Assembly (NCBI RefSeq): GCF_024323335.1
Contig: NC_066583.1
Coordinates: 412,188,031-412,252,030 of the forward strand
DNA: 64,000 nt
Direction of reading: 5' to 3'
Origin: Lathyrus oleraceus
Lineage: Eukaryota > Streptophyta > Magnoliopsida > Fabales > Fabaceae
How positions within the stretch are numbered: position 1 is the stretch's first letter; every line of letters starts with the position of its first letter. Shown here piece by piece: positions 1 through 64,000 of this stretch. The notes under the pieces were generated by a model that was not told where the DNA came from, made no database searches, and saw only the letters and a list, made by a program, of their open reading frames with translations. The position numbers and the translations under genes are program-made.

Positions 1-884
1 TTTTGAGTGTGTTTAACCTTTTTGTTTCTTTTGACGTCTCAGCGTCTCCTTCTCTTTGTGTTTGTATGACAGCTATTAGGCTCGAGTTCCAAACTCCCTT
101 TTAGTTTGTCAATCTGACAACCTTTTTCCTCTTTGTGTGTGTTTAGAGTCGGATGTAAGACCATCTATTGGCATTTTGTTTCCTTTTGTTGGGTTATTGT
201 TTGGAGTCGGATGTAAGACCATTTATTGGCATTCTGTTTCCTTGTGTGTGTTGTTTGTTTGGAGTCGGATGTAAGTCCATGTATTGGCATTTTGTTTCCT
301 TTTGTTTGGTTATTGTTAGGAGTTGGATGTAAGTCCATGGATTGGCATTCCGTTTCCTGTTGAGTTTTTCTTTTGACGTCTCAGCGTTTTTTTTTCGGTG
401 TTTTGTTTCGGCGTGCCTTAGCCGAACTACGACAGCTCGGATTCTCATTCCATATGAGATACGTAGGCATAGGATGCGATGTCCTAGCGAGCATGTTCCC
501 CATTTCCCCGAACTACGTTGACTCTGTTGTTTGTTTCTGACAAACTACGTAGGCCCAGGATGCGACATCCTGCCGAGTCCCCTTCCTCTATCTTCTTCCA
601 CCTATTTATTATTCCAGTGTGTGTGCATTTCTTTGAGCAGTTATTTAGCAACCTTATTCTATTCTTGTAAGCGTGGATCCCGTCGAGTACGACGGACGTG
701 AGGGGTGCTATTACCTTCCCCTTGCGTAACCGACTCCCGTACCTTGCAATCTCTGGTCGTAAGACCGTTCCTTTCCCTTTTCTTAGGTTAGTCCTGCGCT
801 TCCTTTCCGTCATAGGATGAATAGCGTCGGTGGCGGCTCTGTAAACTTGTTTTTTTCCCGCCGGTTGTTTTTCGCGTTGCGACA
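1..884 (+). repeat. 3' end of an A-family LTR (tail of preceding tandem unit)
   Basis: This stretch matches 2930-3807 and 15054-15912 base for base with few differences, so it is the terminal part of the same LTR. It holds the 58-bp minisatellite, two CTACG...CGTAG modules, the GGTGGCGGCTCTG sequence, and the LTR terminus ending in GCGACA at 884. No primer site follows; the next bases (CTAAATAAGG) belong to the Y LTR. It is best read as the tail of an A 3' LTR whose body lies left of the window. Minus-strand ORFs here recur in all three LTR copies and are not genes. Confidence 0.85.
145..376 (+). repeat. 58-bp minisatellite inside the A LTR, four units
   Basis: The units start at about 145, 203, 261 and 319, an exact 58-bp period. 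Each reads GGAGTCGGATGTAAG, then CCAT-TATTGGCAT-CTGTTTCCTT and a T/G-rich spacer. The same four-unit array recurs at about 3069-3300 and 15208-15420, so it is a fixed part of this LTR family. Confidence 0.85.
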
Positions 885-1132
885 CTAAATAAGGATATTC
901 ATTGGCTTGTTTTCGATTTTTATTTTCATCTCATTTTTATTTCATTAGGATATTATAATTAATCAAATGGTGGATTAACTGTTAAGGCCAACAAATAATT
1001 TACCTTATTTTCTAAAAGAAATTTGATTTTGGTCCAATACCAAATAGTCTTTCTCAAAGTATATTAATCCTAAATAAATTCAAATTCACCGTATTTAAAT
1101 AATATTCTCTTAACATTATTTAAATTAATTTT

Positions 1133-1978
1133 GATTGAAAAGGAGAATAGTAAGCCTCCACTTCACTATCTCTCGATTATTCGAATAATTGGCGTACGTC
1201 ATATTACTCGGATCTTCGTCATTCAATAAAAAACTCTATAAATTTAAAATCATTTCCCTGATTTAATTATAAATTCTAAAAGCTTTATTTTAATAATTAA
1301 TCTTTGAATGAAAAGGAGAATAGTAAGCATCTGCTTCACTATCTCTCGATTATCCGAATAATTGGCGTTCGCCACATTACTCGAATCTTCGTCATTCAAT
1401 AAAAACCCTAATAATCATACAAAATATAAAGCATATTCCTAAATTAAGGTAATACTCAAAATATATGTAAATTTTAAAACTTGGGATGAAAAAGGATATA
1501 GGAAGCCTCCGCTTCACTATTTCTCAATTACTCGAATGATTGGCGTACGCCACATCACTTGAATTCTTGTCACCCGATTAAATAAATCATTCAAATTCAA
1601 ATTATCTTCCTATATCAAATACAACATCTCGGGACATATCCTTTATAAATTAAATTTTGGATGAAAAAGAATGGGAGGCGTTCGCCTCACCATTTATTGA
1701 ATAATTGAATGATTGGCGCTCGCCACATTGTTCTGATTATCGACTTCCGATTAATACATTTTAATTAAACTTGGATAAAGGAATAAGTGGCGCACACCTC
1801 ATTATTCTTTCAATAAGCAAGTAGGAGGCGTACGCCTCACTACCGTGCATATTCAACATCCGCAAACAAACTTTCAAAATAATTTGAACGAAAAAAGGAG
1901 TAGAAGGCGGTCGCCTTATTATTCCTAGAAAGAATTAGACGATTGGTGTGCACCACATTGCTCAATCTTTTGTCGTTC
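1133..1978 (+). repeat. Array of about six structured repeat units in the Y LTR
   Basis: Units lie at 1133-1227, 1306-1397, 1483-1575, 1659-1750, 1774-1846 (divergent) and 1886-1978, spaced about 175 bp with AT-rich spacers. Each can pair as P1 (GAATGA with TCATTC), a long hairpin P2 (unit 2: GAGA-ATAGT-AAGCA with TGCTT-C-ACTAT-C-TCTC) and a second hairpin P3 (GATT, CGAATAAT, TGGCG with CGCCA-C-ATTACTCG, AATC). Stem sequences change between units with pairing kept. Perfect palindromes include TGGCGTACGCCA (1541-1552) and GAGGCGTACGCCTC (1825-1838). The role is unknown. Confidence 0.75.
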
Positions 1979-2244
1979 TTCAAAAAATATCTCAAACATG
2001 TTAAACTCAACTTCTCGCCCCCGAGCGACCAAAACCAGTCAAACAAAACATAAAACATATCAATTTAACTTGTCACCCCACGTGACCAAAACTCTTTTCA
2101 GAAAGAACACTGTTAATCCTTTCTAATGCGCATAACAAACCAACGCTTAAGCCTCCGCCGAGAGTAGACAAGTCAACATCTAGCCTTTAGGACGCGATCT
2201 ATACAACCATTCATTAAAAGAAACCAACAAAACCGTAGTTCTCC

Positions 2245-2316
2245 GAACTACGAATGATCTGACTTCCTTATTGCACCATAAGGATACGTAGGCACGAGAT
2301 TGCGAGATCTTGGCGA
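2245..2316 (+). other. CTACG/CGTAG module with hairpin, Y LTR
   Basis: GAACTACG is followed about 35 bases later by ATACGTAGGC, so CTACG can pair with CGTAG. Directly after comes CGAGAT-TGCGAG-ATCTTG, a six-pair hairpin with one wobble. Just upstream, CGTAGTTC-TCC-GAACTACG (2234-2252) forms a competing perfect eight-pair hairpin. The second Y copy (17236-17310) has CAGTAGTTC at the upstream arm. Confidence 0.6.
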
Positions 2317-2644
2317 GTACACTAATAAGAAACCTCTTTTTCCCCCTTCCCGAGGTTTCCATCCATCTCTATTATCAAATCCTTATCACTTGAAGAAAGT
2401 GAATAACATTCAACTAACATTCAAATAGCAAATTGGACTAAAAGGTTCCCGTTGAGTACAACGGACGTGAGGGGTTCTAATACTTTTCCCTTGTGTAATC
2501 GACTCCCGAACCCGAATATGGTTGCGACGACCATTATTCTAATTTCTAAAAGGTTTTATAGATATTTTCCTATTCCTTCATTGGGATAAATAAAGTTCGG
2601 TGGCGACTCTGTTCGAACTAATTTTTCCGCGACCATTGCGAGGA

Positions 2645-3807
2645 ATCTTATTTTTCTGTGTGTGTTTTGCTTGACAGCTATTAGGTCCGAGTTCCAGACT
2701 CCCTATTAGTTTGTCGTCGCCCTTTTTCTTTTTAAACCTGTTTGTCTCTTTTGACGTCTCAGTGTCTCTTTGTGGTGGTGTGGTAACTATTAGGTCCAAG
2801 TTCCAGACTCCCTATTAGTTTGTTTCTCCCCTGTTAAGGGGAACTACGTCGCCCTGATTCTCATACCAGATGAGATACGTAGGCAGGAAATCGAGCAAGA
2901 TCTCTCCGGGCAACCTTTTCTTTTTTTGAGTGTGTTCAACCTTTTTGTTTCTTTTGACGTCTCAGCGTCTCCTTCTCTTTGTGTTTGTGTGACAGCTATT
3001 AGGCTCGAGTTCCAGACTCCCTTTTAGTTTGTCAATCTGACAACCTTTTTCCTCTTTGTGTGTGTTTGAAGTCGGATGTAAGACCATCTATTGGCATTCT
3101 ATTTCCTTTTGTTGGGTTATTGTTTCGAGTCGGATGTAAGACCATCTATTGGCATTCTGTTTCCTTGTGTGTGTTGTTTGTTTGGAGTCGGATGTAAGTC
3201 CATGTATTGGCATTCTGTTTCCTTTTGTTTGGTTATTGTCAGGAGTTGGATGTAAGTCCATGGATTGGCATTCCGTTTCTTGTTGAGGTTTTCTTTTGAC
3301 GTCTCAGCGTTTTTTTTTCCGGTGTTTTGTTTCGGCGTGCGTTAGCCGAACTACGACAGCTCTGATTCTCATTCCAGATGAGATACGTAGGCATAAGATG
3401 CGATGTCCTAGCGAGCTTGTTCCCATTTCCCCGAACTACGTCGACTCTGATGTTTGTTTCTGACAAACTACGTAGGCCCAGGATGCGACATCCTGCCGAG
3501 TCCCCTTCCTCCATCTTCTTCCACCTGTTTATTATTCCAGTGTGTGTGCATTTCTTTGAGCAGTTATTTAGCAACCATATTCTATTCTTTTGAGCGTGGA
3601 TCCCGTCGAGTACGACGGACGTGAGGGGTACTAATACCTTCCCCTTGCGTAATCGACTCCCGTACCTTGCAATCTCTGGTCGTAAGACCGTTCCTTTCCC
3701 TTTTCTTAGGTTAGTTCTGCGCTTCCTTTCCGTCATAGGATGAATAGCGTCGGTGGCGGCTCTGTAAACTTGTTTTTTTTTCGCCGGTTGTTTTTTGCGT
3801 TGCGACA
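2645..3807 (+). repeat. Element A 5' LTR, left-truncated
   Basis: It matches 14788-15912 of the 3' LTR and ends in TTGCGTTGCGACA, immediately before the primer site. Only the last 1.16 kb of an LTR of about 3.9 kb is present. The start is the duplication junction with Y, sharing the bases TTTTTC. It contains three GACAGCTATTAGG-type direct repeats, the 58-bp minisatellite (about 3069-3300) and CTACG/CGTAG modules near 2841, 3349 and 3432. Confidence 0.85.
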
Positions 3808-3809
3808 GC

Positions 3810-3829
3810 TGGAGACTCTGCTGGGGACC
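3810..3829 (+). promoter_or_regulatory. Primer binding site, element A
   Basis: TGGAGACTCTGCTGGGGAC begins two bases after the LTR end. It matches the PBS of elements B and C in this window except for an A in place of C at the fourth base. Tat/Ogre elements are known to use an arginine tRNA. Confidence 0.8.
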
Positions 3830-4976
3830 GAAGTTGACCTCTTGTTGGTCGATATTCCCTAAGCGAGTCAATCCTAACGCTCTTTAGAGTAGTTTTGGTT
3901 GCTTTTACTGCTTCGTTTATTGCATTTATGATTATTATACCGTGATTGTGTATATTTGCATATATGTTTGCATGCATCATATTATTATTGTGCTGGATTT
4001 TGGACAGGTTTGGTTCCTTTGATTTTGGGTGGGTGTTTTGAGTGGGGCTAAAACCCAGACCCGAGTATACACCTAGGATTAGCGTGGTCTCACGTCTCCT
4101 CACATGTTGGATCAACATGTTGTTGCGACGTGACATACCACAGCCGGACGAGGTTCATCTGAGAGAGCTCTTCCGGGTGGAGTAGTCCACTTTGGTTGGG
4201 TTACCTCTTTTGAGCTGTTGACTTCGGTGACCGTTCTTTCCCGGATCTTTGGTTTAGAGGATCTTATGAGAGCTGCAACGACACACCCGAAAGGGCAAAC
4301 CCGTTGAGTATCTTGTCCAATTGTCGAGACCGTTATCCACCTTAGGATGACCTTATTAGAATTCACCTGTGAGGGGAGGGTTTGATTCTTACAGATGCAG
4401 ATTTTCTTGGTGACTATTTGATGGTGACTTTGGTTCAGTCGGATTTATGGATATTTATTTCTGAGACGTCGGAGTTATGTCTGTGGTATTTATCAGCGGG
4501 TTCCGTTTATTTCGGATCCCCGGGTTGAATTTGGGGTTGCTTGTCTATTTGGTTAGTGATTTACCAGTGATGATGGTGGTATATCCTCAGGTTCCGTTTA
4601 TTTCGGAACCCCGAGTTGTATTTATGGTTACTCAGTTCCTCAGATGGTTGTGATCAGTTCAGAGACCGGAACTTCCACACAGTTGATGTTCATATTATTT
4701 GGAGGATGGCACTGTGACTTGCATTCATGCATCTGCATCATTCCCATTTTGCATTCATATGCATCTAACTCATGTCTATCCATAATCAGGGTACATTCTC
4801 GATTGAGATTCTGGTTGATAGACATCCTGATGTCAGAATGTTATTGTCAAATTATTATCCGTCTCGATGAAGCCAGAATCGAAGGACAGAATGTTCCTCA
4901 TACGGATAGACATTGCATTCATGCGTGAGTCATAATAACCTGTCTTCTGTTTTGTAGGTGTCAGTTTCTAATATGT
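3830..4976 (+). other. Leader of element A, no gene seen
   Basis: About 1.1 kb of non-coding leader between the PBS and gag. No DUF7745-type ORF1 is present, unlike elements B and C. A short direct repeat stands out: a GGTTCCGTTTATTTCGG motif near 4500 and near 4590, each followed by a CCCCGRGTTG run. The many short ORFs in both strands look like chance. Confidence 0.6.
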
Positions 4977-6773
4977 TTGATTGACTCAGGAATCATTGCT
5001 CGCGCATGCAGAATCATCCTTCTGCACGTAGCTCGTCCGCACAGATACCCTACCAGGCGCAACAAATCCAAACTGGTGGATTCAACCAACGCTGACATTC
5101 TCGAGCTGAAAGAGAAGATGAGTGAGTTGGTCAACGTCATGCAAGGGTTCGCCTTGGGGCAGAAGGCACTTGTTGAGAAGGTGGAAAAGCTTAAGCGGGC
5201 TTCGGCTGCCAATAGTGGCAATAATCAGAAGGGTGTTTCCAACAATGGTCTCGGTGGTTCTAGGGATGGTGGTGATCCCAGAAGGAAGGCGACTACTGCT
5301 GGTGTAGTGATCAACAATGGGGGAGGTTTTGGTTTCGCTACAGGCGGAGGGCCAGGTCCTGTAGGAAATAATCTGAAGGATAATCAGTTTCCTTCTTTCT
5401 TTGGGGCCATGGAGGATAAAGAGGAAGATCAGTTCTCTGTGCTGAACGAACAGTTTGGTCAGTGGGGTGTTCAACCACCGAATAAAGAGATTCAGGCACT
5501 AGCAGAGAAGATCAGGGCTCTGGAAAGCCATGCTACTCCTGGGGCTATCAACATGACAAACATGGGGCTAGTTGAGGGGATTGTGATCCCGCAGAAGTTT
5601 AAAGTGCCCACGTTTGATAAATACAATGGGAGTTCTTGCCCGGAAACTCATCTTCAGGCCTTTGTCCGAAAAATATCTGCCTATACAATGGATCAGAAGC
5701 TCTGGATGTACTTCTTCCAGGACAGCTTGTCTGGGGGGTCTCTGGAGTGGTATACCAAGTTGAGATCATCGGATATCAAGAACTGGCAGGATTTGGGAGA
5801 AGCTTTCTTTAAACAGTACCAGTTCAATGCTGACATGGCTCCTAGCCGTACCCAGTTGCAGGGTATGTCTCAGAAGCCGAATGAAGGGTTTAAAGAATAT
5901 GCGCAGAGGTGGAGGGAGTTGGCTTCCAGAGTTCAACCTCCGTTGGTGGATAGGGAAATGTCTTATCTGTTCATGGGTACCCTGCAGGGGACTTTTGCTG
6001 AGAAAATGGTGGGTTGTCCCGTCACTGGTTTTACAAACATTGTGGTGGCAAGGGAGAGAATTGAAAGCTGGCTGAGAATGGGGAAAATACAGGGAAATGC
6101 TCCGTCATCTGGAGTAAAGAAGCTATTTGGGAACGGTCAGCGCAAGAATGAGGGTGAATCGAGTGTTGTGTATGCCCAGAGAGGACACGGTAGGGATCGT
6201 TACTACCGGCACACTGCTGCGGTAACAATTCCTACTGGTAATCAATCGGTACAACAGCAACATCAGCCACCTCAACAGAGAGCACAGAGAACTGGGTACC
6301 AAGTGAGAGGAAGGATGGCAGATTGTCAGTTTGATAGGCCACCCGTGACATATGCTTTTCTATTTAAGAAGTTGATGGATCTTGGGTTGGTTCAGTCGAG
6401 GACGATGGCTCCGGTAAGACCAGATCAGAGGCCTGCCAGTTATGATGAGAACGCCAAGTGTGAATTCCATTTTGGTACACTAGGGCATAACATTGAGGGT
6501 TGTAGAGCTTTTAAGCATGTTGTCCAAGATTTGGTAGACTCCAAGGCCATCAACTTTGCACCATCGCCGAATGTTAATGCTAATCCCATGTCGGCGCATG
6601 GTCAGGTGATGGTGGGTGCAATTGCTGAGGATTCAGATCACGTCTGTGCGGTGGGTGAAGAAATTGACAGTGACTGCGAGCTGGATTCGTGGATAAAACC
6701 GTGCGTACCAGGGATGGAGATCCAGAACTGGAAGGCCGAAAAGATCATCACTGTCACTCTGCAAGAAGAGTAG
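4977..6773 (+). CDS. gag: Gag polyprotein of element A (598 aa, intact; protease lost)
   Basis: Capsid/nucleocapsid precursor that would package the retrotransposon RNA in the cytoplasm. The N-terminus is basic (RYPTRRNKSK near residue 23) and followed by a coiled-coil-like stretch. The central part is a Retrotrans_gag capsid domain, with landmarks IPQKFKVPTFDKYNG, YFFQDSLSGG, LEWYTKL and FKEYAQRWRELA (about 205-320). After a Q-rich linker (about 410-440) comes a variant zinc knuckle CEFHFGTLGHNIEGC (about 493). The expected protease region between knuckle and C-terminus is absent, yet the frame stays open to LQEE-stop. The ATG at 4977 is the first in frame; an upstream start is possible. The final stop lies inside the predicted intron donor (6770), so spliced RNA would continue into pol. 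It is the only undamaged long ORF in the window. Confidence 0.85.
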   Translation: MIDSGIIARACRIILLHVARPHRYPTRRNKSKLVDSTNADILELKEKMSELVNVMQGFALGQKALVEKVEKLKRASAANSGNNQKGVSNNGLGGSRDGGDPRRKATTAGVVINNGGGFGFATGGGPGPVGNNLKDNQFPSFFGAMEDKEEDQFSVLNEQFGQWGVQPPNKEIQALAEKIRALESHATPGAINMTNMGLVEGIVIPQKFKVPTFDKYNGSSCPETHLQAFVRKISAYTMDQKLWMYFFQDSLSGGSLEWYTKLRSSDIKNWQDLGEAFFKQYQFNADMAPSRTQLQGMSQKPNEGFKEYAQRWRELASRVQPPLVDREMSYLFMGTLQGTFAEKMVGCPVTGFTNIVVARERIESWLRMGKIQGNAPSSGVKKLFGNGQRKNEGESSVVYAQRGHGRDRYYRHTAAVTIPTGNQSVQQQHQPPQQRAQRTGYQVRGRMADCQFDRPPVTYAFLFKKLMDLGLVQSRTMAPVRPDQRPASYDENAKCEFHFGTLGHNIEGCRAFKHVVQDLVDSKAINFAPSPNVNANPMSAHGQVMVGAIAEDSDHVCAVGEEIDSDCELDSWIKPCVPGMEIQNWKAEKIITVTLQEE

Positions 6774-7046
6774 TATTTCTGTTTTTCAATTCTGTTTGCA
6801 TGAAAGCCATACGTTTTGCCCGAAACGTAATGGTTCATTGTAAGGGCCACCTCACGTGTTTCATTTTGCATTGTTTGCATCATTAATAAAAGGATGTTTT
6901 TCGCATTGAAAGCGGTGTTCCCTGTTTTTCATTTATTTTTGCAGTTTAAAAAATAAACAATAAAAATGGCAATGTTTGTTTTCATTTTCCTTTTAATTTG
7001 CTTAGCTCCGGTTCTAAACGCAATGCATGAATCAACATTCATGCAG
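6770..7046 (+). other. Predicted intron between gag and pol, element A
   Basis: Donor GAAGA|GTAGTATT and acceptor TTCATGCAG|ATGCG. Joining GAAGA to ATGC gives Q-E-E-C-D-H-S-P-D-L-I-Y-N-N-P-I-T-P-S in the pol frame, which aligns with the K-P-I-E-Y-N-D-P-T-P-S segment at the same place in B, C and F. The unspliced message stops at TAG, whose first two bases overlap the donor. Ogre elements are known to carry a spliced intron at this position; here it is predicted from sequence only. Confidence 0.7.
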
Positions 7047-9401
7047 ATGCGATCATTCTCCGGATCTCATATATAACAATCCTATTACACCCTCATATGA
7101 CTTCGGCAATCTGATCTATCATGCCGAAGAAGAAGGCGAAGAAGATTGTGAACTGCGGGAGGAATTAGCCAGGTTGAGACAAGAGGAGAAGGTGATTCAA
7201 CCGCACGAGGAGCAAGTTGAGCTTGTTAATTTGGGTACCGAGGAGGACAGAAAAGAAGTAAAGGTTGGGGCTGCTTTGGAGGTGAATGTCAAGAGCAGAA
7301 TGGTAGCACTGTTGAAAGAGTATGTTGATATCTTCGCCTGGTCCTATCAGGATATGCCAGGGTTGGATACCGATATTGTTGTGCACATGTTACCATTGAA
7401 AGCAGACTGCCCTCCAGTGAAGCAGAAGTTGCGCCGAACTCGACCCGAGATGGCCATGAAAATCAAAGAGGAAGTACAGAAGCAGTTGGATGCTGGTTTC
7501 CTCGCTGTTACTAATTATCCGCCTTGGGTCGCAAATATTGTGCCGGTGCCGAAGAAGGATAGAAAGGTGAGGATGTGTGTGGACTACCGGGATTTGAACA
7601 GAGCTAGTCTGAAAGATGATTTCCCATTACCTCACATCGATGTTTTGGTAGATAATACAACTCAATTCTCGGTGTTTTCCTTCATGGATGGCTTTTCTGG
7701 CTATAATCAAATTAAAATGTCGCCAGATGATATGTAGAAAACAACGTTCATCACACCTTGGGGAACTTTTTGCTATAAGGTGATGCCATTCGGTCTCAAG
7801 AACACCAGAGCCACGTATCAGAGGGCTATGGTGACTTTGTTTCATGATATGATTCATCATGAAATTGAATGCTATGTTGATGACATGATAGCAAAGTCCC
7901 AAACAGAAGAGGGGCATTTGGTAGACCTGGCCAAGCTGTTTGACCGGTTGAGACAATTCAAATTGAGGTTGAATCCGAATAAGTGCACTTTCGGGATGCG
8001 GTCCGGTAAGTTGCTGGGGTTTATTGTAAGTGAAAGAGGAATCGAGGTTGATCCTGCTAAAGTAAAAGCAATACAAGAAATGCCTGAACCGAGGACAGAG
8101 AGAGAGGTTCGTGGTTTCTTAGGTAGATTGAACTATATTTCACGGTTCATATCTCATCTAACAGCCACGTGTGAACCCATATTCAAGTTATTGAGAAAAG
8201 ATTAAACGGTCAGGTGGAATAATGATTGCCAAGCGGCATTTGAAAAAATAAAAGAATATTTGCAGGAGCCTCCGATTCTGATGCCTCCTGTGGAGGGACG
8301 ACCGTTAATTCTGTACTTGACGGTCCTCGAGGGGTCTATGGGGTGTGTATTGGGGCAGCATGACGAGTCTGGTCGAAAAGAGCATGCAAATTACTACCTT
8401 AGCAAAAAGTTTACCGGCTGTGAAACAAGATATTCACGGCTTGAGAAAACTTGATGTGCTTTGGCATGGGCTGCTCGCCGACTGAGACAGTATATGGTGG
8501 TTCATACCACTTCGTTGATTTTCAAGATGGATCCGATCAAGTATATCTTTGAGAAGCCAGCATTGACCGGACGGGTTGCGAGATGGCAAATGATTTTGTC
8601 TGAGTACGATATTCAGTATACCTCTCAGAAAGCAATCAAGGGGAGTGTATTGTCTGATTACCTTGCCCAGCAACCCATTGAGGATTATCAACCGATGAAG
8701 TTTGAGTTCCCTGGTGAGGATATCAGGTTTCTCAAATCTAAAGATTGTGAGGAACCAATCCCGGAGGAGGGGCCTGACCCTGAATCCATACGGATTTTGA
8801 TGTTTGATGGGGCCGTTAACGTGGACGGTAACGGAGTTGGTGCTGTTTTGGTTACGCCGAAAGGATCCCACATTCCTTTTGCTGCCCGGCTAACGTTTGA
8901 ATGCACCAACAATGTGGCTGAATGCGAAGCTCGTGTCCTGGGTATCGAACCTTGGTGCGTACATCTACTGGGGCAACGCCTTTCTCGCTTGTGTATGAGA
9001 TGGAAGCTGTGCTACCAATTGAGGTCCAGATTCCTTCGTTGAGAGTCCTGATGGACGTGAAATTGGAAGAAGCTGAATGGGTAAGGACTCAGTATGGAGA
9101 GTTGAGCCTGATTGAGGAAAAGAGGTTGGCGGCCATTTGTCAGGGACAGTTGTACCAGCAGCGGATGAAGCGTGCTTTTGACCGAAAGGTGCGACCTCGT
9201 ATGTATCATGTGGGAGATATGGTGTTGAAAAGGATCCTTCCTCCTCAGAACGATCGTCGGGGCAAGTGGACACCCAATTATGAAGGTTCATTCGTGGTCA
9301 AGAAGGTTTTCTCTGGAGGAGCCTTGTTGTTGACGACCATGGATGGTGAGGATTTTCCATCCCCTGTAAATGCGGACGTAGTTAAAAAATACTTCGTATA
9401 A
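7047..9401 (+). pseudogene. pol: Pol remnant of element A (RT, RNase H, integrase C-end)
   Basis: Reverse transcriptase, RNase H and integrase tail of a Ty3/gypsy polyprotein. RT landmarks are VCVDYRDLN-type MCVDYRDLNRAS (about 7573), FSFMDGFSGYNQI and the catalytic YVDDMIAKS (about 7873). RNase H follows (YLTVLEGSMGCVLGQ, then FDGAVN). In-frame stops sit at 7735-7737, 8203-8205 and 8452-8454. Near 8945 the second RNase H domain (after AECEARVLGIE) jumps straight into the end of integrase (GYRTLVRTSTGATP), deleting the HHCC and DDE core and shifting the frame. The shared bases CTGGGTATCGAA-like at both sides suggest microhomology deletion. The tail ends KKYFV-stop, as in C. Dead. Confidence 0.88.
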
Positions 9402-9410
9402 GAGACCCGT

Positions 9411-9600
9411 TGGACGAAAAGAATAAAATAGTCCAGGCAAAAATGGGCATCCTGGCGAACCGAAAAAAATGAAAAGGTTCGGGCAAAAATTAGGGATAAA
9501 AAGGAAAAAAACTGTACACCCGGCAAGTCGAAAACCCCACAAGGGCGGCTTGGGAAAAAAAGGGTATCCCGGTGGACTAAAAACCCGAAAGGGCGGTCCA
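9411..9600 (+). other. Tandem covarying hairpins after pol, element A
   Basis: Four consecutive hairpins, most followed by AGG(C)AAAAA. Outer stems: TGGAC/GTCCA (9411-9435), CGAACC/GGTTCG (9456-9481), CAAGTC/GGCTTG (9524-9552) and TGGACT/GGTCCA (9573-9600). The last has an inner CCC-GAAA-GGG core (GNRA-type tetraloop) and the third CCC-CACAA-GGG. Element C has three such hairpins at the same place (36735-36884) with different stem sequences. This looks like a conserved RNA element of unknown role. Confidence 0.7.
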
Positions 9601-10940
9601 GGAAAAAGAGGGAATGAAACGAACAACTGCGTCTGGTATGATCGTTTGTACTTTGGTTAAGACACCTGGATAATCCCCAGCAGGGATCAGTCGGAAGCGT
9701 CTTGTTCAGAAGGCGGAAAGCACGGAGAGTCTTGAGGACATATGGGGTGTAACCGAGTTGGAACTCGATGAGATCACGGGTTCACATTGCCATTAGGATA
9801 GATTTTCCTTTTGTGCGCAATTACCTCTTTTCAAGGATTGCTTCCTGTGTATTGCTCGGTTATGAGCCACCCTTTTCAATCAATAAAATGCATATTCAGT
9901 CAAATAATTTTGTTTTTGTTTTCATTACCGCTTTGATTGCAAAAACATCCGTTTATTTTGATAAGAATCTTTGCATTTTGAGACATACGGGTCCCTTCCA
10001 ATGCATGTTTATAGGATTGAGAACTTGAAATCTTATTTGAAAGGTAGAGGGACCCAGGTATTGAAATCTTGGCACGCCTGGGGCACGTATTTATCTAACG
10101 ATATCTTTTGCAGGTGCTGTTAGATGTTTTCACTCACTTGCAGGTTGTGACATGAATCTTTTGACGAAAGAATCCTTCAAGTCCAATCAGGGACGAGAAA
10201 TAAAAGAACGGTGGTAAAGACGACAAAAGAATTGCGACGATCCTGGAGGGTTAATCAAGAAGACTCTTCAAAGTCTGAGGACTGGAGAGTTAGCCCGAAT
10301 CTGAGGAGATCGATTTTCTCGGAGTAGACAGAAGTCGAGAATACAATGTGATGAATCAAGAAGACTCTTCAAAGTCTGAAATAGAAAGTTGACACCATGG
10401 TTAGATGGTGGATACCAGTGTTCGACGAGTCGACAGGTGTTCCGTGTCAGATTTTCCGTATCTCCCCAGCAGGTTCGAGATCGGTATTTCTTTGGCAGCC
10501 AGGCCTGAAGGTTGCTATTTCCCCTAGCAGGTTTGAGATTGTTATATCCCCAGCAAGTCTGAAGGTTGTTGTTTCCCCAGCGGAGGTGTGCGTTGGTAGT
10601 TGTTTCCCCAGCGAAGTCCCCAAGCGGATCGGGCTCAGCGGAGGTTATCCTTAGTGAGGGTTGCTTTCCCCAGCAGCAGTGCTTTTACCCAGCAGGGTTG
10701 GAGATTGGAGCGATAACGAGTTCCTCGAGCTCCCTAGTAGAGTCCCCTGAGGGGGATACCTTTTTATTCATTCATCATGTTAGTAAAGCATAGCATATTG
10801 CATAACTCATTGCGTAGCATTTCCATGGTTATGGAGAATTACGCCATTGAAAGAAAAAACTCATGCATTAGCATTGCAAGCATAAGCTAGTCTCAAGCCG
10901 TGGTTACCGTTTGAGAATTGGTTTAGCTGGTTGGTGAAGT

Positions 10941-11250
10941 TGTTACTTTGAGGAGCTTAGCATCGTGACGTTGGGTCAACGGTATTCCCCAGTAGTGCGA
11001 TATTGGAGGAAGATTTCGGTCGTGCGAGAGGGATGTTGGAAGATGTTACTCTGAGGAGCTTAGCATCGTGACGTTGGGTCAATGGTATTCCCCAGTAGTG
11101 CAATATTGGAGGAGAATTTCTGTCGTGCGGGATGGAAGTTGGAAGATGTTACTCTGAGGAGTTTAGCATCGTGACGTCAGATCAACAATGTTCCCCAGTA
11201 GCGCGATATTGGAGGAAATTTTTCCGTCGGGCGGAGATGGAAATGAAGAT
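10941..11250 (+). repeat. Three tandem 103-bp units in the A 3' UTR
   Basis: Units begin at about 10941, 11044 and 11147 with TGTTACTYTGAGGAG, continue TTAGCATCGTGACG and TTCCCCAGTAGYGC, and end near GTCGTGCGG. The third unit is the most diverged. Confidence 0.8.
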
Positions 11251-11287
11251 CGGAGAACGTTACGCGATTAGCGTGAAAATCGAGATT

Positions 11288-11910
11288 CAAATGGAGAAAA
11301 GGAAGTGCTGGGCATTTTCTGGAGAACGAGGTTCAAATGGAGAAAAGGAAGTGTTGCGGCATTTTCTGGAGAGCGGGGTTCAACTGGAAACTGGAGTTGA
11401 AGATTGTATCCGGGATGAGGTCCTCAGGATTCTCTTCTGATCATGTGTCACCTTAGACTTTGGTTGAGGTCAACAAAAGTTGTTATGGGTGTCTTCTGAG
11501 GAATAAATGCACTTGTAACCTTCCTTTTGTGAGGGTTTACCCTCTGATATGTCGCCATCAGAGTGGGGGTTGGTGTTATTTCCGGCGTTGCCAACGGAGT
11601 TAGCGCAGGCAAATGGAGAACGGGGTTCAAATGGAGAAAGGGAGACACATGGTGTTTTCTGGAGAACGGGGTTCACAACGACGATCGCGAGTTATCGTCA
11701 GGCGACTGGGGTTCAAATGGAGAACGGGGTTTATTGTTTGGCAGCAAGTTTGACATGAAGCTTTCGGGGTTCAAATGCGGTGATCAGGGATCATCCGCGT
11801 GGAAGAGAAAATATTAGTTTTGGGGTTCAAAAGAAGAAAAAAAAATAATCAAAGAAGTATCGGGGTTCAAGAAAAGAATCAATCAAAAGGTTCTGGGGTT
11901 CAAGAAAAGC
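11288..11910 (+). repeat. Interspersed GGGGTTCAAATGGAGAA motif
   Basis: The motif or a close variant occurs at about 11288, 11330, 11383, 11626, 11711, 11767, 11822, 11862 and 11896. Some copies sit in longer duplicated stretches including GGCATTTTCTGGAGA. Spacing is irregular, unlike the 103-bp array. Confidence 0.65.
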
Positions 11911-12030
11911 AAAAAAAAAAATATAATAATTCCCAGCGGAGCGCAAATTGTTCGTCTGTTCTTGGTATTCAACCACTCTTCACTCTGATCATCTGAAAGC
12001 TGAGGTTGTTCATATCGACAGGTTCACAGT

Positions 12031-12048
12031 GGATTGAATAGGGGCAGC
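12031..12048 (+). promoter_or_regulatory. Polypurine tract of element A
   Basis: GGATTGAATAGGGGCAGC directly precedes the 3' LTR TGTAACACC. AATAGGGGCAGC or AATAGGGGCATC is found at the same place in elements C and G. Confidence 0.75.
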
Positions 12049-13312
12049 TGTAACACCTCAAAATTTGCCCTCCTCTTCTTGGGACTAGTTTGACACATTG
12101 CATTTCATATTCTAGGACATTAGGCATTTCATTTTTGCATTTCATGAGAATTGAGAGGTCATCCTCCAAAGTCTTTTCAAATGATGAAGAGTTGCATGAT
12201 TCAAGCCTGAGGGTTTCCGTGAATTGATGATCAACCATATGAGGGTTTGCACTTCAATTAGGGTTTCCTGATCCTTCAAAGGTCTTGAGCATTATCTTGT
12301 TTGCAAGGGTATATTATCATCATCATGGTTATGTCATTATCCAGGGTTTCATGACTCATGCTCAAGTTCCTTTGGATTAGGGTTTTGACCTCTGGTCAAC
12401 CCTAATCAATTGCATTCTTTCAACTAGGGTTTCTCAAGGAGATGAGGTATTCTATTGAGATGGAGATCACATGGTTATATTGAGAAGCTTACATGAGCTA
12501 AGGTTTCATTTCTGAGCAAATTCCTCAAGTGGTGGAGTTTCAAGTTGATCAGGGCATGTCAAAGTCATCTGAGGACCATAAAAGTCAACTGTGCAGTCAG
12601 TTGGGGGCTTTGAGATGAGGAAGTGAGTTTCAACACCTCAATCATGTTCAAGAGAGGTCCATTTTTCATTTCAAACATCTAGCTTGAAGATTTTGAAGTC
12701 AGGGCAAAAGTTTCCAAAAATGGAAATTGACCTGTAATTGAAAGTTTCCAAAAATGGCAAGTTTTTGGTCCACATTCAACTTGACTTATCAACATCAAAT
12801 AAGCTTCAAATGGATTTTTGGTGAACATTAAAGTTGAAGATCTTTCTCTCCTCTTTTCAAAAAGTCAAGGATCATGTCCATCTGATAATTGGTTGAGAAG
12901 TTATGGCCAAATGATCACAAAGTATGCATGGAAGTTCAACATGGCATAACTTTTGCTTCAAAACTCCAAATTGGTCCACTCTTTTTGCAAAATACTTCTT
13001 GTGACCAATACTTTCCAAATCAATCATTGCCTTGCATGGAAAAAGTTCATATGATCATGTGTTCATACATGTGCATTTTGGAGGGAAAATCCATAATTTG
13101 AATTTGGTTGATTATACAAGCAATTTAATCATTCCATGTTGATTTTTGGATGTTTTTAAGTGAGATTTAAGCCATTGCATGCACTGTTCACGTGCACATG
13201 TCCATGCATAACCTCATTTGCATATTTTTGCACTTTGCTTCACATCTCCTTAATTTTAATTAACCAAGCCTAATTTGGATTAGCATTGTCATTAGCACAT
13301 CATATATAAGCC

Positions 13313-13320
13313 TAATCATA
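13313..13320 (+). promoter_or_regulatory. TATA box of the A LTR promoter
   Basis: TATATAAG in CATCATATATAAGCC, followed about 25-30 bases later by a C/T- and A-rich start region. It lies about 1.26 kb into the LTR, similar to the TATA positions in the other LTRs here. Confidence 0.5.
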
Positions 13321-14705
13321 ACAGAATTTGCTCAGAACAACAATTCTAGATCTCAAATTCCTCTTTCCCTCCAATTTCTCTCTCTCCTTGAATTTCAAAT
13401 TTCTTCACACAACCACAAGATTTCTTCATAGATCCTTGATCCTGGTGGAATTTGGAGCAAGAAGCATTCATCATTCGTGGCAATTGAGCAAGATTTGGAG
13501 CTATTCAAGTGTATGAACATGTCCATGGAAGCTTCAAATTAAGCTGGATCTGGTTGGTTTCAAGTGAGGATTTGTGCTCAAAGCTTCTAATCAATCATAT
13601 TGGAGCAGATCTGGATCATTTGGAGGCTTGAACACGCGAATTCCATCACTGCAAGTTCTAAGTATTTAGCACTAATGATTGGTGTGGCCTCATCATTTGA
13701 GATGCCATTTGCTTTGATTACCAACTCTTGTTGTGTTGTAGGTCCATTGATGTGATGAACTCACTTGAGTGCTTGCATTTGAGACTTACATTGTGTATAA
13801 TTGTTGGATGATTCCACTTTGTTGTCTGTTGGTTTTTTCTGTCTGAGATATTGACTGTTTGGCTTTTGTATAGGTACATTAGTCGCTTTTAGCTCTTGCT
13901 TGAGCTTTTCTTTGGAGTGTGGTTTATACACCACTGAGGTAGTTTAGCCTTCTCACTCCATGTAGTCTGGAAGCCCTGTCGCTTTTTGGCAGGCATTTGG
14001 CCGAAGTCCTCCTTAAGAGGTAATGTCTGTGATTGTTTACATTTGTGTTGTTACTTGTTAAGTCCTCCTAAGTGAAAAGGCAATTGACAAATAGAAGGGA
14101 TTAGCAATCAATCCCCTGTTAGTCGTTGAGTCGTTCATTATGCTCGCACTACGTGCTGATGCTCTTGAACCTAACCCAAGATCTTTGTATAGAGTCAGTC
14201 AAGTGGAATAGGGTCCCTCATTTTGGACCCCCACGTTTTCATTGATTGGAGCTCACCCAGGCCAGGGTTAAGAGCATGAGGTCTCATCCTCATTACCTTT
14301 CATCAGCTTCACCCTAACTCTCAATGTTAGTGGTTAAGAGCTTCAACACACCCCTACAGTTTTGGCTTGTTTGTCAAGGTTGATATGACCCCTTGACTAA
14401 AGCCCAACCATTTGTCTGAGCCTCTTGTTTGTATATAGAGTGTGATGATTTCTTTTTATATGTTTATCTGTTTTCCACTTCTCATCTCCTTTTCTGTAGG
14501 AGTCGTATGATCAACTTTCGAGGAAGTTGAACGTACGTAGAGATAGACTTGAGTTGACTCACTTCCTGTGTGAGTCAAACTCTTGTTAGAGACCTCAACC
14601 TAGAGTTTTAGTTTGCATGACAACTATTAGGCTCGAGTCAGTCTCCCTTTTAGTTCGTTGTTTCCCTGGTCTCTGGTTAGGAGAGAGTTTCTCCTCTGTT
14701 AAGGG

Positions 14706-15640
14706 GAACTACGTCGCCCTGATTCTCATACCAGATGAGATACGTAGGTAGGAGATCGTGCGAGATCTCTTCGGGTGCCCTTTTCTTTTTCTGTGTGTGT
14801 TTTGCTTGACAGCTATTAGGTCCGAGTTCCAGACTCCCTATTAGTTTGTCGTCGCCCTTTTTCTTTTTAAACCTGTTTGTCTCTTTTGACGTCTCAGCGT
14901 CTCTTTGTGTTGGTGTGGTAACTATTAGGTCCGAGTTCCAGACTCCCTATTAGTTTGTTTCTCCCCTGTGTAAGGGGAACTATGTCACCCTGATTCTCAT
15001 ACCAGATGAGATGCGTAGGCAGGAGATCGAGCGAGATCTCTCCGAGCAACCTTTTGTTTTTTTGAGTATGTTCAACCTTTTTGTTTCTTTTGACGTCTCA
15101 ACGTCTCCTTCTCTTTGTGTTTGTGTGACAGCTATTAGGCTCGAGTTCCAGACTCCCTTTTAGTTTGTCAATCTGACAACCTTTTTCCTCTTTGTGTGTG
15201 TTTGGAGTCGGATGTAAGACCATGTATTGGCATTCTGTTTCCTTTTGTTGGGTTATTGTTTAGAGTCGGATGTAAGACCATCTATTGGCATTCTGTTTCC
15301 TTGTGTGTGTTGTTTGTTTGGAGTCGGATGTAAGTCCATGTATTGGCATTTTGTTTCCTTTTGTTGGGTTATTGTCAGGAGTTGGATGTAAGTCCATGGA
15401 TTGGCATTCCGTTTCCTGTTGAGTTTTTCTTTTGACGTCTCAGCATTTTTTTTTCCGGTGTTTTGTTTCGGCGGGCGTTAGCCAAACTACGACAGCTCAA
15501 ATTCTCATTCCAGATGAGATACGTAGGCATAGGATGCGATGTCCTAGCGAGCATGTTCCCCATTTCCCCGAACTACGTCGACTCTGATGTTTGTTTATGA
15601 CAAACTACGTAGGCCCAGGATGCGACATCCTGCCGAGTCC
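14706..15640 (+). other. Four CTACG/CGTAG modules with hairpins, A 3' LTR
   Basis: Modules start near 14706, 14978, 15484 and 15570. Each reads (G)AACTACG, about 35 bases, then (A)TACGTAGGC, then a hairpin: GAGATC-GTGCGA-GATCTC, GAGATC-GAGCGA-GATCTC, TAGGA-TGCGATG-TCCTA and CAGGATG-CGA-CATCCTG. Stem sequences differ while the loop keeps GCGA or CGA. In the second module TAC is TAT and TACG is TGCG, so the outer stem changes in both arms. Confidence 0.65.
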
Positions 15641-15913
15641 CCTTCCTCCATCTTCTTCCACCGGTTTATTATTCCAGTGTGTGTGCATTTATTTGAGCAG
15701 TTATTTAGCAACCTTATTCTATTCTTTTGAGCGTGGATCCCGTCGAGTACGACGGACGTGAGGGGTGCTAATACCTTCCCCTTGCGTAACCGACTCCCGT
15801 ACCTTGCAATCTCTGGTCGTAAGACCGTTCCTTTCCCTTTTCTTAGGTTAGTCCCGCGCTTCCTTTCCGTCATAGGATGAATAGCGTCGGTGGCGGCTCT
15901 GTAAACTTGTTTT

Positions 15914-17651
15914 TTTTCATCTCATTTTTATTTCATTAGGATATTATAATTAATCAAATGGTGGATTAACTGTTAAGGCCAACAAATAATTTACCTTATT
16001 TTCTAAACTAAATTTGATTTTGGTCCAATACCAAATAGTCTTTCTCAAAGTATATTAATCCTAAATAAATTCAAATTCACCGTATTTAAATAATATTCTC
16101 TTAAAATTATTTAAATTAATTTTGATTGAAAAGGAGAATAGTAAGCCTCCACTTCACTATCTCTCGATTATTCGAATAATTGGCGTACGTCATATTACTC
16201 GGATCTTCGTCATTCAATAAAAAACTCTATAAATTTAAAATCATTTCCTTGATTTAATTATAAATTCTAAAAGCTTTATTTTAATAATTAATCTTTGAAT
16301 GAAAAGGAGAATAGTAAGCATCTGCTTCACTATCTCTCGATTATCCGAATAATTGACGTTCGCCACACTACTCGAATCTTCGTCATTCAATAAAAACCCT
16401 AATAATCATACAAAATACAAAGCATATTCCTAAATTAAGGTAATACTCAAAATATATGTAAATTTTAAAACTTGGGATGAAAAAGGATATAGGAAGCCTC
16501 CGCTTCACTATTTCTCAATTCTTCGAACGATTGGCGTACGCCACATCACTTGAATTCTTGTCACCCGATTAAATAAATCATTTAAATTCAAATTATCTTC
16601 CTATATCAAATACAACATCTCGGGACATATCCTTTATAAATTAAATTTTGGATGAAAAAGAATGGGAGGCGTTCGCCTCACCATTTATTGAATAATTGAA
16701 TAATTGGCGCTCGCCATATTGTTCTGATTATCGACTTCCGATTAATACATTTTAATTAAACTTGGATAAAGGAATAAGTGGCGCACACCTCATTATTCTT
16801 TCAATAAGCAAGTAGGAGGCGTACGCCTCACTACCGTGCATATTCAACATCCGCAAACAAACTTTCAAAATAATTTGAACGAAAAAAGGAGTAGAAGGCA
16901 ATCGCCTTATTATTCCTAGAAAGAATTGGACGATTGGTGTGCACCACATTGCTCAATCGTTCGTCGTTCTTCAAAAAATATCTCAAACATGTTAAACTCA
17001 ACTTCTCACCCCCGAGCGACCGAAACCAGTCAAACAAAACATAAAACATATCAATTCAACTTGTCACCCCAAGTGACCAAAACTCTTTTCAGAAAGAACA
17101 CTGTTAATCCTTTCTAATGCGCATAACAAACCAACGCTTAAGCCTCCGCCGAGAGTAGACAAGTCAACATCTAGCCTTTAGGACGCGATCTATACAACCA
17201 TTCATTAAAAGAAACCAACAAAACAGTAGTTCCCCGAACTACGAATGATCTGACTTCCTTATTGCACCATAAGGATACGTAGGCACGAGATTGCGAGATC
17301 TTGGCGAGCAAACTAATAAGAAACCTCTTTTTCCCCCTTCTCGAGGTTTCCATCCATCTCTATTATCAAATCCTTATCACTTGAAGAAAGTGAATAACAT
17401 TCAACTAACATTCAAATTGGACTAAAAGGTTCTCGTTGAGTACAACGGACGTGAGGGGTTCTAATACCTTTCCCTTGTGTAATCGACTCCCGAACCCGAA
17501 TATGGTTGTGACGACCATTATTCTATTTTCTAAAAGGTTTTATCGATATTTTCCTATTCCTTCATTGGGATAAATAAAGTTCGGTGGCGACTCTGTTCGA
17601 ACTAATTTTTCCGCGACCATTGCGAGGAATCGTATTTTTCGAGATGCGACA
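15914..17651 (+). repeat. Y-family LTR fragment, copy 2, with true 3' end
   Basis: Nearly identical to 922-2640, but the tail continues to ATTTTTCGAGATGCGACA, a proper CA end at 17651. The next bases, ACTGT, are the candidate target duplication inside the pol of element B. The structured array is repeated at about 16127-16977, with some G-to-A or C-to-T changes that break pairs (for example TGGCG to TGACG near 16353). It is AT-rich and non-coding. Confidence 0.75.
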
Positions 17652-18843
17652 ACTGTCAAAAGCATTCTGGCAATCTTCGATCCAATCACAAGACTGTTCT
17701 TTTCGAAGAAGCTTGAATATAGGCGCACATGTGGCAGTCATGTTGAAATGAATCTTGAGATATAATTCAAGCGGCCAAGAAAACCTCTGACCTGCTTCTC
17801 AGTTTTGGACGCAGGCATTTCTCGTATTGCTTTGACCTTGGAGGGATCAACTTCAATTCCCTTCTCACTGGCAATAAAGCCATAAAACTTACCAGAACAA
17901 ACACCAAATGTACACTTATTAGGATTCAAGTGGAGTTTATACTTCCTCAAACGCTGGAACAACTTCAACAAATGCTCAACATGCTATTCTTCATCACTGG
18001 ATTTAGCAATCATATCATCGACATAAACTTCGATCTCTTGATGCATCATATCATGAAAAAAGAGTTGTCATAGCTCTCTGGTAGGTTGCATCAGCATTCT
18101 TTAAACCGAAAGGCATCACTCTATAATAGAAGGTTCCCCCAGGTGTAATGAATATGGTCTTCTCCATATCTTCAGGTGCCATCTTGATCTGATTATATCT
18201 GGAAAATCCGTCCATAAATGAAAAGACTTCGAATTTAGCTGTATTGTCTATCAACATGTCAATGTGTGGCAGAGGAAAATCATCTTTCAGACTAGCTTTG
18301 TTCAAATCTCTATAATCAACACACATACATACTTTTCCATCTTTCTTTGGAACAGACACAATATTGGCCACCCACTGCAGATACTCAACAGTAACAAGGA
18401 AATCAGCATCAATCTGCTTTTGCACTTCTTCTTTGATCTTCTCTGCCATATCAGGATGAGTCCTCCTCAACTTCTTCTTGACTGGAGGGCATTCTGGCTT
18501 CAACGGAAATCTATGCTCCACAATCTCAGAATCCAAACCAGGCATGTCTTGATAGGACCAAGCAAACACATTTGAATACTCTCGAAGAAGATCAATCAAC
18601 CCCTTCTTAACCTCTGGACACAGTTGAGACCCAACCTTGACTTCCTTAACTTCAACTTCGGAACCCAAGTTGACTAACTCAATCTGCTCTTCGAATGGCT
18701 GAATGGATTTTTTCTCGTGCTCAAGTAGACGAGACAATTCATCAGACATTTCTTAATCACCTTCTTCCTCAGCCTCAAACACAGGGAATTCAAAGTTTGG
18801 AGAAGGAGTAGGATCATTATATTCAATGGGTTTAGAAACCAAC
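17652..18843 (-). pseudogene. pol: Pol remnant of element B (RT, start of RNase H)
   Basis: Exon 2 of the B polyprotein. It starts LVSKPIEYNDPTPSPNFEF and runs through RT landmarks MCVDYRDLNKASLKDDFPLP, FSFMDGFSRYNQIKMAP and YVDDMIAKS (near 18020). It ends at WIEDCQNAFDS, where the Y LTR begins. Damage: a stop near 18750 (GD*EM), a frameshift in a T run near 18055 just before the YVDD motif, and a stop near 17985 (EE*HVEH). The G in SGYNQI is R here. The integrase portion is outside the window. Confidence 0.88.
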
Positions 18844-19101
18844 CTGCATAATTATTCGATATTTTTATTTGAGAGAAGTGAATTGTGACCAAATATTAAT
18901 GCAGATGGACAATTATTATTTATATAATCATGTTTTATGTGATTACCATTTTCAAATAAGCAAAAAAGTAAAAATAAAACATCATAGATGTGGATGAATA
19001 AAATTGCATTTTATTGATGATCAATTTGAAATATGCCCAACAATGTTTACTTCTCCCTTAGGCAAAGGAGAAGGATTTTCAAAAATAATAAAAGTAATTA
19101 C
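18844..19101 (-). other. Predicted pro-pol intron, element B
   Basis: Minus strand donor TCTAA|GTAATTAC and acceptor TTATGCAG|GTTGG, 258 bp. Splicing gives ...R-S-K-L-V-S-K-P-I-E-Y in frame. Unspliced RNA ends at the TAA inside the donor. It matches the introns of C and F. Confidence 0.75.
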
Positions 19102-21168
19102 TTAGAGCGATGAACAATAACAGGAACATCGACAGTGATCCAATTGTTGCAAGCTTTTCCATGCGTCACAAAATTGGTGTAGTCTTCATCTTCATCCCCC
19201 TCGATCATTATAGCTGAGTGTTGTTCATTACCATGAATGAACCCTCCACTACGGAATCTAGGTTGCACGTCTTCAACTTTGATCATAGACGACCCTTGTT
19301 GGAATCCCAAACCGGCCCGATTCTTGTTTCCGGTGACCTCTACCATCCTGCCCCACTGATCAGAACTACCATCTTCAACAATCTTCTGAGCGTCTTTAAA
19401 AAAGGACATACGTTCCCTAACTTTCTTCTCTTCAGCAGTAAATACAGCTTAGAATGGAGTTTCAATCTCATCCTCAGCTTCAACGTATGAGAAAGACGAC
19501 AGATGACTCACTAATAGCGCTTTTTCTCCATCCACAATGACGAGCTTACCATTCTTCACAAATTTCAATTTCTGATGCAGAGTGGATGTTACAGCTTCCG
19601 CCTCATGTATCCATGGCCTTCCTAACGAGCAACTATAGGCCGGGTGGATATCCATTACTTGGAAAGTAATTTGGAAATCACTCGGACCTATCTTCACTGG
19701 AAGGTCCACCTCACCAATAACAGTCTTGCAAGAACCATCAAAAGCTTTGACGATCACGTCAATGTATCTCATCGGAGCTCCTTGATATGATAATCTTGAC
19801 AGAGTTGATTTGGGGAGCACATTCAACGAAGAACCGGTATCAACCAACACTTTGGACAACGCATCCTCCTTACAATTCATCGATATATGTAATGCTAGGT
19901 TGTGATTTCTGCCTTCCTCGGGAAGTTCTTCATAACAAAAGCTCAAGTTGTTGTAGGAAATGATGTTATCCACAATATGGTCAAACTGATCTACTGTTAC
20001 ATCATGCTCTACATATGCTTTCTCCAATACTTTTTGCAATGCTTCTTTGTGCGCTTCAGAATTCATAAGCAGAGACATCACTGGAATTTTGGAAGGAGTT
20101 TGGAGCAGCTGCTCCACCACATTAAATTCACTCTTCTTAATCAAACGTAGTACCTCGTCATCATCATTAGGCTTCAAATTGCTGGATTACCAGACTGACA
20201 CTTTGGAGCACTAAGCGGATTTGCTGCAGGTGCATCAACCTTCTTACTGACATCCTCTACATCTTTTAAGAAAACAGGACCAAAAACACGACCACTACGA
20301 GTCACCTTCGTAACATCAACAATGTTCACAACAGAATTAGTCGTAGGAAATGACACCTTTTGATCATTCTCCAACATAGTAGCGTTATACTGGTACGGAA
20401 CAACTCTATCGAATGCATATGGGACAGGGCCCGCTAACCGTATTACCAACGGCGATAGCGATCTGTTAATGTTGTTACTGTTGCTGTTGTTGAACTGGAT
20501 TACCACCCGCTTAGGGGTCTTAAATACCAGCACTATCACATTCACATCATTTATATCCCCCCACTGTTGAATCTGGATTACATTCTCATCCATCAACTTA
20601 TGGATATCTCTCTTGACAATTGAACACCCACGGGGGTTTACACTGTAAATCACAAAACTGGCATGGTCATGCTCACAATCACTAATAATACATAGGGTCT
20701 TATGCATCTCTACCAAGGACCGACGGATACGTCGCACATCAAACACTCGGAAACTTCCTGGACAACCATCTACCATATTGACAGAGGAATTACCATGAGC
20801 AGGCAATGGGTTTACTTTCACATTAGGCGTGCGGTCCTCAAAGGACACCATCCCACTTTTTACTAGCTTCTATACCTTGTACTTCAACGGGTAGCAGTTT
20901 TCAATGTCATGGCCGGGAGCTCCTTGATGAAAGGCACAATGAAGTTCTGGCTTATACCACCATGGAAGTGGTTCTGGGATTTGCGGCGGATTTCTTGGTT
21001 GGAGAAGGTTCTTGAGAATCAAGGATGGATAAAGTTCAGCATATGACATAGGAATAGGGTCGAAAGAGACATTCTTCCTCTCAAAATTCTATTGTTGTTG
21101 TTGATTATTGTTAGTGTTTTTGTTGTAGTTGTTTATTATTTGTTGTGGCTGTTGTTGACGTTGTTGTT
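19102..21168 (-). pseudogene. pro: Gag C-terminus and protease of element B
   Basis: It resumes immediately after the C insertion with a Q/N-rich stretch, then SFDPIPMSYAELYPSL, a variant zinc knuckle (HCAFHQGAPGHDIENC) and the RSGRVFGPVF segment. The aspartic protease follows with the active-site loop LVDTGSSLNVLPKSTL (about 19840), then GPSDFQITFQVMDI and the WGRMVEV...FRSGGFIHGN region, ending VIVHRSK at the intron. Damage: stops near 21093 and 20870, a frameshift near 20175 and a stop at about 19449. The protease catalytic motif itself is intact. Confidence 0.87.
21164..21168 (+). other. Target site duplication (left) of element C
   Basis: TTGTT before the LTR start TGTAAGACCC, matched by TTGTT at 46793-46797 after the terminal CA. 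It lies in the Q-rich part of B gag. Confidence 0.85.
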
Positions 21169-22687
21169 TGTAAGACCCTAATTTTGACCCTAAGATCCCT
21201 CATGGCATCATATCATTGCTCATTGCATTTGCCTCAAGGATCATAGCATCTTGGCTCCTTTACCCTTGGGTTGGGACTTGTGTGAGTTGGTTTGAGAACA
21301 CCAAGCATGCTTGAATTGTATATTATTGCTTTTCTTATTTTTTTTACTAACCAAAAGCACAAAAATATGTCACTAACATCTTTTGTTTTGAAGCTTAAGC
21401 AGTCATGTGATCCAAGGCTCCTAGGAGGCTCCTATGCCCATTGAAGTGGCCAAATGAAGATAAAATCAAGCATGACAATGGTCCCCAAAGCTCTAAATCC
21501 TCATACATGTCTCCTAAGTATCTCAATTTTCCAATTTGATCAAGATAAACCAAAGGGCTTGAGGATTGTTTCCCAAGGAAACCCTAATTCAACTGTGCAT
21601 TGACTGTACCTTGCTCATGAAGCAACCTCAACCTATGATCAAATTCAATCAAGTGAAGTTCTTTCATTCATCTTTTTATGCATATATGTGCCTATGTGAG
21701 TATCCTTAATCATTCATTCATCAAGATTTGAAGTTTGGACTTGAGAAGTTGACCAGTCAATTCATCTGACTATTTTGAAATCCACTAAGACCTAACTTTT
21801 GATGTGTTTGTCAAATGATGATGACCCAAAGAGAAAAAATGTTCTTCAGACCCATATTAACAACTATCATGTTCATCAAAATTCCATTTGAAACTTGTAA
21901 TGTCATCATTCATTTTAAAACATTTTAGGTCATTTTGACTGACACCCTAATTTTGGGTCAACTTCCCAAGGACCTAACTCCTTCATTTTTTATGCTTTTG
22001 AGGTGATACCAAGTGCATTGGAAATTTTAAGATGTCTAATTAAAATGTTATGTTAGACAAAATTTCATAATCCTAAAATAAGTACATGTGATAATACAAA
22101 ACATTATATGTCACTTTGGACCAAAGCCATTGAATCTTGAAAAAGTCCAACTTCAAGTGCCCATAAATTTCTCATCAAAAATCCAAATGATGCAAAATTT
22201 AAGTCCAAATTGATTTTATTGAAAAGATCTACAACTTTGATGTTGTGGGTTTTGTCATTTGAGGCTTGCATCATTGAAACATAAGGGCTTGAAGTTGGTC
22301 ATTTTTGACAAATTTTTCAAATACATGTTTTGTACCTTGAACTTCATGACCAGTTTTCAATATTTTACAAACTCCAAATGGATTTTTGTTCAACATAGAT
22401 TTTGTTCCTTATGTCAATACCTTTCCAACCATTACTCACATGCCTATGTTTGGATTTTCCAAATGGGACTTTCAAAGAGATGAATATTTGTGGTCATTTT
22501 TGGAATCCAAGTGAAATATTGATACACAAGCTAATGCCTTGCAATATGCACGTCCAATTCAACTTGGTTGATGTTCAACATTAACTTGCAAGTGGTTTTG
22601 GGCCTCACATGCGCCTGCACAGGCCCATGCATGGAGGACCCAAGTTCATGCACACGAGTTTGCTCACACTTTCCTTGCAGCTGTGGC

Positions 22688-22696
22688 TATAAATAG
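22688..22696 (+). promoter_or_regulatory. TATA box of the C 5' LTR promoter
   Basis: TATAAATAG in GTGGCTATAAATAGAATGC. The matching site in the 3' LTR is TATAAATAAG at 42126. About 40 bases downstream lies a GGCGCC palindrome in both LTRs. Confidence 0.65.
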
Positions 22697-23134
22697 AATG
22701 CTTGCCTCACTTAAATGGTAACCTGAAGGCGCCTGAATCCCTGCTGAATTCATTTCCTAACCTCTCACCAAAGGAATTTGAATTTTCACTTTCATTTTTC
22801 AAGTTTTATTTTCAACAACATCAGTTGAATTTCAATACTAATTCCTAAGCCTAGCTCTCATACCAAGCATCAAGAGCAAGCTACAAGCAAAGGATAGGTT
22901 GGATCAAGCTCATAAAAGCTGCACTACAAAGGTTTATACCTCAACTGTTTTGCTTCGAATCTCACTGAATATTGTGCCTTGCTTGTGTTGGTTTGGTTTT
23001 CTGATGTCCTCATGTGAGAGGCAAGCCAGTGGTAGTTTTAATTTTGTGAATTGGTGAACTTCAGATTGAACACCTAATTTTTCAACCTCAGATTTCTTCT
23101 TCCATAAGGATCTTGAGCAAAAACTAAGGTCATA

Positions 23135-23154
23135 GGGGTGATGTACATCACCCC
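23135..23154. other. Perfect 20-bp palindrome in the C 5' LTR
   Basis: GGGGTGATGT followed by its exact reverse complement, with no loop. The same 20 bases are found at 42573-42592 although the surrounding LTR sequence differs clearly. It is about 420 bp after the predicted transcription start. Confidence 0.85.
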
Positions 23155-25653
23155 AACTTTAATTTGTTATATGGATCGCGTGTTTTAGTTGAGGTTGCAA
23201 AACCTGCAACTGGTGGCCGGACTGTGCTTTCTCACCGGAGAAGACGGTGGTTTCCACACACCGTACCCACGCATTCCAACCATGGTCGTTGGATGATGAT
23301 TACCAGATCTAATCATTGCCTTGCATTGTTATGACTTTATTTAAATGCTTTAAACCACGCGTTTGACCATGGTGTATGATGAGCGCGCGCTTGAGAGCCT
23401 TTGGATCAGTCACGTCAATTAATGAATGCTGATCCAACGCCTCCTGATTTTTCTAATTTCTTAATTTCTGTTTTATTTTCTTTTATTCCATTTATTTTCA
23501 AAAATTCATAACTTCTTTATTTGGAATCACAAAAATATGGGACCAATTGCAAAAAAATTCTCTTAAATTCTAGTTTCATAAAATGATTTTTAATTATTTT
23601 TGTGATTCCATTTAATATTTTTTTGTGAATTATTTCATTTCTGTTTGTTTTTAATTCATTTAAAATACCATTTGATATTCAAAAATGCCAAAAATATTTT
23701 CTTAACATCTTTGGATGATGATAAGTCTATGAAAAATATTCTTTTCAATTTCTTAATTGATTTGAGATTTATTTGAGATTTTAGTCCAATTATGTAATTT
23801 TTCTCCATTTTTTAATTGTTAAAAATTAGTTTCTGTTTTCAAAAAATGTTGAGAAAATTTGTCAAACCTTGTTTGACCATGTTAGACTTATGATGATCCA
23901 ATTGGACTTATTCAAGTTGATTTGAATTGGATTTGAAGTTTGACCTTTATTTGTGCATATTATTTTATGTATTATTTTAATTCCAAAAAATACCAAAAAT
24001 ATGTTTGACCTTTCTTGACTTCCAATCTTCATTTCACTTCTATTTACATTGATTGATGTTGATTCCATTCATGTTTTATCAATGTGCTTTGGTTATGTCA
24101 TTTGATTTCTCATTTTGGTTCATTTCATTTCCATCTTCATCTTCTTTTTTTTCTTCTTTTGACCAATGAGTTAATGATTTGTGGTTAGCCTTGAAATATG
24201 AGAGGCTTAACCTTCTTTGATCCAAATCAAATTCATCTTGATCAAAGATCAAGTGAATTGCTTTGTGTCCAAGATAGGTTGCTTCTTGGCCAAGCAAAAA
24301 ACCTAAAATCCATACAAGGTCATTCTTCTTTTCTTTTGGCATGGCAAGTTGTAGGAGCCTGGCTTACTAGTCACGATATCTAACTTGTGTTTATTTGTCT
24401 ATAGTTTTATTGATCGGCCTTAGATAGGTGTGACTACTACATTAGTCCACTTACGATTGCTTAACATATCGCTAAATTGCCTTATGGCACACTAACATTA
24501 ACTACTAATTACTAACTTTTAATTCAAGCATTTAATTCTTGCAATTTACTTTAATGCAATTTAATTTCTTGCTCATTTATTCATATTGTATTTTCCCTTT
24601 GCTCACTTGAGCTCATGTTTATGTTTATGCCATTTTTCTTTTGCTCACTTGAGCACATTATTGTGTAAATATACTATTGCCTTGTGTTTGTTTTGTTTGT
24701 GTGAACCCAATGCAAAAAGGAGAAATGACTTAGAATTAAGGCATCACCTATGCTTAATGAAGTTTAAGAGCAACTAGGCCTCATGCCTTTAGAATGCTAA
24801 AATTGTTGAAGAGAAACTAGGCATCATGCCTTTAGAATGCTTAATCTTGAAGTTGAATTGAAAGGACTCCTAATCCAAACTCTCTCTTTGTCCATTCCTC
24901 TTATTGCATTGTGAACTTTTTGATTGTTTGTTCTTGTATGATAGGGATTCCAAACTTGAGCTAATTAGAAGGACCATTGTCATGAGCATCCATGTTAAGA
25001 GAAACAAGTCCAATTGGAAGATCCTAGGAGCTTGATTAAATATTTGATTGATTGCTCAAATTAATTGCTAAGTCCAAAGGAAAGGAGCAACTTGAATCGT
25101 CTATATGATATCAAGAAAGGGACTCCAAGGGTTTTATTCTCTTCTTTCATCTTTGCATGTTTAGGACTAGCCCTTCTTTTCTTCTCTCCACTCTAACCCA
25201 AGCCAAACTCATTTTGTGCAAACATTGACATTGTTTTCAAAACTAGAGACCTAGGCATTATGCCTTTGATTTTTCAAACTCTTTTCATTAATACTTATTT
25301 TGAATTGAATCTTAAGTCAACTTTGACTTCCTTTTGTGAATACTTCTAATTTGTAAATACAACTCACTCAAGTTGCTTTTGTGGTTCCAAAGACCACCTT
25401 TGTTAAAACCTTTTTCATAAAACATTAGCCATAGGTTTGAGTTATCATATTGGTTGATGTAAACCTCACCTTATCCTTAGTGATTGGACTATACGTCTTC
25501 CATACTTATTATAGGGTGGATCCCTCACTAGTATGTTAAAGCTCTCCTCACATGGTGGATTGTTGGTTTAGTTTGAGTTTTCTCCCTTTGATAACAAAAC
25601 ACCTTAAGGATTTTGTCAAATTAATTCACCAACCTTTTTGAGATTTTTACCCC

Positions 25654-25712
25654 GAACTACGAGGTTTTGATCCTACCTTTGTGATGGTACGTAGGCAATG
25701 GGTTTATCCATT
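25654..25712 (+). other. CTACG/CGTAG module with hairpin, C 5' LTR
   Basis: GAACTACGAGGTTTTGATCC, a spacer, then GGTACGTAGGC and hairpin AATGG-GTTTAT-CCATT. The same module occurs at about 45099 (loop ACTTAT) and 46393. Confidence 0.6.
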
Positions 25713-26015
25713 CAAACAACAAAATTGCAAATATTGTATATTCTTTTCTCATCTCCCCAATCATGTTTGCACAAATATTTTCACAAATACCAACCTATCA
25801 TACAACATTTGCAAAAAGGGCTCCCTTAGAGTACTAAGGATGTTTTGGGTGCTTAAAACCTTCCCATTGCATAATCAACCCCCTCACCTAGATCTTTGTT
25901 CTCTTTCTAACCTTTCCTTTGGATAAATAGAAGTGCGGTGGCGACTCGAATTGTATGATTTACTTTTGATTTAGTCCATAAAAGTAAAGGTAACGAATAC
26001 CCCGCTATAGAAAAG

Positions 26016-26033
26016 TGGCGACTCTGTTGGGGA
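26016..26033 (+). promoter_or_regulatory. Primer binding site, element C
   Basis: TGGCGACTCTGTTGGGGA, six bases after the LTR end. Its first nine bases also occur inside the LTR at 25939-25947. Confidence 0.9.
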
Positions 26034-26942
26034 CTATTTGATTCACCCTAGTGGGTTTAGCCTACTTTTTGTCTTTGTTGTATTGTATTTTTATATTTAT
26101 TTGGTGCCATATTTTTGTGCAAATTTGGGATGACTGTATTGTTTATAATGTATGAATTGCTTGATATATATCAATTGCTTGTGTGCTTGGTGGTCTCTTG
26201 TAAGATGAGTTCTATACCCGAACTCGAGTGCACTTATGATAGGAGAATGGCATAGTCTTGTTGACTTGTGTGGAGTTATTCCTTAGCAAGTTGACTTGCA
26301 AGCCCATTCACTTGGTGGAGGTTATGTTGGGATCAATAATGTCACACGAGTAGTTGTGGTTAGACATTACTCTTTCCAATATAGACCTTAGAAGCCAAGG
26401 ACCTTAGATTACCTAGCCCATCTTGGCCTATTTTAGGACGTAGTGCGAAGATCGTTCAAGTGTAAGATTTGATACGATTGTTACGCGATACTACACTTAT
26501 AAGAGTCTCTCTTGAGAATATTTTTGGAGTACGAGTAGTAGTTTATCCGATAATATCCGAAAGATGGGATGATGACTATGGGAACCTCTTGTAAAACATG
26601 ATTGTCAGGTTTAGCCATAGTACACTCCCTTTGGGTGGTTCTTAACCGAGACTCCATGCTCGTGACTTGCAACAAACGCTTGATTCGCGGTTGATTTGTT
26701 CTCGTATATCCTTAATATCAATGTAACTTGGGTGTTGATAAGGTGTAAACCATAATCCTCCAAAATGGATGATTGATATTAAGGATGACTTGATCCATCC
26801 CGTGACCTTTGTGTGGCGTGACTTGCTTGATCCTTGAGTGTGATTTTTGCATCCATGCATTCATGCATTCATAGACATTCATATCATCAACAATGAGAAA
26901 ATTTTCAAGGAACTTAAGAGGTCTATTTGCAAATTTTTAGAC
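26034..26942 (+). other. Leader of element C, no gene seen
   Basis: About 0.9 kb between the PBS and ORF1. It ends with repeated CATTCATGCATTCAT bases. The homologous leader of B (minus strand, 50599-49748) shares the general sequence. I see no reliable ORF. Confidence 0.6.
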
Positions 26943-28406
26943 ATGGATAAGCAAAGGAGGTATACGAAGAAGTACGGTTTCAGACAACCCGACTTGAAAG
27001 AGTTAAAGAGTTTGACATCCTATGTATTAGATCCCTTGGAGTTCAAGGCTCGTCAGGGGAAGTTTCTGTCTATTCTTGCTACTCAGGTGGATGAAGGTCT
27101 GATGAGTGTGTTGGTGCAGTTCTATGATCCCTTGTACCGTTGCTTCACTTTCCTGGATTTCCAGCTTTTGCCTACACTTGAGGAGTATGCCTATCTTGTG
27201 GGTATACCTATCTTAGATTAGTTATCGTTCAGTGGCTTGGAGAGAGTTCCTTCTTCCTAAGAGATTGTTGATCTGTTGCACATAGATGTATCTGATATTG
27301 GTGCTCATATGACTACCAAAGGAGGAATTCAAGGTCTACCATCTGATTTCCTCATTGCCCAAGCTACTTTGTTTGGGAAGGCCATGAGTGAGGACGCCTT
27401 TGAGGCCATGTTTGTACTTCTCAACTATGGGCTAGTGTTATTCCCCAACATCGACAATTTCGTGGATGTGAACGCTATTAGGATTTTCTCTACTCTTAAT
27501 CCCGTTCCGACTCTGTTGGGTGACACTTATTTCTCTTTGTATATGAGGAATACAAAGGGTGGTGGTACCATTTTGTGCTATTTGCCTCTGTTATGCAAGT
27601 GGTTTATTTCGCACTTGCCACAGACGCTCGCCTTCAAGGAGAACAAAGGATGTCTACGGTGGTCTACGAGACTTATGTCTCTCACTAATGTTGATATATT
27701 TTGGTATAACTGTGTATATGATGGTGTCCAGATTATTGATTCTTGTGGTGAATTCTCCAATGTGCCTCTTCTTGGTACATGTGGTGGGATTAACTACAAC
27801 CCTGTTTTGGCACGCCGTCAGCTTGGGTTCCCATTAAAGGATAAGCCTAATAACATTTTATTAGAAGGTGTGTTCTTTCAAGAGGGTAAAGATCCCCAAA
27901 ACTTGAAGGGTAGAATGGTTCGCACTTGGCGCAAGATTCATAGGAAGGGAAGAAAAGAGCTTGGTCTGAAGAACTGTGTTGCTTTGGAACCCTACATCTC
28001 TTGGGTGAGGAGGAGAGCTTCTGAGTACCGCATGCCCTATGATTACCCGGGACCTACACCTATGGTTATGGTTGGGCCTTCAACCCTCCCTGACCAAGGA
28101 GTAGAGGAGTTGAGAGATGAAGATCGTTCGCGTCCTTGGGTCTGTGAGCGAGAGGAGCTACTTCAGCAACTCAGAGATAAGGATGCTTTGATAGAATTTC
28201 GTGAGCATCAGGTTATCGACGAGCCTGATGATGTGGTGACTTCTCTTCTTCCTCAGTCATCCAGGTTTTGGAAGAGGAAGTATGATCGACTCGCCAAGGA
28301 GAAGGCAAATATGGAGGCATCCTATGAGAGAGAGGTGAAGAGGCTTCGTGCAGCTTATCTTCCGGGCTCTAGAGCTTTGGAAGATTGTTTCGAGGGTTCC
28401 ATATGA
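26943..28406 (+). pseudogene. Ogre ORF1, DUF7745-like protein, element C
   Basis: This is the extra ORF that precedes gag in Ogre elements; its function is not established. It starts MDKQRRYTKKYGFRQPDLKE and contains VQFYDPLYRCFTF, PTLEEYAYLVGIPI, GFVDVNAIRIF-like NFVDVNAIRIF and GGINYNPVLARRQLGFPL, the landmarks I associate with the legume DUF7745 family (recognised from memory, not searched). The last 100 residues or so are charged and likely coiled coil. In-frame stops sit at 27219-27221 and 27258-27260, so an ORF of about 487 codons is broken near residue 93. The same protein is encoded by element B at 49747-48239. Confidence 0.8.
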
Positions 28407-28656
28407 TGTTCATTTTCCTTCTCTCTTGTATTGTATTTGGTTACCAAGACTGTACTTCTTTGGTGTAAAAAATTTTCCAAACATTATTGATATGAATATT
28501 TCCATTATATGTCTAGAAAGAGTAATATTTTCAAATATATGTAAATAGATCTCTATAAAGTTCCTCAAATAAAAATAAATCATATGCACAAGCATTGCAT
28601 GCATCATATGCATAAGCAGGTTTTGTTCAGGGCTTCTTGATCAGTGGTCTAACTCT

Positions 28657-30825
28657 GTGTTCTTCATTTATTTTGAAGACAAGCTGACGCACCGGCACAA
28701 CACCAGGGCCAATTCTTCAAAGCTAATGGATTACCTCGAGCAAGAGAACAGAGAACTTAAGAAGGAAGTGGCTAGACTGACTGCCCGGATGGAGTCATTC
28801 TTGGCCGCCCAAAGTCAGTCTTCTCCAACGCCTGCAACTCTTCCCCAGAGGACGGTCATCTCAGAGGTAGCTTCCTCTACCGTGCCTGCTGCCACTGCTC
28901 ATTTTGCTATGTCTGCTATTCCAGCTGGGTTTCCCTAGGGGATGCCCGAAAATTTTGTGCCAGAGGGTCTTGCCCCTACTTTTGCTTCTCTGCCGGCATC
29001 TAGCCCGGTCCTTGCTGTGTCACCTCCCGTTGTGCACACTTTACCGAGAGTCGATGACACCATTTATCATTTTGAGCCATCCGAGGGCCCAGATGTTTAC
29101 GAGAAAATGGATGCTATGAATGAGCAATTCCTTGAGCTACGCAAGAAACTAAAGACTCTAAGAGGGAAGGACCTCTTCGGTAAATCTGCTATTGAGCTGT
29201 GTCTCGGGCCAAATGTCAAGATTCCCATCAAATTCAAAGTGCCTGACTTTGAAAAGTATAAGGGACACACTTTCCCTCTCAGCCATCTTGTGATGTACGC
29301 ACGCAAGATGTTAACTCAGACTGACAACGATCAACTCCTCATCCATTATTTCCAGGACAGCCTGTCCGGTGCCGCACTCAGATGGTATATGGGTCTGGAT
29401 AGTGCGAACATCCGCTCCTTCAACGACCTTGGCGAATCTTTCGTCAAGCAGTACAAGTACAACGTTGATATGGCTCCCGATAGGGACCAACTGAGGGCTA
29501 TGTCCCAGAAGGAGAAGGAAACATTTAAGGAGTACGCCCAGAGGTGGCATGAATTGGCTACACAGATTGTGCCCCCGCTCGAAGAGAAAGAAATGACGAA
29601 GATCTTTTTAACGACTTTAAGCTCTTTCTACTACGAGAGGATGATCGCTAGTGCTCCCTCGGACTTCACCGAGATGGTGAACATGGGGATGAAACTAGAG
29701 GAAGGAGTCAGGGAAGGACGCCTGACCAGAGATGAAGGCTCTTCTGCAAAGCGCTATGGGGCTTTTGCAAAGAAGAAAGAAGGAGAGGCACATGTCGTGT
29801 CTTCCCATCCTAAAAGAAGACCCTCTATGAAGAGGAAGACTGTGCGCCCTGCCAGTAACCAGCACCAGGTGGCTCATATAGCACATGCCTTCAGGGAAAA
29901 TTAACATTATCAGCAACAACAACATCAACAGTATCAACAACAACAACATCGTCCGCAACAGCAGGCCTACCAGCCTCGAAACAACAACAATACCAACACT
30001 AGTTATGATAGGAAGAAGGTCACTTTTGATCCAATTCCAATGACCTATGCAGAGCTCTATCCTTCACTGATAGACCGAAAGCTGATTACTCCACGTGACC
30101 CACCTGCTGTACCAGCCAACCCTCAGTAGTGGTACAAGCCCGAGCTTCATTGTGTTTATCATTCCGGTGCTCCCAGACATGATGTGGAGAACTGTTATCC
30201 CCTGAAGACCAAGGTTCAAGACCTTGTTAGAAGTGGGATCTTGTTTTTTGAGGACGTAGGTCCGAATGTTAAGAAGAACCCATTGCCCGAGCATGGGAAA
30301 TCTGATGTTAACATGGTTCAGGGTTGCCCTGGAAAATACAAAGTCCGGTATGTCAGCCATATCAGACAATCGTTGGTCGAGATGCACAGACTGTTATGTG
30401 GATACAGTCATTACGAGCATGATCATGACAGCTGCCGTGTGTGCACTATCAACGAGAGAGGATGTCACCAAGTCAGGAAAGACTTCCAAGAGATGCTGGA
30501 TCAGGGTGTGATCGAGATACTTCAGAATCGTGATGAGGATGAAGTTAATGTTATATCACCTGTATTCAGAATTCCCGAACCTGTTGTCGTCATATATGAT
30601 GGCAGCAAGAAGAAGGCCTCTCCATCTTTTATTATCAAGTCAGCAGGCCCTGTCTCGTACTCTTCAGATAGAGTTGTTCCCTACAGATATAACGCGGTCG
30701 CGTTGGAAGATAGGAAGGAGGTGTCGTTACCCTCCACCTTTGTTACAAGTATATCTTATGTTAGTGGTGTGACCTCCATGGTCGTGTTTTTTTGGCGTTG
30801 CCGAAACCCCATGAAGACGTGTTGA
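28657..30825 (+). pseudogene. gag: Gag of element C
   Basis: Starts after ORF1 in a different frame. The N-terminus has THRHNTRANSSKLMDYLEQE and a coiled-coil-like stretch, then a P/T-rich linker. The capsid domain (29220-29700) has FKVPDFEKYKGHTFP, HYFQDSLSGAALRWYMGL and FKEYAQRWHELA. A Q-rich tract (29905-29980) and a variant zinc knuckle (HCVYHSGAPRHDVENC, about 30148) follow. The usual GH of the knuckle is RH here. In-frame stops at 28936-28938, 29902-29904 and 30127-30129, and a frameshift in the T run near 30786, end this frame at 30825. The true start may be near 28681. Confidence 0.87.
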
Positions 30826-32017
30826 GAAGAAGAACTGATGCTGTTGATAATTCTGCCAGTCCTGTGGGGACTTCTTCTCCTAATCCGGAACTTGTTGTTG
30901 ATAGACCTGCCGTTGTTACTAAAGCTCCTGTCCCTGTTGGCTAGAATGGCATATTGAAAGAGGAATGTGATGAGATGCTGAGGCTCATCAAAAGGAGCGA
31001 GTATAATGTTGTAGATCAGCTACTTCAAACTCCATCAAAGATATATGTCCTATCTTTGCTTATGAATTCCGAGCCACACCGCGAAGCTTTGCAGAGGGTG
31101 TTGGACGTGGCATACGTGGATCACGATGTCACAATAGAACAGTTTGATAGCATTATTGCAAACATTACTGCTTGTAACAATTTGAGCTTTTGCAATGCTG
31201 ATCTTCCCGAGGAGGGAAAAGACCACAATTTGGCTCTACACATTTCCATGAATTGCAAGGATGATGCCTTGTCTAATGTGCTGGTAGACACAGGATCATC
31301 GCTAAATGTGTTGCCAAAATCCACTATGGCGAAACTTTCATATCAGGGGCCTCCCATGAGGTAGAGTGGAGTGGTAGTCAAGGCTTTTGATGGATCCAGG
31401 AAAACTATGATTGGCGAGGTTGAGCTCCCAAACAAGATAGGACCTAGTGATTTCCAGATCACTTTCCAGGTCATGGATATTCACCCATCATATAGCTGCT
31501 TACTTGGCAGACCATGGATTCACGAGGCAGGCGTCGTGACATCCACCCTACACCAAAAGTTAAAATTTGTCAAGAATAAGAAGTTGGTGGTGGTAGGGGG
31601 AGAGAAGGCTCTCTTGGTAAGCCATTTGTCTTCCTTTTCCTACATAGATGCTGAGGATGAGGTTGGGACTCCGTTCCAAGCCTTATCTATTGTTGAGCCT
31701 GTAAGGAAAGGAACTTCTTCATTTGCATCCTACAATGATGCGAAGTTGGCCATTAAGCATGATGCAACTACTGGTTTAGGACAAATGATTAAGCTGGAAG
31801 ATAATAAATCCCGGGCTGGCATAGGGTACTCTTCAGGAACTTTCAATGAGCATGGCTTGTTTCAGAGTGGAGGTTTCGTCCACAAGGTCGAAGACCAAGA
31901 GGCTGCTGCTATAGTGGAGGATGATGCAGAGGAAGATTCTGGCAACTTTGTCATCCCTGGAGGGGTCTGCAATAATTGGGTCGTTGTTGATGTTCCAACA
32001 GTTGTCCATAAGTCCAT
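30826..32017 (+). pseudogene. pro: Protease region of element C (end of exon 1)
   Basis: Retroviral-type aspartic protease that would process the polyprotein. After a linker (LRLIKRSEYNVVDQLLQTPS) comes the catalytic loop VLVDTGSSLNVLPKSTM (about 31277), then GPSDFQITFQVMDIHPSYSC and LLGRPWIHEA, the flap-side half of the domain. The C-terminus ends CNNWVVVDVPTVVHKSM at the intron donor. In-frame stops at 30942-30944 and 31362-31364; the DTG motif is intact. Confidence 0.87.
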
Positions 32018-32287
32018 GTAATGTGTTCACTTTTCTTTAAAAACCCTTCTCCCATGCCAAAAGGAGAAGTGATGACATTGTTGGCACATTAATACAATGA
32101 TATTCATTTAATAATTACATGTTAAATGTTTGTTTTTCCAAATTATTTTCACTTTTTGCTTTTTTGCATGAAATTGGTGATCACTAAAAAACCCTAAAAA
32201 ACAGAATAAAATCAATCTTTTCATCTGCATAATGATTTACCTTGTTTAAATTCTAAAATCTCTTTTATATCCAAAATCATTATGCAG
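32018..32287 (+). other. Predicted pro-pol intron, element C
   Basis: Donor TCCAT|GTAATGTG, acceptor ATTATGCAG|GTTGATC, 270 bp. Joining gives H-K-S-M-L-I-K-P-I-E-H-N-D-P in frame. The unspliced frame ends at TAA within the donor, giving Gag-Pro only. Confidence 0.78.
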
Positions 32288-35200
32288 GTTGATCAAACCC
32301 ATTGAACATAATGATCCAACACCATCTCCCAACTTTGAGTTCCTTGTATTTGAGGCCGAAGAAGATGATGATGAAGAGATTCCTGATGAGATTACCCGTC
32401 TGCTTGAGCACAAAGAGAAGATCATTCAGCCGCATCTTGAAAATCTAGAAATGGTCTACTTGGGGTCTGAGGATTGTGTTCGAGAAGTGAAGATTGGGGC
32501 ACTCCTTGTGGAGTCTGTGAAGAAGGGGTTGATTGAGTTGCTACAAGAATTTGTCGACATCTTTGCCTGGTCGTATGAAGACATGCCTGGTATGGATACA
32601 AATATCGTGTAACATTTCCTGCCTTTGAGCCTGAGTGTGTGCCTGTGAAGAAGAAGCTCAGAAGAACTCATCCTGATATGGCAGTGAAGATTAAAGAAGA
32701 AGTTCAGAAGCAAATTGATGCGGGGTTCCTGGTGACTTCTACATATCCTCAATGGGTGGCCAATATTTTGTCCGTGCCTAAGAAAGATGGAAAAGTCTGA
32801 ATGTGTGTGGACTATAGAGACTTGAATAAAGCTAGTCCGAAAGATGATTTTCCTCTACCACATATTGATATGTTGGTAGATAATACAACTAAATTCAATG
32901 TCTTCTCATTTATGGACGGATTTTCCGGTTATAACCAGATTAAAATGGCACCTGAGGATATGGAGAAGACAACATTCATCACACCTTGGGGAACATTCTG
33001 TTATCGAGTGATGCCCTTCGGTTTGAAAAACTTCGGAGCCACGTATCAACGCGCTATGAATACCTTGTTTCATGATATGATGCACAAGGAGATCGAGGTA
33101 TATGTTGATGATATGATTGCGAAGTCGAGAACGGAGGTTGAACATGTAGAGCACTTGTTGAAGCTTTTTCAGTGTTTGAGGAAGTACAAACTCCGTTTGA
33201 ATCCGAACAAGTGTACATTTGGAGTCCGTTCCGGCAAGCTATTGGGCTTTATTGTCAGTGAAAGAGGTATTGAAGTTGATCCTACCAAGGTCAAAGCAAT
33301 ACAAGAGATGCATGCGCCCAAAACTGAGAAGCAAGTCCGAGGTTTTCTTGGCCGCTTGAATTATATTTCCAGATTTATTTCCCACATGACTGCCACATGT
33401 GCACCTATATTCAAGCTCCTCCAGAAAGATCAGCGTCATGATTGGACCGAGGATTTCCATAAAGCTTTTGACAGTATTATAGAGTATCTGTCTCCGCCTG
33501 TTGAAGGGAGACCCTTGATTATGTACTTGACAGTTCTTGAAGACTCAATGGGTTGTGTACTAGGTCAGCAAGATGAACCAGGGAAGAAAGAGTATGCTAT
33601 ATACTATCTGAGTAAGAAGTTCACTGATTGTGAGTCTCGATACTCAATGCTTGAGAAAACATGTTGTGCTTTGGCTTGGGCTGCTAAGCGCTTACGCTAG
33701 TATATGTTGAATCATACGACTTGGTTGATATCCAAAATGGATCCAATCAAGTATATCTTTGAGAAGCCTGCTTTAACTGGGAGGATTTCCCGTTGGCAGA
33801 TCCTGTTGTCTGAGTATGATATCGAGTATCGATCTCAGAAAGTTATTAAAGGTAGTATCTTGGTTGACCACTTGGCACATCAACAATTGATGATTATCAG
33901 TTTGTTCAATACGACTTCCTTGATGAGGAGATTCTGTATTTGAAGATGAAAGATAGTGATGAGCCTACGCTCGATGAAGGGCCAGAGCCTGGTTCCCGAT
34001 GGGGTATGATGTTCGATGGCGCTGTTAATCAATATGGGAATGGTATTGGGGCAATGATTATTACTCCTCATGGCATGCATTTTCCTTTTACAGCAAGTCT
34101 AACTTTCAAATGCACGAGTAATATTGCGGAGTATGAGGCCTGCATTATGGGTTTGGAAGAGTGTATTGATCTTAGGATCAAACATCTGGATGTTTACGGT
34201 ATTTCGATCCTTGTTGTTAATCAGATTAAGGGTGAATGGGAGACGAATCATCCTGGCCTCATCCCATACAGAGATTATGGGAGGAGGATTTCAACTTTCT
34301 TTACTGAGGTTGACTTCCATCATATTCTTCGAGATTAGAATCGGATGGTAGATGCTCTTGCTACACTTGCTTCAATGATTATGGTGAAATACTGGAATGA
34401 AGTCCCCAATATCATTGTGATGCGCTTGGATAGACCAGCTCATTTATTTGCATTTGAAGAAGTGAAAGATGATAAGCCATGGTATTATGACATCAAGATG
34501 AATTAGGGAAGAAAGACTGTTCTTGAACACTCTATGGGTTTTGTCCTTGGTCAGCAAGACGAATTAGGGAAGAAAGAATATGCCATCTACTATCTTAGTA
34601 AGAAGTTCACTGATTGTGAGTCTCGATACTCAATGCTTGAGAAAACATGTTGTGCTTTGGCTTGGGTTGATAAGCATTTACGCCAGTATATGTTAAATCA
34701 TACGACTTGGTTGATATCCAAAATGGATCCAATCAAGTATATCTTTGAGAAGCCTGCTTTAACTGGGAGGATTTCCCGTTGGCAGATGTTGTTGTCTGAG
34801 TATGATATTGAGTATCGAGCTCAGAAAGCTATTAAGGGTAGTATCTTGGCTGACCACTATGCACATCAACCAATTGAGGATTATCAGTCAGTTCAGTACG
34901 ACTTCCCATATGAGGAGATTTTGTATTTGAAAATGAAAGATTGCGATGAGCCTATGCTCGATGAAGGGCCAGAGCCTGGTTCCCGATGGAGCATGGTGTT
35001 TGATGGCGCTGTAAATCAATATGGAAATGGTATTGGGGCAGTGATTATTACTCCTCAGGGAACATATTTTCCTTTTACAGTAAGGCTAACTTTCAAATGC
35101 ACGAATAATATGGTAGAATATGAGGCCTGTATTATGGGTTTGGAAGAGTGTATTGATCTTAGGATTAAGCATCTTGATGTTTATGGTGATTCTGCCCTTG

Positions 35201-36714
35201 TTGTCAATTAGATTAAGTGTGAATGGGAAACGAATCAGCCTGGCCTCATCCCCTACATAGATTATGCGAGGAGGATTTCAACGCTCTTTACTAAGGTTGA
35301 CTTCCATCATATTCCCCGAGATGAGAATCGGATGGCAGATGCGCTTGCTACATTTGCTTCGATGGTTGTAGTGAAATTCTGGAATGAAGTCCCCAACATT
35401 ACTGTGATGCGCTTGGATAGACCAGCTCATGTATTTGAAGTAGAAGAAGTGAAAGATGATAAGCCATGGTATTATGATATGAAGTGTTTTCTTCAGAATC
35501 AGATTTACCCGCCTAGGGCATCTGTTAAAGATAAGAAGACTTTGAGGAGATTATCCGGCAGTTTCTACCTCAATGGTGATGTGCTTTATAAGAGGAATTT
35601 TGACATGGTTCTGCTCAGATGTGTGGATAGACACGAAGCAGACCTGTTGATGACTGAAGTCCATGAGGGTTCATTTGGTACTCATTCCAATGGACACGCC
35701 ATGACTAAGAAGATGTTGAGAGCAGGCTACTATTGGCTGATAATGGAGTCTGATTGTTGCAAGTATGTGAAGAAATGCCATAAGTGTCAGATTTATGTGG
35801 ATAAGATTCATATTCCCCCGACGCTTCTGAATATGATTTCATCACCATGGCCTTTCTCCATGTGGGGAATTGACATGATTGGCATGATAGAGCCGAAAGC
35901 GTCCAACGGTCACAGGTTTATTCTCGTAGCAATTGATTACTTCACCAAACGGGTTGAAGCGGAGTCATATGCAAATGTGACCAGGAAGGTGGTTGTGAAG
36001 TTCATCAAGAATCAACCCATATGTCGTTATGGTGTGCCAGATAAGATCATTACTGACAATGGATATAACTTGAACCACAAGATGATGAAAGAGTTGTGTA
36101 GCGAGTTCAAGATTGCACATCATAATTCTTCTCCTTATAGACCCAAGATGAATGGGGATGTTGAAGCTGCTAATAAGAATATCAAGAAGATTATCCAAAA
36201 GATGGTTGTTACACAGAAAGATTGGCATGAGATGCTGCCATTTTCTTTGCATGGTTATCGTACATTTGTCCGCACTTCAACATGGGCAACCCCTTTCTCC
36301 CTTGTCTATGGCATGGAGGTTGTGCTCCTAGTAGAGGTGGAGATTCCATCGATGAGAGTCTTGATGGAAGCCAAGTTGACTGAGGCTGAATGGGTTCAGA
36401 GTCGTTATGACCAACTGAATTTGATTGAAGAGAAGAGATTAACTGCCATGTGCCATGGCCAGTTATATCAGCAGAGGATGAAGAAAGCCTTTGATAAGAA
36501 GGTCAAGCCTCGTGTGTTCCGAGAAGGTGACCTTGTGCTCAAGAAAGTTTTGTCTTTCGCGCCCGATTCTAGGGGCAAGTGGACTCCAAACTATAAGGGT
36601 CCATATGTTGTTAAGAGAGTCTTTTCAGGCAGTGCTTTGATACTTACAACTATGGATGGGGAGGATTTCACTCGTCCTGTGAGTTCAGATGCAGTCAAGA
36701 AATACTTCGCCTAA
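32288..36714 (+). pseudogene. pol: Pol of element C: RT, RNase H (duplicated), integrase
   Basis: RT has MCVDYRDLNKASPKDDFPLP (32801), FSFMDGFSGYNQIKMAP and YVDDMIAKS (about 33100). Then come the native RNase H (YLTVLEDSMGCVLGQ, with T at the usual first Asp) and the second, Tat-type RNase H (FDGAVN, AEYEA, VYGDSALVVNQ, ENRMADALA). The RNase H block occurs twice (about 33540-34500 and 34513-35490). Integrase (35500-36714) keeps an HHCC finger (H-x-H near EVHEGSFGTH, CHKC) and D, D, E (GIDMIG, ITDNG, GDVEAANK). Damage: a frameshift with TAA at 32610, TGA 32798, TAG 33698, a frameshift near 33890, TAG 34336, 34504 and 35209. From 35212 to the end the frame is open. Confidence 0.9.
33540..35490 (+). 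repeat. Tandem duplication of the RNase H block in C pol
   Basis: The segment from TVLE-DSMGCVLGQ through DDKPWYYD is repeated with an offset of 986 bp (GGTCAGCAAGA at 33563 and 34549). The junction near 34498-34512 holds AATTAGGGAAGAAAGA, which also occurs at 34562 within copy 2, so the filler looks templated. Copy 1 has I for the third catalytic Asp (VYGISILVVNQ); copy 2 keeps D. Confidence 0.85.
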
Positions 36715-36734
36715 AATAAAAATAGAATAGCTCG

Positions 36735-36884
36735 CTAAGTTGAAAACCCGAAAGGGCGGCTTAGGCAAAAATGAGCGTCTCGGTGGATTGAAAACTCGAA
36801 AGGGCGATCCAGGCAAAAGTTAGAGACATGAAAAAATGAATATATATCCCGCTAGATTGAGTACCTCACCCTGGGGCAATCTAG
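36735..36884 (+). other. Tandem covarying hairpins after pol, element C
   Basis: They begin 20 bases after the pol stop (36712-36714). Hairpin 1: CTAAGTT/GGCTTAG around CCC-GAAA-GGG (36735-36764). Hairpin 2: TGGATTG/CGATCCA around CTC-GAAA-GGG (36784-36811). Hairpin 3: CTAGATTG/CAATCTAG, a perfect eight-pair stem (36852-36884). Each is followed by GCAAAA(A). It corresponds to the array in element A. Confidence 0.72.
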
Positions 36885-39800
36885 GCAAAAATTAGGGATC
36901 TGGCCAGTAACTGCATCCTGACAAGACTTTGCTCTTCAGTTGTCTTCTGTCAGAATCTCACTCAGTCATCGTCAACTGAAGCTTCAAATACATCGGTTTC
37001 AGAGTTGGTGGAGAAATGGTCATTATATTCAATGTAGCCCTTTCCCAATATATATCAACAATTTCAAATTTGTCAAGATCCATGGAGTCTTGCCATTTGC
37101 AGACTACCATTCCATCAAATAAATTTGAGCCTTTATCCAATTCTTTGCACTCTTATTTGTTTATGTTTAACAAATGTTTGCATGTTTTAATTGATAAATA
37201 TCATTGTTTTAAATAAAATAAAGTTTTCATAAATTATTTTTAAACAAAGTGAACATTCACAAAGATTGAAAAGGATAACTGGGACATCTTCAGTTCTCTC
37301 CCAAGAATAGTATGATCTCCAAAAGGGTAAGACATTTGTTCATTATTCCTAGCATACTTGTATCCTCTTCATTATCTTTCAGGTTGTCTCCTCCGCGAGG
37401 GTAGAAGAAGGTTAATCATCACCAATTTCCCCAGAGAGTCTGGGGTTGTGGTCCTGATTTGTTTAGAGGAGTATATCTCTGACCCCCTCAACTCCCCAAA
37501 GAGTCTGGTGTTTGGAGTTTGGCCTTGGTTTTCTAGCTCCCCAGTTGAGTTGAGATTTAGCATTTGTGTTATCAATTATATGGTTGTCATCCCTTGTGTG
37601 GATTGACCTAAAATCCATTATAGATTGATAAATTGATATGCTATATTTCGAGGAAGTTGGTATTCCCTCATTCAGATTTGAATTCTCCCGCAGAGTGAGT
37701 AGGAAATCCCAGCATGAGTGGAATTTTCAACAAGTTAGGTTTGTAGCTTATCCTCAGCAGATTCACTTACTGTGATCTCCAGCAGGCCTACTTCCCATTC
37801 ATCCTCAGCAGGGTTGTTCATATTAGACTTCCCCATTCTGGTCGCCAGTAGGTTATCTCCAACTGATCGTCTTCAGGTTATCCTCGGTTTGATCACCAAC
37901 GGTCTTCTCCCTAGAAGAGTTACCTGATCGAAGCCTGATTATTGTTGCTTTCTCCTCTCGGATGATTTTTCCTCCTAGCAGAGCGGGTGATGAAAATGTT
38001 TATTTTTTATCCCTAGTGGAGCGTTGTCTTCCCATTCATCGTCAGCAGAGACTATTTCTCCAGCAGTATGAGGAATTGTGGTGGTTTTTGAAACTTTTGT
38101 TTGGTGGTTGTTCCCCACAGAGTTTCCTATCTTGTCTCGGTAATTCCCCAGTAGAGTTTCTTCTACAAAGGAATCTTAGTCGTAGTTTTCCCCAGCCGAG
38201 ACTCTGTCTGATCCTGACTTGGCGTTGGAACCTCTGAGGAAGATGTTTTCTGTTCCTTCCCCAGTGGAGTGACTGGTTTTCTGCTCCTTCCACAGCAGAG
38301 ATATTCCTCCGTGGCTGGGAGTGATTTGTTGATGTGCTTCTGTTTGGTGGTTGTTCCCCACAGAATTTCACATTAACCACTGATAAGATCCCTAGTAGAT
38401 AAATCCTCTGACTGACCTTATCCTTGTCTCTGCGTACTGTTAGAAGATCCCCAGCTTTGGTTGTGATCCCTTGATTGTTCCCAACAGCAGTCTCTGATTC
38501 CCGATGATCCTGTTTTTTCCCCTAGCAATGATCTTTTTCCCTGGCAGCAACTTCGCTCGATTTCTCAGCATTAGTCTTTAGTCCTTGCAGAATTTGGTGT
38601 TTCCTGGTATTGGTTGCCCCCACCAGATTGGATTTTCTCCAGTGGGCCTGGCTTTCTCTATTGAAATGTAGTACCAGATGTCTGTCCATTGATTCCTGGA
38701 CCTGTTTGTGTTAGATATGTCTGTTGTCTGCATTCATCATACATAAACCACGCATATACATGCATAATTATAACATTCAGATATTCATGTTGCATTTTTT
38801 ACCATATATTTTTGTTTGTTGTCTCCTGCTATTTGGTGATATATATTTCCCCAAGCAGATGTTTGTGTTTGATCTCTCCATATAGAGTCAGCCCCATAGG
38901 CAGAAAGTGTTTATCCTTTCTTCCATATTCCCCACTGAGTTATGTCCTCGTGGATGATTGTTGTTTTAGTTTCCTCCTAAAACATGTATTGGGATGGAAT
39001 TACTCCCCTGAGTTATATCCTCATTGGGTTGAGTCTTATTTCTTCGTGTCTCTCTAGTTTGTTCCTAGATTGACTACTCTTGTTATTTCCCTTGCAGTTT
39101 CCCCGTAGTTTAGATGAATGATTGCTCAGTAACCAGTAATTGTCCATCTTTTCCCCGACGGATTTTTCTGGCCTTCTACCCAGTAAACGGTAGTTGTAAG
39201 TCCTATTTTTTGTGGTTTTCTACCCAGTAACCGGTAGTTGTGAACCCCATTTTATCCCCTTTGTAGAGTTAACCCTTGATTTTGTTCATCCTAACTGATA
39301 ACGGTTACTCTCTTCTGTGGTTTTTCTATACAGTAACCGGTAGATGTAATCCCCTCTTTGTTGGTTATCTTTATCCAATTTTGGTATTGATATTCCTTCA
39401 CCTTTTGAGTATACCACCCAGTAACCGGTGATATATCTCTCGGATAATTTCTCTGATAAAGCAATTTATCCCCGCAAGTCATCTCTCGTTCACCCTTTTT
39501 GTTTGGTAATGATTGTTTCTCCCCTCGATTGGTCATCATTTTATACCCATTAGTTGGTATCCCGATGTCCTTTCTTTTCGGTCGATTTATCCTTCATTAA
39601 CCCAGTAGCTGGTTGTGGATAATCTTCCATGCGAGTATGTTATCTACGTTCTGACGGTAATAGATAATATATCTCATGCACTCTTCAGTCGAAGTCTTTT
39701 TCTTCCCCAGTCGAGTAAGATTCATATTTCCTTATGGAATCGAATGCCCATCCTGTAATCGAGTTTGATTTTTCAGCCCTCCTTTTGGATGATGAGTGTC

Positions 39801-40590
39801 TTGGAAATATTCCCCAATTCACGCCTGGTTGGTCACCTATTATATGCCCAGTAACCGGTATCCCTGGTGTTCCTTCCATCTGCTCCATATCATGACTTTT
39901 TGTCCCCTGTGGAGTCAGATTTCCCTGAGTGAATTTTCCTTTTTAGGTCTTCCGCAGATTTTTTGGATGATTGATATCTCTCACCCTTATACCGGTCTTA
40001 GATATTCATTCTCCCCAAGCATGTTGTTCTCTCACCCTTATACCGGTGTTTTGATCACATGTCTCCTTGAGCTTATTACCTAGTAACCGGTAGTACCTCA
40101 TTTTGTTGTTGCCTCAGCTGAGTCCTCTTTGGACATTCCCCGTCGGAGTCCCTTAGTTGATTTTCCCCACCTGAGTCCGAATTTTTATCCGAAGTATCCT
40201 TTATGGATAATTTGCTGTATTGGCATATTCCCCAATACATGCATCTTTGCGTCATTTCAAGTCTTTCCATTGATTTATTTTCATGGAATCCCTTCGTGTC
40301 TCTCAGCAGGTTTCAAGTCGTGACCTGCTCACGCATTTTATCCCCTTTATTCCCCAGTGAAGTCCCAGAGTCTCTGTCCCATTTATGAGCATATTACTCA
40401 TATGGATTTTCAGTTTCTCCTTATTTCTTTTCCTTTGTGACACATATCCCCACAGAGTATTAACTTTTTCATACATACATTTTCATCATGAGGTCTCTTA
40501 GGGACCAAAATTCGTCTCTTTGTTATTATTTAAGCACATTCTACCTCGTCGAAAAGAAGATTTTAACCTTCATATCTCTGGCTAGAATGA
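36885..40590 (+). other. 3' UTR of element C with CAGTAACCGGTAG repeats
   Basis: About 3.7 kb, T/C-rich, with many CCCCAGCAG/CCCAGTAG-like motifs. From about 39139 to 40090 a CAGTAACCGGTAG motif recurs (39139, 39180, 39225, 39332, 39419, 39848, 40081 and variants), as does TTATACCGGT. No coding ORF is supported. Element G carries a related array at 60900-61830. Confidence 0.7.
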
Positions 40591-40607
40591 CCTTAAATAG
40601 GGGCATC
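40591..40607 (+). promoter_or_regulatory. Polypurine tract of element C
   Basis: CCTTAAATAGGGGCATC directly precedes the LTR start TATAAGACCC (TG changed to TA). Confidence 0.75.
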
Positions 40608-42125
40608 TATAAGACCCTAATTTTGACCCTAAGATCCCTTATGGCATCATAACATTGCACATTGCATTTGCCTCAAGGATCATAGCATCTTGGCTCCTTA
40701 CCCTAGGGTTGGGGCTTGTATGAGTTGGTTTGAGACCACCAAGCATGCTTGAATTGTATATTATTTCTTTTCTTATTTTATTTACTAACCAAAAGCACAA
40801 AAATATGTCACTAACATCTTTTGTTTTGTAGCTTGAGCAATCATAAGATCCAAGGCTCATAGGAGGCCCCTATGCTCAATCATATGGCCAGATGAAGTTG
40901 AAAGCAAGCATGACAATGGTTCACAAAGCTCTCATTCATCATATATGCCTCCCAAGTATCTCAATTTGTCAATTTGATCAAGATAAACCAAAGGGCTTAA
41001 GGATTGTTTCCTAAGGAAACCCTAATTCAACTATGCATCAACTATGCCTTGCTCATGAAGCAACCTCAACCCATGATCAAATTCAATCAAGGGAAGTTCT
41101 TTAATTCAACATTTCATGCATATATGTGCCTATGTGAGTATCCTCAATCATCAATTCATCAAGATTTTTAGTTTGGACTTGAGTAGTTGATCAGTCAATT
41201 CATCTGACTATTTTGAAATCCACTGAGACCTAACTTTTGATGTGTTTGTCAAATGAAGATGACCCCAAGAGAAACATTGTTCTTAAGAACCATATTAACA
41301 ACTTTCATGTTCATCAAAAATTTATTTGAAGCGTGTAAGGTCATCATCCATTTCAAAACATTATAGGTCATTTTGACTGAAACCCTAATTTTAGGTCAAC
41401 TTCCCAAGGACCTAACTCACTCATTTTTCATGATTTTGAGGTGGGATAAAATGAATTGGAAATTTTAAGATGTCTAATTCATTTTTTATGTTGAACAAAA
41501 TTTCATAATCATAAAATAAACACGTGTGATAATGCAAAACATTATAGGTCACTTTGGACCAAAGGCAGTGAAATGTGAAAAAGTCCAACTTCAAGTGCCC
41601 GTAACTTTCTCATCAAATATCCAAATGATTCAAAATTTGAGTCCAAATTTATTGGCTTGAAAAGATCTACAACTTTAATGTTGAAGGTTTTGTCATTTAG
41701 GGCTTGCATCACTGAATCAGAAGGGCTTGAAGTTGGTCCATTTTGGAAAATTTCACATGCACATGTTTTGCACCTTGAACTTTATGACCAGTTTTCATTA
41801 ATTTCCCAATCCCAAATTGATTTGTGCTCAACATAACAATTGTTCCACATGTCAAGACCTTTACAACCATTATCCACAAGGCCATGTTTCATTTTGGTAA
41901 GAGGTATTTTTGAAGAGGAGAAGATTTATGTGCAATTTTGGAAACATTGTTAAAACTTCATGCACACTCCAATTCAATTACATGTACACGTCCATTTCAG
42001 CTCAATTACATTTCAGCATGCCAAATCAATTGTATTTGGGCCCTCCATGCGCCTGTACAGGCCCATGCATGGAGGCCCTCATCACACATGCACATGAATT
42101 TTCCATGCCTTGCATCAGCTTTCAC

Positions 42126-42135
42126 TATAAATAAG
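42126..42135 (+). promoter_or_regulatory. TATA box of the C inner LTR
   Basis: TATAAATAAG, homologous to the site at 22688 in the 5' LTR, with the same spacing to the downstream GGCGCC palindrome. Confidence 0.6.
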
Positions 42136-42572
42136 TATGCTCAGCTTCACCATTTCCCAACCTTAAGGCGCCTTATATGCTGCAGAAGTGAATCCCCAAA
42201 CCTCACCAAAGGAATTTTGCAATTTCTCTTCAACTTTTCAAATCCAATTTTCAACTTCCTGGGTTGATTATTGGACTCTAATTCCTTAGCCTTGCTCTAT
42301 CTCCATCTCAAGATCACACTGCAATCAAGAGTTGGAAGAAATCGTGTTTCATAGAGTTGCACTTCAAAGGTTGTTACTCAAACCTTTTTTATTCTAAACT
42401 CACTGATTCTTGCTCATTTCTTGTGTTTGTTGGCTCCTCTAAAGTCCTCTCATAAGAGGCAATTGAATTGTGTACTTAATTGCATAAATCCATCAAGTTC
42501 AGTTTGAACTACATTATTTTCCATCTCTGATTTTTCTTTCTATGAGGATCTAGAGTGAAAACCAATGGCACA

Positions 42573-42592
42573 GGGGTGATGTACATCACCCC
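42573..42592. other. Perfect 20-bp palindrome, C inner LTR
   Basis: Identical to 23135-23154: GGGGTGATGT and its reverse complement. A related imperfect palindrome follows at 42681-42700. Confidence 0.85.
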
Positions 42593-45504
42593 AGCTTTCA
42601 AATGATATGAGGATCGCCCATTTTTGTTAAGATTTTTGGACCTGCAACTCTGGCCGGAATTATCATACTCGCCGGACAAGACGGTGGTGTACATCACCGT
42701 CCCCGTTGCCAGATTGATTCTAGGCCGTGTGATCATGTTTCCAGATCTAATCATAGCCATCAATTGTTATGACCTTTTTTAATTCAATATGTTTCTCAGT
42801 TGACTAGAGCCTTTCCTGCGCGCGCATCTCTCCTCCCTTGGATGTGCCACCTCATTTAATGAGGTTGATCCAACGTGCCAGACTTTTTCCTATTTTTTGA
42901 TTTATTCATTTTATTTTCTTTATTTCATTTTATTTCAAAAATTCATATCTCTTTCATTTTAAATCCAAAAAATATGGGACCAATTGCATTATTTTCCTTT
43001 TTAATTCTAGTTTCTGAAAATGATTTTTAATATTTTTTATTTTGTCATTTAATATTTTTTATGAATTTTTTCTTTTCTGGTTATTTTTAATTCATTTTAA
43101 ATAGTTTCCAATATTCAAAAAATACAAAAATATTTTCTTAACCTCTTTGAATGATGATGGATCTATGAAAAAATATTCTCATCAATTTATTAATTGATTT
43201 GAGATTTATTTGAGATTTTAGTTCAATTAGGTTATTTTTATTCATTTTTAATTGTTTAAAAATAGTTTCTGGTTTCCAAAAATGCTGGAAAATTTTGTCA
43301 AACTTTGTTTGACTTTGTTGAACTTAGGATGATCCATTTGGACTTTTCCAAGTTGATTTGAAATGGATTTGAAGTTTGACCTTTATTTGATTATTTTAAT
43401 TCAAGTATTATTTTAATTCTCAAAAATGCCAAAAATATTTTATTTGTTTCTTGACTTCTAAGTTTCATTTTGCTTCTATTTACCATTGATTGACTTTGGT
43501 TCCATTCATTTTTAGTCAATATATTTTGCTTATCTCATTTGAATTTCAATTCATGTACACTCTTATTTATCTTCTTCTTCTTCTTTTTTTCTTTTTGATT
43601 AATGAGTTAAAGATTGGTGGTTAGCCTTGACATATGGGAGGCTTAACCTTCCTTGATTCAAATATAATTCATCTTGATCATAGATCAAGTGAATGGCTTT
43701 GCATTGAGGATAGGTTGCTTCTTGGTTAAGCAAAAAACCTAAATCAATACAAGATCATTCTTCTTTTCTTTTGGCATGGCAAGTTGTAGGAGCTTGGCTT
43801 ACTAGTCATGGTCTCTAACTTGTGTTTGTTGCCCATAGTTTTATTGACCGGCCTCAGATAGGTGTGACTACTACATTAGTCCACTTACGATTGCTTAACA
43901 TGGCGCTAAATTGCCTTATGGCACACTAACATTGACTATTAACACTAACTTTTAATTCAAGTCTTTAATTCTTGCAATTTACTTTAATGCAATTTAATTT
44001 CTTGCACATTAATTCATTTGCTTTTTCCCTTTTGCTCACTTGAGCTCATGTTTATGTTAATGCAATTTGCCTTTTGCTCACTTGAGCACATTATTGTGTA
44101 TATACTGTTGTGCTTGTTTTGTTTTGACTATGTGAACCAAATGCAAATGGACAAAGGACTTAGATTTTAGGACCTTACCTATGCTAATGGAGTTTGAAGA
44201 GCAACTAGGCCTCATGCCTTTAGAATGCTATAAATGTCAAAGAGCAACTAGGCCTCATGCCTTTAAAATGCTTAAAGCTTGAAGATGAACATTGAAAGGA
44301 CCAAATTCTAAACTCCCTGTTGTCCATTATTTATTTGTTTTATGGAACTTTTTGATTCGTGTGTTCTTGTGCTAGAGATTCCAAAACTTGCCCATTTGAA
44401 GAACCATTGTCATGAGCATCCAGAGTGAGAGATACAAAAGCCATTGGAAGATTCCTAGGAGCTTAATTGTTTTGTGTGCTTGATTGCTTGAGTTATATGT
44501 TATTTGCTTGCTAATTCCAAAGGATGGGAGTAACTTGGATCATCAATATGATCTCAAGAAGGGAACTCCAATGTGGTTTTCTTTCTCTTCCTTCATCTTT
44601 GTATGTTTAGGACCTTATCCATTCTTCTTCTTCCCTCTACTCTAACCCAAGCCAAACTTTTGTGCAAACATTAACCTTGTTTTCAAAATTAGAAACCTAA
44701 GCATTATGCTTTTGATTTTCCAACTTCTTTTCATAATACTTATTCTGAATTGAATCCTTAAGTCAACTTTGACCATGCTTTGTAAATACTTTTCATTGGT
44801 AAATACAACTCACTCAATTGTTTTGTGGTTTCACTTGCCACTTTTGCCAAAGCTTTTCATAAACATTAGCTATTAGGTTTGATTTATCCTAGAGGTTGAT
44901 ATAATACTCACCTATATCCTTAGTGATGGACTATAAGACTTCCATGCTTATTATAGGGTTAACCCCGCACTAGCATGTTGAAGCTCTCCTCACATGGTGG
45001 ATTTGTGGCTTTAGGTTGAGTTTTCTCCCTTTGATAACAAAAGACCTTAAGGATTTTGGACCAATCAATTCACCAACTTCTTTTGAGATTTTTACCCCGA
45101 ACTACGAGGTTTTGATCCTAATCTTTTTTAAGATGGTACGTAGGCAATGGACTTATCCATTCAAACACAAAATTGTAAATAATATGTACATTCTTCTCTC
45201 ATCTCCTCAATCATGTTTGCACCAATATTTTTCACAAATACCAACCTACCTTACAACCATTGTGAAAAGGGATCCCTTAGAGTACTAAGGATGTTTTGGG
45301 TGCTTAAAACCTTCCCATTGCATAACCAACCCCCTTACCTTGATCTCTGACATTTTTATTAGTTTTTGATTTGATAAAACTTCTCGGTTTTTTTTCGCTT
45401 TCTAACCTTTCCTTTGGATAAATAGAAGTGCGGTGGCGACTCGAATTGTATGATTTACTTTTGATTTAGTCAATAAATCTAAAGGTAATGAATACCCCGC
45501 TACA

Positions 45505-46792
45505 AAGAGCAACTAGGCCTCATGCCTTTAGAATGCTAAAATTGTTGAAGAGCAAATAGGCCCCATGCCTTTAGAATGCTTAATCTTGAAGTTAAATTGA
45601 AAGGACTCATAATCCAAACTCTCTCTTTGTCCATTCCTCTTATTGCATTGTGAACTTTTTGATTGTTTGTTCTTGTGTGATAGGGATTCCAAACTTGAGC
45701 GAATTAGAAGGACCGTTGTCATGAACATCCAAGTTAAGAGAAACAAGTCCAATTGGAAGATCCTAGGAACTTGATTGAATATTTGATTGATTTCTTGAAT
45801 TAATTGCTAAGTCCAAAGGAAATGAGCAACTTGAATCATCTATATAATCTCAAGAAAGGGACTACAAGGGTTTTATTCTCTTCTCTTATCTTTGCATGTT
45901 TAGGACTAGCCCTTCTCTTCTTCTCTCCACTCTAACCCAAGCCAAACTCATTTTGTGCAAACATTGACATTGTTTTCAAAACTAGAAACCTAGGCATTAT
46001 GCCTTTGATTTTTCAAACTCTTTTCATTAATACTTATTTTGAATTGAATCTTAAGTCAACTTTGACTTCCTTTTGTGAATACTTCTAATTTGTAAATACA
46101 ACTCACTCAAGTTGCTTTTGTGGTTCCAAAGACCACCTTTGTCAAAACCTTTTTCATAAAATATTAGCCATAGGTTTGAGTTATCATAGTGGTTGATGTA
46201 AACCTCACCTTATCCTTAGTGATTGGACTATAAGTCTTCCATACTTATTATAGGGTGGATCCCTCACTAGTATGTTAAAGCTCTCCTCACATGGTGGATT
46301 GTTGGTTTAGGTTGAGTTTTCTCTCTTTGATAACAAAAGACCTTAAGGCTTTTGTCAAATTAATTCACCAACCTTTTTGAGATTTTTACCCCGAACTACG
46401 AGGTTTTGATCCTACCTTTGTGATGGTACGTAGGCAATGGGTTTATCCATTCAAACAACAAAGTTGTAAATATTGTATATTCTTTTCTCATCTCCCCAAT
46501 CATGTTTGCACAAATATTTTCACAAATACCAACCTACCATACAACATTTGCAAAAAGGGCTCCCTTAGAGTACTAAGGATGTTTTGGGTGCTTAAAACCT
46601 TCTCATTGCATAATCAACCCCCTTACCCAGATCTCTAACATTTTTATTAGTTTTTGATTTGATAAAACTTCTCGGTTTTTGTTTGCTTTCTAACCTTTCC
46701 TTTGGATAAATAGAAGTGCGGTGGCGACTCGAATTGTATGATTTACTTTTGATTTAGTCAATAAATCTAAAGGTAACGAATACCCCGTTACA
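45505..46792 (+). repeat. Extra partial LTR at the outer 3' end of element C
   Basis: 1.29 kb, starting AAGAGCAACTAGGCCTC, matching 24766-26009 of the 5' LTR and the end of 40608-45504. It is markedly closer to the 5' LTR (about 3 differences in 180 bases around 46390-46560) than to the LTR directly upstream. It carries the terminal CA next to the TTGTT duplication, so it is the tail of the original 3' LTR. Its start coincides with a short repeat that occurs twice within the LTR. Confidence 0.85.
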
Positions 46793-46797
46793 TTGTT
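46793..46797 (+). other. Target site duplication (right) of element C
   Basis: TTGTT following CCCCGTTACA, pairing with 21164-21168. Confidence 0.85.
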
Positions 46798-48003
46798 GAA
46801 CTGACATGGACTGATTATTGGAAAGTATTGGAATAAAGGATGATACTTGATAATGATGTTGACGTGGTTGCTGCCTTATTCTAACATGAGGCCTCCTCTG
46901 CCTCCCAACTGATACTGCATTGGTTTCTCCTTCCTTCTTTCTAGCGAAACTTCTACCATATTTCTTGCTTGACAATACCTCTTCCTTAGACAATCGTCCC
47001 TCTCGGACACCCTCTTCTAACCTCATCCCCATGTTTACCATTTCGGTAAAATCACTGGGGGCACTAGCAATCATTCTTTCGTAATAAAATGAACTCGGGG
47101 TCTTAAGGAAAATCTTTGTCATCTCTTTTTCTTCCAACAGAGGATTAATCTGAGTAATAAGCTCTCTCCACCTCTGGGCGTACTCTTTGAATGTCTCTTT
47201 ATCCTTCTGAGACATCGACCTCAATTGGTCCCTATCCGGCGCCATACTCATATTATACTTATAGTGCTTCACAAAAGCCTCACCCAAATCATTGAATGTG
47301 CGAACACTTGAATTATCTAATCCCATGTACCACCTCAGAGCGGCACCAATCAGGATGTCTTGAAAGTAGTGAATCAATAACTGATCATTATCAGTTTGCG
47401 TCGACATTTTCCTGGCATACATGATGAGATGGCTAAGTGGACAAGCATTTCCCTTCTACTTTTCAAAGTCAGTGACTTTGAACTTCATCGGAATTTTGAC
47501 ATTTGGCACTTAGCAGAGTTCAGCAGCACTCTTACCAAACAGATCTTTTCCCCTCAAGGTCTTCAACTCCTTTCGCAGCTCAAGGAATTGGTCTTTCATC
47601 TCATCCATCTTCTCATAAACATCCAGACCCACAGACGGCTCAGAATGGTAGATGGTGTCCTCAACACGAGCCAAAGTGTGAACAATTGGAGGCGGAACAG
47701 ACATGACTGAGCTATATGTCGGCATGGAAGCAAAAGTAGGCGCAAACCCTTCGAGCACAAAGTTCGGCGGCATCCCCCATGGGAATGCGGTAGGCATAGT
47801 AGGAGAAAATTGAGTGGCAGGCACGACTGAGGTAACAACTTCTGAAATGACAGTCCTTTGAGGATGGGGGGTTGTAGGCGTTGGAGAAGATTGACTCTGA
47901 GCAGCTATCATAGACTCCATCATGGCAGTCAAACGAGCAATATCATCCTTCAACTTTCTCCAAATGTTGTATCGGTGAGTCAGCTTGGCTGAAGCACAGA
48001 AGA
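46798..48003 (-). pseudogene. gag: Gag N-terminal and capsid part, element B
   Basis: Minus-strand gag starting near AKLTHRYN (about 48000). Landmarks: a P/T-rich linker with TAFPWGMPPNFVLEGFAPTF, VYEKMDEMKDQFLELRKELK, then capsid MYARKMSTQTDNDQLLIHYF, RWYMGLDNSS and FKEYAQRWRELI. It is cut in the Q-rich region by element C and resumes at 21168. In-frame stops at 47512-47510 and 47458-47456 separate the two halves. The W of FPWGMP shows that the TAG in C at 28936 is a mutated TGG. Confidence 0.88.
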
Positions 48004-48238
48004 ATAACCAATAAGACATCTGGCTGAAGAAAAACCTGTTATGCAAATGATGCATGAAATGCAACGCTTTGATTTTTTTTATTTTCAAGGAACATACTAT
48101 TTTATTTGCGAATTTATAATAACGATTGTAACAATTTGATTTGACCATAAAAATCTCTTTTATTCATATAATTTGGAAGGATTACACTAAGTATAATTTC
48201 AGAAACCAAAATACAGATATAAGATAAAAGGAAACTGA
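48004..48238 (-). other. Spacer between ORF1 and gag, element B
   Basis: AT-rich, no coding signal; it corresponds to 28407-28680 in element C. The open frame that runs through it upstream of gag has no family similarity. Confidence 0.5.
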
Positions 48239-49747
48239 TCATCCTAAGGATCCCTTAACAACAATGTCAGATGATCTAGCTGCTGGTGGGTATTTCCTTT
48301 GCATGCGTCGAATCTCGGACTCAAAAGAGGTCTTCATCTGAGCCTTCTCGAGGACAAGCTGATCAACAATCTTCTTCCAAGTATCGAAAGGATGAGGCAT
48401 ACTATAGGAAAATGGACCCTCTGGCTCTCTCTGTCCCTTTACTGCTTGGTCTTCAATAAGTTCAATACGCGCATCTTTGTCCTTAGACTCAAGCTGCAAC
48501 TCCTCATGCCTTCGGATCAAAGCATGGAACCGCTCTTCCCACATATCCTTCTCTTGCTTCATCTTAGCGAGTGCATCTTCCAACTCCTCTACATCTTGGT
48601 TAGGGAGAGTTAATGGCTCAACCACAACAATAGACATAGGTCTTTCACAAGCGTAAGGCATCTTCAACTTCAAATCTCTCTTTTTCACCCAAGAAGTGTA
48701 AGCTTACAAAGTTACACAGTTGCACGGACCAAGCTCGGATCTTCCTTTCATATGCATATTATGCCAAGCATGTACCATCTTCTACTTAAAATGTTGGGGA
48801 TCTTTACCCTCTTGATAGAAAAGGCCTTCTATCTGAGTGTTATTAGGTTTGTCTCTCAAGGGGAACCCAAGTTGACGACGAGCCAAAGTAGGGTTGTAGT
48901 TAATTCCTCCTTGTGTACCAATGAGAGGCACATTAAAGAATTCATCACAACTATCAATATTATCCAAACTACTCAATGTGGAGTCATACCAAACTATATC
49001 ATCATTAGTGAGAGACATAAGTCTCTGAGACCACCGTAGACATTGTTTGTTCTCCACAAAAGCAGGCATCTGAGGCAAGTGCAAAATAAACCACTTGTAC
49101 AGAAGAGGAACATAGCAAACAATAGTTCCACCACCTTTAGAATTTCTTAAATGCAAAGAGAAGTACATATCACCCAACAAAGTAGGCACATGATTCCCAA
49201 TAAAGATTCTAATGGCGTTAACATCAACAAAACCTTCAATGTTAGGGAACAAAGCAAAACCATAGATGAGCAACACAAAGATGGCTTCTAAAGCATGCAC
49301 ACTACCGGCTTGAGCAAAGGCAATAGCTTTCCCAATAAGGATCTCAGAAGTCAACCCAAACATTCCTCCTTTCTTCACCCGATGAGCCTCAATCTCAGAC
49401 TTCTTCCGATGAAGAGCTTCAGCTATAAGATGAGATCTAGGAATCTCCTCCAATCCATTAAAAGGCACTTTGTTATAAATGGGTATTCCCAATAGATGGG
49501 CATACTCCTCTAACGTATGCATAACTTGATAATCGGGAAAAGTGAAGCAACGATAGAGAGGGTCATAAAACTGAACCAACACACTCAAGAGCCATTCAAC
49601 TACATCAGCAGATAACATAGATAGAAGCTACCCATAATGTTGCTTTAAGTCCAAGGGATCTAATACAAAAGATGATAGATTCCTTAACTCTTTCAAGTCG
49701 GGACATCTGAAACTGTACTTCTTAGTGTTCCTTCGTCCATAATCCAT
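48239..49747 (-). pseudogene. Ogre ORF1, DUF7745-like protein, element B
   Basis: Begins with ATG at 49747 (MDYGRRNTKKYSFRCPDLKE) and shares the C homologue's landmarks: VQFYDPLYRCFTFPDY, TLEEYAHLLGIPIY, GFVDVNAIRIF, GGINYNPTLARRQLGFPLRD. The C-terminal third is charged and helical (KMKQEKDMWEERF, KIVDQLVLEKAQMK). It lies between leader and gag on the same strand. In-frame stops at 49630-49628, 48784-48782 and 48706-48704 break it. About 500 codons if read through. Function unknown; assignment by eye. Confidence 0.82.
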
Positions 49748-50600
49748 GGTCTGAAAATATTTGCAAATAAAACTTCAGTTCCTTGAACTTATTTTTTGTG
49801 TGATCAATGTCATGATGCGCATGAATGCATGAATGCAACAATCACAAGTAAGGGATCACACACAAGGCAAACAAATAAAGGTCAAGGGATGAATCAAGTC
49901 ATTATCAAGATCAATCATCCATTTTGGTGGATTATGGTTTTCACCTTATCAACACCAACGTTCAATTGATATTGACAAGACTTGATTGGATCAAACAAGA
50001 ATCAAAGGTTTGTTGTGAGTCACGAGCATGGGGGTCAGGTTAAGAACCACCCCAAAGGAGTGTACTAAGGATAAAACCTGTAGATCATGTTCTAAAAAGT
50101 TCCTAGAGTCTTAATTCCATCTATCAGATACTATAGGTTAGGATGACTGACTCATCAACCCATAGTATTCTCAAGAGAAACTCGTTTGGGTGTAGTATCG
50201 CGTAACAATTGTTACCAAGTCTACACTTGAGTAGTCTCTGCACTACGTCCTAAATAGGCCAAGTTGGGTTAAATGTTCTACGGTTCTCATCTTCTCGGAC
50301 CCCAAATCGGAGAAAGTAATGCCTAACCACAAATAACTTGTGTGACATTCATAACTCCAAAAGGGTCTCCACTGAGTAGATGGGTCTCAAGCCAGCTTGT
50401 TAAAGACTAATCCACACAAGTCGAACATGACTATACTATCCTCATATCTTAATTGCACTCATGTTCGGGTTAGAACTTATCTCACCACTCAGAGATCACC
50501 AAGCACAACAAGAAAATTATATCACACAAACAAATATACAAACATCAAATATACAATTATATACACATAAAAAAGTAGGCTAAACCCACTGAGGACTACT
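49748..50600 (-). other. Leader of element B, no gene seen
   Basis: About 850 bp between the PBS and ORF1, homologous in outline to 26034-26942. Direct ATGAATGCATGAATGCA repeats lie just before ORF1. Confidence 0.6.
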
Positions 50601-50617
50601 CCTCAGCAGAGTCGCCA
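50601..50617 (-). promoter_or_regulatory. Primer binding site, element B
   Basis: Minus strand TGGCGACTCTGCTGAGG, nine bases after the LTR end. It is one transition away from TGGCGACTCTGCTGGGG. Confidence 0.88.
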
Positions 50618-50924
50618 CTTAATTTCTGTAGCGGTACATTCATGACCATTAAGCTATGGATGAACTTAACGTCAATAAAACCATAGTCTCCACCGCACAT
50701 TTATTGTTGCCAAAAGAAAAGGGAAAAGTACGAACAAAACCCAAAGGTAAGAAGTTTTGAAATCAAAACTAATAAAATGCCAGAGATTACAGGTAAGGTG
50801 GTTGGTTACACAGAGGGAAGGTGTTAGCACCCAAAGTGTCATAGGTACTCCTAGAGAGCCTTTTTTTATGTGTGTTTGTGCTTTGGTATAAAAGATATTT
50901 GCAATAAATAGGGTTTTGTGTTTG

Positions 50925-50994
50925 ACAAGACCTTCGGACTTGTGCCTACGTACCAACATAAAAATGAGGGATCAAAACCTCGTAGTTCGTGGTA
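50925..50994 (-). other. CTACG/CGTAG module with hairpin, B LTR
   Basis: Minus strand GAACTACGAGGTTTTGATCC, then GGTACGTAGGC and hairpin ACAAG-T-CC-GAA-GG-T-CTTGT: five pairs, a T-T mismatch, two more pairs. Confidence 0.6.
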
Positions 50995-53785
50995 TCAATT
51001 TCAAAGTGAGTGGGTTGCTTTTAACAAAAAATTTAAATTTAAAAGCGGCAAAAAAGGCCTAAAAGAGTTTGAATGAGTGTTAGTTCTTTTTGTCTTTTTT
51101 GAAATTTTAAGTCAATATGATTAGATTCATTTACAAGTTTGATTAAAGAAAAGAGTTTAAAAATGCAATGGCATAAGGCTAAAGTTTCTAGTTTGCAATA
51201 AAGTATAAGTTTAGAAATCACAAGCAAAGAATATTTTGAAAGGCGAGAGAGATTTTAAATTTAAGAATGGGAGGAGATGAAGAGACTAATCCTAAGCAAC
51301 AATTTAAAAGTTAAGAGTCGAAAAGATCTGACCAATGGGATGCAATCCAATAGACAAGAATGTCATATAGAAACCCACTTTTCCTTTGGACTTTAAAATC
51401 AAGCAATATCAATAAGCAAGCAAGATGAAGAGCAAGGGATCAAATAAAGATAGCCACATCCAAGCTAGCAACTTCATAGTCTTCTTCATAATCTTCCCCA
51501 TGTATCCAATGACATACAACTTGAATGGCTCAGAATAAGGCATTAGACACAGGTTCAAAGTAACATTTGTATCAAGACCATGTAGCAGATGAACTCATAG
51601 GGATCTCAATACTTGCACCAGATGAAAGTTCAATTCACAATGAGTTGGTTTCTGAAAAGTTGGCACTGGCCAAGTCCTTTTGCATAGGGAGTGTTGCCTA
51701 ATTCTAAGTCCAAGGCTCAAATCAAATCCAACAGTCCACACACACATTTTTTAAGAGTTTTTGTTGTTTATTATGTACTTTAAGGTCCTAAGACCACAAT
51801 CACACATAAGATACACAAACAAGTATATACAAACACAATATATGGCTCAAGTGAGCAAAGTGAAAATGACATAAACATAAACAAGTCAAATGATATGTAT
51901 TGTGGCAAATGATAAATGGCTTGAATTTAAATTTCATAATGTAAATGACTTAAAATTAAAAGTTAGTCAAATTGTTAATGGATTAGAAGTTAGTGAAGTT
52001 TTGCTTTCCAATTATTTTAGTCATTCTTTGGAGAACACTCAACCCTCTATTCACAAGCATGGGTCCTTGAACCAAGACTTCTCCCAAAGGAAGGAAAAAA
52101 GGCCAAGTTTCCATACAATACCATGAAAGGGGGGAGACTTCCAATCTCACTTACTAGAATGATATGCCTTTGTGTCAAAATTTAGCGCTATGTTAAGCAA
52201 TCGTAATTGAACTTATGTAGAAGTCAGAACTATCTGAGGTCGGGCAATGAAAATTTTGGTGTTAATGCATATTAGAGATATGGTATAATGAACCATACTC
52301 CTAAAACATTTCACACACAAAAAGAAAATAATTAACGGGTGGACCTAATCTTATTCATACTTGTATGGGTTTATGAACCAATTAGCCTTAGGATATTGAG
52401 ATGTCATTGGCCAATGAGAGGAATGAGATAGAAAGGGATTGAAGATGAAGAGGGAGGGTAAAGGATACAAACACAAATTGGTCATGGGAGGAATTTCATC
52501 AAATTAAAATCATTCATTCATTTTGGGAGATGAAATGTACATTTCATCAATCCCCTAAATCCAATGATTTTAATCCAATAAAAGTCAAATCAACCTTGAC
52601 CAAGGCCCAAACACAATAGTCAAACCTCACACATCAATAAAAATGGTTCAACACAATTTATTCATAATTAAACAAATTAAAAATAAATTAAAAATGCATT
52701 AAATTAAATTATGTTTTATCAAAAACCTAAAACCTCTTCAAAACACCAAATAAATGGCCAAGAGATTTATCATGGGTCAAACAAGGTCAAAGGACCTTGG
52801 AGAAAAAATTTCACTATTTTTGAAAAGTCAGAAGTATTTTTAAACAATAAAAAATATGCATAAAAATAATTAAATTATGAAAAATATCAATATTGATCCA
52901 AAAAATAATTTTAATTCAGAAAATGAAAGAGAAAAATATTTGAAAATGTTTGGTGAAAGTCCCATAGTTTTTAGATCAATAATGAAATTAATATGAATTA
53001 ATGAAAATAAAGCAAATAAAATAAAAATTCAAAAATTCAAAAATACGTGGACCATCTGATCTCCCTCATTAATTGAGGTGGCAGATCAAATGGTCCAAAA
53101 CGCGCGTTCTACATGGTCCTGAGTCAAATGAGCAACGCACGTGGTAATCACAACCAACGCCCCAGATTAAAACATTTTGAATGGATCATGTGGTTGAGAA
53201 GCTTGCCAACACATCGCCGAAGCCAAAGCTCCGGTCTTCTTCTCCGATGGACCTCACCAGACTTGTCCACTATCAACCATCACCAAAATGAAAAATAAAG
53301 ACATGGATTTAAAGAAAAATGTTCAGGAGCTCGAATCTGGCCTCAATTTTGTCTAACTCCAAGTATATAAGAAGATACAGGGAGTTGAATTTTGAGTATC
53401 ATGAACTGAGTTGCTTCGATTTGACCTCAAAGCAACTCAATCTTGTTGCCTATATTGTTAGGACTTCATACAACCAAAAATCAACAAGAATAGTGGAGAA
53501 ATAAGAGAGAATCGAAGAGTGGAAGTTTCTGAAAATTCACCTTCGAGTTGATCCAATTTGACTTGATCTTGATCTGGATTTGATAGCTTTCTCCTCCTCT
53601 TGCTTGTAGAAACCAAATGAACTAAAAATGGAAGTGAATTTCTGGAGTTTGAACTTCCAAACAAAAGGTGAAGTTCAAGCTCGATTTCAAGAGAAATCTC
53701 GAAAAATTCTATGGCAGTAAGGGTTTGCAGAGGTCTAGCAAAGCTTGGGCAAGGTGTTGATGATGAATATGAAGCCTTAAGCTTG

Positions 53786-53793
53786 TTTAAATA
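53786..53793 (-). promoter_or_regulatory. TATA-like site of the B LTR
   Basis: Minus strand CCTATTTAAACAAG, about 1.5 kb into the LTR, at the place where element G has GGCTATACATA and CCTATAAATACA. Confidence 0.5.
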
Positions 53794-55307
53794 GGCAAGG
53801 TGTTTGATATTTACACCACTTGAAAATTGGACAAAAATAGTAATTCACTTGCATGGGTGCACGGGCAATCATTTGGGCCTCAAGAGTGATGCAATCCACT
53901 TCCAAATCGTGTACAAGGTCTGCTGAAATCATCATGTGCAAGCCTGTAAATGGAAATGATCATGTGAAGTTCAATCTTGCCAAAACACTTCCCATAATGA
54001 AACCATGCGCAAGTCCTTTAATTTTAGTCCAAATTAGATGATCATGGATGTTTTGGAAAGGTGAGATCAAGGGGAACAACTTTCATGTTGAACAATATTT
54101 CATTTTAAGCTTTCTTAATGAAGAATTTTAAGGTAGAAGTTTGGGAAATCAAACATATTTGAAAATTTTCGAAGTCCCAAGTCAAATGTTCATTTCTTCT
54201 ACCTTGAATAACTTTTTCTATGGGATTCAAATGAGAAACGTTCCTTCATAAAAGTTGTATCTCTTTCAAACCTATTCAATTTGGTCACCAATTTGACCTC
54301 ATTTGGATTGGGCATGAAGGAGTTATTCATTTTAGTAGTTGAGGAAAATCATTTGTTCAATGGTAATGGTCCAAAATGACCTTTAATGTTTCCTCTTGGC
54401 ACATGCATTTACAAGTTGAATTTGAACTTCCTCCAAACATCAAAGTTGAAGTAGACATATTGAAACTGATCATGGAATTTTAATGGATCTTATCTCATAA
54501 AAATGGAGCAAGTTGTGATCTTGGGAAGTTGACCTCCAAATTAGGGTTTAGACAAAATGACCTATAATCTTTCACCATAAAAAATGACTTTCCAAGCAAA
54601 AATAGCTCTTGACTTCAACGTGAAAGTTGTTTAGAATGTAAGTTAGAGTACCGTTTCTCTTGGAATAATTTTCATATGACAAATATTGTAGGAGATAGGG
54701 ACTAGGGAACCCCAGTTTTGACTAGTTGACTTCCTCTGATCAACCACCATGAACCATCTTGCTAGCTTGACATTCTATTGACTTTTGGGACTCATGGAGG
54801 ATCATATATGCACAAGATGATGAAATTTGAGACATCCCTTGAAATATTTGATCAATTGCTAAAGAAACTTGTTGAAGAAGTCACATAAGATACCCAGATG
54901 AATTAGGGTTTCCAAGGTAAACCAACTCCAAACTCTTGATGATTTGTTGATCAAAATAACATGTGAAGATCATGGGGATTCATATATGATATTTAGAGAT
55001 AATGTGGACCAATTATTGATTGAGGTCCTTGCAATGAGGGTCTTAAACCCTAGATATGAGCTTGATAGAACATAGGTGAGCATGCACACTACCTACAAAA
55101 GAGTTAAACTATACAATGACATATTTTGGTATTTTGGTTAGTAAACAAAGAAAAATGAAGTATGATACAATCAAATATGCTTGGTGACCTCTCCCAATTC
55201 AAACCCAATGAATGAGGGGTAAGGAGGATGTCAAGTTGTGATCCCAATGTTAATGCATATGATGAGAATAACATGAGGGATCTTAGGGTCAAAATTAGGG
55301 TCTTACA

Positions 55308-57935
55308 ATGGTAGAGAATGGTCAAGAGGTTCCTTTACCAGTGGAAGATTCTATGGTAAATATTGTTGATATTGCGAAGGTGACCCATAGTGGTCGTGTG
55401 TTTGGTCCAGTTTTCTCGAAAGAGGTAGAAGATGTTGTAATAGGTAAGAAGGCAGAGATTTCAGTAGCGAATTCGGTTAGTACTTCAGTGTGTCAGTCTG
55501 GTGAATCCAACCAACTGAAGGCTAAAGATGATGATGAAGTTCTAAAGTTAATAAAGAGAAGTGAGTTTAATATGGTGGAGTAGATGCTCCAAACCCCGAC
55601 AAAGATCTTTGTGATGTCCTTATTGATGAATTCTGAGGCACATAGGGAGGCATTGCAGAAAGTGCTCGAGCAGGCTTATGTTGAGCATGATGTAACAGTT
55701 GACCAGTTTGACAATATTGTTTCCAATATTACTTCTTGCAATAATTTGAGTTTTTGTGACGAAGAACTTCTGAGGAAGGCAAAAATCATAATCTGGCACT
55801 ACATATTTCGATGAACTGCAAGGAGGACACTATGTCCAATGTGTTGGTTGATACTGGGTCATCTCTGAACATGCATCCAAAGTCAACTCTGTCCAGGATT
55901 TCTAAACAAGGTACCCCGATGAGGTACATGAAGGAGAAGGGCGATCCAAAATGCAGCGGAATTTAAAATTTCTCCTTTAGTGATCCTTACGAATGGGCAT
56001 GATCAGTGATAGAATTGTTACCTCTTGTGGCGATTGTAACCTTTGATGCAGATCTACGGAGCGATCACGAACGTTGAACGATGACAATGCCTCTACTCAG
56101 TCCACACGAACGGATCCCTTCAATCTCAGTGCTAGCTACTACGAATGAAGGCTTTGAGTGAGAGAGAGAGAGAGAAACGAAATTGCAACTGCACAAATGC
56201 TTCTACACAAGGGTTCTATTTATAGAACCACTTATGTGGTATGCAAGCTAAAAAGCCCACTCAAGTGTATGTGGCCCATATCTTATAATATGCCAAAATC
56301 ACTTAAGCGCGTGGTACCTTACCATATTTCGTATTCTGCTTAAGTACATCGTACCTTACGATGTTCTACAGTTCACTTAAGGACACCGTACATTACGGTA
56401 TTCCTTAGTTACTCTATCTCTCATCAATTCGTCCTTTTGTGTGTGACCCTGTAGGTTTTCGTGACATTGGTAATTATATTAAATCGCGTATTTAACGTAA
56501 TAAACAGTGAGCGGTATCTAGCAACACATCACTGCTACCCAAGACACGAAAATGTCATGTGATCTGACAAATCCTTTTGTGATAATACTTATGTGTACAA
56601 TTACCCTTTTGCCCTTATGTCTATATTGAACACAAGGCATAGACCATGTCATCCTTGTCCAATTCAATATTGGGCCCATATACATTTATCCGGGCAAATT
56701 CCATTTAGGTCACTCATGTCCCTTAGCATGCTTTGTGGAGTACCCAACAACTGTCTTTATGGTCATCCAGTTACGGAAAACATTTGATCAGCAATAAGGC
56801 ACTCGACTCTACATCTAGGGTTCATAGTGGTTTCAGGTCGAAGGGTGGTATACACCATTATCACCATGAGAATAACTTATGACACTTTGCATAACATTCT
56901 ATATAGTATTCTCATAGCAGGTCAATCTAGTATAAATATTACTCTTAATATTCATACCTATGTTTAAGACTTGATAACTCCTTATCCATGATCCATGAGA
57001 CATGATCATCAGTCTATATACATAATAGTCTAAATGCTTTAATGTTATCCCACTTCATAATAAAGCTCGACTACGGATACTTTAAGAATAGTGTCTTTAT
57101 GTTTAATGTGATCTCATGATTAAGTCACACTTGATACATTAAACGGACTAGCTATTCTAGGGACTTTATTAAACAAACATAATAAAGAAAAAGCCTTTTA
57201 TTATTAATAAATAATTCGATACAAGTACCAAAAGGATTGGCCTCTAGGGCTTACACCAACAGTACAATGGTGTGATTGTCAAAGCGTTTGATGGTTCCCG
57301 TAAAACCGTCATTGGTGAAGTGGACCTTCTAGTTAAGATAGGTCCAAGTGATTTCCAAATTACTTTCCAGGTAATGGATATCCATCGGCCTATAGATGCT
57401 TGTTGGGAAGGCCATGGATTCATGAAGCTAGAGCAGTGACGTCTACTCTACATCAGAAGCTTAAATTTGTGAAGAACGACAAGCTTGTCGTTGCTGGTGG
57501 AGAGAAGGAATTATTAGTGAGCCATTTGTCATCCTTTTCGTATGTTAAAGCTGATGAGGAGGTTGGAACATCGTTCTAAGCCTTATCTATTGCTGATGAA
57601 GTAAAGAAAACTAGGGCACCCATGTCTTCTTTGAAGGATGCTCGAAAGGCTATTGAGGTTGGCAACACTGATCAATGGGGTCGTGTGATAGAGATTGCTG
57701 AGAACAAGGATAGGGTTGGATTCGGATTTCAACCAGGGTCGTTCAACATCAAAATAGAGGATGTGCAACCGAGTTTCCGCAGTGGAGGGTTCATTCATGG
57801 GAATGATCACCACTCAGCTGTTGTGATTGAGGATGGTGACAGTGAAGACGAAGCTTGCGCCAACTTTGTGACGCATGGCCAGATTTGCAACAATTGGATT
57901 GTTGTTGATGTTCCTACTGTTATTCATCGCTCTAA
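55308..57935 (+). pseudogene. pro: Gag end and protease of element F, split by a solo LTR
   Basis: Oldest element of the nest, seen from the middle of gag-pro (MVENGQEVPLP) because B cut off its 5' part. It continues TKVTHSGRVFGPVF-like sequence, LKLIKRSEFNMVE, a stop at about 55581, MLQTPTKIFVMSLLMNSEAH, a frameshift near 55775, and the catalytic loop NVLVDTGSSLN (about 55840). The solo LTR 55929-57261 interrupts at PMRY; the protein resumes VIVKAFDGSRKTVIGE, with another frameshift near 57385, and ends ICNNWIVVDVPTVIHRSK at the intron. Confidence 0.85.
55929..57261 (-). mobile_element. Solo LTR, Ty1/copia-like, minus strand
   Basis: 1333 bp bounded by GTACA direct repeats (55924-55928 and 57262-57266). 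On the minus strand it begins TGTTGGTGTAAGCCCTAGAG and ends CTTCTCCTTCA. There is no PBS, PPT or coding sequence, so it is a solo LTR. The TGTTGG start and size suggest Ty1/copia, recognised from similar legume LTRs by memory only. An AG microsatellite lies at about 56157-56174. The sequence is clearly different from the Ogre LTRs here. Confidence 0.82.
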
Positions 57936-58186
57936 GTAATTTATTTTTCATTTTAAGAAAAATCCTTCTTCTATGTCTAAGGGGAAAGTGAACATTGTTG
58001 GGCATTTCAATTATCATCAATAAAGTACAATTTTATTCATCCACATCTATGATGTTTTATTTTTTTACTTTTTTCCATTCTGAAAATGGTAATCACAAAA
58101 AACATAAATAAATAATAATTCTCCATCTGCATAATATTTGGTCACAATTCACTTCTCTAAAATCAAAATATCAAATCATTATGCAG
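57936..58186 (+). other. Predicted pro-pol intron, element F
   Basis: Donor TCTAA|GTAATTTA, acceptor ATTATGCAG|GTTAG, 251 bp. Splicing gives H-R-S-K-L-V-L-K-P-I-E-Y-N-D-P in frame. The TAA in the donor stops unspliced translation. Confidence 0.77.
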
Positions 58187-58479
58187 GTTAGTTCTCAAAC
58201 CCATTGAATACAATGATCCTACTCCCTCTCTAAACTTTGATTTCCTTGTGTTTGAGGCTGAGGAAGAAACTGATGATGAAGTATCTGATGAATTATCTCG
58301 TTTACTTGAGCATGAGGAAAAAGCCATCCAACCGTTCGAGGACCAAATTGAATTAGTCAACTTGGGTTCCGAAGATAATGTGAAGGAAGTCAAAATTGGG
58401 TCTCAACTGTGTCCAGAGGATAAGAAGGGGTTGATTGATCTTCTTTGTGAGTATTCAGATGTGTTTGTTTGGTCCTATG
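58187..58479 (+). pseudogene. pol: Start of pol exon 2, element F, truncated by G
   Basis: Linker before RT: LVLKPIEYNDPTPS, FEAEEETDDEVSDELSRLLE, QIELVNLGSEDNVKEVKIGS and LCEYSDVFVWSY. The frame ends where the G LTR begins; CTATG (58475-58479) is the candidate target duplication. RT proper is beyond the insertion, outside the window. Confidence 0.82.
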
Positions 58480-60200
58480 TGTAAGACCCTAATTTTGACC
58501 CTAAGATCCCTCATGCTATCTCATCATATGCATTAGCTTTGAGATCACACCTTGGCATCCTCCTTACCCCTCATTCATTGGGTTTACATTCGGAGAGATC
58601 ACCAAGCACTTTTGATTGTATCATACTTTGTTTTTCATTATATACTAACCAAAATACCAAAATGTCAAGGTATAGTTTGTTGCTTTTGTAGGTAGTGTGT
58701 ATGCTCACCCATGCTCCATCAAGCTCATATCTAAGGTTTGAGACCCTCAATGCAAGGAGTTCAATCAAGAAATGGTTCACTTTGGCTCTAAGCATCATAT
58801 TTGGATCCCCATGATCTTCACATGTCATTTTGATCAAGAAATCACCAAGAGTTTGAAGTTTGTTTGCCTTGGAAACCCTAATTCATCTAGGTATCTTGTG
58901 TGACTTCCTTAACAAGTTTCTTCAACATTTGATCAAATATTTCAAGGGGTACTTCATATTACATCATCTTACACATATATGATCCTCCATGAGTCCTAAA
59001 ATTCAAGAGAATGTCAAGCTAGCAAGATGGTTCATGGTGGTTGACTAGAGAAAGTCAACTAGTCAAAACTGGGGTTCCCTAGACCCCATCTCCTACAATT
59101 TTCATGTTGAGTTTAATAGCTAGTTTTTCTTGGAAAGTCATTTCTTATGGTGAAAGATTATAGGTCATTTTGTCTGAACCCTAGTTTGGAGGCCAACTTC
59201 CCAAGACTATAACTTGCTCAATTCTTATGATATGAAAGACATTAAAATTCCATGATCAAATTCAAGATTTATAATTCAACTTTTATGTTTGGAGGAAGTT
59301 CAAATTCAACTTCCAAATTCATGTGCTAAGAGGAAATATTTTAGGTCACTTTGGACCATACCATTGAACAAGTGATTTTCCTCAACTTCTAAAATGCATA
59401 ACTCCTTCATGCCAAATCCAAATGAGGTCAAACTTATGACCGAATTGAAGAGGTTTGAAAGAGATACAACTTTTATGAAGGAACTTTTATCATTTGAAGT
59501 CCATAGAAAAAGTTATTCAAGGTGGAAGAAGTGAACATTTGACTTTGGACTTAGAAAATTTTCAAATATGTTTGATTTCCCAAACTTCCACCTCAAAAAA
59601 TTCATCATGATACATGCTTCAAATGAAGAAGTGTTCAACATGAAAGTTGTTCTCCTTGATCTCACCTTTACAAAACGTCCAAGATCATCTCATTTGGATC
59701 AAGATTGAAGGACTTGCGCATGGGTGCAATATGAAGTACCATTTGGAAGAATTTCATGATCCAATTCAATTCAACAATGCATGGATTAATGCAACACCTT
59801 CAGCATGACATGTGCAGACTTTTGGAGCTTTGTCAATCATTCTTTGGGCTTTGTACACGCCCATGCAAGCTCATGATGAAGGTTGCTATTTTTTAACATT
59901 GAAATGAAAGTGTGTAAAAAGCAATGGCATTGGCTATACATACATGAGCAATAAGATCAGAACTTCATCAACACTCTTCCTAAGCTTTGTGATCACAACG
60001 AATCACACCGTGTTTTTTACTCGTATTTCACATGTTTATAAGGACTTCATCTCCCCTCACTTCTTAAATTTCAAAATCTCTTCCCCTTTTCAAAAACTTT
60101 CTTTGCTTGTGATTTTAAAACTTAGACTTTATTGCAAACTAGAAACTTTGTCCTTATGCCATTGCTTTTTTTCAAACTCTTTTTTTAAATCAAACTTGTA
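58480..60200 (+). repeat. Element G 5' LTR, internally deleted
   Basis: Begins TGTAAGACCCTAATTTTGAC and matches the B LTR. After the TATA region (TATACATA at 59935) about 2.4 kb present in B is missing; sequence resumes near CTTCATCTCCCCTCAC and stops at CAAACTTGTA. The U5 end, the CTACG module and the PBS are absent. Confidence 0.82.
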
Positions 60201-62312
60201 TTCCTCGACCGAGTCCATATTCAGATATCGAAGATCTTTGATTCCTGACAGTGTTTAGTCTTGAGTAATGTTTGATTTTGGTCTCCTGCGAGGTTGTCCC
60301 CCCATTTAATATGGTGTTGACCTAAAATCCCCTGCAGAGTTGACAATTTAGATCCTCAGCATATATTTTTCTCCTTCCCCAACCAGGATTGAGTTATTCA
60401 GAGCCAGATGATTGGCGTTCATCCCTAACATCTTTTCTCCATTTGGTGTTTCCACCTTGCTGAGATTAGCCGAGTGTTGCAGTGGTGATTCAAATCTCTG
60501 ATATTTGTATCCTCTGTGATGGTTTTGTCAGCATAATCATCAAATATATACATATTCATGCATAAAACACATCATCAGATATTTCATTATGCATCTTTAT
60601 TTCATTTGATTCCTTATTTCTGATCCCCTGCTACGATGATATTATTCCCCTATACATGTTTGGTGTGTTTGTCCTCTCTCAATAGTAGAGGGTCAGTCCA
60701 TTAAGAAATAATTTAACCTTTCTCATTTCCCCACTGACTTATTTCCTCTTCGACGATTATTGTTTCAGTTTCCTCCCCAATTAAGTATCTGGATGGAATC
60801 ACTCCCCTTGAGTTATATCCTCATTGGGTTGAGTGTTTGTTCGACCTTTTCTTTCTAGCTCTTACCTAGGTGGATGTTTTGGTCCCCTGAGAGTCTATTA
60901 CCCAGTAACTGGTAATATTCTTCTCAATTTTTTTTAGTACTTTACTTTTCCCAATACCCGGTAAAATATAACATACTTCCTTTGCTTTCCCAGCGGATTC
61001 TTTTTCACGTTTCCCTATGCAGTTTATCCTTGATATGTTTATCCTAACTGGTGATGGATATTCTTCCTTTGTGGTTTTCTACCCAGTAAAAAGGTAGTTG
61101 CAATCCCTATTTCACTCCCCAGATAGTTTATCCTTGATATGTTCATCCTAACTAGTGACGAATATTCTTCCTTTGTGGTTTTCTACTCAGTAAAAAGGTA
61201 GTTACAATCCCTACTTCATTCCCTAGAGAGTTAATCCTTGATATGTTCATCCTAAACGGTGATGAATTTTCTCCTCTTTTGGTATTCTATCTAGTAACCG
61301 ATAGATATAAATCCTACTTCTCCCCTCATAATTAATCCTTGATATGTTCATCCTAACCGATGACGGATTTTCTCCCTTTTTTGGTCTTCTGCCCAATAAC
61401 AGGTAGTTTTAAATCCCGCTTTCCCCTGCTGAGTCTATCCTTGATATGTTCACCCTAACAGGTGACGAATATTCTCTTTTTGGTATTTTATCCAGTAACT
61501 GATAAATGTAATTCCTCTTTTTCCCCGGCAGTCTATCCTTGATATGTTCATCCTAACCGATGACAAATATTCTTCCTTTTAAGTTTATCCTTGATATGTT
61601 CACTCTAACCAGTGACGGATATTCTCTCTTTGGTCTTCTGCCCAGTAACTGGTAGTTTTAAATCATATTTGATATATTCCCTAGCAGACTATTTCTTACC
61701 CAGTAATTGGTAACAAATGCACCTCCTTCTTTTCAGCGAGTCATCCTTGATATGTTTACCCTAACCGGTAACAGATGTCCCTCTATAAGAGTACATTATC
61801 TTCCTACCCAGTAACCGGTAATAGATAATATATTATGGTACTCCTATGTTGAAGTTCATTCTTCCCTGGTTTGAGTTTGAGCGTGTATTTACTCAGTGAA
61901 GTCTCCAACCCCTGTTTGGTTCAGGTATTTTAGTTTTGTTCTGACCTACCCGTTTCCCCTGCAGAATTTCCCTTTTCCCCGACCGAGTCTTTTCATTGAT
62001 TTATTTTCATGGAATTCCCCTCGTGTCTCCAGTAGTTTTCAAGTCGTAGCCTGGCCTACGCATAACTGCTTATCCCCTAGAGTCTTTGTCTCCCCGGTGA
62101 GTTTTTCCTTATGCTCTTGGGGATTTTCAATCTCTCTGGATTCTTTTCCTTTGTGGCAATATTTTTCCCATGAAGATTATTTTTAACATTCATATCATAT
62201 GCATCATGAGGTCTCTTAGGGACCAATTTTTTTTTCTATATGTTGTTATTTAAGTCCATCTACTGAGTTGATACGAAGATTTTAACCTTCACATCCTCAG
62301 TTAGAATGTCCT
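60201..62312 (+). repeat. 3' UTR of element G with AGTAACYGGTA / ATCCTAACCGGTGAC repeats
   Basis: Between 60900 and 61830 two motifs alternate: CCAGTAAC-GGTAG and CCTTGATATGTTCATCCTAACCG-like, followed by GTGACGGATATTC. Units are about 100-120 bp and degenerate, roughly eight in number. No coding sequence is supported. It corresponds to 39100-40100 of element C. Confidence 0.72.
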
Positions 62313-62326
62313 TAAATAGGGGCAGC
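62313..62326 (+). promoter_or_regulatory. Polypurine tract of element G
   Basis: TAAATAGGGGCAGC directly before TGTAAGACCC. Confidence 0.75.
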
Positions 62327-64000
62327 TGTAAGACCCAAATTTTGACCCTAAGATCCCTCGTGATATCTCATCATATGCATTGGCTTTGGGATCACACCTT
62401 GGCATCCTCCTTACCCCTCATTCATTGGGTTTTCATTGAGAGAGGTCACCAAGCACATTTGATTGTATCATACTTTGTTTTTCATTGTTTACTAACCAAA
62501 ATACCAAAAATATGTCTATGTATAGTTTGTTGCTTTTGTAGGGAGTGTGTGTGTGTTCATCCATGCTCCATCAAGCTCATATCTAGGGTTTAAGACCCTC
62601 AATACAAGGAGATAAATCAAGATATGGTTTACATTGACTCTAGACATAATGTATGGATCCCCATGATCTTCACTTATCATTTTGATCAAGAATTCATCAA
62701 GAGTTTGAAGCCTGTTTACCTTGAAAGCCCTAATTCATCTAGGTATCTTGTGTGACTTCCTTAACACGTTTCTTCAACATTTGATCAAATATTCCAAGGT
62801 ATACTTCATATTACATCACCTTATACATATATGATCCTCCATGAGTCCCAAAGATAAATAGAATATCAAGTTTTCAAGTTGGTTCATGGTGGTTGACCAG
62901 AGAAAGTCAACTAGTCAAAACTGGGGTTCCCTAGACCCTATCTCCTACATGTTTTGTCATATGAAAATTATTCCAAGACCAAAGTTACTCATAATGACAT
63001 TCCAAACAACTTTCATGTTTAAGTCAAGAGCTATGTTTTCTTGGAAAGTCATTTTTTATGGTGAACGATTATAGGTCATTTTGTCTGAACCCTAGTTAGG
63101 AGGTCAACTTCTAAAGATCATAACTTGATAATTTTTTATGATATGAGATCTATTCAAGTTCCATAATTAAATTAAATATATCCTATTCAACTTTGATGTT
63201 TGTAAGAAGTTCAAATTCAACTTGCAAATGCATGTGCCAAGAGGAAACATAATAGGTCATTTTGGGCCATTACCATTGAACAAGTGATTTTCCTCAACTT
63301 CTAAAATGCATAACTCCTTCATGCCAAATACAAATTAGGTCAAATTTGTGACCTAATTTAAGAGGTTTGAAATATCTACAACTTTGATGCAGGAACTTTT
63401 TCCATTGGAAGCCCATAGCAAAAGTTATTCAAGGTGGAAGAAGTGAACATTTGACTTGGTACTTAGAAATTTTTTAAACATGTTTGATTTTCCAAACTTC
63501 CACCTCCAATTACATCATGATCCAAGATTCAAATGGGAAAGTGTTGAACATGAAATTTGTTCCCCTTGAAGGACTTACACATGGGTTCTTTTCAAAGGTT
63601 CATTTGGATGGATTTCACTTTCATTTTTCAATTTCAAATGCATGGCCACATGACATGATTTCAGCATTGCACATTGTTGATTTTGGACCTGAATACGTCA
63701 CTTGATGGGCCTATCACACGCCCATGCAAGCATGCAATAAAAATTGCTAAATTTGGAAAATTTTGGAAGTGTGTGGAAATGAATCACATTACCTATAAAT
63801 ACAACCCCTTATGCTCAAAATTAAAGACCTCATGCCCAAGCTTTGAACCTGCAATTGAAACCCTCGCCATTAAAGGATAATCTTGAAGGTTTTCATTTGA
63901 AAATTGAGCTCAAATCTCATTCTATTTTGAGATTGAAACTTTAATAGTCCAAGCCATTTTTTTATCTTAATCATTTCCTACAAGCTTCTGAAACAAAGCC
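62327..64000 (+). repeat. Element G 3' LTR, cut by the window end
   Basis: TGTAAGACCCAAATTTTGAC onward, roughly 90 percent like 58480-59940 by eye. It includes TATAAATA at 63794-63801 in CACATTACCTATAAATACAACC. The remaining LTR lies right of the window. The ORFs here are chance. Confidence 0.87.
63794..63801 (+). promoter_or_regulatory. TATA box of the G 3' LTR promoter
   Basis: TATAAATA, 1.47 kb into the LTR, homologous in position to TATACATA at 59935 and the minus-strand site at 53793. Confidence 0.6.

Follow-up and report, generated by a model that had tools for sequence, protein, structure and literature searches.

The retroviral packaging/dimer-linkage leader is one composite structure; plant RNA viruses have translation enhancers of Y-shaped and three-way-junction form, and plant hammerhead retrozymes have three-way-junction RNA in their LTRs, which are short. 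Among LTR retroelements, TR-GAG elements are gag-only and non-autonomous, and Ogre elements have an extra ORF upstream of gag and an intron in pol. To our knowledge, the plant viral Y-shaped enhancers do not occur in tandem arrays of the size described here, and no cis-acting RNA of Ogre-like elements is known to us to have been mapped. PMC2206039 gives an estimate of more than 20% of the pea genome for Ogre-like elements, and the available part of PMC7004042 describes tandem repeats in the Ogre/Tat 3′ untranslated region that are hypervariable and serve as satellite sources.

The window analysed here, a stretch of 64,000 nucleotides of pea DNA, carries on the + strand an array of six units (copy 1, positions 1133–1982), and the + strand MFE fold is a three-way junction in all six. 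The units are located at 1133–1229 (MFE -23.3, z -2.96), 1305–1402 (MFE -28.9, z -4.52), 1482–1584 (a variant with a longer P1, MFE -28.8), 1650–1755 (MFE -31.5), 1765–1865 (MFE -26.8) and 1884–1982 (MFE -29.6, z -3.74), with z-scores computed for units 1, 2 and 6 of this copy only. Each unit consists of a closing stem (P1) and two hairpins (P2 and P3), and in the MFE folds each hairpin has a one-base bulge on its 3′ side, 4–5 pairs below a four-base loop. This architecture, the recurring 3′ bulge included, was described in an earlier note made from the letters alone, and all the P1, P2 and P3 arms that it quoted are present in the sequence. Its spacing of about 175 bp applies to units 1–4, the starts of which are 173, 178 and 175 bp apart, but not thereafter, where the distances are 114 and 113 bp; its count of five units and a divergent sixth is right as to the total of six, but unit 5, which is closer spaced and has two mismatches in P2 in copy 1, is divergent as well. 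In units of types 1, 2, 3 and 6, the junction strand from P1 to P2 mostly consists of three As and the two remaining junction strands are mostly empty; the junction strands of types 4 and 5 are variable. Linkers between the domains are AT-rich and unstructured, with a mean of 76 nt (138 linkers of 55–140 nt), and those flanking unit 5 in the window are 10–19 nt. It was also noticed that 123 of 154 units have an A-C mismatch at pair 9 of P3 (1358/1380 in unit 2).

A second copy of the array is located at 16124–16973 on the + strand, its units lying at +14991. Units 1, 3, 4 and 5 of copy 2 retain the fold, unit 2 refolds, and unit 6 retains P1 and P2 with a refolded P3. The arrays of the two copies differ at 15 positions, which, when polarised by a third locus, are divided into 10 changes in copy 2 and 5 in copy 1. 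The decay of copy 2 by G-to-A changes, as proposed earlier, is weakly borne out: the 10 changes include four G>A and three C>T, but of the three that disrupt pairing in the copy-1 fold, only one is a G>A.

Both copies belong to block B, the end part of an array-carrying LTR family, which spans 918–2656 (+ strand) and is repeated at 15910–17640 with 97.6% identity (self-BLAST). Block B in the window is followed by block A on the 5′ side and by flank on the 3′ side; the order is A-B-A-primer-binding site in 1–3807, where block A also occupies 2648–3807, and A-B in 12049–17651. The latter region, on the + strand, is the 3′ LTR of the window's element with putative boundaries; it starts with TGTAACACC, continues through block A into block B, which holds array copy 2, and ends in GCGACA. 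The primer-binding site region (GCTGGAGACTCTGCTGGGGA) follows the 5′ LTR at 3808–3827 (+ strand), and a gag frame is located at 4977–6773 (+ strand; Pfam PF03732, E 1.5e-12). By its sequence, the window LTR is chimeric, another LTR type, with the TGTAACACC start and 58-bp repeats, being joined to the array-bearing end; the blocks are arranged as if two LTR families had recombined. The array had been assigned to a “Y LTR”, and this has to be corrected, as it comes from another LTR family whose end is joined here to a different LTR type. Among the 66 loci described below, the chimeric junction was seen only in the two copies of the window.

The 58-bp tandem repeats of the other LTR type are found at 140–362, 3063–3283 and 15195–15421, and a 104-bp tandem array of about 5.5 copies at 61021–61580. 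As structure carriers, these tandem arrays found no support, four + strand stretches folding no better than shuffles (z +0.98 to -0.75); for the 58-bp repeats, the only stretch tested (136–252, 117 nt) had z +0.98. Elsewhere in the window, at 27276–28406, there is a frame with DUF7745 (PF24924, E 5.1e-93).

Relatives were searched for in the window's own 3.795 Gb genome, all of them coming from this one genome. The unit-2 query had 1699 first-look candidates and the unit-4 query 1879, of which 40 were scored in each case; each query gave 30 loci, and the locus counts are lower bounds biased to near relatives. Nine further places from the unit-2 query listing were read directly, giving a first set of 39 loci, and three unit-4-query loci were dropped as repeats of earlier ones, leaving a held-out set of 27. 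In this way at least 66 loci (the window's two copies included) with 2–9 units each were obtained. Both strands were searched in 60 loci, and within each of these the units shared one strand. Array-bearing LTRs are locally amplified at G000:C4:368.19-369.68 Mb, where 12 of the first 40 listed matches, ten of them equal-scoring, fell within 1.5 Mb.

Three-way junctions were formed by 110 of the 154 distinct units of the first 30 loci, compared with 10.9 expected from dinucleotide shuffles, and by 147 of 209 distinct units when all 39 loci were included (mean -30.2 kcal per 100 nt, 41% G+C). The spacers, which are shorter and have 22% G+C, gave 1 of 110 with a mean of -1.8 kcal per 100 nt, and 100-nt stretches of the LTR gave 12 of 276 upstream (-15.7 kcal per 100 nt, 34% G+C) and 18 of 167 downstream (-15.2 kcal per 100 nt, 43% G+C). 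In the held-out loci, 93 of 126 units were three-way junctions vs 9.9 expected from the same kind of shuffles. The + strand was preferred over the opposite one both in the first 30 loci (110 vs 85 of 154 units) and in the held-out set (93 vs 68 of 126). When whole arrays of the 39 loci were folded without restriction, 49% of the paired unit positions paired within their own unit, such mixing being a consequence of the near-palindromic hairpins, which are able to pair with their own unit and with others; a 110-nt limit on pairs raised own-unit pairing to 70–97% at an energy cost of 10–15% in the six loci tried.

Per-class MAFFT alignments with RNAalifold revealed no significant covarying pair. 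Because only four consensus pairs emerged when all classes were aligned together, the hairpins were anchored on their loops in a gap-free alignment. Sliding the partner by 1–3 bases lowered the paired cells from 85% to 40–53% in P2 and from 72% to 29–45% in P3. Twenty-seven stem pairs were chosen after the pair table of the first loci had been viewed, excluding P2.5 (the bulge may shift), P3.9 (the A-C mismatch) and P3.16, 17, 21 and 22 (mostly unpaired). Over these pairs, the covariation sum was 749 vs a null of 11.6 (sd 118), reached by 0 of 400 tree simulations (202 distinct units), and 4780 of 5454 cells were paired vs 3497 (sd 259) under a null in which the observed changes are distributed anew over the tree, a value reached in 0 of 300 simulations. 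Since the pairs had been picked post hoc, a held-out test was run with the pairs fixed beforehand; its covariation sum was 301 vs 10 (sd 67; 125 units, 27 loci), and its paired cells were 2890 of 3375 vs 2633 (sd 93), with 0 of 300 simulations reaching either value. The earlier claim that both arms change with pairing kept is therefore upheld by the 27 pairs, which covary beyond the tree null in both sets; with many family members aligned, covariation is significant at the level of helices.

Helix by helix, the simulations reaching the observed value numbered, of 400, 0 for inner P2, 6 for outer P2, 5 for inner P3, 18 for mid P3 and 5 for P3 10–15. The held-out signal came from inner P2 and inner P3 (0 of 300 each), the counts for outer P2, mid P3 and P3 10–15 being 20, 22 and 33 of 300, respectively. 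Covariation of the outermost P3 (pairs 18–20) was unsupported, being reached by 263 of 400 simulations in the first set and 142 of 300 in the held-out set. Taken singly, P2.3 alone was significant (E 0.01 among all 3403 column pairs). Two non-structural column pairs also had E below 1: 29–34 was rejected as an artefact, one base being shared there by the overlapping P2 and P3 blocks, with identical letter counts; the other was 78–82 (E 0.29). Thus P2 and P3 covary, on evidence at the helix level and among the relatives from one genome. As a descriptive observation outside the covariation tests, the arms of P1 change jointly as well (GAATGA/TCATTC, GAACGA/TCGTTC, TGGGATGA/TCACCCG, TCGGATG/CTTCCGA and TGGAT/ATCCA).

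Placement of the changes on the tree revealed that, in the first set, double compensatory changes were in excess on internal branches (12 vs 2.2 expected, 0 of 300) and near expectation on terminal ones (1 vs 1.3); in the held-out set they numbered 5 vs 1.8 on internal branches (9 of 300) and, leaning to excess, 6 vs 2.6 on terminal branches (17 of 300). Changes from paired states kept or broke the pair in 54 and 41 cases on internal branches vs 60 and 114 on terminal branches in the first set (p 4.8e-4), the figures being means of 20 parsimony resolutions (a single resolution gives 53/47 and 60/114). The combined set gave 69/65 vs 127/209 (p 0.007), and in the held-out set alone the contrast was not significant (29/27 vs 74/92, p 0.36). 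The ratio of GU to AC was 42:19 on internal vs 59:50 on terminal branches in the first set, a trend only (p 0.07), and 59:34 vs 121:107 in the combined set (p 0.11). Of 11 between-element comparisons, the four deepest had differences of 0.21–0.23 in spacers and 0.10–0.11 in units; in the three closest between-element pairs, units diverged more than spacers, and in four LTR pairs of one element each the differences were about equal (units 32/2513, spacers 17/1204). The pattern fits constraint on the fold in replicating copies and unconstrained decay of dead insertions, and suggests that an RNA shape is under selection inside an LTR tandem repeat.

The elements that carry the array have very long LTRs, as in Ogre-like elements, of 4.67 kb in one element (L110/L111) and 3.7 and 4.1 kb in another (L112 and L113, respectively). 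The LTRs of the two families align with each other only over their first 160 bp and from the array to the end. Similarity to gag, RT, RNase H and integrase, in gypsy order, was detected by tblastn in L116, between two same-strand arrays 18.9 kb apart. The L110/L111 element has LTRs 99.4% identical, a 587-codon gag-like frame and seven retained units, and pol queries found no match in its internal pieces (L118, L114 and L119). This element (L110, L118, L114, L119 and L111, at G000:C2:428.98-429.00 Mb) was seen to be inserted in the RT of another element. As read from its sequence, at least one recent gag-only non-autonomous element keeps the array; the structured array is thus present in an element, one with near-identical LTRs, that needs partners for reverse transcription. 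The L112/L113 element, with LTRs 96.9% identical over the longer of two segments, has gag similarity across several frames and no pol match to the pol queries. L083/L084 was rejected as a gag-only candidate, its gag-like frame (L117) being antisense to the arrays and the primer-binding site; at this place (L083, L150, L117, L151 and L084, G000:C2:462.62-462.63 Mb), near-identical array LTRs on the - strand enclose a gag-like frame on the + strand, as a nested or inverted insert.

Downstream of the array there is a conserved LTR-end block (2440–2650 in the window, + strand), which in 63 of the 66 loci starts 391–615 nt past the array. The primer-binding site TGGCGACTCTGCTGGGG was found no more than 160 nt past this block in 12 of the 66 loci; it was absent there in 31, the flank was too short in 20, and the LTR-end block was missing in 3. 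In L086, the array lies upstream of the primer-binding site by about 0.75 kb. TGGCGACTCTGCTGGGG presumably matches tRNA-Arg. This tRNA is the one given for the Ogre primer-binding site in the available part of PMC2206039. CT-rich stretches about 0.4–0.7 kb into the LTR suggest a transcription start upstream of the array, and therefore sense RNA would carry the array.

We propose, with about even confidence, that the tandem RNA domains in the sense strand of these Ogre-like Ty3/gypsy LTRs form a transcribed cis-acting platform, most likely for packaging and dimer linkage. The array would be transcribed as part of the genomic RNA, with predicted transcription start, splicing and polyadenylation, and would act there as a repeated platform on which Gag would drive packaging and two RNAs would be linked, the binding of Gag being putative and the near-palindromic hairpins being capable of pairing within one unit, with another unit or with another molecule. 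The first rank of packaging and dimer linkage rests on the retention of the array in an element that needs partners, on the primer-binding site lying downstream, and on the ability of the hairpins to pair within and between units; under this proposal, a gag-only element would still keep the array because the platform serves Gag-driven packaging and RNA linkage. A wider and more tentative reading, which we consider possible but rather doubtful, is that the array represents a retroelement cis-element of a new kind: a multivalent chain of Y-shaped RNA domains, similar in shape, that would be lengthened or shortened by unit duplication, be portable between LTR families by recombination, and tag Ogre-like genomic RNAs, those of gag-only elements included, for co-assembly and dimer linkage. 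The coordinated change of paired bases points to an unnoticed working RNA part in an abundant kind of retrotransposon. A repeated RNA domain supported by covariation is a concrete target for probing, and its occurrence in a gag-only element makes the recognition of non-autonomous plant elements directly testable.

The main rival to packaging is translation or splicing control. The conserved RNA structure would then serve another step, be it gag translation from a long leader (by internal entry or shunting), splicing control, export or stability, which we regard as somewhat unlikely. The array lies between the early-LTR CT-rich stretch and gag and would so be in a long putative leader, pea Ogre was reportedly found by Neumann in 2003 to be transcribed and partly spliced, and a gag-only element also requires gag translation; but short upstream frames starting in P1 are unconserved, and a conserved upstream frame in each unit was rejected, 136 of 278 units having no ATGA there. 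The units would have no RNA role at all if they were near-palindromic DNA repeats homogenised by copying, with both arms changing together through hairpin strand switching in reverse transcription or repair. Sequences like the palindrome GGCGNNCGCC (at most one mismatch) are indeed concentrated in the units, 16 of 19 matches in the window lying within the two arrays where 2.2 are expected in the window, abnormal strand transfer is hypothesised as the origin of Ogre tandem repeats in the available part of PMC7004042, and the 6 double changes vs 2.6 on held-out terminal branches lean the same way. Copying nevertheless fails to predict the strand preference, the GU intermediates and the fact that the P1 arms change together across a distance of about 90 nt, and terminal branches of the first set had no excess of double changes; we consider it improbable.

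Two further explanations appear to have little chance. Palindromic DNA serving as binding sites for a DNA-binding or silencing factor of the host would agree with CG-rich palindromic cores within an AT-rich part of the LTR, but such sites would account poorly for the strand preference, the one-sided bulge that is kept and the variable loop letters, and this explanation is very unlikely. Even less probable is a small-RNA precursor or decoy: hairpins do occur within a putatively transcribed repeat, but the stems are short and interrupted, and the sole microRNA-family match in 900–2700 lies on the opposite strand and scores no better than chance (E 1.3, 20 bits vs a cut-off of 140).

Comparison of the platform proposed here with described systems gave no match at the Rfam gathering score in the window, the best in 900–2700 having E 1.3, and no tRNA gene in the window by ARAGORN. 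A search for the LTR-end pattern gave 0 matches. A 17-base core pattern matched 70 loci in viral contigs, once each, with flanks unlike the units by eye, and these were taken as chance. No described array of such kind was recognised in the literature searched, which covered few subscription papers. The likeness to TR-GAG elements concerns the carrier L110/L111, not the array. Hammerhead retrozymes likewise have three-way-junction RNA in a plant LTR, but the array has no ribozyme family match, and the Y-shaped enhancers of plant viruses likewise place a Y-shaped fold in an untranslated region, but the array is without an Rfam match. Retroviral packaging/dimer-linkage leaders share with the array structured RNA near the primer-binding site and self-pairing hairpins, whereas the array is one module repeated 2–9 times and the role of Gag here is putative. 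The Ogre/Tat 3′ untranslated region repeats of PMC7004042, in the available part of which “secondary structure” occurs 0 times, form, as here, short head-to-tail arrays in Ogre elements, in a related legume. As described there (PMC7004042), those repeats sit downstream of gag-pol, whereas the pea array sits in the LTR and its RNA fold is kept.
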